Source: an uncultured Bacilli bacterium (lineage in GTDB: Bacteria > Bacillota_I > Bacilli_A > RF39 > UBA660). From it: a stretch of DNA of 42,173 bases. This document shows positions 1 to 42,173 of the stretch, in pieces. Positions within the stretch are counted from its first letter, which is position 1, and every line of letters starts with the position of its first letter. A model generated the notes under the pieces. It made no database searches and was not told the DNA's origin. It saw only the letters and a program-made list of their open reading frames with translations. The DNA is taken from positions 1-42,173 of the forward strand of contig CALVSW010000003.1 in NCBI GenBank assembly GCA_944359625.1. Direction: 5' to 3'. A program made the position numbers and the translations under genes.

Positions 1-26
1 TAGTTTGTGGCTTGTAACCCTTGATA

Positions 27-2531
27 TTACTGATTTTTACCACAGCAATTTTTGTACTTCTTACCACTTCCACATGGACAAGGTTCGTTTCTTCCTACTT
101 TTTTTACTTTTTTAGGAGCCGTTTTTAAGGCTTCTTTACCATCATTAGTATTTGTTTTTCCACTTCCTACTTGTTTTCTTTCAATATTATGTCTAACTTC
201 TGCTTTTAGTAAAAAAGTAGAAATTTTAGCATCTATATTGTCTAACATTTTTTCAAAAATATCAAAACCTTCTTGAGCATATGCCTGTAATGGATTAGTT
301 TGACTATATCCTCTTAATCCAATACCTTCACGTAGATGTTCCATAGTAGAAATATGATCTATCCAAGCTTCATCAATTATTCTTAAACATATTGCTTTTT
401 CAAATTCATTTATAATCTCTTTTGGAATTTTAGAAACTTTTTCATCATAATCAGCAATAACTTTATCATAAATGTATTCAATAACATCATTATCTTTAAG
501 ATTTTTTATCTCATCTAAACTTATATCTCTTGTTTTTAATAAATTATTATTTACATCTTCTAATATATCAATTTTATCTTGTTCAGTAAGATATCCTTCC
601 GGTTCAATATGATTATCAATTAAAGCGGCAATATTATTATGAAAAACATCATTTATATAAGAACCAATATCACTATCTTCTAATAATTCGTTTCTTCTAG
701 AATATATAATTTCTCTTTGTTGATTCATAACATTATCGTAATCAAGTAAATTTTTACGCATATCATAGTTATTACCTTCAACTTTTTTCTGAGCTGTTTC
801 AATTGATTTAGTAAATGTTTTTGATCTAATAGCTTGTTCTCCATCCATACCTAAAGAAATTAACATATTTTTAATTTTCTCAGTACCAAATCGTTTCATT
901 AAATCATCATCAAAAGAAACAAAAAATTGAGAGACACCAGGATCACCTTGACGTCCTGCACGACCACGTAACTGATTATCAATTCTTCTTGATTCATGAC
1001 GTTCTGTACCTATTACATATAGACCGCCTAAGGCTTTTACTTCGTCACTAATTTTAATATCTGTACCACGTCCTGCCATGTTAGTTGCTATAGTAATTGC
1101 TCCAACTTCTCCTGCTTTAGCAATAATTTCAGCTTCTCTTTCATGATTCTTAGCGTTTAAAACTTCATGTGGTAGATTTTCTTTTTTAAGTAAAGAACTT
1201 AAATATTCATTAGCTTCTACAGATATTGTACCAACTAAAATAGGTTGCCCAGTTTTATGAATTTCCTTAATACATTTTATAATAGCACTATATTTTCCCT
1301 TAGCAGTTGCATAAACTAAGTCTGGTAAATCAACTCTAGCAATAGGTTTATTTGTTGGTATTTGAATAACATACATATTATAAATATTAATAAATTCTTC
1401 TTCTTCCGTCTTAGCAGTACCTGTCATACCTGATAACTTATTATACATTCTAAATAAATTTTGGAAAGTTATTGTAGCCATAGTTTTAGTTTCTTCATTA
1501 ATACGAACATTCTCCTTAGCTTCAATAGCTTGATGTAATCCATCAGAATATTGACGACCATGCATAAGTCTTCCTGTATGACTATCTACAATTACTACTT
1601 CATCATTTTCAACTATATAATCAACATCTTTTTTAAAACCATAATTAGCTTTCAAGGCTTGATTAATATGATGAACTAATGCGGAATTATTAATATCATA
1701 TAAATTATCTAAATGAAAAAACTTTTCTATTTTTCTACTACCATTATCAGTTAATGAAACATTTTTAGTTTTTAAATCAACATCATAATCTTCGCCTTCA
1801 ACAAGCTTTTTTACAGCCTTATCAGCATCAGTATATAATTGCTTAGCTTCAAATTTTCCACCAGAAATAATTAATGGTGTTCTTGCTTCATCGATTAAAA
1901 TAGAATCTACTTCATCAACAATACAAAAATTTAAAGGTCTTTGAACTTTATCTTCGATTCTAACTACCATATTATCACGTAGATAATCAAAACCAATCTC
2001 ATTATTAGTAGAATATAACACATCACATAAATAAGCTTCCTTTTTCTCCTTAGGTGATAATGTACGTAAATTAAGTCCAACTGTTAATCCTAAAAATCTA
2101 TAAATATTACCCATCCATTCAGAGTCTCTTTTAGCTAAGAATTCATTTACGGTAACAATATGAACACCTTTTCCTGTTAATGCATTTAAATAAGTAGGCA
2201 TTGTCTCCGTAAGGGTTTTTCCTTCACCAGTTTTCATTTCAGCAATGTTACCAAAATGAATTGCTAAACCACCTAAAATTTGGACAAAATAAGCTTTTTC
2301 ACCAATAACACGATAAGCAGCTTCTCTAACTGTTGCAAATGCTGGTACAATTAAAGAATCTAAATCAGCACCATCTTCTAATTGCTTTTTAAACTCAACA
2401 GTTTTATTTTTTAATTCTTCATCGCTTAGATTAGAATATTCTTCATCTAAAGCTACAATTTTTTTAGCAATTTCTTCAAAGCGACAAAGTTCTCTATATT
2501 CTGAATTAATTAATTTTTTTAAAAATTTCAT
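27..2531 (-). CDS. secA: Preprotein translocase ATPase SecA
   Basis: SecA is the ATP-driven motor that pushes unfolded preproteins through the SecYEG channel. The 834-residue product shows the DEAD-like motor: Walker A MKTGEGKT near residues 99-106 and the DEVDSILIDEARTP segment near 205-218 that carries Walker B. The GRAGRQGDPG motif of the second motor domain follows. The last 21 residues form a SEC-C zinc tail (Cys818, Cys820, Cys829, Cys830), which in this family binds metal and helps contact SecB or ribosomes. Length is typical for Firmicutes. The ATG is preceded by a strong AAGGAGGGG ribosome site. The gene sits 43 bp downstream of truA and probably has its own promoter. No second SecA is seen in the window, so this looks like the housekeeping copy. 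Confidence 0.98.
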   Translation of the reverse strand: MKFLKKLINSEYRELCRFEEIAKKIVALDEEYSNLSDEELKNKTVEFKKQLEDGADLDSLIVPAFATVREAAYRVIGEKAYFVQILGGLAIHFGNIAEMKTGEGKTLTETMPTYLNALTGKGVHIVTVNEFLAKRDSEWMGNIYRFLGLTVGLNLRTLSPKEKKEAYLCDVLYSTNNEIGFDYLRDNMVVRIEDKVQRPLNFCIVDEVDSILIDEARTPLIISGGKFEAKQLYTDADKAVKKLVEGEDYDVDLKTKNVSLTDNGSRKIEKFFHLDNLYDINNSALVHHINQALKANYGFKKDVDYIVENDEVVIVDSHTGRLMHGRQYSDGLHQAIEAKENVRINEETKTMATITFQNLFRMYNKLSGMTGTAKTEEEEFINIYNMYVIQIPTNKPIARVDLPDLVYATAKGKYSAIIKCIKEIHKTGQPILVGTISVEANEYLSSLLKKENLPHEVLNAKNHEREAEIIAKAGEVGAITIATNMAGRGTDIKISDEVKALGGLYVIGTERHESRRIDNQLRGRAGRQGDPGVSQFFVSFDDDLMKRFGTEKIKNMLISLGMDGEQAIRSKTFTKSIETAQKKVEGNNYDMRKNLLDYDNVMNQQREIIYSRRNELLEDSDIGSYINDVFHNNIAALIDNHIEPEGYLTEQDKIDILEDVNNNLLKTRDISLDEIKNLKDNDVIEYIYDKVIADYDEKVSKIPKEIINEFEKAICLRIIDEAWIDHISTMEHLREGIGLRGYSQTNPLQAYAQEGFDIFEKMLDNIDAKISTFLLKAEVRHNIERKQVGSGKTNTNDGKEALKTAPKKVKKVGRNEPCPCGSGKKYKNCCGKNQ

Positions 2532-2550
2532 TATATTCCCCTCCTTAAAT

Positions 2551-2579
2551 ATTTTAGCATAATATATTTGTTTTTTAAA
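2551..2579 (-). promoter_or_regulatory. Putative secA promoter (extended -10)
   Basis: Reading the minus strand there is TTTAAA, a 17-bp spacer and TGCTAAAAT, an extended -10 just upstream of the secA ribosome site. The -35 matches consensus at only four of six positions and overlaps the end of truA, so this is a moderate call. Confidence 0.4.
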
Positions 2580-3306
2580 TATTCTTATATTTAATATCTA
2601 CTAAGTATAAACCACAAGCTGAAGCAGTATATAAACTAGCAGGTTTATCATAATTATTAAGCATTTCTTCTATATCTATTATATTACGTCGATTACTTCC
2701 AACAAATAATAAGGCTCCTACTATATTTCTTATCATATACTTATAAAAAGATTTTCCAATAAACTTTATTTCTAAAATATTATCATGATAATTAAAGTCA
2801 ATACTATCAATACATAAATCATAACATCTGCGGTATCCAGAAACAAAGTTTTTAAAATTATGAACTCCTAGAAAGATTTTAGAACACTCAATCATTTTTT
2901 TAATATCTAAATTATAGTTATATTGTAAAAAATAATTATTTTTAAAAACATCATAGTTTCCTAAATTTATTTTATAAATATAAGTTTTACTAAGAACATT
3001 AAAACGAGCATGAAAATCATCAGGTACTATTTCTAAATCTAAAATACGAATATCACCAGGTAATATTTTGTTAATTGCTTTCTTAAATCTATCAACAGGT
3101 ATATCTACATCCATATTAAAACTAATAACTTGATTTAAAGCATGAACACCTTTATCAGTTCTTGAAGCTCCCTTAATAGTTACTACTTTTTTATTTAAAA
3201 TACTTAATGAATCTTCTAATACTTTTTGAACACTTCTTTTAGAATTTAATCTTTGAAAACCATAAAAATTAGTTCCATCATAACTAACTATTGCTTTATA
3301 TTTCAT
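2575..3306 (-). CDS. truA: tRNA pseudouridine(38-40) synthase TruA
   Basis: TruA isomerises uridines 38-40 in the anticodon arm of many tRNAs. The catalytic segment GASRTDKGVHA is intact, with the nucleophilic aspartate at residue 51. The 243-residue length is usual for the family. The start codon overlaps the TGA stop of the upstream ECF-like ATPase in an ATGA arrangement, which suggests translational coupling. In many Firmicutes truA follows ecfA1-ecfA2-ecfT. Here the order ecfA1-ecfA2-truA is kept but ecfT is absent. The function is secure from the motif. Confidence 0.97.
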   Translation of the reverse strand: MKYKAIVSYDGTNFYGFQRLNSKRSVQKVLEDSLSILNKKVVTIKGASRTDKGVHALNQVISFNMDVDIPVDRFKKAINKILPGDIRILDLEIVPDDFHARFNVLSKTYIYKINLGNYDVFKNNYFLQYNYNLDIKKMIECSKIFLGVHNFKNFVSGYRRCYDLCIDSIDFNYHDNILEIKFIGKSFYKYMIRNIVGALLFVGSNRRNIIDIEEMLNNYDKPASLYTASACGLYLVDIKYKNI

Positions 3307-4094
3307 TTATTCTCAACATCCCTATATATAGCCTTTATTAATTCTTTAATATCGATATAATTATCTAAATTTATCCCTTTTTTCTTTTTAGCTAAATTTA
3401 TAAATTTTATAATATGAGGTTCCTCTATATATTTATAAATCAAATTATTATATAAATCTTTATTAGTTCCTTTAACTTCTAATGAACCATTATTAAAAAT
3501 CACATATTCATCTAAAACATCAAGATAGTTACTAATATTATCACTACAAATTATTATATTACGTCCATATTTAATCTTAAGCTTTTTAAATAATTTTTTA
3601 AAATAATCTATATCTTTATAATTTAATCCTTTTTCAAAATAATCTACTATTATTACCTGAGGATTATAAAATAAAACACAAGCTAAAGAAACTTTTTTTA
3701 ATTCGGAAGTAGATAAAGTAGAAATAGTCCTATTTAAAAAGGAATCATTTAATCCAACCATTAATAAAGCATCTTTAATTTTTTCGGTAACATTTTCATA
3801 TTTTAGATGATAATTTTCTTTAAAATAAACCATTTGTTCAGATACTGTTTTACAATTAAATTCTTTTAAAGGATTATTACCTACATAACCAATATCACTT
3901 AATCTACCATTAGGATTAACAAATATAAAGCCACTTTCACGTTGTTTTTTTAAAGTTAATAAATCTCTTAATAGACGCCCTGATAATCCTGAACAAAAAT
4001 TTATAGAGTTTTCTTTAAATGTATAGTTTATTTTATTTAAACATTTATCTGCTTTAGTGGAGTTACATACTATATCTTTTAATATTATTTCCAT
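3303..4094 (-). CDS. Degenerate ECF-type ABC ATPase (EcfA2 position)
   Basis: This 263-residue protein has the outline of an energy-coupling-factor ATPase and sits where ecfA2 normally lies, between ecfA1 and truA. Its catalytic motifs are eroded. The Walker A position reads CSGLSGRLLR, with no lysine. The ABC signature reads LSTSELKK instead of LSGGQ. The Walker B region reads VIIVDYFEKGLN, so the catalytic glutamate is gone. The reading frame is intact and is coupled to both neighbours by short overlaps, which argues against a plain pseudogene. I infer that it cannot hydrolyse ATP by the usual mechanism. It may be a structural partner of the upstream ATPase, or a decaying remnant. No transmembrane EcfT gene is adjacent. 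Confidence 0.7.
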   Translation of the reverse strand: MEIILKDIVCNSTKADKCLNKINYTFKENSINFCSGLSGRLLRDLLTLKKQRESGFIFVNPNGRLSDIGYVGNNPLKEFNCKTVSEQMVYFKENYHLKYENVTEKIKDALLMVGLNDSFLNRTISTLSTSELKKVSLACVLFYNPQVIIVDYFEKGLNYKDIDYFKKLFKKLKIKYGRNIIICSDNISNYLDVLDEYVIFNNGSLEVKGTNKDLYNNLIYKYIEEPHIIKFINLAKKKKGINLDNYIDIKELIKAIYRDVENK

Positions 4095-4873
4095 ATAGCC
4101 TCAATCATCTTTCCATCATTAACAATTACTTTATCAATTAAACCATAATAACCAAGTTGAATAGATAAATCAACCAAAAATGGTAAATTAAAACCTAATC
4201 TTCTTAATAGCTTTTCTTCTTTTAAACATTCTATCGTATCACCAACCATAGCAATATTTTTATTATATAAAACTACTAAATTTTCAGTTTCTAATACATA
4301 TTCCATTTCTGATGTTATATTAATTAAAGTTATATTTTCTTGCTTGCAATAAGTTATTATTTTTTTTACATCTTTAATATTCATATTTATAAAAATGTCA
4401 TCTAAAACTAAATAATCACATCCACTAATAAGTTCTTTTATTATTTTTATATAATATTTTTCTTGGATTGTAAAAGTACTAATTTTATTTTCTAGTAAAT
4501 CCTGTAATTTAAAATATTTAACTACCTTTTTAACTCTTTTTTCCTCTTCTTCATAATCAAGATTACATCCATCTAAACCATTAAATAACTCATCAATAAC
4601 TAAACTATTTTTATTATAACTATTATTTAATACAACACGTACAAACTTTTTTAATAACGAATTATTATCTTCTGCAATTTGAACACCATTTATAATAATA
4701 GAACCTTCATATTTTAAATCACCATTCAATAGCTTACAAATTGTAGTTTTACCACTTCCACCAGGACCAATAATTGATGTATTATATTTCTTTTTGAATT
4801 CTAAAGAAAGTTTATCTAATACTACGTTTTCTCCAAGTTTAACTGATATATTTTGTAAAACTAAACTCTCCAT
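4085..4873 (-). CDS. Degenerate ECF-type ABC ATPase (EcfA1 position)
   Basis: This 262-residue ABC ATPase keeps a perfect Walker A (GPGGSGKTT, residues 36-44). Its signature motif is lost: FTIQE stands where LSGGQ is expected, and Walker B ends LVLDDIF, with Asp in place of the catalytic Glu. Position and order (before an ecfA2-like gene and truA) mark it as the ecfA1 counterpart. A longer reading with a start at 4906 is possible, but the ATG at 4873 follows a GGAAGGTGG ribosome site and gives the normal N-terminus. It overlaps the next gene by 10 bp. Nucleotide binding seems possible and normal hydrolysis doubtful. The usual partner EcfT is not in the window. Whether it still serves vitamin uptake is unknown. 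Confidence 0.72.
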   Translation of the reverse strand: MESLVLQNISVKLGENVVLDKLSLEFKKKYNTSIIGPGGSGKTTICKLLNGDLKYEGSIIINGVQIAEDNNSLLKKFVRVVLNNSYNKNSLVIDELFNGLDGCNLDYEEEEKRVKKVVKYFKLQDLLENKISTFTIQEKYYIKIIKELISGCDYLVLDDIFINMNIKDVKKIITYCKQENITLINITSEMEYVLETENLVVLYNKNIAMVGDTIECLKEEKLLRRLGFNLPFLVDLSIQLGYYGLIDKVIVNDGKMIEAIWK

Positions 4874-4889
4874 ATGCCACCTTCCAATT

Positions 4890-4918
4890 ATTATACATAA
4901 AACCACGAAAAAAGTGAA
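4890..4918 (-). promoter_or_regulatory. Possible promoter of the ECF-like ATPase pair
   Basis: On the minus strand, TTCACT, 17 bp and a perfect TATAAT lie between divIC and the first ATPase gene. The -35 is inside the preceding terminator, and the predicted start would leave a leader of only about ten bases, so this is tentative. Confidence 0.35.
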
Positions 4919-4933
4919 TAAATTTTATTCACC
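4908..4933 (-). terminator. Intrinsic terminator after divIC
   Basis: Minus-strand stem GTGAATA / TATTCAC (4914-4920 with 4926-4932) is followed by six T. The divIC stop codon (4925-4927) lies inside the hairpin. Confidence 0.75.
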
Positions 4934-5248
4934 TTCAGAATAAATTTGAATTACTAACTCGCCTTCTTTAGAATATCCATATTTTTCACGAGCATATAAA
5001 AGGATATAATCTAAATCTTGTAGTTTTGTAACTTCAGATGATAATCTTTTTTCATCTTCAAGTAAATCATTATATTTATTAGTTAATTCTGTCTTTAATT
5101 GTTGATTATGTAATATTTGCCTCCAATCATTAAAGACACTATTTATCAATAATAAAATTAAAATAGAAAAAGTAATTAATAAAGCTTTTAATCTTCTTTT
5201 ATGATAAACATCAGCATTATTTTTTTTAATTTTATTAACTTTCTCCAT
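4925..5248 (-). CDS. divIC: Septum formation initiator, DivIC/FtsB family
   Basis: DivIC is a bitopic membrane protein that works with FtsL and DivIB/FtsQ in the divisome. The 107-residue product has a basic cytoplasmic N-terminus, one transmembrane segment (about residues 21-39), an extracellular heptad-like stretch (about 45-75) and the conserved YAREKYGYSKEGE motif that identifies the family. It follows yabP and yabQ as in Bacillus (yabP-yabQ-divIC). The ATG is preceded by GAGGTAAGAT. A separate extended -10 just upstream suggests vegetative expression independent of the sporulation genes. Confidence 0.93.
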   Translation of the reverse strand: MEKVNKIKKNNADVYHKRRLKALLITFSILILLLINSVFNDWRQILHNQQLKTELTNKYNDLLEDEKRLSSEVTKLQDLDYILLYAREKYGYSKEGELVIQIYSEGE

Positions 5249-5264
5249 ATCTTACCTCAATAGC

Positions 5265-5273
5265 ATTATAACA
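5265..5273 (-). promoter_or_regulatory. Extended -10 promoter of divIC
   Basis: The minus strand reads TGTTATAAT about 17 bp before the divIC start codon. No good -35 is visible, which is common for extended -10 promoters. Confidence 0.5.
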
Positions 5274-5286
5274 CTTAACTATATAA

Positions 5287-5574
5287 TTATCTATTTTTAA
5301 ATAAAAATTTGACAATACTTTTTATATTATAACTAAAAATAATTCCTAATATAATAAATATTATAAAATATATATGGAAATTACCATTATTTATAAAATA
5401 AATAAAATCTACATAAGTTATTACACATATATAGCTTACCAAAAAACTGATTAAAAACTTTGAAATATTTGTAGCATTTTTTAACTTTTTTTTATGAAAT
5501 TTTACTATTATATTTATTAAAAAACCAAATATAAAAGAAGTTAAAAAACATAATAATTGAATACTTATTTTCAT
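5287..5574 (-). CDS. yabQ: Spore cortex biosynthesis membrane protein YabQ
   Basis: YabQ is a mother-cell membrane protein needed for spore cortex formation in Bacillus. This small hydrophobic protein of 95 residues has about three membrane segments (roughly residues 5-25, 40-62 and 66-84) separated by a Lys-rich loop near 27-33. The identification leans on position, between yabP and divIC exactly as in Bacillus, and on the matching topology; sequence recognition alone is weaker. It is much shorter than Bacillus YabQ and corresponds to the core domain only. Its ATG overlaps the yabP stop (ATGA), so the two are translationally coupled. Confidence 0.78.
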   Translation of the reverse strand: MKISIQLLCFLTSFIFGFLINIIVKFHKKKLKNATNISKFLISFLVSYICVITYVDFIYFINNGNFHIYFIIFIILGIIFSYNIKSIVKFLFKNR

Positions 5575-5861
5575 TTAAATAGTTTTGTTAATACATTACC
5601 CTTATTTTTTATATCTCTACCATCTAAATAAGATATCGAATTAACTTTCCCTTTAATATTTAAATTACCAGCTAAAGTATCTAATTTAACAATTTCTAAG
5701 TTACTGCCTTTTAAAACTAATGGTCCTAAAGTAGTATCCATTAAAAATTCTTCAGGATCAAAGCTAACTAACTTTTTTACTCCAGTTAAAGATATTTTTT
5801 TGCGATCTACTACCTTTATTTCACTTAATAAATTTTCTACAGCTAAATCTTTTATATCCAC
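5571..5861 (-). CDS. yabP: Sporulation protein YabP
   Basis: YabP belongs to the YabP/YqfC family, needed for spore cortex or coat assembly and made in the mother cell. The signature segments are present: LTGVKKLVSFDPEEF, then LGPLVLKGSNLEI, then the NIKGKVNSISYLD strand and a C-terminal KLFK. Two starts are possible. A TTG at 5873 gives 100 residues. The GTG at 5861 gives 96 residues and has GGTGAT at sensible spacing, so it is preferred. A SigmaE-like promoter lies just upstream. The gene is coupled to yabQ. Confidence 0.9.
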   Translation of the reverse strand: MDIKDLAVENLLSEIKVVDRKKISLTGVKKLVSFDPEEFLMDTTLGPLVLKGSNLEIVKLDTLAGNLNIKGKVNSISYLDGRDIKNKGNVLTKLFK

Positions 5862-5876
5862 TAGTATCACCAATAG

Positions 5877-5904
5877 ATTATATGCAACAACATAAAAAAA
5901 ATGA
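5877..5904 (-). promoter_or_regulatory. Putative SigmaE-type promoter of yabP-yabQ
   Basis: Minus strand CATATAAT (5877-5884) resembles the SigmaE -10 consensus CATACAAT, and TCATTTT lies 13 bp upstream. In Bacillus yabP is SigmaE-dependent, which fits. The -35 overlaps the spoVG terminator, so the call is tentative. Confidence 0.35.
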
Positions 5905-5921
5905 TTTTTTAAATCATTTTT
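5893..5921 (-). terminator. Intrinsic terminator after spoVG
   Basis: A perfect 11-bp stem AAAAATGATTT / AAATCATTTTT (5897-5907 with 5911-5921) has a 3-nt loop and continues into a T tract on the minus strand, six bases after the spoVG stop. Confidence 0.85.
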
Positions 5922-5926
5922 ATAAA

Positions 5927-6184
5927 TTATTCATTCTTTTTATATTCACCAATTATAGCATCTTCAAGCATTTTTCTTGCATCAGGATTAATTGGATGTG
6001 CTATATCACGATAACCACCAGTAGCTGTTTTACGGCTTGGCATTGCAATAAATAGCCCATTATCTCCTTCAATAATTCTAATATCATGTACGGCGAATGA
6101 ATCATCTAATAAAATAGATGCTATACCTTTCATTCTTGATCCTTCTTTTTCAATTTTTTTAACGCTAACTGATGTAACTTGCAT
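5927..6184 (-). CDS. spoVG: Regulator SpoVG
   Basis: SpoVG is a small nucleic-acid-binding regulator involved in sporulation, septation control and, in pathogens, capsule and virulence genes. The 85-residue protein has the family core: VTSVSVKKI at the N-terminus, ASILLDDSFAVHDIRII, then FIAMPSRK and YRDIAHPINP. Length matches the short Firmicute form. An AAGGAGAG ribosome site precedes the ATG. It is followed by a strong terminator and is driven by its own SigmaA-like promoter. The Bacillus gene uses SigmaH; I see no clear SigmaH element here. It lies directly downstream of veg; the intervening Bacillus genes (sspF, ispE, purR, yabJ) are absent. Confidence 0.98.
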   Translation of the reverse strand: MQVTSVSVKKIEKEGSRMKGIASILLDDSFAVHDIRIIEGDNGLFIAMPSRKTATGGYRDIAHPINPDARKMLEDAIIGEYKKNE

Positions 6185-6224
6185 AGCATTACTCTCCTTC
6201 TAAAGTCTATCTCAACTTATTTTA

Positions 6225-6253
6225 ATTTTATACCAGTTAAAGATAAATTTCAA
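6225..6253 (-). promoter_or_regulatory. SigmaA-type promoter of spoVG
   Basis: On the minus strand TTGAAA and TAAAAT are separated by exactly 17 bp. The -10 lies within TGGTATAAAAT, which could also serve as an extended -10. Confidence 0.6.
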
Positions 6254-6262
6254 GAACTTTTA

Positions 6263-6475
6263 TTACATATGATAAATCTTTACATCTCCAATAGCAACAT
6301 CAGCATAAGTAAAACTTTTATTAACTCCATTTACTAATACAGTAAATATATTAGGATAAACCTCATTTATAATTCCTTTATACATTTGCTTTTTACTTCT
6401 TGATCCAGTTACATTTAACATTATCTCTTTATTAATAAGAGATTTTATTTCATCTTTTATATCACTTAAATTCAT
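6263..6475 (-). CDS. veg: Veg family protein
   Basis: Veg is a small Firmicute protein linked in Bacillus subtilis to stimulation of biofilm formation and to spore outgrowth; its mechanism is not settled. The preferred 70-residue product starts MNLSDIKDEI and shows the family pattern: an N-terminal helix, then GSRSKKQMYKGIINEVYPNIFTV in two parts and the Ser-Phe-Thr-Tyr-Ala-Asp motif. A start 33 bp upstream is also open. The ATG at 6475 is chosen because it forms an ATGA overlap with the yabG stop. The yabG-veg pair is conserved from Bacillus. Confidence 0.9.
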   Translation of the reverse strand: MNLSDIKDEIKSLINKEIMLNVTGSRSKKQMYKGIINEVYPNIFTVLVNGVNKSFTYADVAIGDVKIYHM

Positions 6476-7245
6476 CTTGGATACCCCACATACATCATAC
6501 CATTGCACATAATACCGCCTATTCCTAGGGCCCCATTTTTTGTTTTTCCTAATAAATCAATTAAATCTACACGTTTATTTTTTTCGGTTAAAGCAATATT
6601 TACAGCAATTATAGCAGGATCTAGAGCATGAATATTAACTCTTTTAGGACTACTTGCAAAATTAGCACCAGCTTTAATTAACTCTTCATAATTACTTTGA
6701 CAAGCACCTGCTATTATTATTAGTTTTTCATGAGATTTTTCATATTTACGTGCCTGTTTTACAGCACGAACAAAATTTTTAGAATTTTTATAATTATTTA
6801 AATCGGTTTTATCACCTTTTTTGCGGTAATAAGCATCATGTCCAGTAATAATAACTATATCTGGTTTTACTTCTTCTAAATAATCTATAATATTGTTACT
6901 TAAAATATCCTCATCTATTTTACGACCTATAGCAAAAACTTTATTTTCTTTATAATAATTCATACATCTACTTAAATATTCAGAATCTCCATCTAAATGA
7001 AGTATTTTAGCTGGTATAAAAAAATAATCACTTCTATCTAAATTATCATTTTCTAATTTTTGAGGAACAAAGTTATCTTTTAATAAATCCTTAGATATTA
7101 ACTCGCAATCTTCAAGAGGACTATCTGCATATAATCTATCATTTACTCCTTTTAAATAAGCAATATTATTTTTTACATTTAAAACTACGAATACCATATC
7201 ATTTTGATAACTTTTTCTAGTAATATAGTCACCACTTTTTATCAA
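6472..7245 (-). CDS. yabG: Sporulation-specific protease YabG
   Basis: YabG is a cysteine protease made late in the mother cell that processes coat and morphogenetic proteins such as SpoIVA, and in Clostridioides also the germination pseudoprotease. The family core is clear: ITGHDAYY with the catalytic His, AGACQS with the catalytic Cys, and the very conserved ANFASSP and VNIHALDP segments. A GTG at 7254 is open, but the TTG at 7245 gives MIKSGDYITRKSYQ, matches the family N-terminus and has GGTG at good spacing. That ribosome site lies in the 3' arm of the upstream terminator hairpin. The gene is coupled to veg. In Bacillus yabG directly follows ksgA; here four polysaccharide genes intervene. 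Confidence 0.95.
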   Translation of the reverse strand: MIKSGDYITRKSYQNDMVFVVLNVKNNIAYLKGVNDRLYADSPLEDCELISKDLLKDNFVPQKLENDNLDRSDYFFIPAKILHLDGDSEYLSRCMNYYKENKVFAIGRKIDEDILSNNIIDYLEEVKPDIVIITGHDAYYRKKGDKTDLNNYKNSKNFVRAVKQARKYEKSHEKLIIIAGACQSNYEELIKAGANFASSPKRVNIHALDPAIIAVNIALTEKNKRVDLIDLLGKTKNGALGIGGIMCNGMMYVGYPR

Positions 7246-7284
7246 AAAAATCACCAGTTAATACTATGTATTAATTAGTGATTT
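7244..7284 (-). terminator. Intrinsic terminator of the polysaccharide cluster
   Basis: A 16-bp stem (7249-7264 with 7268/7269-7283, one G-U pair and one mismatch) ends in seven T on the minus strand immediately after the pssE-like stop. Its 3' arm contains the likely yabG ribosome site. Confidence 0.8.
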
Positions 7285-7760
7285 TATTCTTCAATCATCT
7301 TTTCAACAAGTTTTACAAATTTTTTTGTATTACTTATATACTTTTTAGGTTTAAAATCTTTAGCCCTAGTAAGAGCTTTATCTAAATCTTTAAGATCTGT
7401 AACCCCAATTATATATCCAGCCTTATCAAAATTTTCTATTATCTGTCTTTGATGATCATTTACTACTTCTTTATATTTAGCAAGTCGAGCACAGGCAATA
7501 ACTTTTTTTCCTTTTTTTAATCCAGTCATTATACTTCCTACACCACCATGAGTAATTAGTAAATCACATCTACTAACTAAATCATCGAATTCTTGAATAG
7601 AAATTAAATCAAATATTTTCATATCTTTGGAACTAAATTTAGTTGCCCCAGCTTGAACTATTACTTCATCTTTAATATTTTTTTTATCTATTTCTTCTTG
7701 AACAGCCTCTAACAAACGATTAAATGGCTTATCATGACTTCCTAACGTAACAAATATCAT
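7284..7760 (-). CDS. Glycosyltransferase subunit, PssE/Alg13-like
   Basis: The 158-residue protein matches the C-terminal nucleotide-sugar-binding domain of GT28 enzymes. It starts MIFVTLGSHDKPF and carries the ITHGGVGSIMTGL segment (HGG at 71-73) that binds the UDP-sugar. Such half-proteins (PssE, CpsG, Alg13) work with a membrane-anchored partner (PssD, CpsF, Alg14) encoded next door. That partner is the upstream gene here, 9 bp away. The pair probably transfers the second sugar onto a lipid-linked sugar in capsule or exopolysaccharide assembly. The exact sugar cannot be read from sequence. Confidence 0.87.
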   Translation of the reverse strand: MIFVTLGSHDKPFNRLLEAVQEEIDKKNIKDEVIVQAGATKFSSKDMKIFDLISIQEFDDLVSRCDLLITHGGVGSIMTGLKKGKKVIACARLAKYKEVVNDHQRQIIENFDKAGYIIGVTDLKDLDKALTRAKDFKPKKYISNTKKFVKLVEKMIEE

Positions 7761-7769
7761 AATACTCTC

Positions 7770-8249
7770 CTAAAATATCCAACCACCATAAATAGCTTTA
7801 GGATAAAACTTTAACATTGATTTCCATTGGACTATAAAAACATCTGCAATTGGATATACCATTTTTCCTGATTTTGTCGGAAATTCACTATTAGCAAAAG
7901 TTTCTATAAAAATTACTTTTTTTCTAAAAAAATGCGCTATATAACACATAGGAACGGTATTATGAGTTCCCGTTGTTACTACTACATCAGGTTTTATCTT
8001 AAAAAAATAATATAATGATTTTAAACAATTAATAAAGAATTTAAAGGGATATAATATTTTAGCTTTTAACGTCGTATAAGTACCAGTTACTAAATAATAT
8101 ACACGATTATCAAACTTGGATTTTAAAGATAAATTACTTGGCGTTTTTTCCGTAATTAAATAATAATCATATTTTTTAAAACACGAAGATAATTGTAGTA
8201 ATTCATTTAAATGACCACCAGTACTAGCAATAAATATTACTTTTTTCAT
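7770..8249 (-). CDS. Glycosyltransferase subunit, PssD/Alg14-like
   Basis: This 159-residue protein has the Alg14/PssD pattern. An N-terminal strand leads into ASTGGHLNELL (GGH at 11-13). A hydrophobic, membrane-associating stretch follows near residues 68-90, then VVVTTGTHNTVP and VIFIETFANSE. In eukaryotes and streptococcal capsule systems this subunit anchors the Alg13/PssE-like catalytic partner at the membrane. That partner follows immediately. The ATG has an AAAGGATGG ribosome site, and a good promoter (TTGGCA-17-TATAAT) lies upstream, so the pair can be transcribed separately from the polymerase gene. Confidence 0.87.
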   Translation of the reverse strand: MKKVIFIASTGGHLNELLQLSSCFKKYDYYLITEKTPSNLSLKSKFDNRVYYLVTGTYTTLKAKILYPFKFFINCLKSLYYFFKIKPDVVVTTGTHNTVPMCYIAHFFRKKVIFIETFANSEFPTKSGKMVYPIADVFIVQWKSMLKFYPKAIYGGWIF

Positions 8250-8273
8250 ATAGATACCATCCTTTATATTTAA

Positions 8274-8302
8274 ATTATAATATTTTTAATAAATATTGCC
8301 AA
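8274..8302 (-). promoter_or_regulatory. SigmaA promoter of the pssD-pssE-like pair
   Basis: The minus strand reads TTGGCA, exactly 17 bp and a perfect TATAAT in the gap between the polymerase gene and the Alg14-like gene. This is one of the best -35/-10 pairs in the window. Confidence 0.7.
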
Positions 8303-8318
8303 GATAAAGACAATTTTA

Positions 8319-9512
8319 TTAATTATTTTTAGTTAGTATAAAATTTAATCCTAAGTAAATAGAAACGCAAGTACTTGTTAAAATATGTCCTGTAAAAAGA
8401 GAAACAAAGATTAACAAAATAAATGAAAATAAATAAATAGATTTTAATTTGGCTTTTTTTATACCTTTTATCATAATCATTAAATAAATAAAGATTCCTA
8501 ATATTCCTATACTATAAAAAATATCAAATATATCTATTTCTATAAGTTTAAGGTTTAATAAAGTAGTTTCTCCTAAACCAAAAATATAGGTTATAAATTG
8601 AGAGTTACAATATATTTCATTAATATTTTCTAAAATATTTAAACGACCAGAAAATATTATATTATCAATAACTTCTATTTTTAAAAAATCTGTTAATGAA
8701 TTAACATTAAAGAATTTTAAAGCTAAAAGTATATTTTTATATAGGGGCATTGAAGGAACAACTATTATTATTAAAATTAATAAAATAGTAGCAATTAATA
8801 TACTAATTAATATATTTTTTAAAACATCTTTTTTAAATATTTTAAATATTTTTGGTATTAAGAAATATAATAATACAATTATACTTCCTAATAGTATAGT
8901 CTTAGTACCTATTAAATAAATGCAAAAGATTGTTTCAATTGCTATAAATATTTTTAAAAATACATTTCTATTATTTGATAGATAATGTATAATCCATGGC
9001 AACATAGCAAGTATTACCGCACTTATTTCATTTCCACCATTAAATAGACCATAATAACCTGATTTACCAGGATAATATTCACTTGCATATACTCCTATAT
9101 GTAAAAAATATGGAACTATAATAAAATTAAGATATATTAAATAAACTTTAAATATTAATGAAAGATTAATTTTTTTATTTTCATATAACTGAAAAAATAA
9201 AATTACTAATGGTAAATAAAAAATTTGAAATAAATTAGCTATTTCTTGATAAATACTATTATTAGTAAATAAAATAATATAAACTACATCTATAACAAAA
9301 TATCCTAGAAGTATATAAAATAATAATTTTTTTCGACATTTTTTATAAAGCCAAAAAGAAATAATTACTAAAAATAAACCTCTTGTAATTACAGAAATAG
9401 AAATAATTTTAATTGGACTACGTATTTGATACATAGTGATAGCATCAATAAAGGGTTGAATAATTATAAATATAAAAATTAATTTGTCAAATAACTTACT
9501 ACTAAACTTCAT
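8319..9512 (-). CDS. O-antigen ligase/polymerase-like membrane protein
   Basis: The 397-residue protein is almost entirely hydrophobic, with roughly ten to twelve membrane segments. One larger extracytoplasmic loop lies near residues 255-300, between the segment ending VVPSMPLY and the later helices. The segment YYPGKSGYYGLFNGGNE resembles the conserved loop before the WaaL/Wzy domain. These features and its place beside three glycosyltransferase genes point to a polysaccharide polymerase or ligase. Family members are very divergent, so substrate and even ligase versus polymerase cannot be decided. An AGGTAAAACAT ribosome site precedes the ATG. Confidence 0.75.
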   Translation of the reverse strand: MKFSSKLFDKLIFIFIIIQPFIDAITMYQIRSPIKIISISVITRGLFLVIISFWLYKKCRKKLLFYILLGYFVIDVVYIILFTNNSIYQEIANLFQIFYLPLVILFFQLYENKKINLSLIFKVYLIYLNFIIVPYFLHIGVYASEYYPGKSGYYGLFNGGNEISAVILAMLPWIIHYLSNNRNVFLKIFIAIETIFCIYLIGTKTILLGSIIVLLYFLIPKIFKIFKKDVLKNILISILIATILLILIIIVVPSMPLYKNILLALKFFNVNSLTDFLKIEVIDNIIFSGRLNILENINEIYCNSQFITYIFGLGETTLLNLKLIEIDIFDIFYSIGILGIFIYLMIMIKGIKKAKLKSIYLFSFILLIFVSLFTGHILTSTCVSIYLGLNFILTKNN

Positions 9513-9521
9513 ATGTTTTAC

Positions 9522-10649
9522 CTACTTTAATATTTTATTCCATAAAGGCATTACTTCTTTCGGTGTATATTGAAAAGCCTTCTTTCTAGCTTCTTGACCC
9601 ATTTTAATACGTAAATTATAATCATTAATAAGTTTTTCTAATTTATTTAAGTATGCATTTTTATCCCTATTAGGAATTAAATATCCATTTAAACCATCAT
9701 TTATAATTTCTTTTGCACCTTCTGCTGAATCAAATGCTATTAATGGTATTCCAAAACTACTAGCCTCTAATAAGACTATCCCAAAACTTTCTGTAAAAGA
9801 AGTCATTAAATATATAGATGATTTAGCTAAAATATTATTAATATATTCTGTATTTTTAAAACCATGTAAAGTTATATATTTAGATAAATTATTTTCTTTA
9901 ATATAATTAATTAAATTTTCTTTCTCGTCCCCATCACCAATAATATCTAAATGCCAATCAGGATATTTATTAAATATACTCTTTGAAATATTTAAAAGAT
10001 CTATATATCCTTTTTCTTTTGCTAAACGACCAATACTAATTAGTCTTTTTTCTGTTAATTTAGATTTTTCACTAGGTATTTCATCTATTGTATTTGGTAT
10101 ATAAATACAATTACAATTTGTATTTTTCAGTAACTTTTCATAATCTTTTTGCAATTCTTGTGAAACTAAGACAAAATAATTTAAGTTTTTTACACTTTGA
10201 GCTGTTTTTTTTGCTAATTTTAAATTACCATGATAATGATTATGTTCCCAACCAATTGTTAAGACATTCTTTTTTTTGCTTTTAGAAAGAATCTTATTAA
10301 ACAATAACCTACTAGATATTATTATGTTACTATCAGATGTTTTAATATAATTAATCATTGTTTTTTTTCGTAAATATAGAATCTTTATACTTTTAATACC
10401 TTCTTTTAAAATTTTTAATATGCCTTTTTCTTTTATTGCTGTTTTAAATTCTTCTTTATTAGGAACAAAAGAATTTAAATAGACAACTTTAACTCTTTTA
10501 TCTAAATTAAAAGCAGGTTTATCACTTATCTTATATGTACAAGCTATTTCTACTTTAAAGTCATTGCATAAATAGTTAGCTAAAGTTGTAATAGCTTTTT
10601 CTATACCACCATAATTTAAATGTAATGCTAAAATAGATACTTTTTTCAT
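9522..10649 (-). CDS. Glycosyltransferase family 4 (GT-B fold)
   Basis: The 375-residue protein is a retaining GT4-type enzyme. The N-terminal Rossmann half begins MKKVSILALHLNYGGIEKA, with the Gly-Gly donor loop. The C-terminal half has ISIGRLAKEKGYIDLL, then DGDEKENL, and the diagnostic ESFGIVLLEASSFGIPLIAF motif with the glutamates that bind the nucleotide sugar. It is the first gene of a four-gene polysaccharide cluster, with its own extended -10 promoter and a GGAGACT ribosome site. It probably adds a sugar to a lipid-linked glycan on the cytoplasmic side. Donor and acceptor cannot be assigned. Confidence 0.9.
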   Translation of the reverse strand: MKKVSILALHLNYGGIEKAITTLANYLCNDFKVEIACTYKISDKPAFNLDKRVKVVYLNSFVPNKEEFKTAIKEKGILKILKEGIKSIKILYLRKKTMINYIKTSDSNIIISSRLLFNKILSKSKKKNVLTIGWEHNHYHGNLKLAKKTAQSVKNLNYFVLVSQELQKDYEKLLKNTNCNCIYIPNTIDEIPSEKSKLTEKRLISIGRLAKEKGYIDLLNISKSIFNKYPDWHLDIIGDGDEKENLINYIKENNLSKYITLHGFKNTEYINNILAKSSIYLMTSFTESFGIVLLEASSFGIPLIAFDSAEGAKEIINDGLNGYLIPNRDKNAYLNKLEKLINDYNLRIKMGQEARKKAFQYTPKEVMPLWNKILK

Positions 10650-10674
10650 TTTATAGTCTCCTTAATATAAAGAC

Positions 10675-10683
10675 ATTATATCA
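10675..10683 (-). promoter_or_regulatory. Extended -10 promoter of the polysaccharide cluster
   Basis: The minus strand reads TGATATAAT between the rsmA terminator and the GT4 start. No good -35 is visible. With the terminator just before it, this marks the start of a separate transcription unit. Confidence 0.55.
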
Positions 10684-10723
10684 AACAAAAAGTAATTTTG
10701 GCTACATTCCAAAATTACTTTTT
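10682..10723 (-). terminator. Intrinsic terminator built into the rsmA 3' end
   Basis: A perfect 15-bp stem (10687-10701 with 10709-10723) and 7-nt loop end in a T-rich tail. The 5' arm encodes the last residues of RsmA and the loop holds its stop codon. Confidence 0.88.
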
Positions 10724-11493
10724 AGACTTTTATATATATCTATAAATTCTATTAATGTTAAATCTTCCGCTCTATTTGTTAAATCATGATTATACCTTTT
10801 TAAAACTTCAGAAATAGTACTTAAATTATAATTACTTAAATTATTTTTAAGATTTTTTCTTTTGAATTTAAAGCATTGTTTAACAAATGCAAAAAGATCT
10901 TTTGGATTAATAAATTCATTACTAGATTTTTTTGTTAATTTTATTATTGCACTATCAACTTTTGGCTGGGGATAAAAGCATTCCTTAGGAACATTACATA
11001 TTTTTTTAACATCATAATAATAATTTAAATACACTGTGAAATAGCCGTATTCATTAGTCCCACATTTAGCTGCAAAACGATCGGCAACTTCTTTTTGAAC
11101 CATCAATACCATTTCTCCAACTTTAATATTAGAATTAATTATCTTTTCAATAATTGGTGTTGTAATATAATATGGTATATTAGCAACTACATATATATTT
11201 TCATAATCTTTAACATAATCTGATAAATTTACAGATAAAAAATCCTTATAAATTATCTTTAAACGGGAAGATTTTATTTTATCCAATTCTTCTTTTGCTT
11301 CTAAATCAATTTCAAATGCTAAAATATCAGCATCTAATAATACTAATTTTTTAGTTAATGCACCATGTCCAGGGCCAATTTCAATTATTAAACTTTTTGG
11401 CTTAACTGTAATATTACTTATAATTTCGTTTAAAGTCTTATCGTCTTTTAAAAAATTCTGACCATATCTTTTTTTAAATTTAAAATTACTCAT
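10702..11493 (-). CDS. rsmA: 16S rRNA dimethyladenosine transferase RsmA (KsgA)
   Basis: RsmA dimethylates two adjacent adenosines in the 3' terminal hairpin of 16S rRNA during 30S maturation. The 263-residue protein has the N-terminal YGQNFLKD motif, the SAM-binding EIGPGHGALT (residues 38-47), and NIPYYITTP (105-113), the catalytic motif IV. It follows a 3D-domain gene by 5 bp and tatD beyond it, as in Bacillus (tatD-yabE-rnmV-ksgA); rnmV, the 5S rRNA maturase gene, is missing. No clear ribosome site precedes the ATG, so translation may be coupled to the upstream gene. Confidence 0.97.
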   Translation of the reverse strand: MSNFKFKKRYGQNFLKDDKTLNEIISNITVKPKSLIIEIGPGHGALTKKLVLLDADILAFEIDLEAKEELDKIKSSRLKIIYKDFLSVNLSDYVKDYENIYVVANIPYYITTPIIEKIINSNIKVGEMVLMVQKEVADRFAAKCGTNEYGYFTVYLNYYYDVKKICNVPKECFYPQPKVDSAIIKLTKKSSNEFINPKDLFAFVKQCFKFKRKNLKNNLSNYNLSTISEVLKRYNHDLTNRAEDLTLIEFIDIYKSLKSNFGM

Positions 11494-11498
11494 AAAAT

Positions 11499-12041
11499 TT
11501 AATCGTTATTTGCACCCCATCCTTCTCTTAAAATATCATAGTTTACTATTGAACGACCAACATACTTATAAGCATACTCTTCACTTTCTGTTAACAAATC
11601 TAAATTATTACGACCAACACCTCTATCAAGTACTATAGCATAAAAGGGTTCATCTGTATTTTTATAATCATTTATTCGAACAATCGTTCCACAAGGAATT
11701 GATGTTGAAGATGCAACAATATTTAATTCACCATAAGTATCATCTACATAAGTCACATTTCCATTTAAGACATCTAAATTGGGCATACAAGCTAAACGGC
11801 CAGTACACAAAGGGCAATCTGCCGCATATCCAGTTAAATACCCAGTATATGAATCTTTAGCAGAATATAAATCATTTTTAATATTTTCCTCAATTTTTTT
11901 GGCCATAGAACTTAAATCTAATGTTAAGTTCATATTAGAATTACTCACTTTTACTAAATTATTGTTTGATGTAGAAACTAATAAAGTTAAAAATGCTCCC
12001 ATCATCACTACTTTTGCACCTTTAATAATCTTTTGTTTCAT
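11499..12041 (-). CDS. 3D (Asp-Asp-Asp) domain cell-wall protein, YabE-like
   Basis: The 180-residue protein has a short N-terminal hydrophobic stretch (about residues 9-24) that could be a signal peptide or anchor. A C-terminal 3D domain follows, with NIVASSTSIPCGT, VLDRG (139-141) and NNLDLL (Asp148). This is the double-psi barrel of resuscitation-factor-like and MltA-like lytic enzymes. Position between tatD and rsmA matches Bacillus yabE, but the DUF348 and G5 domains of YabE are absent. A Cys cluster CPLCTGRLAC (residues 76-85) precedes the domain. The ATG at 12041 is chosen over an upstream TTG because GAGGTGG lies 9 bp before it. It probably acts on peptidoglycan outside the membrane. 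Confidence 0.82.
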   Translation of the reverse strand: MKQKIIKGAKVVMMGAFLTLLVSTSNNNLVKVSNSNMNLTLDLSSMAKKIEENIKNDLYSAKDSYTGYLTGYAADCPLCTGRLACMPNLDVLNGNVTYVDDTYGELNIVASSTSIPCGTIVRINDYKNTDEPFYAIVLDRGVGRNNLDLLTESEEYAYKYVGRSIVNYDILREGWGANND

Positions 12042-12086
12042 TAAAGTAATCCACCTCAAATCAACTAAATAGTAACATAATTATGT

Positions 12087-12824
12087 TTAAATGTCAAAAA
12101 CTCGCTTAACATTTTTACTGGTAATTTCTGCAATTTGAGCAACATCTACATTATATATATGAGCTAAAAAAGTAACAATTTCTTTTATATGACACGGCTC
12201 ATTTTTTTGTCCCCTATAAGGAGTAGGTGTTAAATAAGGAGAATCAGTTTCTAATATTATAGATTCTAATGGAATAAATGGTAAAATTTCTTTTAATTTA
12301 CAATTTTTAAAAGTTACAACTCCATTAATTCCTAATAAAAAGCCCATACTTATATATTTTTTTGCCGTTTCTAAACTTCCACTAAAAGAATGAATAACAC
12401 CTTTTACTTTATAATTACTTAATATTTCGATAGTATCCATAGTAGCATCACGACTATGAATAACAACTGGTAAATTTAAGCTGGTAGCTATATCTAATTG
12501 CTTTTTAAAAACTATAATTTGTTCTTCTTTCTTTTCTTTTCCATAATGGTAATCTAACCCTATTTCGCCAATCGCAACAATTTTATTATTTAAATTGTTA
12601 AAGATATTATAATCAAAATTTTCTAAACAATTTTCAGGATGAAGACCAATGGTACCATAAACATTAGAAAATTCAGTTGTTGTTTTTAAAACTTCTAAAC
12701 TACTCAAATAGTTATAAGCCGAATTAATAATTATATTAACATTTGCTTTTTTAGCATTTGCAAGCACTTCAGGTATATCATTATAATACTCTTTTAGAAC
12801 ATGACAATGTGAATCTATAAGCAT
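12087..12824 (-). CDS. tatD: TatD family metal-dependent hydrolase (YabD)
   Basis: TatD proteins are TIM-barrel metal-dependent nucleases; the Bacillus member is often called YabD. The 245-residue product shows the metal ligands in order: DSHCH (His6, His8), GEIGLDYHY with Glu, VVIHSRDA with His, VIHSFSGS with His, and LETDSPYLTP with Asp. A longer reading to 12863 exists, but the ATG at 12824 has AAGGAG at ideal spacing and gives the normal start MLIDSHCH. The short leader contains a perfect Noc-binding site directly upstream of the ribosome site. Its genomic partner rnmV is missing. Confidence 0.95.
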   Translation of the reverse strand: MLIDSHCHVLKEYYNDIPEVLANAKKANVNIIINSAYNYLSSLEVLKTTTEFSNVYGTIGLHPENCLENFDYNIFNNLNNKIVAIGEIGLDYHYGKEKKEEQIIVFKKQLDIATSLNLPVVIHSRDATMDTIEILSNYKVKGVIHSFSGSLETAKKYISMGFLLGINGVVTFKNCKLKEILPFIPLESIILETDSPYLTPTPYRGQKNEPCHIKEIVTFLAHIYNVDVAQIAEITSKNVKRVFDI

Positions 12825-12840
12825 AATTTCACTCCTTAAT

Positions 12841-12854
12841 ATTTCCCGGGAAAT
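12841..12854. promoter_or_regulatory. Noc-binding site (NBS) upstream of tatD
   Basis: Perfect ATTTCCCGGGAAAT, identical to the Bacillus Noc consensus, inside a 20-bp palindrome (12838-12857). It lies between the spoVT terminator and the tatD ribosome site; a second partial half-site (AAATATTTCCC) follows. Confidence 0.85.
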
Positions 12855-12861
12855 ATTTCCC

Positions 12862-12900
12862 AAAATAAAATAGTAATTAAATTATACATTTAATTACTAT
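12862..12900 (-). terminator. Intrinsic terminator after spoVT
   Basis: A perfect 13-bp stem (12870-12882 with 12888-12900) has a 5-nt loop and a T-rich tail on the minus strand, two bases after the spoVT stop codon. Confidence 0.8.
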
Positions 12901-12902
12901 TT

Positions 12903-13343
12903 TTAGCAAGTTATATCACTATAATTCATCAATATAGAATTAATTACTTTAACAATTTCTTCATTACAATTACTATTACCTAAAAGAATAAAACCTTCAA
13001 TATTAGAATCTATAATTATTGGTTTATAACTTAAATTATAATTATCTAATTCTCCTGAAAAAATTTTTTTTATATCAATATCAATATTTTTATTATTAAA
13101 AATTATATTATCTCGATTTGTAGCAATTAACGTATAGTTAAAGTTTTGATCAATTATTTTTAATAATTTAATAATAAAGTCATCAAAATTATTTATAGCT
13201 TTTGATTTAGAAATTTTAATGGTGTTATTATCTATAGATACTTCTAAACTATCATTTGCTTTTATAGATAATCTTTTGCGTATATCTCTAGGAATTACAA
13301 TTCTTCCAAGTTCATCAATTCTTTTAATTGAACCATTATTCAT
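12903..13343 (-). CDS. spoVT: AbrB-type stage V sporulation regulator SpoVT
   Basis: SpoVT is a forespore transcription factor that tunes SigmaG genes. The N-terminal swapped-hairpin DNA-binding domain is clear: IKRIDELGRIVIPRDIRKRL, residues about 5-24. The C-terminal part (about residues 50-146) would be the GAF-like regulatory domain. It is shorter and more divergent than in Bacillus SpoVT (146 residues here against about 178). It follows mfd as in Bacillus, which supports spoVT over abrB or other paralogues. An AGAGAGGT ribosome site precedes the ATG and a strong terminator follows. Confidence 0.83.
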   Translation of the reverse strand: MNNGSIKRIDELGRIVIPRDIRKRLSIKANDSLEVSIDNNTIKISKSKAINNFDDFIIKLLKIIDQNFNYTLIATNRDNIIFNNKNIDIDIKKIFSGELDNYNLSYKPIIIDSNIEGFILLGNSNCNEEIVKVINSILMNYSDITC

Positions 13344-13383
13344 ATTTACCTCTCTATAAATAGAATAACCAAAAAATATTTTT

Positions 13384-16300
13384 TTATTCAGTTTTATTAT
13401 ATTCAGATATTAATAGATTTAATATATCTACTAAATAGTAAACAAAATGCTTTTCCAAATTTTTAAATAGGATTGTTATATAAACTCTATTATTTAAAGA
13501 TTTAAGTTTTGCTGTAGGGCATATATTATAAATTTGCAAAAATATCTTTTCAAATTTTAATTTCATTACAATAGGACTTGGTATTTCAATTTCTACTAAA
13601 TTTTCATTTTGCTTAACTTTTGTGATTTGAAGAGTATTAGCTAATTTTTCAAACCATTCTTCATACATATAAATTCTTAAATTTTCATCAAAATTTCCAA
13701 AACGATCACGTATTTCTTTTTCTACTTCAATTAACTTATCATAACTATCAATTTCATTAATTTTTTGATGAATTTCAATACGTAATGATTCATCGGACAC
13801 GTAATTGTTACTTATGTGGGTGTCTACTGATATTAATGACTCGTTACTATCATCAAAATCCTCAACTTTCTCACCTTTTAATCGTTTTACCTCATCGTCA
13901 ACCATTTTCATATATAAATCTAATCCTACGGCATCTACAAAACCTGCTTGACTACTGCCAAGAATATCACCAGCACCACGTAATGCTAAATCTCTCATCG
14001 CAATACGATACCCACTACCCAATTCGGTAAATTCTTTTATAGCATTTAATCTTTTTATAGCAATATCATTTAACATTTTATCTTTTTTATATAACAAATA
14101 GGCATATGCTATTTTATCACTACGACCTACGCGTCCTCGAATTTGATATAATTGACTTAATCCAAATCGATCAGCATCATAAATAATTAACGTATTGGCA
14201 TTAGATATATCAATACCAGTTTCTATTATAGTAGTACATAAAAGTATATCAAATTCATGTTCTACAAATTTTTCCATAACATTTTCTAATTGAACCTTAG
14301 TCATTTGCCCATGGGCTATAACAATTTTAGCCTCCGGCACAAGTTGTTGCAATGCAATTTTTTTACTTTCAATAGATTCGACTCTATTATAAAGTATAAA
14401 TATTTGCCCATTTCTTGCAAGTTCTTTATATATTGCCTCTTTAATTATTAATTCATCCTCTTTTATAACATAAGTTTGTACAGGATAGCGATTTACTGGA
14501 GGAGTATCAATAATTGATAAATCACGTAATCCCGACATTGCCATTTTTAAAGTACGTGGTATAGGCGTTGCTGATAAAGTTAAAACATTAACATCATTTT
14601 TTAATTCTTTTAATTTTTCTTTATGTTGAACGCCAAATCTTTGCTCCTCATCTACGATTAATAGTCCTAATTTTTTATATTTAACATCTGCACTTAATAA
14701 ACGATGAGTTCCAAATATTATGTCTATTTTTCCAGTTGCCAAATTATCAAGAATTTTTTTAGTCTCATTAGGAGCTGTAAATCTATTTAATAAGGCAATT
14801 TCTACAGGAAAATCTTTAAAACGTTTTATTGCATTTTCATATTGTTGTTTAGATAAAATAGTTGTTGGGCATAAATAAGCTACTTGATAATTATTGACAA
14901 TTGTCTTAAAAGCTGCTCTAAAAGCAACTTCAGTTTTTCCAAAGCCAACATCACCGCATAATAATCTATCCATTGGTATTGAACTTTCTAAGTCCTTATT
15001 TACATCTTTGAAAGCTTTAACTTGGTCAATTGTAGGGGCGTATTGAAATTCACTATCAAAAATAGTTTCTATTTCATAAGTCTTGTAAGCATCTCCCTTT
15101 ATTTTTGCACGGGCAGCATAAAGCTTTATTAACTCCATAGAAATATCTTTAATTTTCTTGGATATATTATTTTTTGTAATAGTCCAAGATTTGCTATTTA
15201 ATTTATTTATTTTAGGAACTATACCATCTTTAGAAGAATATTTAAATATAGAGCTAATTTTTTCTACAGGAACATATACTTTATCATTTCCAGCATATAA
15301 TATTGTAAGATAATCTTTTTTTATACCACTTTTACTTAATGTTGTAATGCCATTATATATTCCGATACCATGAGCTTGATGAACTACATAATCACCAATA
15401 GTTAAATCAGAAAAATTTCTAATTCTCTTCCCAATTTTATATGTATTTTTATACTTTATCTCTTTAGGTAAATTTTTTTCAATATCGTATTCTGATATAA
15501 TTATATAATTATCTATTTCAAATCCCTTAGTAATTTTTAAATTTATTATATTAATTTGATTTGATTTAATATTATTTTCATTTGTTATAATTGCATTGGG
15601 AAATAAATCTAAAATATTATCTATTTCAAGTTTATTCGATAAATAAAATATTATTGTTTTGTTTTTGGATAATCCTTGTTTAACAAATTCTTTTAATAAA
15701 TTAAAATTAGAATTAAAATTATCTATTTCTCTTGATTCATAATTATAACTTTCTGAAATATCCGATTTTAATCTATCTAAATATATTTTTTTAGAAATAT
15801 TTAAATCTTCAATTTCAAACATTTCTTTTTCATTAGAGATATTGTTTTCAAGATGATAACTAAGTATATCATTAAGTAATTTTTTATAACCGGAAATAAT
15901 TTGTTCTCTTTCAATAAAGAAAACAAAAGGATTATTTAAGTAGTCAATAATTGAACTTTTATTTTTAGTTTCAACTTCTTTAAAAGGCAAGATTTTAATT
16001 TCTGATATTTCATTTATTGATAATTGTGTATTTTCATCAAAATATCTAATAGAATCAATTTCATCACCAAAAAATTCAATTCTAATTGGATGCTCTTTTT
16101 CTATTATAAATAAGTCGATAATAAATCCACGAACTGCATACTCACCAGTTATAGTTACCATAATATCCTTATTATATCCAAAATCTTCTAAAGTTTGAAC
16201 TAATGTATCCCTTTTTATTGTATCCCCTTTTTTTAACATTAAATTAGATTTATTAAATTCTTCTTTGCTTGGTAAAAAATGTAATAATCCCATTAAATTT

Positions 16301-16608
16301 GTAATTACAACACTTTTCTTTCCATTAATATTATTAATTGTTTCTAATCTATTTATTTTAAATTCTGGAGAAGTTGCTAAAGCTTTAGATATTATAAAAT
16401 CGTCCATGGGAAATAAATAGCAATCTTTAATGTACGTAGAAATAATTGAATAATATTTATTTGCTTCATATAAAGTATCAGTTACAATTAGGACATTATC
16501 TAAATTATTATTAAAATAATTCAAAATGTAAAAAGAGCTTAATTCTTGAGTTAAGCCTAAAATTTCTATATTATTTTTATATATAAATTTATTATTTAAA
16601 AAATTCAT
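13384..16608 (-). CDS. mfd: Transcription-repair coupling factor Mfd
   Basis: Mfd removes stalled RNA polymerase from DNA and recruits UvrA for nucleotide excision repair. The 1074-residue protein has a UvrB-like N-terminal region and the RNA-polymerase-interaction domain containing IGDYVVHQAHGIGIYNG. The RecG-like translocase follows, with Walker A CGDVGFGKTE near residue 553, DEEQRFG as Walker B, and IIETGIDISNANT and QIRGRVGRS as helicase motifs V and VI. The TRCF C-terminal domain ends the protein. It is somewhat shorter than Bacillus Mfd. It sits between pth and spoVT; the small Bacillus gene fin (yabK) that normally separates pth and mfd is missing. Confidence 0.98.
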   Translation of the reverse strand: MNFLNNKFIYKNNIEILGLTQELSSFYILNYFNNNLDNVLIVTDTLYEANKYYSIISTYIKDCYLFPMDDFIISKALATSPEFKINRLETINNINGKKSVVITNLMGLLHFLPSKEEFNKSNLMLKKGDTIKRDTLVQTLEDFGYNKDIMVTITGEYAVRGFIIDLFIIEKEHPIRIEFFGDEIDSIRYFDENTQLSINEISEIKILPFKEVETKNKSSIIDYLNNPFVFFIEREQIISGYKKLLNDILSYHLENNISNEKEMFEIEDLNISKKIYLDRLKSDISESYNYESREIDNFNSNFNLLKEFVKQGLSKNKTIIFYLSNKLEIDNILDLFPNAIITNENNIKSNQINIINLKITKGFEIDNYIIISEYDIEKNLPKEIKYKNTYKIGKRIRNFSDLTIGDYVVHQAHGIGIYNGITTLSKSGIKKDYLTILYAGNDKVYVPVEKISSIFKYSSKDGIVPKINKLNSKSWTITKNNISKKIKDISMELIKLYAARAKIKGDAYKTYEIETIFDSEFQYAPTIDQVKAFKDVNKDLESSIPMDRLLCGDVGFGKTEVAFRAAFKTIVNNYQVAYLCPTTILSKQQYENAIKRFKDFPVEIALLNRFTAPNETKKILDNLATGKIDIIFGTHRLLSADVKYKKLGLLIVDEEQRFGVQHKEKLKELKNDVNVLTLSATPIPRTLKMAMSGLRDLSIIDTPPVNRYPVQTYVIKEDELIIKEAIYKELARNGQIFILYNRVESIESKKIALQQLVPEAKIVIAHGQMTKVQLENVMEKFVEHEFDILLCTTIIETGIDISNANTLIIYDADRFGLSQLYQIRGRVGRSDKIAYAYLLYKKDKMLNDIAIKRLNAIKEFTELGSGYRIAMRDLALRGAGDILGSSQAGFVDAVGLDLYMKMVDDEVKRLKGEKVEDFDDSNESLISVDTHISNNYVSDESLRIEIHQKINEIDSYDKLIEVEKEIRDRFGNFDENLRIYMYEEWFEKLANTLQITKVKQNENLVEIEIPSPIVMKLKFEKIFLQIYNICPTAKLKSLNNRVYITILFKNLEKHFVYYLVDILNLLISEYNKTE

Positions 16609-16627
16609 AATTATTACCTTATCTAAA

Positions 16628-17179
16628 TCATTTTCGATTATATTTTAACATACATTGGTTAACATCTTCATTTATAAAACAAGAAATTATCTCATTATAC
16701 TTTTTACTACTTTCATCAAATAAAGCTAATTCTTCTTTATTAAACTTTGCTAAAACGTAATCTTTAGTATCGATAGCTCGATCATGGGAAATACCGATTT
16801 TTAATCGTGGAATAGCATCAGTTCCCAAGGATGAAATAATAGATTTAATTCCATTATGTCCCCCAGAGGAACTTTTATACTTAATTTTAAATTTCAAATA
16901 AGGTAAATCTAAATCATCTTGAACTATCAAAATATCTTGTGTATTTATCTTAAAATAATTTACGTATTCAGCAACGCAATTTCCAGATAAGTTCATATAA
17001 GTTAATGGTTTTAAAAACATAATTTTTTTACCGTTTATTAGCTGTGTACAATACTCACCATTAAATTTTCTTTGCCAATTATTATTTCCCGGGAAATTAT
17101 TTAATACCATAAAACCTATATTATGGCGTGTATTTTCGTATTCTTTTCCAGGATTACCTAAACCAACAATCAACTTCAT
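16628..17179 (-). CDS. pth: Peptidyl-tRNA hydrolase
   Basis: Pth releases peptides from prematurely dropped peptidyl-tRNA; the Bacillus gene was first named spoVC. The 183-residue protein has the active site GLGNPGKEYENTRHN (Asn9, His19), then LKPLTYMNLSG, the QDDLDLP acid, and SSGGHNGIKSI. An unusual Phe-Pro-Gly-Asn insertion at residues 29-32 is encoded by a perfect Noc-binding site. At this position the family is variable, so the protein should tolerate it. It is followed 19 bp later by mfd. Confidence 0.97.
   Translation of the reverse strand: MKLIVGLGNPGKEYENTRHNIGFMVLNNFPGNNNWQRKFNGEYCTQLINGKKIMFLKPLTYMNLSGNCVAEYVNYFKINTQDILIVQDDLDLPYLKFKIKYKSSSGGHNGIKSIISSLGTDAIPRLKIGISHDRAIDTKDYVLAKFNKEELALFDESSKKYNEIISCFINEDVNQCMLKYNRK
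17084..17097. promoter_or_regulatory. Noc-binding site inside pth
   Basis: Perfect ATTTCCCGGGAAAT within the pth coding region, reading Phe-Pro-Gly-Asn on the coding strand. The GC-rich core stands out sharply in this AT-rich sequence. Confidence 0.85.
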
Positions 17180-17200
17180 ATACTATTATCCTTTCTAAAT

Positions 17201-17926
17201 TTAATTTGTATTAAATTGTTCAAATATTCCCTTAAAACTTTTATAGTTCATTATATTAATTGGAGGATTAACAATTAAACCGTCAGCACCATTTTTTGTA
17301 GCTTTTACAAGTACTATTATTGCTCTTTTTGAAAAGCTTGAATAAATAAATTGTAGTTTTTTAACTTTAAATTTATATTTTGTCAACGTATTAATTAATT
17401 CCATTAATCTTTCTGGACGATGCACAAAATAAATAGGAGCTTTATTTTTTAAAATATATCTAGCCATTACAATTATTTCCTCTAAATTTGTAGCAATTTC
17501 ATGACGAGCTAATGCTAGTCCATTGTCTTCATTTATTAAAGATTTAGAAGAAACTTTAAAATATGGAGGATTGCATGTTACAGCATCTACTGATTCTGGA
17601 AGAAGATATTCTAATGCTTCATTTAAATTAGCATTTATAATTTTTATACGATCTTCTAAACTATTTAATAATATAGAATTAAAAGCTAATTTAAATACAT
17701 TTTTTTGAATTTCAAAACCAATTATTTTGGATTTTAATCTAGTTGATAAAATAAGAGGTACAACTGCGTTGCCAGTACAAAAATCTACAATTGTATTTAA
17801 GCCAGCCTTATTTTCAACAAATTCAGCTAATAAAATTGAATCAATTGAAAATTTAAATAAATCTTCATCTTGATAAATTTCCAGTCCATAATCAAATAAA
17901 TCATTCTTTACTACTTTCATCTTCAT
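17201..17926 (-). CDS. trmN6: tRNA1(Val) A37 N6-methyltransferase TrmN6 (YabB)
   Basis: This class I SAM methyltransferase of the YfiC/TrmN6 group modifies adenine 37 of tRNA. Motif I reads VDFCTGNAVVPLIL, and the catalytic NPPYF motif typical of N6-adenine methylases follows. The 241-residue length is normal. It overlaps ricT by 26 bp. The neighbourhood matches Bacillus holB-yaaT-yabA-yabB, with yabA deleted. The second ATG, 6 bp inside (17920), is an alternative start; neither ribosome site is decisive. The methylase fold is certain; the exact target is inferred from synteny and family. Confidence 0.88.
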   Translation of the reverse strand: MKMKVVKNDLFDYGLEIYQDEDLFKFSIDSILLAEFVENKAGLNTIVDFCTGNAVVPLILSTRLKSKIIGFEIQKNVFKLAFNSILLNSLEDRIKIINANLNEALEYLLPESVDAVTCNPPYFKVSSKSLINEDNGLALARHEIATNLEEIIVMARYILKNKAPIYFVHRPERLMELINTLTKYKFKVKKLQFIYSSFSKRAIIVLVKATKNGADGLIVNPPINIMNYKSFKGIFEQFNTN

Positions 17927-18692
17927 CCAGCCTTATTTCTTTTACTTCATTATTTATTAGTATTTTATATTTTCTATTTAATATATCAACTGATAGGACT
18001 TTTCCCATCCCATAAATAGTCTCATACTGATCACCAACGTTAGGCAACCCATGGTGCTGTTTAATATATGCCTCGTCTTCATAAGCTAAACAGCACAAAA
18101 GTCTACCACATATACCATTTATTTTATTAGGACTTAGGGCAAGCCCTTGATTTTTAGCCATACTTATTCCTACGGAATTAAGCTGTGTTAGATATGTTGT
18201 GCAACATAATTGGCGTCCGCAAATTCCTATACCACCAATTCTTTTTGCTTTATCTCTAGCACCAATTTGTTTTAATTCTATTCTGGTTTTAAAAATAGAA
18301 GCAAACTTTTTTAATAAATCACGAAAATCAATTCTTTCATCTGCTACAAATTCAAACAATAATTGTTTTCTATCAAAAGTATAGTCAGCACTTAAAAAAT
18401 GCATTGGTAAATTTAAAGATTCTACAATTTCATTTACTTTAGATAAAGCTTGCTCACTATATTTTAAATTATCTAAATATTTACGATAATCATCTTTATT
18501 TGAAATTCTTATAATAGAGTGTAAATTACTTATATCATCATAATTATTAACTTTACTTATAACTTTTCCAAATTGTTTTCCTCTATCAGACTCAACTATT
18601 ACTGTTACATTTAAAGGGCATTCAAAACCTTCAGCTTTAAAGTAATATGTATTAACGTCATTTTTAAACTTGACACTATAAACATTAATCAC
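17901..18692 (-). CDS. ricT: RicT/YaaT, PSP1-domain regulator
   Basis: RicT (YaaT) joins RicA and RicF in an Fe-S complex that in Bacillus promotes Spo0A phosphorylation, competence, biofilm formation and RNase Y-dependent mRNA processing. The 263-residue protein has the PSP1 domain and the conserved Cys pattern GICGRQLCCTTYL and GICGRLLCCLAYE that binds iron-sulfur clusters. It overlaps holB by 8 bp and trmN6 by 26 bp. Keeping ricT beside bofA and comK suggests that development and competence control are still in use here. Confidence 0.94.
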   Translation of the reverse strand: MINVYSVKFKNDVNTYYFKAEGFECPLNVTVIVESDRGKQFGKVISKVNNYDDISNLHSIIRISNKDDYRKYLDNLKYSEQALSKVNEIVESLNLPMHFLSADYTFDRKQLLFEFVADERIDFRDLLKKFASIFKTRIELKQIGARDKAKRIGGIGICGRQLCCTTYLTQLNSVGISMAKNQGLALSPNKINGICGRLLCCLAYEDEAYIKQHHGLPNVGDQYETIYGMGKVLSVDILNRKYKILINNEVKEIRLDEDESSKE

Positions 18693-19515
18693 TAGCTTTC
18701 CTCATTTCTATGATAAAATAATCAAGTAACAATTCTATATTAACATTAAATTTTATCATTGATAAGACTTTTTCAATAATAACAATTTGTTTTTTTACAG
18801 TTAATTCAGATAATAATATATTTTCATTTAAAATATTTCCCGGGAAATATTTTCCTTTATTAAAATCTAGATAATAGTTAAATATTATTTTAAATATTTG
18901 TTCAATTTGAGCTCGTGTTAATGATAAAGGCAATAAATATTCTTTATTAATTATAAGTTCTTCATTTTTTAAAATACTTTGTAAATAATTATTTGCAATT
19001 TTAATAAGCTCTTCATTAATCACATTATCTTCTTCATAAATTGCTTTTATTATTTCACATCTGCTTTTAATAGTACTTAAAATTTGCTCTTTATTCTCCG
19101 TTAGATAAAAGCCTATTATATTATCTTCTGGTTCTTCTAAAAATTTCAAAATACTATTGGCAGAAGAATCATTCATCAATTCAGCATTACATATTATATA
19201 TACATTAAATTTTGAATAGACAGGCTTTGTACTAAATTTTTCTTGAACTTCTAATAACTGATTTTTTTTAATAGACATTCCATCCGGTCTCACTATTATT
19301 ATACTTGGTAAATTATTCAAATCTATTAATTTACACAAGTTACAACTTTTATTGCAGTTTTCAGAAAAAACATGTGGACAATTTAAAACTTTTATAAATT
19401 CTTTAATATCACTTAAGCATTTATCCAAATTATTCGTTTCTACTAAAAAAGCATGAGAATATTTCCCATTGCTATAATTAGATATCAGTTTTTTTATACT
19501 TTTTGATGTAACCAT
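18685..19515 (-). CDS. holB: DNA polymerase III delta' subunit HolB
   Basis: HolB is the AAA+ stator subunit of the clamp loader. The 276-residue protein has YSHAFLVE at the N-terminus, a zinc-binding set including CPHVFSENCNKSCNLC, NSILKFLEEPE, and the SRC motif in IKSRCEII that supplies the arginine finger. As expected for delta', the Walker A is degenerate. An upstream start (19548) would overlap bofA. The ATG at 19515 has GGTGG at good spacing and is preferred. A Noc-binding site in the variable C-terminal part encodes Tyr-Phe-Pro-Gly-Asn. Position matches Bacillus, with tmk, yaaQ and yaaR missing. Confidence 0.93.
   Translation of the reverse strand: MVTSKSIKKLISNYSNGKYSHAFLVETNNLDKCLSDIKEFIKVLNCPHVFSENCNKSCNLCKLIDLNNLPSIIIVRPDGMSIKKNQLLEVQEKFSTKPVYSKFNVYIICNAELMNDSSANSILKFLEEPEDNIIGFYLTENKEQILSTIKSRCEIIKAIYEEDNVINEELIKIANNYLQSILKNEELIINKEYLLPLSLTRAQIEQIFKIIFNYYLDFNKGKYFPGNILNENILLSELTVKKQIVIIEKVLSMIKFNVNIELLLDYFIIEMRKASD
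18835..18848. promoter_or_regulatory. Noc-binding site inside holB
   Basis: Perfect ATTTCCCGGGAAAT, centred in a 24-bp perfect palindrome (18830-18853), in the same reading frame (Phe-Pro-Gly-Asn) as the pth and dnaX sites. Confidence 0.85.
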
Positions 19516-19537
19516 AAATACTTCCACCACCATAACT

Positions 19538-19723
19538 TTATATAACAAATATTTTTATTATTATCAAAGATAAAATTCCAAATGGTCCCAAGGAATATGT
19601 TATTAATATATTGATAAAATTTATCGGTATTAATATACCCATACGTGATAAAGTTATATTTAATCCGTATAATAATAAAAAAGAAAAAGCTATTTTCTTA
19701 ACAAAATTTACTAGTTTTTTCAT
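19538..19723 (-). CDS. bofA: Pro-SigmaK processing inhibitor-like BofA
   Basis: BofA holds the SigmaK-processing protease SpoIVFB inactive in the outer forespore membrane of Bacillus. The 61-residue protein has two hydrophobic segments (about residues 10-28 and 38-58) around a conserved I-P-I-N-F-I-N stretch and ends with the family LGPFGIL motif. Being so small, it is identified partly from context: it lies directly after recR, as in Bacillus (recR-yaaL-bofA), with yaaL absent. A GGTGAAA ribosome site precedes the ATG. Confidence 0.8.
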   Translation of the reverse strand: MKKLVNFVKKIAFSFLLLYGLNITLSRMGILIPINFINILITYSLGPFGILSLIIIKIFVI

Positions 19724-19761
19724 ATAGTTTCACCAATATATTATATTATATGTAATTACTA

Positions 19762-20361
19762 TTATGATATATCTTTACGATCATTTAACGCATTAAATAA
19801 TGTAATTTCATCTAAATAATCTATATCAACACCCATTGGGATTCCGTATGACAAACGCGAAATTTTTACGTTTCGATTTTCTAATATCTTTTTTATATAT
19901 AACGTAGTAGTTTCTCCTTCTATAGAAGGTTTCAATGCTATTATTATTTCAGGACTTTCTAAACAATCTATTCTCTTTATCAACCCTGATATATTTATAT
20001 CATCTGGTCCAATTCCATCAATGGGTGATATTAAACCATCAAGAACATGATATGTTCCATTATATTTTCCAGATTTTTCAAAAGCAAATACACCCTTGAA
20101 ATCTTCTAATACGCATATAGTATTCTTATCTCGATTTTCGTTCGCACATATATAGCAAATATTATCTTCAGTCAATGAACCACATATTGTGCATTTTTTT
20201 AATCCTTTTTTTGCTAATATTAAACAATTTGATAAATCATTAATTTCATCAGCGCTCATTTTAATAAGAGCTAGAGCCATTCTCTCTGCACTTTTTTCTC
20301 CTATGCCCGGTAATTTTTTTAAATAATCTATTAAATTTTGTAATAATTTAGGATAAATCAT
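19762..20361 (-). CDS. recR: Recombination mediator RecR
   Basis: RecR forms a ring clamp with RecO and RecF and loads RecA on gapped DNA. The 199-residue protein has the helix-hairpin-helix KLPGIGEKSAERMAL at the N-terminus and a four-Cys zinc finger (CTICGSLTEDNICYIC). A Toprim domain starting ICVLEDFKGVFAFEKSG follows, with a C-terminal ISRLSYGIPMGVDIDYLDE segment. Its ATG overlaps the ebfC stop by one base, a TAATG arrangement. The order dnaX-ebfC-recR is conserved across bacteria. Confidence 0.98.
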   Translation of the reverse strand: MIYPKLLQNLIDYLKKLPGIGEKSAERMALALIKMSADEINDLSNCLILAKKGLKKCTICGSLTEDNICYICANENRDKNTICVLEDFKGVFAFEKSGKYNGTYHVLDGLISPIDGIGPDDINISGLIKRIDCLESPEIIIALKPSIEGETTTLYIKKILENRNVKISRLSYGIPMGVDIDYLDEITLFNALNDRKDIS

Positions 20362-20654
20362 TAGAATAATCCGTTAAAAGCACTTCCGTACTGACCCATA
20401 CTTTTTTCAATTGCAGAATCAACTTTTTTTAAAGCATCATTTACAGCTACTACAATCATATCTTGAAGCATTTCTAAATCTTCATTTTTCATATCTTCAT
20501 TAATTTTTATACTTAATAATTCTTTTTTACCATTTACAGTAACTTCTATACCTTGAGAATTACCGATAAAAATCTGTTTATTTATTTCCTCTTTTTTATT
20601 CATTATATCCTTTTGCATTTTTTGGGCTTGAGCCATTAAGCTTTGCATATTCAT
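20361..20654 (-). CDS. ebfC: Nucleoid-associated protein EbfC/YaaK family
   Basis: YbaB/EbfC proteins are small dimeric DNA-binding proteins with a tweezer-like fold. The 97-residue protein has the typical N-terminal helix MQSLMAQAQKMQKDIMNKK, the VTVNGKKELLSIKI strands and a C-terminal amphipathic helix ending in a flexible tail. It sits between dnaX and recR, its almost universal place. It starts 18 bp after the dnaX stop and is probably in the same transcript. Confidence 0.95.
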   Translation of the reverse strand: MNMQSLMAQAQKMQKDIMNKKEEINKQIFIGNSQGIEVTVNGKKELLSIKINEDMKNEDLEMLQDMIVVAVNDALKKVDSAIEKSMGQYGSAFNGLF

Positions 20655-20672
20655 ATTAAATTTTTCTTCCTT

Positions 20673-22295
20673 TCATTTTACTTCATAATTATTTCCGAAA
20701 ATATCAGCTGCTACTTTTTCAAGCTCACTCAAATTTTCTTCTATCACTATATTATCATCAATTAATTTATAATTAAAGCCTGAACGAATATTTTTTATAT
20801 ATTTTTCCTTTTCAGCATTCCAACGATTTATAGAAATCGATACTAATTTGTAGTTTAAATTATAAAATAAATTAAAGTCTTTTTCCAATACATCTATATT
20901 TTCATTAAGTAAATCGTTTGTTGAATCAATATTATTAGTCAAAATTGCATAATTTTCAGAAGCAGCAACCACAACTGTATCAGCTATATAAGATAACAAC
21001 TTTTTATTAGTATTGGACTCATAAATAATAAAATCTTCCCATTTAGATTTTATAAAATTTAAATTTTCTTTTTTGGCATTTACAAAAGTATTATTAATAC
21101 GAATATTTATATCAAATTTAAATTTTCTTGAAATATGATTTTCTTCTTTATTTGTATTTATTGATAAATTTTTTTCTTTTTCAGCTATAGTGCTTTCTTC
21201 TTTATTTATTTTATTATCATCTTTTTGACTTTCAATTTCTATTTTTTTTTCAGGTTCATTATTTCCCGGGAAATATTTTATATACTTTAATAATATTACT
21301 TGGATCATATCATATGAGTTAATATTGTACTTTAAATTAGCCAAAATAGAATTTAATGATAGAACTAAATTATATATATCGTCAAAAATTAAATTACCAT
21401 TGTATTTACTTTCCTTTATTTTTATTAAAATATATTTAAACGCACTAATAAGTTTTTCTATTAATACTGATGCTTCAATTCCATCATTTTTAAAATTTTC
21501 TATATTATCTAACACATCTTTAATATTTCCAGATTCATAAATATTTATAAATTTATTTATTTTTTCTTGGGATATCCCGCCAAAAACTGATATTACGTCT
21601 GCTAAATGTATTTCCATATTTGCTGATGAGAGTTGATCTAAAATACTTAAAGCATCTCGTAACCCACCATGGGATATAGTTGCTATTTCATCTAACGCAT
21701 CTTCATCTATTTTAATATTTTCATTAGCACATACATATTGCAATCTTTCGATGATTTTAGCATGATCAATTAATTTAAAATCTAACCTTTGACATCTAGA
21801 TAATATGGTTATTGGCACACTTTGAATATCAGTTGTAGCCAAAATAAAAACAACATTTGATGGAGGTTCTTCTAAAGTAAGGAGTAAAGCATTAAAAGCA
21901 CTAGTAGAAAGCATATGCACTTCATCAATAATATACACCTTATATTTTGATACTGAAGGCGCTAATCTAACATTATCTATAATCTCTCTTATTTCATCTA
22001 CACCATTATTAGATGCCGCATCTAATTCTATTATGTCAGGATTATTATTAAAATTTAAACAATTTTCACATTTATTACACGGATTACCATTTTGAGGATT
22101 CTGACAATTAATAGCCCTTGCAAAAATTTTTGCAGTACTTGTTTTTCCAGTTCCCCTAGGCCCAGTAAAAATGTATGCATGAGAAATTTTATTACTAATT
22201 ATACAATTTTTTAACAATGTTTTAGTGTAATCTTGACCAACTATCGAATCAAAATCAATTGGCCTATATTTTCTATAAAGTACCCGATAATTCAT
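20673..22295 (-). CDS. dnaX: DNA polymerase III subunits gamma/tau DnaX
   Basis: DnaX is the clamp-loader motor and links loader to polymerase and helicase. The 540-residue tau form has Walker A GPRGTGKTS (about residues 45-53), a four-Cys zinc module (CQNPQNGNPCNKCENC), IIDEVHML as Walker B, and the SRC sensor LSRCQRLDF. Domain III ends near residue 340. A charged linker follows, rich in Lys, Glu and Asn, then a C-terminal domain of about 130 residues. At the linker start there is a Noc-binding site coding YFPGN and, ten bases on, a run of nine A. One base slipped either way there meets a stop within three codons, giving a gamma-like product of about 350 residues. Confidence 0.97.
   Translation of the reverse strand: MNYRVLYRKYRPIDFDSIVGQDYTKTLLKNCIISNKISHAYIFTGPRGTGKTSTAKIFARAINCQNPQNGNPCNKCENCLNFNNNPDIIELDAASNNGVDEIREIIDNVRLAPSVSKYKVYIIDEVHMLSTSAFNALLLTLEEPPSNVVFILATTDIQSVPITILSRCQRLDFKLIDHAKIIERLQYVCANENIKIDEDALDEIATISHGGLRDALSILDQLSSANMEIHLADVISVFGGISQEKINKFINIYESGNIKDVLDNIENFKNDGIEASVLIEKLISAFKYILIKIKESKYNGNLIFDDIYNLVLSLNSILANLKYNINSYDMIQVILLKYIKYFPGNNEPEKKIEIESQKDDNKINKEESTIAEKEKNLSINTNKEENHISRKFKFDINIRINNTFVNAKKENLNFIKSKWEDFIIYESNTNKKLLSYIADTVVVAASENYAILTNNIDSTNDLLNENIDVLEKDFNLFYNLNYKLVSISINRWNAEKEKYIKNIRSGFNYKLIDDNIVIEENLSELEKVAADIFGNNYEVK
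21242..21250 (-). other. Nine-A run in dnaX, possible slippage site
   Basis: The coding strand reads GAA AAA AAA ATA in frame, nine A in a row. With one A lost the next codon is TAG. With one A gained the frame reads AAT AGA AAT TGA. Both give a truncated, gamma-like DnaX. A nine-A run also occurs in rnpA, so the run alone is not proof. Confidence 0.45.
21261..21274. promoter_or_regulatory. Noc-binding site inside dnaX
   Basis: Perfect ATTTCCCGGGAAAT, encoding Phe-Pro-Gly-Asn at the junction of DnaX domain III and the linker. It lies ten bases upstream, in transcript direction, of the nine-A run. Confidence 0.85.
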
Positions 22296-22321
22296 AATAT
22301 TCCTTCTTCCTCATATTGAAG

Positions 22322-22330
22322 ATTATACCA
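22322..22330 (-). promoter_or_regulatory. Extended -10 promoter of the dnaX operon
   Basis: The minus strand reads TGGTATAAT in the gap between tadA and dnaX, with no clear -35. A GAGGAAGAAGG ribosome site follows before the dnaX ATG. Confidence 0.55.
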
Positions 22331-22344
22331 TATAAAATATAACT

Positions 22345-22761
22345 TTATCGCATTTTTTTAAAAAAATTTAAGAATTCATTTTTATATTTATTTACCAATT
22401 CTATTTCTGAACTATCTAATTTTTTATAATTAACTAACCCTATATTTTCACTATTAGGACGGCTTAATATATAATACACTTTGCTAATGCGCGCTTCTTT
22501 TATCACTTCTCTGCACATTGGACAAGGCATTAACGTTGATAATAAAATACAATCATTTAGGCGATGATCATTAATCTTTTTTTCTGCAGATAATATGGCA
22601 TTTATTTCAGCATGGCCCGTTACAATCTTATTTTTATATCGATTATTATAACCTTTTCCAATTATTTTATTATCTTTAATTACAATTGCGCCGACCGGTA
22701 TATCATTATATTCTAATGATTTTTCAGCTAATTTTATTAAAACTTTTACGTGTTCATTCAT
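22345..22761 (-). CDS. tadA: tRNA-specific adenosine deaminase TadA
   Basis: TadA converts adenosine 34 of tRNA-Arg(ACG) to inosine and is essential in most bacteria. The 138-residue protein has the zinc and catalytic motifs VTGHAEINAIL (His, Glu) and LMPCPMCREVI (two Cys), with PVGAIVIKD at the N-terminus. It lies directly downstream of the SRP RNA, whose T-tract runs into the AGGGG ribosome site of tadA. The neighbourhood tadA-SRP RNA-dnaX is shared with Bacillus, though here the RNA precedes tadA. Confidence 0.96.
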   Translation of the reverse strand: MNEHVKVLIKLAEKSLEYNDIPVGAIVIKDNKIIGKGYNNRYKNKIVTGHAEINAILSAEKKINDHRLNDCILLSTLMPCPMCREVIKEARISKVYYILSRPNSENIGLVNYKKLDSSEIELVNKYKNEFLNFFKKMR

Positions 22762-22772
22762 AAATTACCCCT

Positions 22773-22851
22773 AAAAAAAAGTGCACACAAGAATTGATAA
22801 TTATGGCTGCTGCATTCCTGCCCTGACCAAGTTCTTATATACTTGTTGCAC
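22773..22851 (-). ncRNA. ffs: Small bacterial SRP RNA (4.5S type)
   Basis: The minus strand carries the SRP domain IV signature. GGTCAGG and AGCAGCC flank a GGAA tetraloop closed by GCA/TGC, where Escherichia coli has TCC/GGA, a compensated change. The outer helix pairs GTGCAACAAG at the 5' end (22851) with CTTGTGTGCAC at the 3' end (22781). Eight T follow (22773-22780) and act as terminator. The RNA is only about 71 nt plus tail, so it lacks the Alu domain of the long Bacillus form. It binds Ffh and targets membrane proteins. A good promoter lies upstream. Confidence 0.93.
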
Positions 22852-22857
22852 AATTAA

Positions 22858-22886
22858 ATTTTATCATAAAAATTCAGGGAATACAA
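22858..22886 (-). promoter_or_regulatory. Promoter of the SRP RNA gene
   Basis: The minus strand reads TTGTAT, exactly 17 bp and TGATAAAAT (an extended -10 with hexamer TAAAAT). The predicted start is the first base of the SRP RNA outer helix. Confidence 0.75.
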
Positions 22887-22913
22887 CTAATTTATTTTGC
22901 AAACATTTGTTCG

Positions 22914-22929
22914 TGTTTCACGTGAAACA
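22914..22929. promoter_or_regulatory. parS site 1
   Basis: Perfect TGTTTCACGTGAAACA, the bacterial parS consensus bound by ParB/Spo0J. It is the member nearest the SRP RNA promoter, 27 bp upstream of the -35. Confidence 0.92.
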
Positions 22930-23067
22930 TTATCTTTTTAAAATTGTTTATGACTTGGATTTATGTGTTTTAGATTATATAATTTTATTTAAAATCGTAA
23001 TATAACTTTTTTAAATATTATAAATTATATCATGTTAAAATTCTTAAATTTAATACTTTTTATCCAA

Positions 23068-23083
23068 TGTTTCACGTGAAACA
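23068..23083. promoter_or_regulatory. parS site 2
   Basis: Perfect parS 16-mer inside a 28-bp perfect palindrome (23062-23089). Confidence 0.92.
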
Positions 23084-23209
23084 TTGGATGCTAAATTTAT
23101 GTTTAAATAAATAAAAATTAAATATTTTTAATAATATATTATATTAATTTTTAAAATGTTTAAAAAATTAAATTAATAATTTGTATTTAATAAGTGCATT
23201 TTATGTATA

Positions 23210-23225
23210 TGTTTCACGTGAAACA
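23210..23225. promoter_or_regulatory. parS site 3
   Basis: Perfect parS 16-mer inside a 28-bp perfect palindrome (23204-23231). Confidence 0.92.
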
Positions 23226-23390
23226 TATACAGTTTTGGTATAAAAAGTATAATTTAAATAGCTTTTAATAACAACTAGCAAATAGTTAGAAAAAATAATA
23301 GATTTAATCATTACAATAAATTTTAAATAAGTTAAAAAATATATTTAAATTTTTTATTTGTTAAGTTATTTAATACATAATTAAAAATAA

Positions 23391-23406
23391 TGTTTCACGT
23401 GAAACA
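23391..23406. promoter_or_regulatory. parS site 4
   Basis: Perfect parS 16-mer inside a 36-bp perfect palindrome (23381-23416). The AT-rich flanks would form a hairpin in RNA from either strand. Confidence 0.92.
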
Positions 23407-23527
23407 TTATTTTTAAATTATAAAATTATTTTAATAATATTATTAATTTAATTAAATATATCATATTTTTAAATTATAATTTTTTTAGGCAAAAATTATG
23501 TTAATTATAATTATGGAAATAGGACTT

Positions 23528-23551
23528 AAAAAAATAGATTTATTTATCTAT
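23528..23551 (-). terminator. Second minus-strand terminator in the parS region
   Basis: Stem ATAGAT / ATCTAT (23534-23539 with 23546-23551) is followed by seven T on the minus strand. It lies about 180 bp beyond the gyrA terminator, so either it backs that one up or it ends an unseen short RNA. Confidence 0.45.
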
Positions 23552-23583
23552 CTCTTGACTGAACTATAACAATTAAAATTATA

Positions 23584-23599
23584 TGTTTCACGTGAAACA
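23584..23599. promoter_or_regulatory. parS site 5
   Basis: Perfect parS 16-mer at the centre of a 42-bp perfect palindrome (23571-23612), the longest in the array. Confidence 0.92.
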
Positions 23600-23729
23600 T
23601 ATAATTTTAATTACAATTCTTAGCTGTAATCTTTGTACTAAAAATATAAAAATTATAAATTTATTTATATTTATTGAAAAATAATATTAAATCTAGCTTT
23701 TTGTTTAAAACTAAAATTTTTAGAATTAT

Positions 23730-23759
23730 AAAAAAGTGATAAAATTACTTTTACCACTT
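23730..23759 (-). terminator. Intrinsic terminator of gyrA
   Basis: An 11-bp stem with one G-U pair (23734-23744 with 23749-23759), a GTAA loop and six T on the minus strand, about 80 bp after the gyrA stop. Confidence 0.75.
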
Positions 23760-23821
23760 ATACAAATTTAAATACTATATAATTTAATAATTAAATTTTT
23801 TCAAATAACCTTTAATGTAAA

Positions 23822-23837
23822 TGTTTCACGTGAAACA
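23822..23837. promoter_or_regulatory. parS site 6, abutting gyrA
   Basis: Perfect parS 16-mer in a 22-bp palindrome (23819-23840) whose last base is part of the gyrA stop codon. Confidence 0.92.
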
Positions 23838-23839
23838 TT

Positions 23840-26260
23840 TTATAAATCATTTGCAATTCTATCAATTATTGAAATAGTTGATACAGCTTGACCATCTTTT
23901 AAATTTATCAATTTAAGTCCTTGAGTTGCTCTACCTAAAACTGTTATTTGATCTATAGGCATACGCATTATAGTTCCAGAAGTTGATACAATTATTACAT
24001 CGGTATTTGGTACTGCTAGCTTAAATACTTGTAACTTTCCATTTTTTTCAGTAATATTTAAAGATTTTACGCCTTTAGAGCCACGTTTTGTTTCTCTAAA
24101 ATTGCGAACATTTGTTTGCTTTCCGTAACCATTTTCTGTAACTATTAAAATATTATCATTATTATTTACTACTTCTGCACCAATGCAGCATTCATCACTT
24201 TCTAAGTTGATGCCCCTAACTCCAGAAGCTGAACGTCCCATCTCTCTAATTTCTGATTCGTTAAATCGTACTATTCTACCATTGTTAGAACCTAATAATA
24301 TTTCATTATTTCCACTACTTTTTCTAACAGAAATAAGTTCATCATTTTCTTTTAAAGTAATGCATATTTTACCGTTTTGTCTTATGTTAGAAAATTCAGA
24401 AACTGAGGTTTTCTTTACCAATCCTTTTTTAGTTGCAAATAGTAAATATTTATCAGAATCTTCTTTAACTACACGTATAACACTATTTACCATTTCATCT
24501 TTATCTATTTGAATTAAATTAATAATAGGAATACCCTTTGATTGTCTGCTAAATTCTGGTATTTCATAACCTTTTAGCCGATAAACCTTTCCTTTGTTCG
24601 TAAAGAATAAAACATAATCATGACTTGATAAACTTATTAAATGCTCAACAAAATCATCATCATTCATCGTCATTCCTTTTACTCCAACGCCACCACGATT
24701 TTGACTCTTAAAAGTATCAGAAGTTGTTCTCTTAATATATCCTTTATTAGTTAAAGCAATAATAATTTCTTCATTTGGAATTAATGACTCATCTTCGATA
24801 TAATCAATAGCTGTCATATCAATTTTAGTTCTTCTTTCATCACCATATTTGTTTTTAATTTCAGTCATTTCCTCTTTAATAATATTAAGAACTTTCTCTT
24901 CACTGGCTAAAATTAACCTTAATTCCTCAATTTCTTTTAATAAATCAGCTAATTCAGATTCAATTTTATCTCTTTCTAAACCAGTTAATCTTCTTAATCG
25001 CATTTCTAAAATAGCTTGTGATTGAGTTTCAGTTAAGCCAAAACGACTCATTAAGCCTTCTTGAGCTTCAATATCACTTTTAGATGCGCGAATTAATTTA
25101 ACAACTTCATCAATGTTATCTAAAGCTATTTTTAAGCCTTCTAAAATGTGTGCTCTTTTTTCTGCTTTATCTAAATTAAATTTAGTACGTCTTATTATTA
25201 TTTCTTTTTGATAATCAACATACTTAGCTATAATATCTTTTAAGCCTAAAGTTTTAGGAACTCCTTGATCAAGCATTAAAAATATTATTCCAAAGTTTGT
25301 TTGAAAATCTGTATGTTTGTATAATTGATTCAAAATAACTTGAGGATTAGCATCCTTTTTTAAAGTTATAGTAATTTTTATACCATTTTTTAAATCTGTA
25401 TGATAATCGGTAATTCCTTCAATTACTTTATTATGGACTAAATCAGCTACTTTATTTTTTAAATCTAAAGTATTAACACCATATGGTACTTCATCAATAA
25501 CGATATAATGTCTCCCATTTTTTTCTTCAATAGTAGCTTTACTTCTAATAGTAATTGAACCTCGACCAGTTTCATAAGCTTTCTTTATACCAGAATTACC
25601 TAATATAATGCCTCCTGTAGGAAAATCTGGTCCCTTAATAATCGTCATAAGTTCATCTAAAGTAATATTAGGATTATCTATGTAAGCAATACATCCGTCT
25701 ATTACCTCACCTAAATTATGCGGTGGAATATTGGTTGCCATACCAACAGCTATTCCCATAGTGCCATTAACTAATATATTAGGAAATCTTGAAGGTAATA
25801 TTGCTGGTTCTTTTTCCGAATCATCAAAATTTGGAACCATATCAACCGTATCTTTATTAATATCTCTTAATAATTCTAAGGAAATTTTTGATAATCGAGA
25901 CTCAGTATAACGCATTGCTGCAGCACCATAGCCCTCAATATTACCAAAATTACCATGACCATCAATCAACATATATCTATATGAGAAGTCTTGGGCCATT
26001 CTTACCATCGCTTCATAGATTGAAGAGTCACCATGTGGGTGGTATTTTCCCATAACATCTCCAACTATTCTAGCACTTTTCTTATGTGGCTTATCAGGAG
26101 TATATCCAGACTCATACATTGAGTATAAAATTCTTCTATGAACTGGTTTTAAACCATCTCTTAAATCAGGTAAAGCACGTGATACAATTACACTCATAGA
26201 ATAGTCTAAAAAAGAATCACATACTTCTTTAACAATATTATTATTTTCTAATCTATCCAC
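23840..26260 (-). CDS. gyrA: DNA gyrase subunit A
   Basis: GyrA forms the cleavage-reunion half of gyrase. The 806-residue protein has the winged-helix region with [22 protein letters not shown] in two parts, the catalytic Tyr118 in AMRYTES, the coiled-coil with [21 protein letters not shown], and the six-bladed C-terminal DNA-wrapping domain. A GyrA-box-like [10 protein letters not shown] starts that domain, which marks it as GyrA and not ParC. The start codon is GTG, preceded by GGGAGGTGAG. It follows gyrB by 14 bp. In the quinolone-resistance region, Gly-Asp-Ser-Ser-Ile-Tyr is seen, the usual sensitive-type sequence. Confidence 0.98.
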
Positions 26261-26274
26261 AACTACTCACCTCC

Positions 26275-28200
26275 CTATGCATCTAAATTCTGTACAAATG
26301 TAGCATTTTCTTCAATAAATTTCTTTCTAGGATCAACATCATCACCCATTAATTTAGCAAATACTTCATCAGCTGCTCTTGCATCATCTACAGTTATTCT
26401 TCTTAAAACCCTTTTTTCTATATCCATAGTTGTTTCATTTAATTCTTCAGCATCCATTTCTCCTAAACCTTTCATACGTAATATATCACGTTTAGTTCCA
26501 GGCTTTAAAGTTGCTAAATACTCATCTAATTCTTGCTGATCTAAGACATACTTAATTGTTTGACCATGTTTAACACAAAATAATGGTGGTTGCGCAGCAT
26601 ATACATGACCGGCTTCGACAATTGGTCTAAAAAATCTATAAAACAATGTTAATAATAATACCCTTATATGAGCGCCATCAACATCGGCATCAGTCATAAT
26701 TATTATTTTATCGTATCTTAATTTAGATAAATCAAATTCTTCACCAATTCCTGTACCAAAAGCAGTAATAATACTCCTAATTTCTTCATTACCTAAAGCT
26801 CTATCTAATCTAGCCTTTTCAACATTTAATATTTTACCTCTTAAAGGTAAGATTGCCTGAGTCATACTATTTCTTCCTTTGATAGCAGAACCACCAGCTG
26901 AATCTCCTTCGACAATAAAAATTTCACATTCTGAAGGATTTTTACTTTTACAATCAGATAATTTACCATAAAAATTAGTAATATCTAAATCTCCTTTACG
27001 ACGTGTTAATTCCCTAGCTTTTTTAGCAGCAAGTCGAGCACGTGAAGCTGTTAAGGATTTTTCAATAATTTTTTTAGCAATTTCAGGATTTTCCATTAAA
27101 TATCTTTCAAAACCATTGCTAAAAATATCATCAGCAATTTTACGAACTTCAATATTTCCTAACTTTGTTTTAGTTTGACCCTCAAATTGAGGATCAGGAT
27201 GTTTACAAGAAATAATCATAGTTAATCCTTCTCGAACATCATCACCTGTTAAAGGATCGTCATTATCTTTTAATATTTTATTATTCTTAGCATAATTATT
27301 TATAATTCTAGTTAAAGCTCTTTTTACACCGTCTTCATGAGTTCCACCTTCATGAGTATGAATATTATTTGTATAAGAATACACAGCCTCATTATATCCA
27401 TCATTATATTGTAAAGCAACCTCGATTGAAATGTTATTCTCACGGCCTTCTACATATATAACATCAGGATTAATTGGTGTCTTATTTTGATTAAGCATTT
27501 GGACAAATTCAATAATGCCGCCTTGATATAAAAAGTCGTCTTTTTTAGATTCTTCACGTTCATCAATTAATACAATCCTTAATCCCTTATTTAAAAAAGC
27601 AATTTCTTGTAAACGTCGAGCTAGGATATCATATTTAAAAATTGTAGTTTCCTTAAATATTTCAGGATTAGGTTTAAAACGAACAGTTGAACCTGTTCTA
27701 TCTTGTTCACACTCACCAATTATTTTTAAACTATCAACAGGATGGCCACCATTTTCAAATCTTTGATAATAAATGTGACCATCACGATATACAGTTACCT
27801 CTAACCAATTAGATAAAGCATTAACAACAGATGCACCTACTCCATGTAGTCCACCTGATACCTTGTATCCGCCACCACCAAATTTACCACCAGCATGCAA
27901 TACAGTAAATATTGTTTCAATAGTAGATTTCCCAGTTTTAGAATTAATTCCTGTTGGCATTCCACGACCGTCATCTTTTACAGTAATAACATTACCTTTT
28001 TCTATAACAACTTCAATGTCATCACAGTAACCAGCTAAAGCTTCATCAACTGAATTATCAACAATTTCCCATACTAAATGATGTAATCCAGCTTCGCCAG
28101 TTGTTCCAATGTACATCCCTGGTCTTTTACGGACTGCTTCTAAACCCTCTAAAACTTGAATATCACTATCGTTATAATCTGTATGTCCTATTTCTCTCAT
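26275..28200 (-). CDS. gyrB: DNA gyrase subunit B
   Basis: GyrB is the ATPase half of gyrase. The 641-residue protein has the GHKL fold with [27 protein letters not shown] and [15 protein letters not shown], then the transducer. The Toprim domain shows [21 protein letters not shown] and the DADVDGAHI metal site. The tail [21 protein letters not shown] and a short [11 protein letters not shown] are typical. Its ATG overlaps the recF stop (ATGA), so recF and gyrB are coupled. Confidence 0.98.
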
Positions 28201-29294
28201 TGTACTTCCTCCTTAATTTTTCCATTATCGCAATAAAATATCTTACTTTTGTTTTTAATATCTTGAGATACCAAATCAATTTCAGTAGTTGTAATAAAAG
28301 TTTGTATATTATCATTATTTAATAAATTAAGTATATTAGTTATTTTTTCACTATCTAATTCACTAAACAAATCATCTAAAATTAAAATTGGACAAGTATT
28401 CTTTATTTCTTTAAAGATAACTATTTCTGCTAGTTTGTAGGCAATTATCGCATTTTTTTGTTGTCCTTCAGATGCAAAATCTTTAAATGGTTTATCTTTT
28501 AATATAAAAATATAATCATCATGATGAATTCCAAATGTTGTCTTACCATTTATCAAATCTTTTTTATAACAATTTTTATAAATTTCATTTAATTTTTCAT
28601 AATCATAATCTTCATAATTAGATAAGTATTTAATGCTTACATCATCTATACCAGTTATATTTTTATAAACATCTTTTATTACTACATTTAATTTAGTAAA
28701 AAAACTTTTCCTTTTACCAGTTAATATTATACCATAATTTATTAATTTATCGGTCAAAATCTTTAAATATTCGCTAGAATTATTAGAATTAAGATACATT
28801 GTTTTTAAATAAGCATTTCTTTGTTTTAAAATTTTATTATATAAACTTAATATTTTTAAATATTCATTATCTAATTGAGAAATATCTAGATTTACTTTCT
28901 CTCTTCTTAATTTTGGTGAGTCTTTTATAAATCTTAAATCATCAGGACTAAACATAATAACATTAATCTTTGAAATATATTCACTAAGTTTTGCCTTAGT
29001 TTTTTTATCAATTTTGACAATTTTACCATCATTAGAAACTATAATTTGATAATCATGAATTACATTGTCCTTTATTGTACCAGATATCCTTGTTAAATTT
29101 TTACCATCCATTATCAACACATTATCTAAAGAACCTCTAAACGATTTTGTTAGTGCTAAGACATAAATGGCTTCAACTAAATTAGTTTTGCCAGTACCAT
29201 TATTACCATAAATCAAATTATTATTTAATGAAAAAGTTAAATTTAAAGAATCATAGTTTCTAAAATTTAATAATTTTAGATTTACTATCTGCAT
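28197..29294 (-). CDS. recF: DNA replication and repair protein RecF
   Basis: RecF is an SMC-like ATPase that acts with RecO and RecR at gapped DNA. The 365-residue protein has [12 protein letters not shown] at the N-terminus, Walker [10 protein letters not shown] (about residues 30-38), the [18 protein letters not shown] signature, and [11 protein letters not shown] as Walker B. An upstream TTG (29315) is open, but the ATG at 29294 has GGGTGGGA at good spacing and begins at the normal position. It is the first gene of recF-gyrB-gyrA, with its own promoter after the comK terminator. The S4-domain gene that normally precedes recF in Firmicutes is missing. Confidence 0.97.
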
Positions 29295-29334
29295 ACAAAT
29301 TCCCACCCTAAGCAAATTAAATTACTCGATGTTT

Positions 29335-29343
29335 ATTATATCA
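29335..29343 (-). promoter_or_regulatory. Extended -10 promoter of recF-gyrB-gyrA
   Basis: The minus strand reads TGATATAAT. A TTGAAC lies upstream at 20 bp, too long for a normal spacer, so this is best viewed as an extended -10 promoter. Confidence 0.55.
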
Positions 29344-29371
29344 TATTATTTTAAATATTCGTTCAAAATAA

Positions 29372-29402
29372 TAAAAGAAACCTGATTATACATCAAGTTT
29401 CC
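29372..29402 (-). terminator. Intrinsic terminator after comK
   Basis: A 10-bp stem with one G-U pair (29377-29386 with 29392-29401), a 5-nt loop and a T-rich tail on the minus strand, a few bases after the comK stop. Confidence 0.8.
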
Positions 29403-29405
29403 TAA

Positions 29406-29912
29406 TTATTTATTACTTTTATTATTTGGTAAAAAGTCTTTACGATCTTTTAACATTAAATTTAGCTTAGCAGCACGCAATATTTGATTATCCAAAGAAC
29501 CATACGATAAATCAATATTGATACTTTTGCCAGTTTTAAATTCAACAATTGTTCCTTCACCATTTGCATCTTTCTTATAATTTTTTATATTATTAAAAGA
29601 TAACCAACCACAATTTTTTAATCGTGGTGAATTAGTTGGGAAGAATATAATTTCCCTACTTTCTTCAACAATAACTGGAACTTTATGGGTTACACCAATT
29701 AAAGAGGTAGTTCCCCTCTGACGTCCCGATAAACTACTTCCAAAATATTCACAACTAAACTTCATAATTTGAGTAGCATCTTCCTTTACTTTAAAAGAAC
29801 GATTTTTTTCAATTACTATAGTTTCTTTTTTATTGTTTGGAAGTAACGCTAAAGTTTCTTCATTAATTTCATACCTTTCTAAAATTTCTTCCTCATTCAT
29901 TAAATAATTCAT
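29406..29912 (-). CDS. comK: Competence transcription factor ComK family
   Basis: ComK is the master activator of DNA-uptake genes in Bacillus and binds A/T boxes in the minor groove. The 168-residue protein shows the family core, YFGSSLSGRQRGTTSLIGVTH followed by KVPVIVEESREIIFFPTNSP and CGWLSFNNI, and a C-terminal RAAKLNLML helix. It is a little shorter than Bacillus ComK at the C-terminus. It lies between dnaN and recF, replacing the usual S4-domain gene, and is flanked by terminators on both sides. The ATG has GAAGGGGGA before it. Three 10-bp tandem repeats sit where an activator or repressor would bind. Activity as a competence regulator is inferred from family. Confidence 0.92.
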   Translation of the reverse strand: MNYLMNEEEILERYEINEETLALLPNNKKETIVIEKNRSFKVKEDATQIMKFSCEYFGSSLSGRQRGTTSLIGVTHKVPVIVEESREIIFFPTNSPRLKNCGWLSFNNIKNYKKDANGEGTIVEFKTGKSINIDLSYGSLDNQILRAAKLNLMLKDRKDFLPNNKSNK

Positions 29913-29945
29913 ATAAATTCCCCCTTCTTTAATGAATTGCCCTTA

Positions 29946-29954
29946 TTAATAGCA
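29946..29954 (-). promoter_or_regulatory. Possible comK promoter (extended -10)
   Basis: The minus strand reads TGCTATTAA, about 34 bp before the comK ATG. No -35 is present; the tandem repeats occupy that region, as expected for a regulated promoter. Confidence 0.4.
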
Positions 29955-29961
29955 AAAAATA

Positions 29962-29991
29962 TTGTCGAATTTTGTTGAATTTTGTCGAATT
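29962..29991. repeat. Three 10-bp tandem repeats upstream of comK
   Basis: TTGTCGAATT, TTGTTGAATT and TTGTCGAATT follow each other without gaps (plus strand). The period is about one helical turn. They lie directly upstream of the comK -10, between it and the dnaN terminator, so a regulator may bind on one face. Confidence 0.75.
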
Positions 29992-29996
29992 AGTCC

Positions 29997-30042
29997 AAAA
30001 AAAAATACAATTTTGATGATTTACACCAAAATCGTATTTTTT
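29997..30042 (-). terminator. Intrinsic terminator of dnaA-dnaN
   Basis: A stem of about 15 bp with one G-U pair around an 11-nt loop (30001-30015 with 30027-30041), then nine T on the minus strand. The dnaN stop codon is at the base of the stem. Confidence 0.88.
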
Positions 30043-31159
30043 AATAAGTTTTAATCGGTAAAATTAATTGAATCAAAGATTCGTCTTCTGTTGATTTAAT
30101 TACTATTGGTTTTACTTCACCATTTAATAAGATTAATATTTGTTCATCTTTTAAAGTTTTTAAAGCCTCTAGCATATATTTAGCACTAAATGAAACATCG
30201 ATACTACTATCACTATTACATTCAACTTCTACTTTTTCTTCTACTTTACCAATTTCTGATGCATAAGAATTAATAATTAAATTCTTTTTATTTAGATGCA
30301 TTTTTACAATGTTTTTATCTTTACTTTGGGTTAATAATGCAGCACGATCTATTGCATTATAAAATTCATTTAAATTAGTATTTAACATAATTTCAAATTC
30401 TGTTGGAATTAAATTAGATGTATTTGGATAAGTTCCTGAAAGTAAGTTACTTTGGAAAGTAATATTTTTATAATTAAATAATATCTTGTTACTAAATATA
30501 TGCATTTGCATATCGACATCATCATTTATAATCTTATCTAATTCTAGAATATTTTTACCTGGAATAACTATATTAACATCATCTTCAACTGCTGTGGATA
30601 ACTTTACTGTTTTTTTGGCTAAGCGATAAGAATCTGTTGCAACACACTCTAAAATATCCCCAGTAATTTTAAAATTCAATCCAGTTAATAATGGTCTTAA
30701 TTCTTGATTAGATATAGCAAAAGCTGTTTGACTAATTATACTTTTAAACAACATACTATTTATTATTATAGGATTCTTATGTTCATCTAGTTTTATTTGT
30801 GGATATTCGCTAGGATCTAAGCAATTTAAATTATATTCGCTTGTCCCAGATGATATCTTTATTTTTAAGCCATCTACTACTTCAAAATCAATTATATCAC
30901 TTGGCATCTTTCTAATAATATCAACTATAAATTTACTTTGAATTATTATTGTTCCTAAAGATTCAATATTTTTTATTTCTTTAGCCTCAATAAAAGATTT
31001 AATAGTCAATTCTGAATCGCTAGCAATTAAATATAAACCTTCACTTGTTAAGTCAAACTTAATTCCATTTAAAACGGGAATAACGTTTTTAGTTGAAATA
31101 GCTCTCGCAACATTCATTAAATTTTCTAATATTATAGATTTATCAATTGTAAATTTCAT
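30041..31159 (-). CDS. dnaN: DNA polymerase III sliding clamp DnaN
   Basis: DnaN forms the dimeric ring that tethers polymerase to DNA. The 372-residue protein has the three clamp domains: KFTIDKSIILENL at the start, VLNGIKFDLTSEGLYLIASDSEL in domain I, LNCLDPSEYP, then LLTGLNFKITGDILECVATDSYRLA in domain II, and ILLNGEVKPIVIKS with the terminal LILPIKTY in domain III. It follows dnaA by 24 bp, so no second oriC part fits between them. A perfect DnaA box (TGTGGATAA) occurs inside the gene at 30593-30601. A strong terminator follows. Confidence 0.98.
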   Translation of the reverse strand: MKFTIDKSIILENLMNVARAISTKNVIPVLNGIKFDLTSEGLYLIASDSELTIKSFIEAKEIKNIESLGTIIIQSKFIVDIIRKMPSDIIDFEVVDGLKIKISSGTSEYNLNCLDPSEYPQIKLDEHKNPIIINSMLFKSIISQTAFAISNQELRPLLTGLNFKITGDILECVATDSYRLAKKTVKLSTAVEDDVNIVIPGKNILELDKIINDDVDMQMHIFSNKILFNYKNITFQSNLLSGTYPNTSNLIPTEFEIMLNTNLNEFYNAIDRAALLTQSKDKNIVKMHLNKKNLIINSYASEIGKVEEKVEVECNSDSSIDVSFSAKYMLEALKTLKDEQILILLNGEVKPIVIKSTEDESLIQLILPIKTY

Positions 31160-31183
31160 ATTATCTTCCTTCCTTTTTTACAC

Positions 31184-32551
31184 TTAAATTTTTGCTTTGA
31201 TTTCATTTATTATTTCATTTAAAGCTTTATTATCCTTTAAATCAGATTCAATCTTATCAACTGCATGAATAACAGTAGAATGATCACGTCCCCCAAATTC
31301 TAAACCTATTCGAGGAAATGATTCATTTGTTAATAATCTTGCTAAATACATAGCTAGTTGTCTAGGATAAGCAATGTTTTTTGATTTCTTTTTTCCTTTT
31401 AAAGCATCAACACTAATTCCATAATAATCAGCTACTGCTTTTTGAACAACGGATATGTCACTCATCGAATAAATATTATTATTAACATAATCTCCTAGTG
31501 CTTCCATTGCAAAATCTAAAGTTATTTCAGTTGGTGCATAAACCGCTATATAGGCACTTAACCGATTAATCGCTCCTTCAATCTCTCTTACATCGGTATC
31601 ACATGAATTAGCAATATAATTAATTACTTCTTCTGGCAACATATTAGCAATATTTAAATATTTAATTTTATCCTTTACTATACGACATCTTAATTCATAA
31701 TCAGGTGGATAAATATCTACAGGTAATCCCCAAGCAAACCTACTTCTAAGACGTTCTTCTAATAATTTTAAATCATCTGGAGAACGATCTGATGTAATAA
31801 TTATTTGTTTATTTTTAGAATGTAGTTCATTAAAAGTATGAAAAAATCCTTGTTGAGTTTTTTCAGCACCTACTAAAAATTGAATATCATCGATTAAAAG
31901 AACATCAACATCACGATATTTATTTTTAAATTTTTCAGCACGATTACTTCTCTCATCCTGTTTCATAGTAGTTGCTATACTTGTATAATCATCTTTAAAA
32001 CTATCACTTGTTGTATATAAAACTTTCAAATCAGTATGTTCCACAATATAATTACCAATGGCATGCATCAAATGTGTTTTTCCAAGACCACTTTTACCAT
32101 AAATAAATAATGGATTATATATTTTTCCAGGAGCTTGAGCGACAGCAATTGCGGCAGTTTTAGCAAACTTATTAGTATCACCAGTAACAAAATTTTCAAA
32201 AGTAAATTCTTTTTTTAAATTCGTTACAAAACCACTATCATCAGATACTTTATTATCTATGATATCTCCGTTACTATCTTTATCATTATTAGAATACTCT
32301 TCCAAAATAAAAGAAATATCATATGTTGATCCAGATATTTCTAACAAGGTATCCTCAATAATTTGATACCATGTTGTCTCAAGCATTTTTTTATGCACAG
32401 ACATAGGAACTTGGATAACGATTTTGCAATTTTTATTATCAATACTATATAATTTTAATGGCTTAAACCAAGTATTGAAAGTAATAGGATTTATTTTTTT
32501 CTGAAGTAATGATAGAAGGTTACTCCATAAATCCATTTTTTCCAAAATCAT
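31184..32551 (-). CDS. dnaA: Chromosomal replication initiator DnaA
   Basis: DnaA opens oriC and loads the helicase. The 455-residue protein has domain I (LWSNLLSLLQKKINPITFNTWF) and a short linker. The AAA+ domain carries Walker A YGKSGLGKTHLMHA, Walker B LLIDDIQF, and the initiator motif around FKDDYTSI and REIEGAINRL. Domain IV holds the box-binding helix GGRDHSTVIHA. A GTG at 32554 and an ATG at 32536 are also possible starts; the ATG at 32551 fits the usual N-terminus. Its promoter faces four phased DnaA boxes, which suggests autoregulation. Confidence 0.98.
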   Translation of the reverse strand: MILEKMDLWSNLLSLLQKKINPITFNTWFKPLKLYSIDNKNCKIVIQVPMSVHKKMLETTWYQIIEDTLLEISGSTYDISFILEEYSNNDKDSNGDIIDNKVSDDSGFVTNLKKEFTFENFVTGDTNKFAKTAAIAVAQAPGKIYNPLFIYGKSGLGKTHLMHAIGNYIVEHTDLKVLYTTSDSFKDDYTSIATTMKQDERSNRAEKFKNKYRDVDVLLIDDIQFLVGAEKTQQGFFHTFNELHSKNKQIIITSDRSPDDLKLLEERLRSRFAWGLPVDIYPPDYELRCRIVKDKIKYLNIANMLPEEVINYIANSCDTDVREIEGAINRLSAYIAVYAPTEITLDFAMEALGDYVNNNIYSMSDISVVQKAVADYYGISVDALKGKKKSKNIAYPRQLAMYLARLLTNESFPRIGLEFGGRDHSTVIHAVDKIESDLKDNKALNEIINEIKAKI

Positions 32552-32583
32552 CACCCCACTTCACCGAAAATCTATCAACAATT

Positions 32584-32611
32584 ATTTTATACCATAATTT
32601 AAAAATTGCAA
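32584..32611 (-). promoter_or_regulatory. Promoter of dnaA-dnaN
   Basis: The minus strand reads TTGCAA, 16 bp and TAAAAT within TGGTATAAAAT. Four DnaA boxes start 30 bp further upstream. Confidence 0.6.
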
Positions 32612-32640
32612 AGTTTTTTTTACAATTTTTAATTTTTAAG

Positions 32641-32685
32641 TTATCCACAAAGTTATCCACAATTTTATCCACAAAGTTGTCCACA
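32641..32685 (+). repeat. Four DnaA boxes with exact 12-bp spacing
   Basis: Boxes begin at 32641, 32653, 32665 (all TTATCCACA) and 32677 (TTGTCCACA), all in one orientation, 12 bp apart. They face the dnaA promoter. Confidence 0.9.
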
Positions 32686-33067
32686 GATTTTTTTTGATAT
32701 ATATGCTAAAAAATTTACTTATCCACAGTTTTTAATGAAGCTGTGGATAACTTTTACTTATCAACAGCGTTCGTCATTGTTGATACCTGTGGATAACTTG
32801 AATATTTAGTATATTTATGGCTTATTTTTAGTATTAAACTGTGGATAACTTTGTGGATAACTAATATTTTAGTAAAAAATAACGTAAAGTTATCCACAGT
32901 TTATTTGGATATTTTTAATAAAATTTAGTAAAAAAATAGATAATATTTTAAATTATTCACACTTTTATCAACAGTTATTGTGGATAAATCACAACTTATC
33001 AACAAGATAAAACACTGATTTTTTGGCTTAAATATAATAAAAATTCAAGTTATCCACACTAATCCAC

Positions 33068-33118
33068 AATATTATTATTAATATTATATATATTATAATA
33101 AATAATAATTTTAAAAAT
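33068..33118. other. Putative DNA unwinding element
   Basis: Fifty-one consecutive A/T bases, rich in ATT and TAT triplets, flanked by DnaA boxes on the left (33050, 33060) and right (33120, 33144). The triplet pattern next to a box recalls DnaA-trio elements, but I cannot fix the register. Confidence 0.7.
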
Positions 33119-33160
33119 CTGTGGATAACTTTTAATAAAAATCTGTGGATAACTTTTAAT
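33113..33160. repeat. Perfect 24-bp tandem repeat with DnaA boxes
   Basis: Two identical 24-bp units (33113-33136 and 33137-33160), each carrying one reverse DnaA box. The box spacing of 24 bp is twice the 12-bp period seen elsewhere in oriC. Confidence 0.9.
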
Positions 33161-33162
33161 GC

Positions 33163-33192
33163 TTGACTTTTAACTAGATAAAATATTATAAT
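33163..33192 (+). promoter_or_regulatory. Promoter of rpmH-rnpA
   Basis: TTGACT, 18 bp and a perfect TATAAT lie 31 bp before the rpmH ATG, immediately after the last oriC repeat. Confidence 0.75.
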
Positions 33193-33223
33193 ATGCTTGC
33201 TTAATTAGATGTGGAGGTGGACT

Positions 33224-33346
33224 ATGAAAAGAACTTATCAACCAAATAATCGTAAAAAAGCAAAGAAGCATGGCTTTTTTGCTAGAAAAGAATCAAATAT
33301 TTTAAAATCTAGAAGAAATAAAGGACGTAAAGTACTTTGTAAGTAA
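33224..33346 (+). CDS. rpmH: Ribosomal protein bL34
   Basis: bL34 is a small basic 50S protein. The product starts [18 protein letters not shown] and ends [11 protein letters not shown], both diagnostic. At 40 residues it is four shorter than the usual 44; the gap falls in the middle, where most bacteria have a Ser-Thr-Lys-Asn-Gly stretch. GGAGGTGG precedes the ATG at ideal spacing. It is the first gene on the right arm of the origin, as in most bacteria, followed by rnpA after a small hairpin. Confidence 0.96.
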
Positions 33347-33348
33347 AT

Positions 33349-33370
33349 AACCACTAATAGTGGTTTTTAT
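33349..33370 (+). terminator. Weak terminator or attenuator between rpmH and rnpA
   Basis: Stem AACCAC / GTGGTT (33349-33354 with 33360-33365), loop TAATA, followed by a short T-run. It would lower rnpA expression relative to rpmH. Confidence 0.6.
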
Positions 33371-33392
33371 CATTTGATAGGAGTTTTTATTT

Positions 33393-33722
33393 ATGAAAAA
33401 ATATGAAACAGTCAAAAGAAAAGATGAATTTAGTGACATTATAAATAATGGACATTACGTAAAAAATAAGTATTTTGTTCTTTATAAAAAAAAATCTAAT
33501 AATAAAATTCCTTTGTTTGGCATAGCAATTAGTAATAATATTGGTAATGCAGTTATAAGAAATAAATTAAAAAGAAGAGTTCGTCATCTTATATCTCAAA
33601 ATAAAAATTTATTTCAAAATAGTTATAAATATATTATAATGATAAGGAAGTTGGCAAGTGATATTGACTTTAAAAATTTGTCAGAAGAATTTGTTGATTT
33701 ATTAAAAAAGGAGAATAAATGA
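33393..33722 (+). CDS. rnpA: Ribonuclease P protein component
   Basis: RnpA is the protein cofactor of RNase P, which matures the tRNA 5' end. The 109-residue basic protein has the VKRKDEFSDII start, the FGIAISNNIGNAVIRNKLKRRVR segment with the RNR-type motif RNKLKRRVR, and the C-terminal IIMIRKLASDIDF. An AGGAG ribosome site lies nine bases before the ATG. A nine-A run near 33485-33493 codes for three Lys. The stop is TGA and overlaps the yidC ATG. Confidence 0.96.
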   Translation: MKKYETVKRKDEFSDIINNGHYVKNKYFVLYKKKSNNKIPLFGIAISNNIGNAVIRNKLKRRVRHLISQNKNLFQNSYKYIIMIRKLASDIDFKNLSEEFVDLLKKENK

Positions 33723-34657
33723 AATTTAAAAAAGCAAAAGTATTAATTCTATTATGTGCTGTGATATTATTAACTGGATGTACTAAATATATCAAAAGTG
33801 ATAATAATAAACCGGTAATATATGAAACAACAGGTCAAAATTTAACAGCTAATATATTATGTAAGCCAGTAACAGAAGAGTTATATAATTTATATAAAGA
33901 AAATGAAGATAAGTTATCAACACCTTTAGATGAATTACCAGCTTGTGATAATTTTAAACCAACAGATTTAGAATATCAAAGTTTATGGGAAAGTATATTT
34001 GTAAAACCCTTGGCATGGTTAATATTGTCTTTAGGTAAGATTGTAAAAAATTATGGAATTGCCGTAATATTGATTAGTTTAGTTATCAGATGTTTATTAA
34101 TACCTTTATCTAGAAAAACTATGATGCAATCTGAAAATATAAAAAAAGCAACACCTGAACTAAATAAAATAGAAAAAAAATATGCCAATAAGACTGATAA
34201 TGATTCATTAATGGCTAAAAGTCAAGAAACTATGTTAGTTTATAAAAAATATAATATTAATCCAGTATCTGGTTGTTTAACATCCTTTATTCAATTACCA
34301 TTATTTTTTGGTTTTTTAGAAGCAATAAATCGTGTTCCTGCTATATTTGAAGGTAATCTTTGGGGAATGCATTTGGGAATGACACCAATGGTTGCTTTAA
34401 GTCAAGGTAATTATATTTATGTTTTTCTATTATTATTGATTATTGGTTCAACGTATGCATCTTTTAAATTTAGTATGCAAAGTCAAACTGCAAATGAAGC
34501 CATGAATCAAATGAAAATGACTATGACTTTTATGATTGTTATAATATCAATAGCCTCATTAAGTCTTCCAACTGCAATAGCATTATATTGGGTAGTTAAT
34601 AATGTATTTGCTGTTGTACAAAATATAGTTATTGCCAAAATAAATGGAAGAAGGTAG
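33719..34657 (+). CDS. yidC: Membrane protein insertase YidC/SpoIIIJ (lipoprotein)
   Basis: YidC/Oxa1-type insertases place proteins in the membrane, and the Bacillus SpoIIIJ form is also needed for SigmaG activity in the forespore. The 312-residue protein begins with a lipoprotein signal ending LLTGC (lipobox Cys about residue 21). The five-helix core follows. The first helix carries the hydrophilic-groove arginine in ISLVIRCLLIPLS. The cytoplasmic hairpin is charged, and later helices include LPLFFGFLEAI and ALYWVVNNVFAVVQ. It overlaps rnpA by 4 bp (ATGA) and is followed by jag, the SpoIIIJ-associated gene. Confidence 0.96.
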   Translation: MKFKKAKVLILLCAVILLTGCTKYIKSDNNKPVIYETTGQNLTANILCKPVTEELYNLYKENEDKLSTPLDELPACDNFKPTDLEYQSLWESIFVKPLAWLILSLGKIVKNYGIAVILISLVIRCLLIPLSRKTMMQSENIKKATPELNKIEKKYANKTDNDSLMAKSQETMLVYKKYNINPVSGCLTSFIQLPLFFGFLEAINRVPAIFEGNLWGMHLGMTPMVALSQGNYIYVFLLLLIIGSTYASFKFSMQSQTANEAMNQMKMTMTFMIVIISIASLSLPTAIALYWVVNNVFAVVQNIVIAKINGRR

Positions 34658-34666
34658 TTGTAATAT

Positions 34667-35287
34667 ATGAAGTATGAAGTATTTAGTGGTTCTAATATTG
34701 AAGAAATAAAAAAAGAAGCATTAGAAAAATTAAATTTAAATGAAAGTGAAGTTATCTTTGTTATAGATAATTATAGTAAAAAGGGTTTATTAAAAAAAGA
34801 AAATTATCAATTAAAAGTATATAAATTAACTGATATTGTAGTGTATATAAAAGAATTTATTCAAGAATTGTTAACTAAAATGGGAGTTAAGATTAATTCT
34901 TTTATAGATAATAGTAAAGATAATCAAATAAATTTAACTATTAATTCTGATAAAGATGCTCTTTTAATAGGTAAAGAAGGTAAAAATCTTAAAGCTTTAG
35001 AGTTAGTAGTAAAACAACATATTCATAACTTAATTAATAGTTATCCATATTTAATTTTAAATGTTGGTAACTATAATGAAAGACATGAATTATATTTACA
35101 AAATTTAGCTAAAAAAATTGCTAATGAAGTAAAAAAAACTAGGCAAGAAGTTATAATGGACAATATGAATTCTTATGAAAGAAGAATAGTTCATAACGCT
35201 TTAGCTAACATAAAAGGCGTAACAACAATTTCTGAGGGCGAGGAGCCTAATAGACATATAATTGTCAAACCAAATGCTGAAAAGTAA
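34667..35287 (+). CDS. jag: RNA-binding protein Jag/KhpB
   Basis: Jag (KhpB, EloR) is an RNA-binding regulator of cell elongation and division in Firmicutes, usually acting with KhpA. The 206-residue protein has all three parts: a Jag_N domain at the start (MKYEVFSGSNIEEIKKEALEK), a KH domain with the GKEGKN loop near residue 104, and the R3H domain NSYERRIVHNAL near residues 168-179. The ribosome site AAGG is rather far from the ATG, so translation may be coupled to yidC. The 3' end contributes one arm of a terminator. Confidence 0.95.
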   Translation: MKYEVFSGSNIEEIKKEALEKLNLNESEVIFVIDNYSKKGLLKKENYQLKVYKLTDIVVYIKEFIQELLTKMGVKINSFIDNSKDNQINLTINSDKDALLIGKEGKNLKALELVVKQHIHNLINSYPYLILNVGNYNERHELYLQNLAKKIANEVKKTRQEVIMDNMNSYERRIVHNALANIKGVTTISEGEEPNRHIIVKPNAEK

Positions 35288-35303
35288 AACATTTGGTTTT
35301 TTT
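35267..35303 (+). terminator. Intrinsic terminator of rpmH-rnpA-yidC-jag
   Basis: A 10-bp stem (35267-35276 with 35290-35299), whose 5' arm is coding sequence of jag and whose loop holds the stop codon, is followed by seven T. Confidence 0.85.
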
Positions 35304-35326
35304 AATGAGATAATATAATTAATATA

Positions 35327-35335
35327 TGGTATAAT
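35327..35335 (+). promoter_or_regulatory. Extended -10 promoter of mnmE-mnmG-rsmG
   Basis: TGGTATAAT lies 24 bp before the mnmE ATG, downstream of the jag terminator; no good -35 is visible. AAGGAGGG follows as ribosome site. Confidence 0.6.
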
Positions 35336-35359
35336 ACAAAATGCATTAAGGAGGGTCAC

Positions 35360-36715
35360 ATGGAAGATACAATAGTGGCAATATCTACCGCAATTGGATT
35401 AGGGGCTATATCTATAATAAGATTAAGTGGTCCTGATGCCATTAAGATAGCTGATAAGATTTTTAAAGGAAAAGATTTAACCAAAGTAGCTTCACACACT
35501 ATAAATTATGGTCATATATATGATGGTGAAAAAATAGTTGATGAGGTTTTAGTTTCAGTAATGTTAGCACCCAAAACTTACACGACTGAAGATATTGTAG
35601 AAATTAATACCCATGGAGGAGTATCTGCTACCAATAAAGTGTTAGAATTGTGTTTATTAAATGGTGCAAGATTAGCAACTCAAGGTGAATTTACTAAAAG
35701 AGCATTTTTGGCTGGCCGTATTGATTTAACTCAAGCAGAAGCTGTTCAAGATATAATAACATCTGCAACTGATAAATCTCTTTCATTATTTGTAAATCAG
35801 TTAACTGGTAGCTTAAAAAAATTGATTATTAAACTTCGTAAAGATATTGTTAGTATTTTAGCTAATATTGAAGTTAATATTGATTATCCAGAATATGAAG
35901 ACGCTCCTAAGATTACGATTGCAAGTTTAAAAGAATTACTATATCCTGTAAAAAATAAACTTAATGACTTAATAAAAGAATCTAAAAATGCCAAAATTAT
36001 TAAAGATGGAATAAATATAGCAATAATAGGTCGTCCAAATGTCGGTAAATCAAGTTTATTAAATAAGTTATTAGAAGAAGAAAAAGCAATTGTAACCGAT
36101 ATTGCTGGAACAACTAGAGATTTAGTTGAGGGAAGTATAATTTTTAAAGGAATAAAGCTAAATTTTATTGATACGGCTGGTATTAGAGAATCTAAAGATA
36201 TAGTAGAGAATATTGGAATTAAAAAAAGTCTAGATTCAGTATCTCAATCTAATTTAGTTATTTTAGTTCTTAATAATAATGAAGATTTAACTTCTGATGA
36301 TCATAAATTATTAGATATTATTAAAGATAAAACTCATATTGTTTTTGTAAATAAAAATGATTTACCAGCAAAATTAAATATAGAATCGTTAAAAGAATAT
36401 AATATTTGTTATGGAAATACTATTAATGATAATGGAATAGATGAATTAAAAAATAAAATAGAGGATTTATTTAATTTAGAACAAATAAAACCATTAGATA
36501 ATATCTATTTAACTAATTCTAGACAAAATGCATTAATAAAATTGGCAATTAAAGAAATAGATCATGCTTTAAAAAGTTTAGATGAAGAAATACCAATAGA
36601 TTTAGTTGAAATAGATATAAAAAATGCATGGAATTATTTAGGAGAAATAATTGGAGCAACTTATAAAGAAGAATTAATAGATGAATTATTTAGTAATTTT
36701 TGTTTAGGAAAGTAG
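35360..36715 (+). CDS. mnmE: tRNA modification GTPase MnmE
   Basis: MnmE with MnmG builds the 5-carboxymethylaminomethyl group on U34 of certain tRNAs. The 451-residue protein has the N-terminal folate-binding domain (DTIVAISTAIGLGAISIIRLSG, split over two strands) and a helical domain. An inserted G domain carries GRPNVGKSSLLN, DIAGTTRD, DTAGIRES and NKND. The C-terminus is FCLGK, with the conserved Cys. The order mnmE-mnmG-rsmG is typical of the origin region. Confidence 0.98.
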   Translation: MEDTIVAISTAIGLGAISIIRLSGPDAIKIADKIFKGKDLTKVASHTINYGHIYDGEKIVDEVLVSVMLAPKTYTTEDIVEINTHGGVSATNKVLELCLLNGARLATQGEFTKRAFLAGRIDLTQAEAVQDIITSATDKSLSLFVNQLTGSLKKLIIKLRKDIVSILANIEVNIDYPEYEDAPKITIASLKELLYPVKNKLNDLIKESKNAKIIKDGINIAIIGRPNVGKSSLLNKLLEEEKAIVTDIAGTTRDLVEGSIIFKGIKLNFIDTAGIRESKDIVENIGIKKSLDSVSQSNLVILVLNNNEDLTSDDHKLLDIIKDKTHIVFVNKNDLPAKLNIESLKEYNICYGNTINDNGIDELKNKIEDLFNLEQIKPLDNIYLTNSRQNALIKLAIKEIDHALKSLDEEIPIDLVEIDIKNAWNYLGEIIGATYKEELIDELFSNFCLGK

Positions 36716-36725
36716 GTGAAATAAA

Positions 36726-38588
36726 ATGTATTATGATGTTATAGTAGTTGGTGGTGGTCATGCTGGATGTGAAGCTTCATATATTTCAGCATATAAAGGA
36801 CATAAAACAGCTCTTATTACAATGAATATTAAAAATATTGCTGATATGCCTTGTAATCCTTCAATTGGCGGAACAGCCAAAGGAATTATAGTACGTGAAA
36901 TAGATGCTTTAGGTGGAATAATGGGTCAGATAGCAGATAGAGCTCATTTCCAAATAAAAATGTTAAATACTAGTAAGGGCCCAGCAGTTCAAGCATTAAG
37001 AGCACAGGCTGATAAAGTAGTATATCCTAAAGAAATGTTAAAAAAATTAAGTTCAACACCAAACTTAGATATAATTGAAGGAATGGTAAATGACATAATA
37101 ATTGAAGATAATGTAATAAAAGGTGTAATCTTAGAAGATGGTACAAGATATTTATGTCAGGCTTTAATATTAACAACAGGTACATATTTAAAGGCTAATA
37201 TTCTTTATGGTGATAAAAAAGAAATTAGTGGACCCCATGGTGAAAGAAGTTCTTTATATTTAAGTGGACATTTAAAAGAATATGGTTTTAAATTACAACG
37301 ATTAAAAACAGGTACTCCTCAAAGGATCGAAGCTTCTTCGATTGATTTTTCTAAAATGCAAGAAGAATTAGGAGATAATAAGTACTGGACTTTTTCCCAT
37401 GATTATCCCCCTTCATATGATGTAAATAATCAACAAAAGTGTTATTTATTATATACAACAGCAGAAACTAAAAAAATAATTGAAGATAATTTATCTAAAT
37501 CAAGTATGTATGGTGGTTATGTTGAAGGTATTGGACCAAGATATTGCCCATCTATTGAAGATAAAATAGTTCGTTTTAGTGATAAACCAAGACATCAACT
37601 ATTTTTAGAACCAGAATCTTTATATTATAATGATTGGTATTTACAAGGATTTTCTACCTCTATGCCTCATGATATTCAAGAAAAGATGGTTCATAGTCTA
37701 CCAGGATTAGAACATGCTAAGATAAATAAATATGCTTATGCAATTGAATATGATGCGATAGATCCATTACAAATTAAACCCTCTTTAGAATCTAAAATAA
37801 TAAATAATATATATACTGCAGGCCAAATAAATGGTACAAGCGGATACGAAGAAGCTGCAGCTCAAGGTTTAATAGCAGGTATCAATGCTAGTTTAAAAAT
37901 AGAAAATAAAGAACCTTTAATTTTAAAACGAAGTGATGCTTACATTGGTGTCTTAATAGATGATTTGGTTACTAAAGGCACTAATGAACCTTATAGAATG
38001 TTAACTTCACGTGCAGAATATCGTTTAGTACTTCGTCATGATAATGCTGATTTAAGACTTCGCAAAATTGGCTATCAAGTTGGTACAATTAGTAAAAAAC
38101 AATATGAAAATCTTTTAAATAAAGAAAAAGATATTACTAGTTTATTAAATTTTCTTAAAGAAAATAAGTTAAAAATCACTTTAAGTATAAGTGAAGTCTT
38201 TGAAGAAAATGGTAAAGACGTTCCTAAAATATCTATGAGTTATTATGATTTATTAAAAAGACCTGAAATCAATATGGAATTTCTTAATAAGTTAGTAAAT
38301 TTTGATTACCCTTTAGAAGTGCAAACAGAAGTTGAAATCCAGATTAAATATGAAGGGTATATCGCTAAAACTTATAAAGAAATTCATAAGATGTTGAAAT
38401 TAGAAGCTAAAAAAATTCCTCAAAATATTGATTATGATAAAATTAAGAATCTTGCAACTGAAGCACGTCAGAAATTAAAATTGATACGTCCTATATCTAT
38501 TGGTCAAGCTTCAAGAATAAGTGGAGTAAATCCTGCAGATATATCTATTTTAGCTATATATTTAAAAAAGGAATATAACAATGACTGA
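36726..38588 (+). CDS. mnmG: tRNA U34 carboxymethylaminomethyl synthase MnmG
   Basis: MnmG is the FAD and NADH-dependent partner of MnmE. The 620-residue protein starts with the FAD dinucleotide motif VVGGGHAGCEAS and continues with MPCNPSIGGTAKG, the substrate loop SKGPAVQALRAQADK, and RLKTGTPQRI. A second motif, GQINGTSGYEEAAAQG, completes the FAD site. The C-terminal helical domain (ASRISGVNPADISILAIYL) contacts MnmE. It starts 10 bp after mnmE and overlaps rsmG by 8 bp, so the three genes form one operon. Confidence 0.98.
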   Translation: MYYDVIVVGGGHAGCEASYISAYKGHKTALITMNIKNIADMPCNPSIGGTAKGIIVREIDALGGIMGQIADRAHFQIKMLNTSKGPAVQALRAQADKVVYPKEMLKKLSSTPNLDIIEGMVNDIIIEDNVIKGVILEDGTRYLCQALILTTGTYLKANILYGDKKEISGPHGERSSLYLSGHLKEYGFKLQRLKTGTPQRIEASSIDFSKMQEELGDNKYWTFSHDYPPSYDVNNQQKCYLLYTTAETKKIIEDNLSKSSMYGGYVEGIGPRYCPSIEDKIVRFSDKPRHQLFLEPESLYYNDWYLQGFSTSMPHDIQEKMVHSLPGLEHAKINKYAYAIEYDAIDPLQIKPSLESKIINNIYTAGQINGTSGYEEAAAQGLIAGINASLKIENKEPLILKRSDAYIGVLIDDLVTKGTNEPYRMLTSRAEYRLVLRHDNADLRLRKIGYQVGTISKKQYENLLNKEKDITSLLNFLKENKLKITLSISEVFEENGKDVPKISMSYYDLLKRPEINMEFLNKLVNFDYPLEVQTEVEIQIKYEGYIAKTYKEIHKMLKLEAKKIPQNIDYDKIKNLATEARQKLKLIRPISIGQASRISGVNPADISILAIYLKKEYNND

Positions 38589-39285
38589 ACAAGAATTTAT
38601 TAGTTTAGTAAAGACTAATTTAGGTTTATCTTTAGATGATATTAAGTTAAATTTATTAGAAATTTATTGTAATTACTTAATTGAATATAATAAAAATGTT
38701 AATCTAACTGCTATTAAAGATAAAAAAGATATATACTTAAAGCATTTTTATGACTCTTTGACACTTGTTAAAGTTACTGATTTAAATCAAGTAAATAATC
38801 TTTTAGATATTGGAACAGGTGCAGGATTTCCAGGAATGGTTTTAAAGATTATTTTTCCTCATTTAAAAGTTACTTTATTAGATTCAAATAATAAAAAAAT
38901 AAAATTTTTAAAAAGTTTATCTCAAAAATTAGGTATAGAAGTAAATTTAATAAACGATAGGGCAGAAATTTATGCAAAAAAACATTTAGAAGAGTTCGAT
39001 ATAGTTACAAGTCGTGCAGTTGCCGAATTACCTATTTTAATAGAGTTATCTATTCCTTATTTAAAAAAACATGGTCTTTTTATAGCTTTAAAGTCTAAAG
39101 TTAATCAAGAATTAGATGCAAGTAAAAAAATAATTAAAGATATAAAATGTAATATGGAAAAGGTTTATAACTTTAACTTACCAATTTTAAATCATGAGCG
39201 TACTATAGTTGTTATCAAAAAGTGTGAAAAAACGCCAAAAAAGTATCCTCGAAATTATTCTGAAATTTTAAAAGATATTAAATAA
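38581..39285 (+). CDS. rsmG: 16S rRNA m7G527 methyltransferase RsmG
   Basis: RsmG (GidB) methylates guanine 527 of 16S rRNA; loss gives low-level streptomycin resistance in many bacteria. The 234-residue protein has NVNLTAIKDKKDIYLKHFYDSL at the N-terminus, motif I LLDIGTGAGFPGMVLK, DSNNKKIKFL and the VTSRAVAELPILIEL segment. It overlaps mnmG by 8 bp and ends in a terminator. The next gene is noc, as in Bacillus. Confidence 0.97.
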   Translation: MTEQEFISLVKTNLGLSLDDIKLNLLEIYCNYLIEYNKNVNLTAIKDKKDIYLKHFYDSLTLVKVTDLNQVNNLLDIGTGAGFPGMVLKIIFPHLKVTLLDSNNKKIKFLKSLSQKLGIEVNLINDRAEIYAKKHLEEFDIVTSRAVAELPILIELSIPYLKKHGLFIALKSKVNQELDASKKIIKDIKCNMEKVYNFNLPILNHERTIVVIKKCEKTPKKYPRNYSEILKDIK

Positions 39286-39296
39286 TGTCTTTTTTT
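39270..39296 (+). terminator. Intrinsic terminator overlapping the rsmG stop
   Basis: A 10-bp stem with one G-U pair (39270-39279 with 39284-39293) runs into seven T; the 5' arm and loop are the last codons and stop of rsmG. Confidence 0.7.
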
Positions 39297-39310
39297 AAAT
39301 GAAAATTAAG

Positions 39311-39339
39311 TTGCAAAAAAGGAAATAATAAGGTATCAT
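39311..39339 (+). promoter_or_regulatory. Promoter of noc
   Basis: TTGCAA, exactly 17 bp and TATCAT lie between the rsmG terminator and the noc ribosome site AAAGGGGATG. Confidence 0.6.
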
Positions 39340-39370
39340 TATATTGTATTAAAATAAAGGGGATGTAATT

Positions 39371-40654
39371 ATGCAGATGGAATCACAAGTCTTACAAGTA
39401 AATATTGACGATATTATACCTAACCGCTTTCAACCGAGATTAGCCTTTGATGAACAAGGGCTAAAAGAACTAGCAGCATCGATAAAAGAACACGGAATTA
39501 TTCAGCCACTTGTTTTGCGTAAACTTGGTAGTAAGTATGAAATAATTGCTGGTGAACGAAGATATAAGGCTGCTACAATGGCTGGTTTAACAACGGTCCC
39601 TGCTGTAATTTCTAATATAGATGATAATTCTTCTGCTGAAGTTGCTTTAGTAGAGAATATTCAAAGAAGAGATTTAACTCCAATTGAAGAAGCTAAAAGT
39701 TATAAAAATTTATTAGATAAAGGTTATTTAACCCAAGAACAATTAGCTAAAAAGATGGGTATATCACAATCTTCAATAGCCAATAAATTACGTTTATTAA
39801 ATTTAGCAAATGAAGTTCAACAAGCATTATTAGAAGGAAAAATTTCTGAAAGACATGCTCGTGCTTTATTAACTTTAGATACTGCTGAAGAACAAGTAGA
39901 ATGGTTAAACAAAATTATTAATAATAGATTGACAGTAAGACAATTAGATCAAGAATTAAAAAAAGCAAAAGAAAAGAAAGAAGAAAGTACAATTCCTATT
40001 GTTAATATAAATCCTAATATTGATGATATTAAACAAAAAGCTTTTGATATTAATTCTAATAATAAGAAAAATATACCTAATATGATGGTTCCAGATGATG
40101 TTTTAACTGATTATAGTGAGTTATCAACATCGACAAGTAGTAATCCACAACCAACTTTTATCGACTCAACTCCTTTGGATGCTATTCCACAACCTGAAAA
40201 TAATAAGTTTTTTGCTAATATCGATGATATAGTAGGTAATGATGATAATAAGTTTGAAACTTTAAATCAAGATATCGTTGCATCTCAACCTAAAAAAGAT
40301 TTAGAGATTTTTGGTGCTGATAATAATACTTCTACTAATACTACATTTAATACTGATTATGAAACTTTAGATATAAATGATAATAACTCTATTGAGTTAA
40401 AACCAAATAACAAATTTTTTACTGCAGCACCTAAAAAAGAAGAAAATGATATTTCTTCTGCAACTACAACTGAATTTGATCCAATGCAACTTGTTGGCGC
40501 TACGTCTTCAAGCTTAGGTGAAAATGAAGAACCTTTTGCTGCAAGTCAAATAAAAGATTTAATAAGTAAATTACAAACTCAAGGTATTACAATAAACTAT
40601 AATGAATCTGATAATGGCAGTTCATATCAAATAGTAATAAATATTGAAAAATAA
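39371..40654 (+). CDS. noc: Nucleoid occlusion protein Noc (ParB-CTPase family)
   Basis: Noc is a ParB-like CTPase clamp that spreads from its DNA sites and keeps the division septum off the nucleoid. The N-terminal CTP-binding part has NRFQPR, GERRYKAA (residues 61-68) and ENIQRRD (95-101); a helix-turn-helix follows (about 119-142). Specificity positions read Gln133, Lys139, Asn144 and Arg161, close to the Noc set Gln-Lys-Lys-Arg and unlike ParB. The C-terminal dimerisation region (about 391-427) also looks Noc-like. Two oddities: the N-terminal amphipathic membrane helix of Bacillus Noc is absent, and an Asn/Asp-rich disordered linker of about 190 residues makes the protein 427 residues against about 283. 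No soj-spo0J follows. Confidence 0.87.
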   Translation: MQMESQVLQVNIDDIIPNRFQPRLAFDEQGLKELAASIKEHGIIQPLVLRKLGSKYEIIAGERRYKAATMAGLTTVPAVISNIDDNSSAEVALVENIQRRDLTPIEEAKSYKNLLDKGYLTQEQLAKKMGISQSSIANKLRLLNLANEVQQALLEGKISERHARALLTLDTAEEQVEWLNKIINNRLTVRQLDQELKKAKEKKEESTIPIVNINPNIDDIKQKAFDINSNNKKNIPNMMVPDDVLTDYSELSTSTSSNPQPTFIDSTPLDAIPQPENNKFFANIDDIVGNDDNKFETLNQDIVASQPKKDLEIFGADNNTSTNTTFNTDYETLDINDNNSIELKPNNKFFTAAPKKEENDISSATTTEFDPMQLVGATSSSLGENEEPFAASQIKDLISKLQTQGITINYNESDNGSSYQIVINIEK

Positions 40655-40656
40655 CT

Positions 40657-40684
40657 AACTACTGAATAGTAGTTTCTTTTTTTT
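40657..40684 (+). terminator. Intrinsic terminator of noc
   Basis: Stem AACTACT / AGTAGTT (40657-40663 with 40668-40674), loop GAAT, then a T-rich tail. It lies inside the last codons of the convergent penicillin-binding protein gene. Confidence 0.8.
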
Positions 40685-42173
40685 CAATTGTTTCTTGGTT
40701 AACATATTGACTTCCATTAATAAAGTAATATACAAACACGTTATTTTCATCAGTTGGTTCTAAACCAGTTACAGCATCTAAAGGAATTCCTATGACATTA
40801 CTAGGCAGTTCATACCAAGAAGGTTCCTTATCTTTTAAATATTCTTCCATAGTATTTACCCAAATATTTTTAGAAATATTACCATCAGCTACTTCCATTT
40901 CTTGATTATCATCATAACCATTCCATACAAGCATAAGAGCATCAGGATTATATCCAATCATCCAACAATCGGTACCAGTAGATCCTGTTTTCATTGCATA
41001 TTTACGACTAATTTTAGAACCGAGACTAATAATTGTAGGATTACTATAATCAATAAAAGCTGAATTATAAGTAGCCGTTAATAGTTCATTTAATATATAT
41101 GTGTAACTAGAATTTAAGACTTGATCGTTTGATTCTTTTTTTTCATATAATACATTATTTTGCATATCAGTAACTTTTACTATAGTTGATAATTCTCTTT
41201 TATAACCATTACTAGCTAATGTTGTATATGCATTAGCAAAATCTAGCATTGATAATTCTACCGTTCCCAGTGGCAACGACGCAATTGGGGGAAGTTCAGT
41301 TTTAATTCCCATTCTTTTAGCAGTATCTACTAAAACCTCTTCTCCTAAAAAAAGGTGGGTTTTTACAGCGTAAATATTATCACTATAACTTAATGCAGCG
41401 GCCATTGTAATTTCTTTATTAGCATATTTTTGATTGAAATTTTGGGGAGAATACGAATCATTATCTGAAAACACAAAAGTTGTTTCTTCACTTAAAAATC
41501 TCGATGAAGAAGTCATCCCATTTTCTAAAGCTGCATAATAAAGAAGTGGTTTCATAGTACTACCAACTTGTCTTTTTGAAGATATTGCACGATTATATTG
41601 ACTTGTATTATAATTTTTGCCACCAACTAAAGCCATTATATTGCCATTATGAGGGTCAATTATTATACTTGCTACTTGCATATCATTATCTGGCAAATAT
41701 TCATTAATATTATTTTCTAAAATAGTTTGTAATTCTAAATCTAATGAAGTATAAATTTTTAAACCACCAGTTTCAATTAAAGATTTTGGTATATTTAAAT
41801 TATCTAATTCTTGTTTAACAACAGTTTCATAATACATTAACGTATTTAAGTTATTTTCTGAATTTTTTCCATATATATCTAACTTATTGATAAATAAGTT
41901 ATTTTTTTCGTTTTCTGAGATATATCCATTATTTACCATACTTTTAGCAACTACTTTAGCCCTATCAATAGCATCATCATAACTACTTACAGGATTAAAA
42001 TAACTAGGACTTTTAGGAATACCTGCTAGTATAATAGCTTCCTCTAAAGTTAAATCTTTACAATTTTTATTAAAATAATATTGTGAAGCAGCCGCTACTC
42101 CAAAATTTCCTTGCCCAAAGTTAATAGTATTAATATATCCTTCTAATATCTCATCTTTATCGTAATGCACTTC
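40659..42173 (-). CDS. Class A penicillin-binding protein, 5' end outside window
   Basis: Class A PBPs polymerise and cross-link peptidoglycan. The visible 500-odd residues begin inside the glycosyltransferase (GT51) domain, at YDKDEILEGYINTINFGQG, with the AIILAGIPKSPSYFNP motif next. The transpeptidase domain carries STMK (about residue 204 of the visible part) as the catalytic Ser-x-x-Lys, SYSDN as the Ser-x-Asn motif, and KTGSTG. The start lies beyond position 42173, so the gene is partial. It is the only gene here pointing against the replication fork, and it converges on noc with a 4-bp gap. Which PBP it is (PonA, PbpF or other) cannot be told. Confidence 0.93.
   Translation of the reverse strand, partial: EVHYDKDEILEGYINTINFGQGNFGVAAASQYYFNKNCKDLTLEEAIILAGIPKSPSYFNPVSSYDDAIDRAKVVAKSMVNNGYISENEKNNLFINKLDIYGKNSENNLNTLMYYETVVKQELDNLNIPKSLIETGGLKIYTSLDLELQTILENNINEYLPDNDMQVASIIIDPHNGNIMALVGGKNYNTSQYNRAISSKRQVGSTMKPLLYYAALENGMTSSSRFLSEETTFVFSDNDSYSPQNFNQKYANKEITMAAALSYSDNIYAVKTHLFLGEEVLVDTAKRMGIKTELPPIASLPLGTVELSMLDFANAYTTLASNGYKRELSTIVKVTDMQNNVLYEKKESNDQVLNSSYTYILNELLTATYNSAFIDYSNPTIISLGSKISRKYAMKTGSTGTDCWMIGYNPDALMLVWNGYDDNQEMEVADGNISKNIWVNTMEEYLKDKEPSWYELPSNVIGIPLDAVTGLEPTDENNVFVYYFINGSQYVNQETIEKKETTIQ

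Follow-up and report, generated by a model that had tools for sequence, protein, structure and literature searches.

EcfA1- and EcfA2-like pseudo-ATPases maintained without EcfT in a family of uncultured Bacilli: a probable non-transport heterodimer

Two overlapping genes of the window, as we call the whole stretch of 42,173 nucleotides analyzed here, encode proteins of the EcfA1 and EcfA2 types (A1 and A2 below), which have lost the residues of ATP hydrolysis and stand without the transmembrane subunit EcfT. We consider it fairly probable that these proteins form an obligate, stoichiometric, soluble heterodimer with a non-transport function, which would bind one Mg-ATP without hydrolyzing it and, depending on this ATP, serve a cytosolic partner as a scaffold or sensor. 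Recruitment to a non-transport role had been suggested by the first-pass annotation of this DNA, and it is now the best supported reading, since dN/dS is not near one and no EcfT was found elsewhere in the genome. To our knowledge, ECF motors are thought to exist solely to power EcfT, and our literature search found no paper describing an EcfA1A2 pair devoid of EcfT.

Both genes are read from the minus strand, on which the gene order in the window is yabG-veg-spoVG-yabP-yabQ-divIC-A1-A2-truA-secA. The main features of the locus are as follows.

4085–4873, minus strand: EcfA1-like pseudo-ATPase A1 (P0001, 262 aa); best NCBIfam family ECF_ATPase_1 (TIGR04520, E = 8e-28, score far below the equivalog cut-off); pLDDT 92.9; dN/dS 0.127
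4085–4094, minus strand: overlap of the A1 stop and the A2 start, 10 nt, ATGGAAATAA, read in two frames
3303–4094, minus strand: EcfA2-like pseudo-ATPase A2 (P0002, 263 aa); best NCBIfam family ECF_ATPase_2 (TIGR04521, E = 2e-24, score far below the equivalog cut-off); pLDDT 91.3; dN/dS 0.118
2575–3306, minus strand: truA, tRNA pseudouridine synthase (PF01416, E = 4e-33), directly 3' of A2 where ecfT is missing

The ATG of A1 at 4873 is preceded by a good Shine-Dalgarno sequence (GGAAGGTGG), the exact 10-nt overlap of A1 and A2 was found in 93 of 99 loci, and the stop codon of A2 overlaps the ATG of truA by 4 nt (ATGA). The coordinates and the open, overlapping frames given by the first-pass annotation (A1 from 4873 to 4085, A2 from 4094 to 3303) are correct, and the ecfA1-ecfA2-truA order without ecfT, which it also described, is seen at the locus, EcfT being undetected genome-wide as well. 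The source genome is a MAG of 1.25 Mb in 40 contigs, with a completeness of 91%. In the window's own clade the pair is preceded by the sporulation-linked block from yabG to divIC (4925–7254), and in many other clades it comes after rpoA-rplQ and an SDR gene; both sporulating and non-sporulating members of the RF39-like order have been described (PMC10868615).

The identity of the pair as EcfA1 and EcfA2 is secure, judging from the best family matches and from the confident structural models, of which that of A1 is closest in the PDB to the EcfA1 chains 6zg3_F and 8bms_A (TM 0.88 and 0.87) and also 8bmp_A, and that of A2 to 4mki_B and 4hlu_A (EcfA/A', TM 0.87 and 0.79). With the group II ECF module EcfA1-EcfA2-EcfT (ECF-FolT2/PanT of Lactobacillus delbrueckii; the operon of Bacilli) the pair shares the truA-adjacent order, two EcfA-type ATPases with the ABC fold, and the C-terminal dimerization helices, which are conserved and occupy residues 232–242 and 253–261 in the A1 model and 227–239 and 249–261 in the A2 model. 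In contrast to that module, it is devoid of EcfT, of detected S components, of the catalytic Glu and switch His, of the Walker A of A2 and of the EcfT-docking Q-helix and acidic groove, and one of its nucleotide sites is destroyed. The motifs concerned are the following.

4742–4768, minus strand: A1 Walker A, GPGGSGKTT (residues 36–44), intact; GK[ST] kept in 35 of 41 EcfT-less genera
4559–4660, minus strand: A1 Q-loop, Q-helix and coupling-helix groove region (residues 72–105), eroded, with a drop in identity; Q-helix NPDNQ lost
4397–4402, minus strand: A1 Walker B, with Asp158 retained and Asp159 in place of the catalytic Glu; residue 159 is Asp or Asn in 35 of 41 EcfT-less genera
4088–4237, minus strand: A1 C-terminal helical domain (residues 213–262), kept, with invariant or near-invariant residues in EcfT-less loci
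3972–3989, minus strand: A2 Walker A destroyed, GLSGRL, with a shortened loop and Lys replaced by Arg; GK[ST] in only 6 of 41 EcfT-less genera
3702–3716, minus strand: A2 signature remnant LSTSE (residues 127–131); Ser plus Glu/Gln in 31 of 41 EcfT-less genera

In A1, the Walker B reads LVLDD, the signature LSGGQ has become FTIQE, the switch His has become Ser, the Q-loop Gln is lost, and the Q-helix NPDNQ is replaced by NNSYNK, one groove acid (Glu94) being retained. In A2, the catalytic Glu is replaced by Tyr and the switch His by Asp, and the Q-helix is altered. The first-pass annotation had ascribed to A1 a perfect Walker A, no LSGGQ and no catalytic Glu, exactly as found here; for A2, the claimed losses of the Walker A Lys (GLSGR) and of the catalytic Glu stand, but the claimed loss of the signature needs refining, as the remnant LSTSE is present, and the positions conserved across EcfT-less genera include its Ser and its final acidic residue.

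The distribution of the pair was analyzed in 98 genomes from 97 genera of the same GTDB family, the loci being sorted from 60 neighborhoods together with profile searches. The pair is accompanied by EcfT in about 44 of the 97 genera, in about a dozen of which EcfT is short or eroded, and occurs without EcfT in 41, one of these being cut by a contig end. The module was lost outright in six genera (genomes G018, G027, G034, G061, G066, and G081), where the SDR gene formerly upstream, or another gene, lies directly before truA, which indicates that the job of the pair is dispensable; the remaining six were left unassigned. A1 and A2 were both present in all 99 pair loci. On the TruA tree the state of EcfT needs about nine changes by parsimony, two or three of them forced by strongly supported branches, and one GTDB genus holds both states (G168 and G265 with an eroded EcfT, G336 without EcfT); EcfT was lost several times within the family. 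In six genomes (G008, G014, G042, G057, G060, and G096) an eroded EcfT is present while A2 has already lost its Walker A and A1 its catalytic Glu, so that catalysis had failed by the time EcfT vanished, and the natural intermediate would be a non-hydrolyzing AAT complex. All genomes listed by an order-wide search for cases beyond the family belonged to this same family. A1 copies of 149–161 aa in G007, G045, and G088, and also in G035, are devoid of all or much of the N-terminal half; in the first three of them (loci L096, L110, and L112) A1 is about 150 aa long, its P-loop half is deleted and its C-terminal domain is conserved, and A2 measures 181–185 aa. As these three have no Walker A Lys in A1, ATP binding would not be universal across the family.

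Motif survival over the 41 EcfT-less genera is asymmetric. GK[ST] is kept in A1 in 35 of them and in A2 in six (Fisher p = 1e-10, relatedness of the genera being ignored), whereas the signature Ser with Glu/Gln is kept in A2 in 31 and in A1 in nine (p = 2e-6, relatedness likewise ignored), and the same outcome is seen in separate clades of the TruA tree. The Walker B Asp of A1 persists in 37 genera and its catalytic Glu in two, Asp (21) and Asn (14) taking its place, and the switch His has mostly given way to Ser, Asn or Thr; that Asp or Asn, and not just any residue, stands in for the Glu is itself a sign of constraint. In an ABC dimer, each site combines the Walker A and B of one subunit with the signature contributed by its counterpart. 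By the asymmetry, the site composed of A1 Walker A/B and the A2 signature has been kept, although devoid of hydrolysis residues, and the second composite site has been lost. Since the A1 Walker A and the A2 signature are kept and the catalytic residues are lost, we infer that the pair binds nucleotide without hydrolysis.

A second contrast lies between the regions of A1. The mean pairwise identity of its Walker A is 0.43 in EcfT-less and 0.49 in EcfT-bearing genera, and that of its C-terminal helices 0.44 and 0.48, whereas for the Q-loop, Q-helix and groove the values are 0.19 and 0.39. The groove that binds EcfT has thus lost constraint, while the Walker A and the dimerizing C-terminus of A1 have not. 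In the 66 EcfT-less loci P231, L240, and Y243 of A1 are invariant and F232 and S237 nearly so, and the A1 copies about 150 aa long share these residues. No protein constraint was read from the invariant Trp-Lys at the C-terminus of A1, since it falls in the 10-nt overlap with the A2 start codon; the argument from the C-terminus rests on P231, F232, S237, L240, and Y243, all outside the overlap. The near-invariant Trp-Lys of A1 and the Met-Glu of A2 are in fact encoded by the same bases, those at 4085–4094. In working transporters, the Q-helix groove binds the coupling helices of EcfT, and the C-terminal helices contribute to dimerization (PMC6828968).

It seems rather unlikely that the pair still energizes transport together with a diverged or unrelated membrane protein, docked as EcfT was or otherwise. 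Neither PF02361 (CbiQ) nor a family-specific EcfT profile matched anything in the source genome, so that an intact EcfT elsewhere, which the first-pass annotation had named as evidence against its reading, was not found; in other genera the family profile matches EcfT next to the pair (up to 1e-106) and only there, never convincingly elsewhere. A relocated or second EcfT is ruled out by the two profiles, and assembly gaps do not explain the absence, since EcfT-less relatives include the single-contig G219, without a PF02361 match, and the 3-contig G094. Divergence can indeed hide such a subunit, as PF02361 misses the eroded EcfT proteins of 194–250 aa that, in some genera, still have R-[LF]-[YF], the second coupling motif. 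S components, too, tend to escape detection in the family, including genomes with an intact EcfT: the orphan S components that the first-pass annotation had proposed to look for gave no match in the source genome with PF12822, PF07155 or PF02632, profiles which also miss most EcfT-bearing relatives, and diverged S components may be present. However, no conserved membrane gene adjoins the pair in EcfT-less loci, where the upstream genes encode an SDR oxidoreductase, DivIC or an NrdG-like activase, which disposes of a new adjacent membrane partner. Moreover, the coupling grooves of both A1 and A2 have lost constraint, which argues against a membrane partner docking as EcfT did, though the bridging of some other membrane partner, suggested by the first-pass annotation as its alternative, may yet apply, and both the catalytic Glu and the switch His are gone, while in working ECF modules mutation of the catalytic Glu traps an ATP-bound closed dimer and even single mutants fail to transport (PMC10368641).

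Among the eroded EcfT proteins (L160 and L161 of genus g34, L073, L077, L078, L082, L090, L095, and L115), several are only 194–219 aa long; the first coupling motif is lost, several keep R-[LF]-[YF] near the C-terminus, and those of the family sample are missed by PF02361. G092 (L117, L127) carries a separate small ECF-like cluster, consisting of an S component (PF12822/PF07155), a single EcfA and an EcfT of 180 aa, without A2 and truA.

As to the neighboring gene, TruA is the only constant neighbor of the pair. A joint action of the pair and TruA in tRNA modification would explain the unbroken A1-A2-truA block amid changing flanks, and the adjacency does survive varied upstream contexts (divIC, the NrdG-like activase, SDR, which is the gene of about 250 aa in many loci, and others) as well as the loss of rplM-rpsI beside truA in the window. 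Nevertheless, we find such a partnership quite improbable, because the ecfA1-ecfA2-ecfT-truA order is ancestral in Bacilli (PMC8046335), so that inertia and overlapping genes may suffice to keep it, and because TruA persists where the pair is missing.

Selection on the pair was estimated as dN/dS by NG86, which tends to underestimate dS in AT-rich genes and thus to inflate dN/dS, so that the values given here are probably conservative. For the closest pair of genomes from the window's own genus (G000-G175), dN/dS is 0.127 for A1 (95% limits 0.083–0.192) and 0.118 for A2 (0.070–0.184), both below the 0.196 of TruA; for the more distant G000-G041 the values are 0.36 and 0.17, compared with 0.33 for TruA. 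The view of the first-pass annotation that the frames appear to be maintained is thereby borne out, and neither of the signs of decay which it had named, dN/dS near one and frameshifted copies in relatives, was observed, no internal stops being found among the A1 matches listed across the family. Pseudogene decay after the loss of ECF transport, with frames that are simply remnants still unbroken, might account for the eroded catalytic motifs, for the six genera without any module, and for the higher dN/dS in genus g99 (A1 0.56–0.87, A2 0.52–0.69, against 0.30–0.40 for TruA), constraint on the pair being weaker in some lineages. We nonetheless hold decay to be highly improbable: in eight congeneric EcfT-less pairs with moderate dS, dN/dS is 0.08–0.40 with upper 95% limits of at most 0.57, the two genes are retained in 41 EcfT-less genera and never found apart, and one composite site is selectively preserved; as the general case, decay is refuted by dN/dS and retention. 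It is hardly credible, finally, that the frames are kept just so that translation reaches truA (operon polarity or coupling) and not for their proteins, since, although truA comes after the pair in nearly all loci, with a 4-nt overlap in 24 EcfT-less ones, the spacing of A2 and truA is variable, with a positive gap in many loci, residue-level conservation is strong, dN/dS is far below one and six genera have truA without the pair, the module-less genera and the protein-level selection together ruling out a need for truA expression.

Returning to a soluble heterodimer, its mechanism could be as follows. A1 and A2, whose ancestors were the EcfA1-EcfA2 motor in a group II ECF transporter, would hold one Mg-ATP between the A1 Walker A and the A2 signature without hydrolyzing it. 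The dimer might then be permanently closed or exchange ATP slowly, much like a working ECF module trapped by the E-to-Q change, and in this state it may serve as the scaffold or sensor supposed above. A close likeness is the 2EQ mutant of the solitary ECF module (PDB 8bms; PMC10368641), an ATP-bound closed dimer in which the catalytic Glu of A1 is likewise replaced by a non-catalytic residue; 2EQ, however, was made in the laboratory, contains EcfT and has both sites occupied, whereas in the window pair the replacement by Asp/Asn is natural, one site is lost and EcfT is absent.

Other ABC proteins offer partial parallels. Soluble ABC ATPases without transmembrane domains (SufC/SmsC, ABC-F, UvrA, and Rad50) perform cytosolic work, have intact motifs and hydrolyze ATP; an ABC dimer with cytosolic work is what we propose for the window pair, and we know of none among them that derives from EcfA1A2. 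MRP1-like heterodimeric ABC transporters keep one hydrolyzing site and their transmembrane domains, whereas the window pair has hydrolysis residues at neither site and no known transmembrane partner. What it has in common with these transporters is the asymmetry of the composite sites, one of which is non-catalytic (PMC9898250).

More tentatively, EcfA1-EcfA2 may have given rise several times in this family to a new class of soluble, non-hydrolyzing ABC heterodimers acting as ATP-dependent scaffolds or nucleotide sensors, by the same route each time: catalysis would have been lost first, EcfT eroded and then lost, and one composite site kept. Confined to the window, the first-pass annotation could not see that the EcfT-less state extends across the family, that it originated several times and that one composite nucleotide site, and exactly one, is preserved in it. 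The family thus presents a natural series, from a working motor through dead motors with an eroded EcfT and EcfT-less pairs to half-length remnants, most of it under selection, the genomes being small already. Such a series gives direct access to the way in which a transporter ATPase turns into a pseudoenzyme, and the pattern predicts a function as yet unknown in dozens of genera of these uncultured Bacilli, which probably live in the gut.
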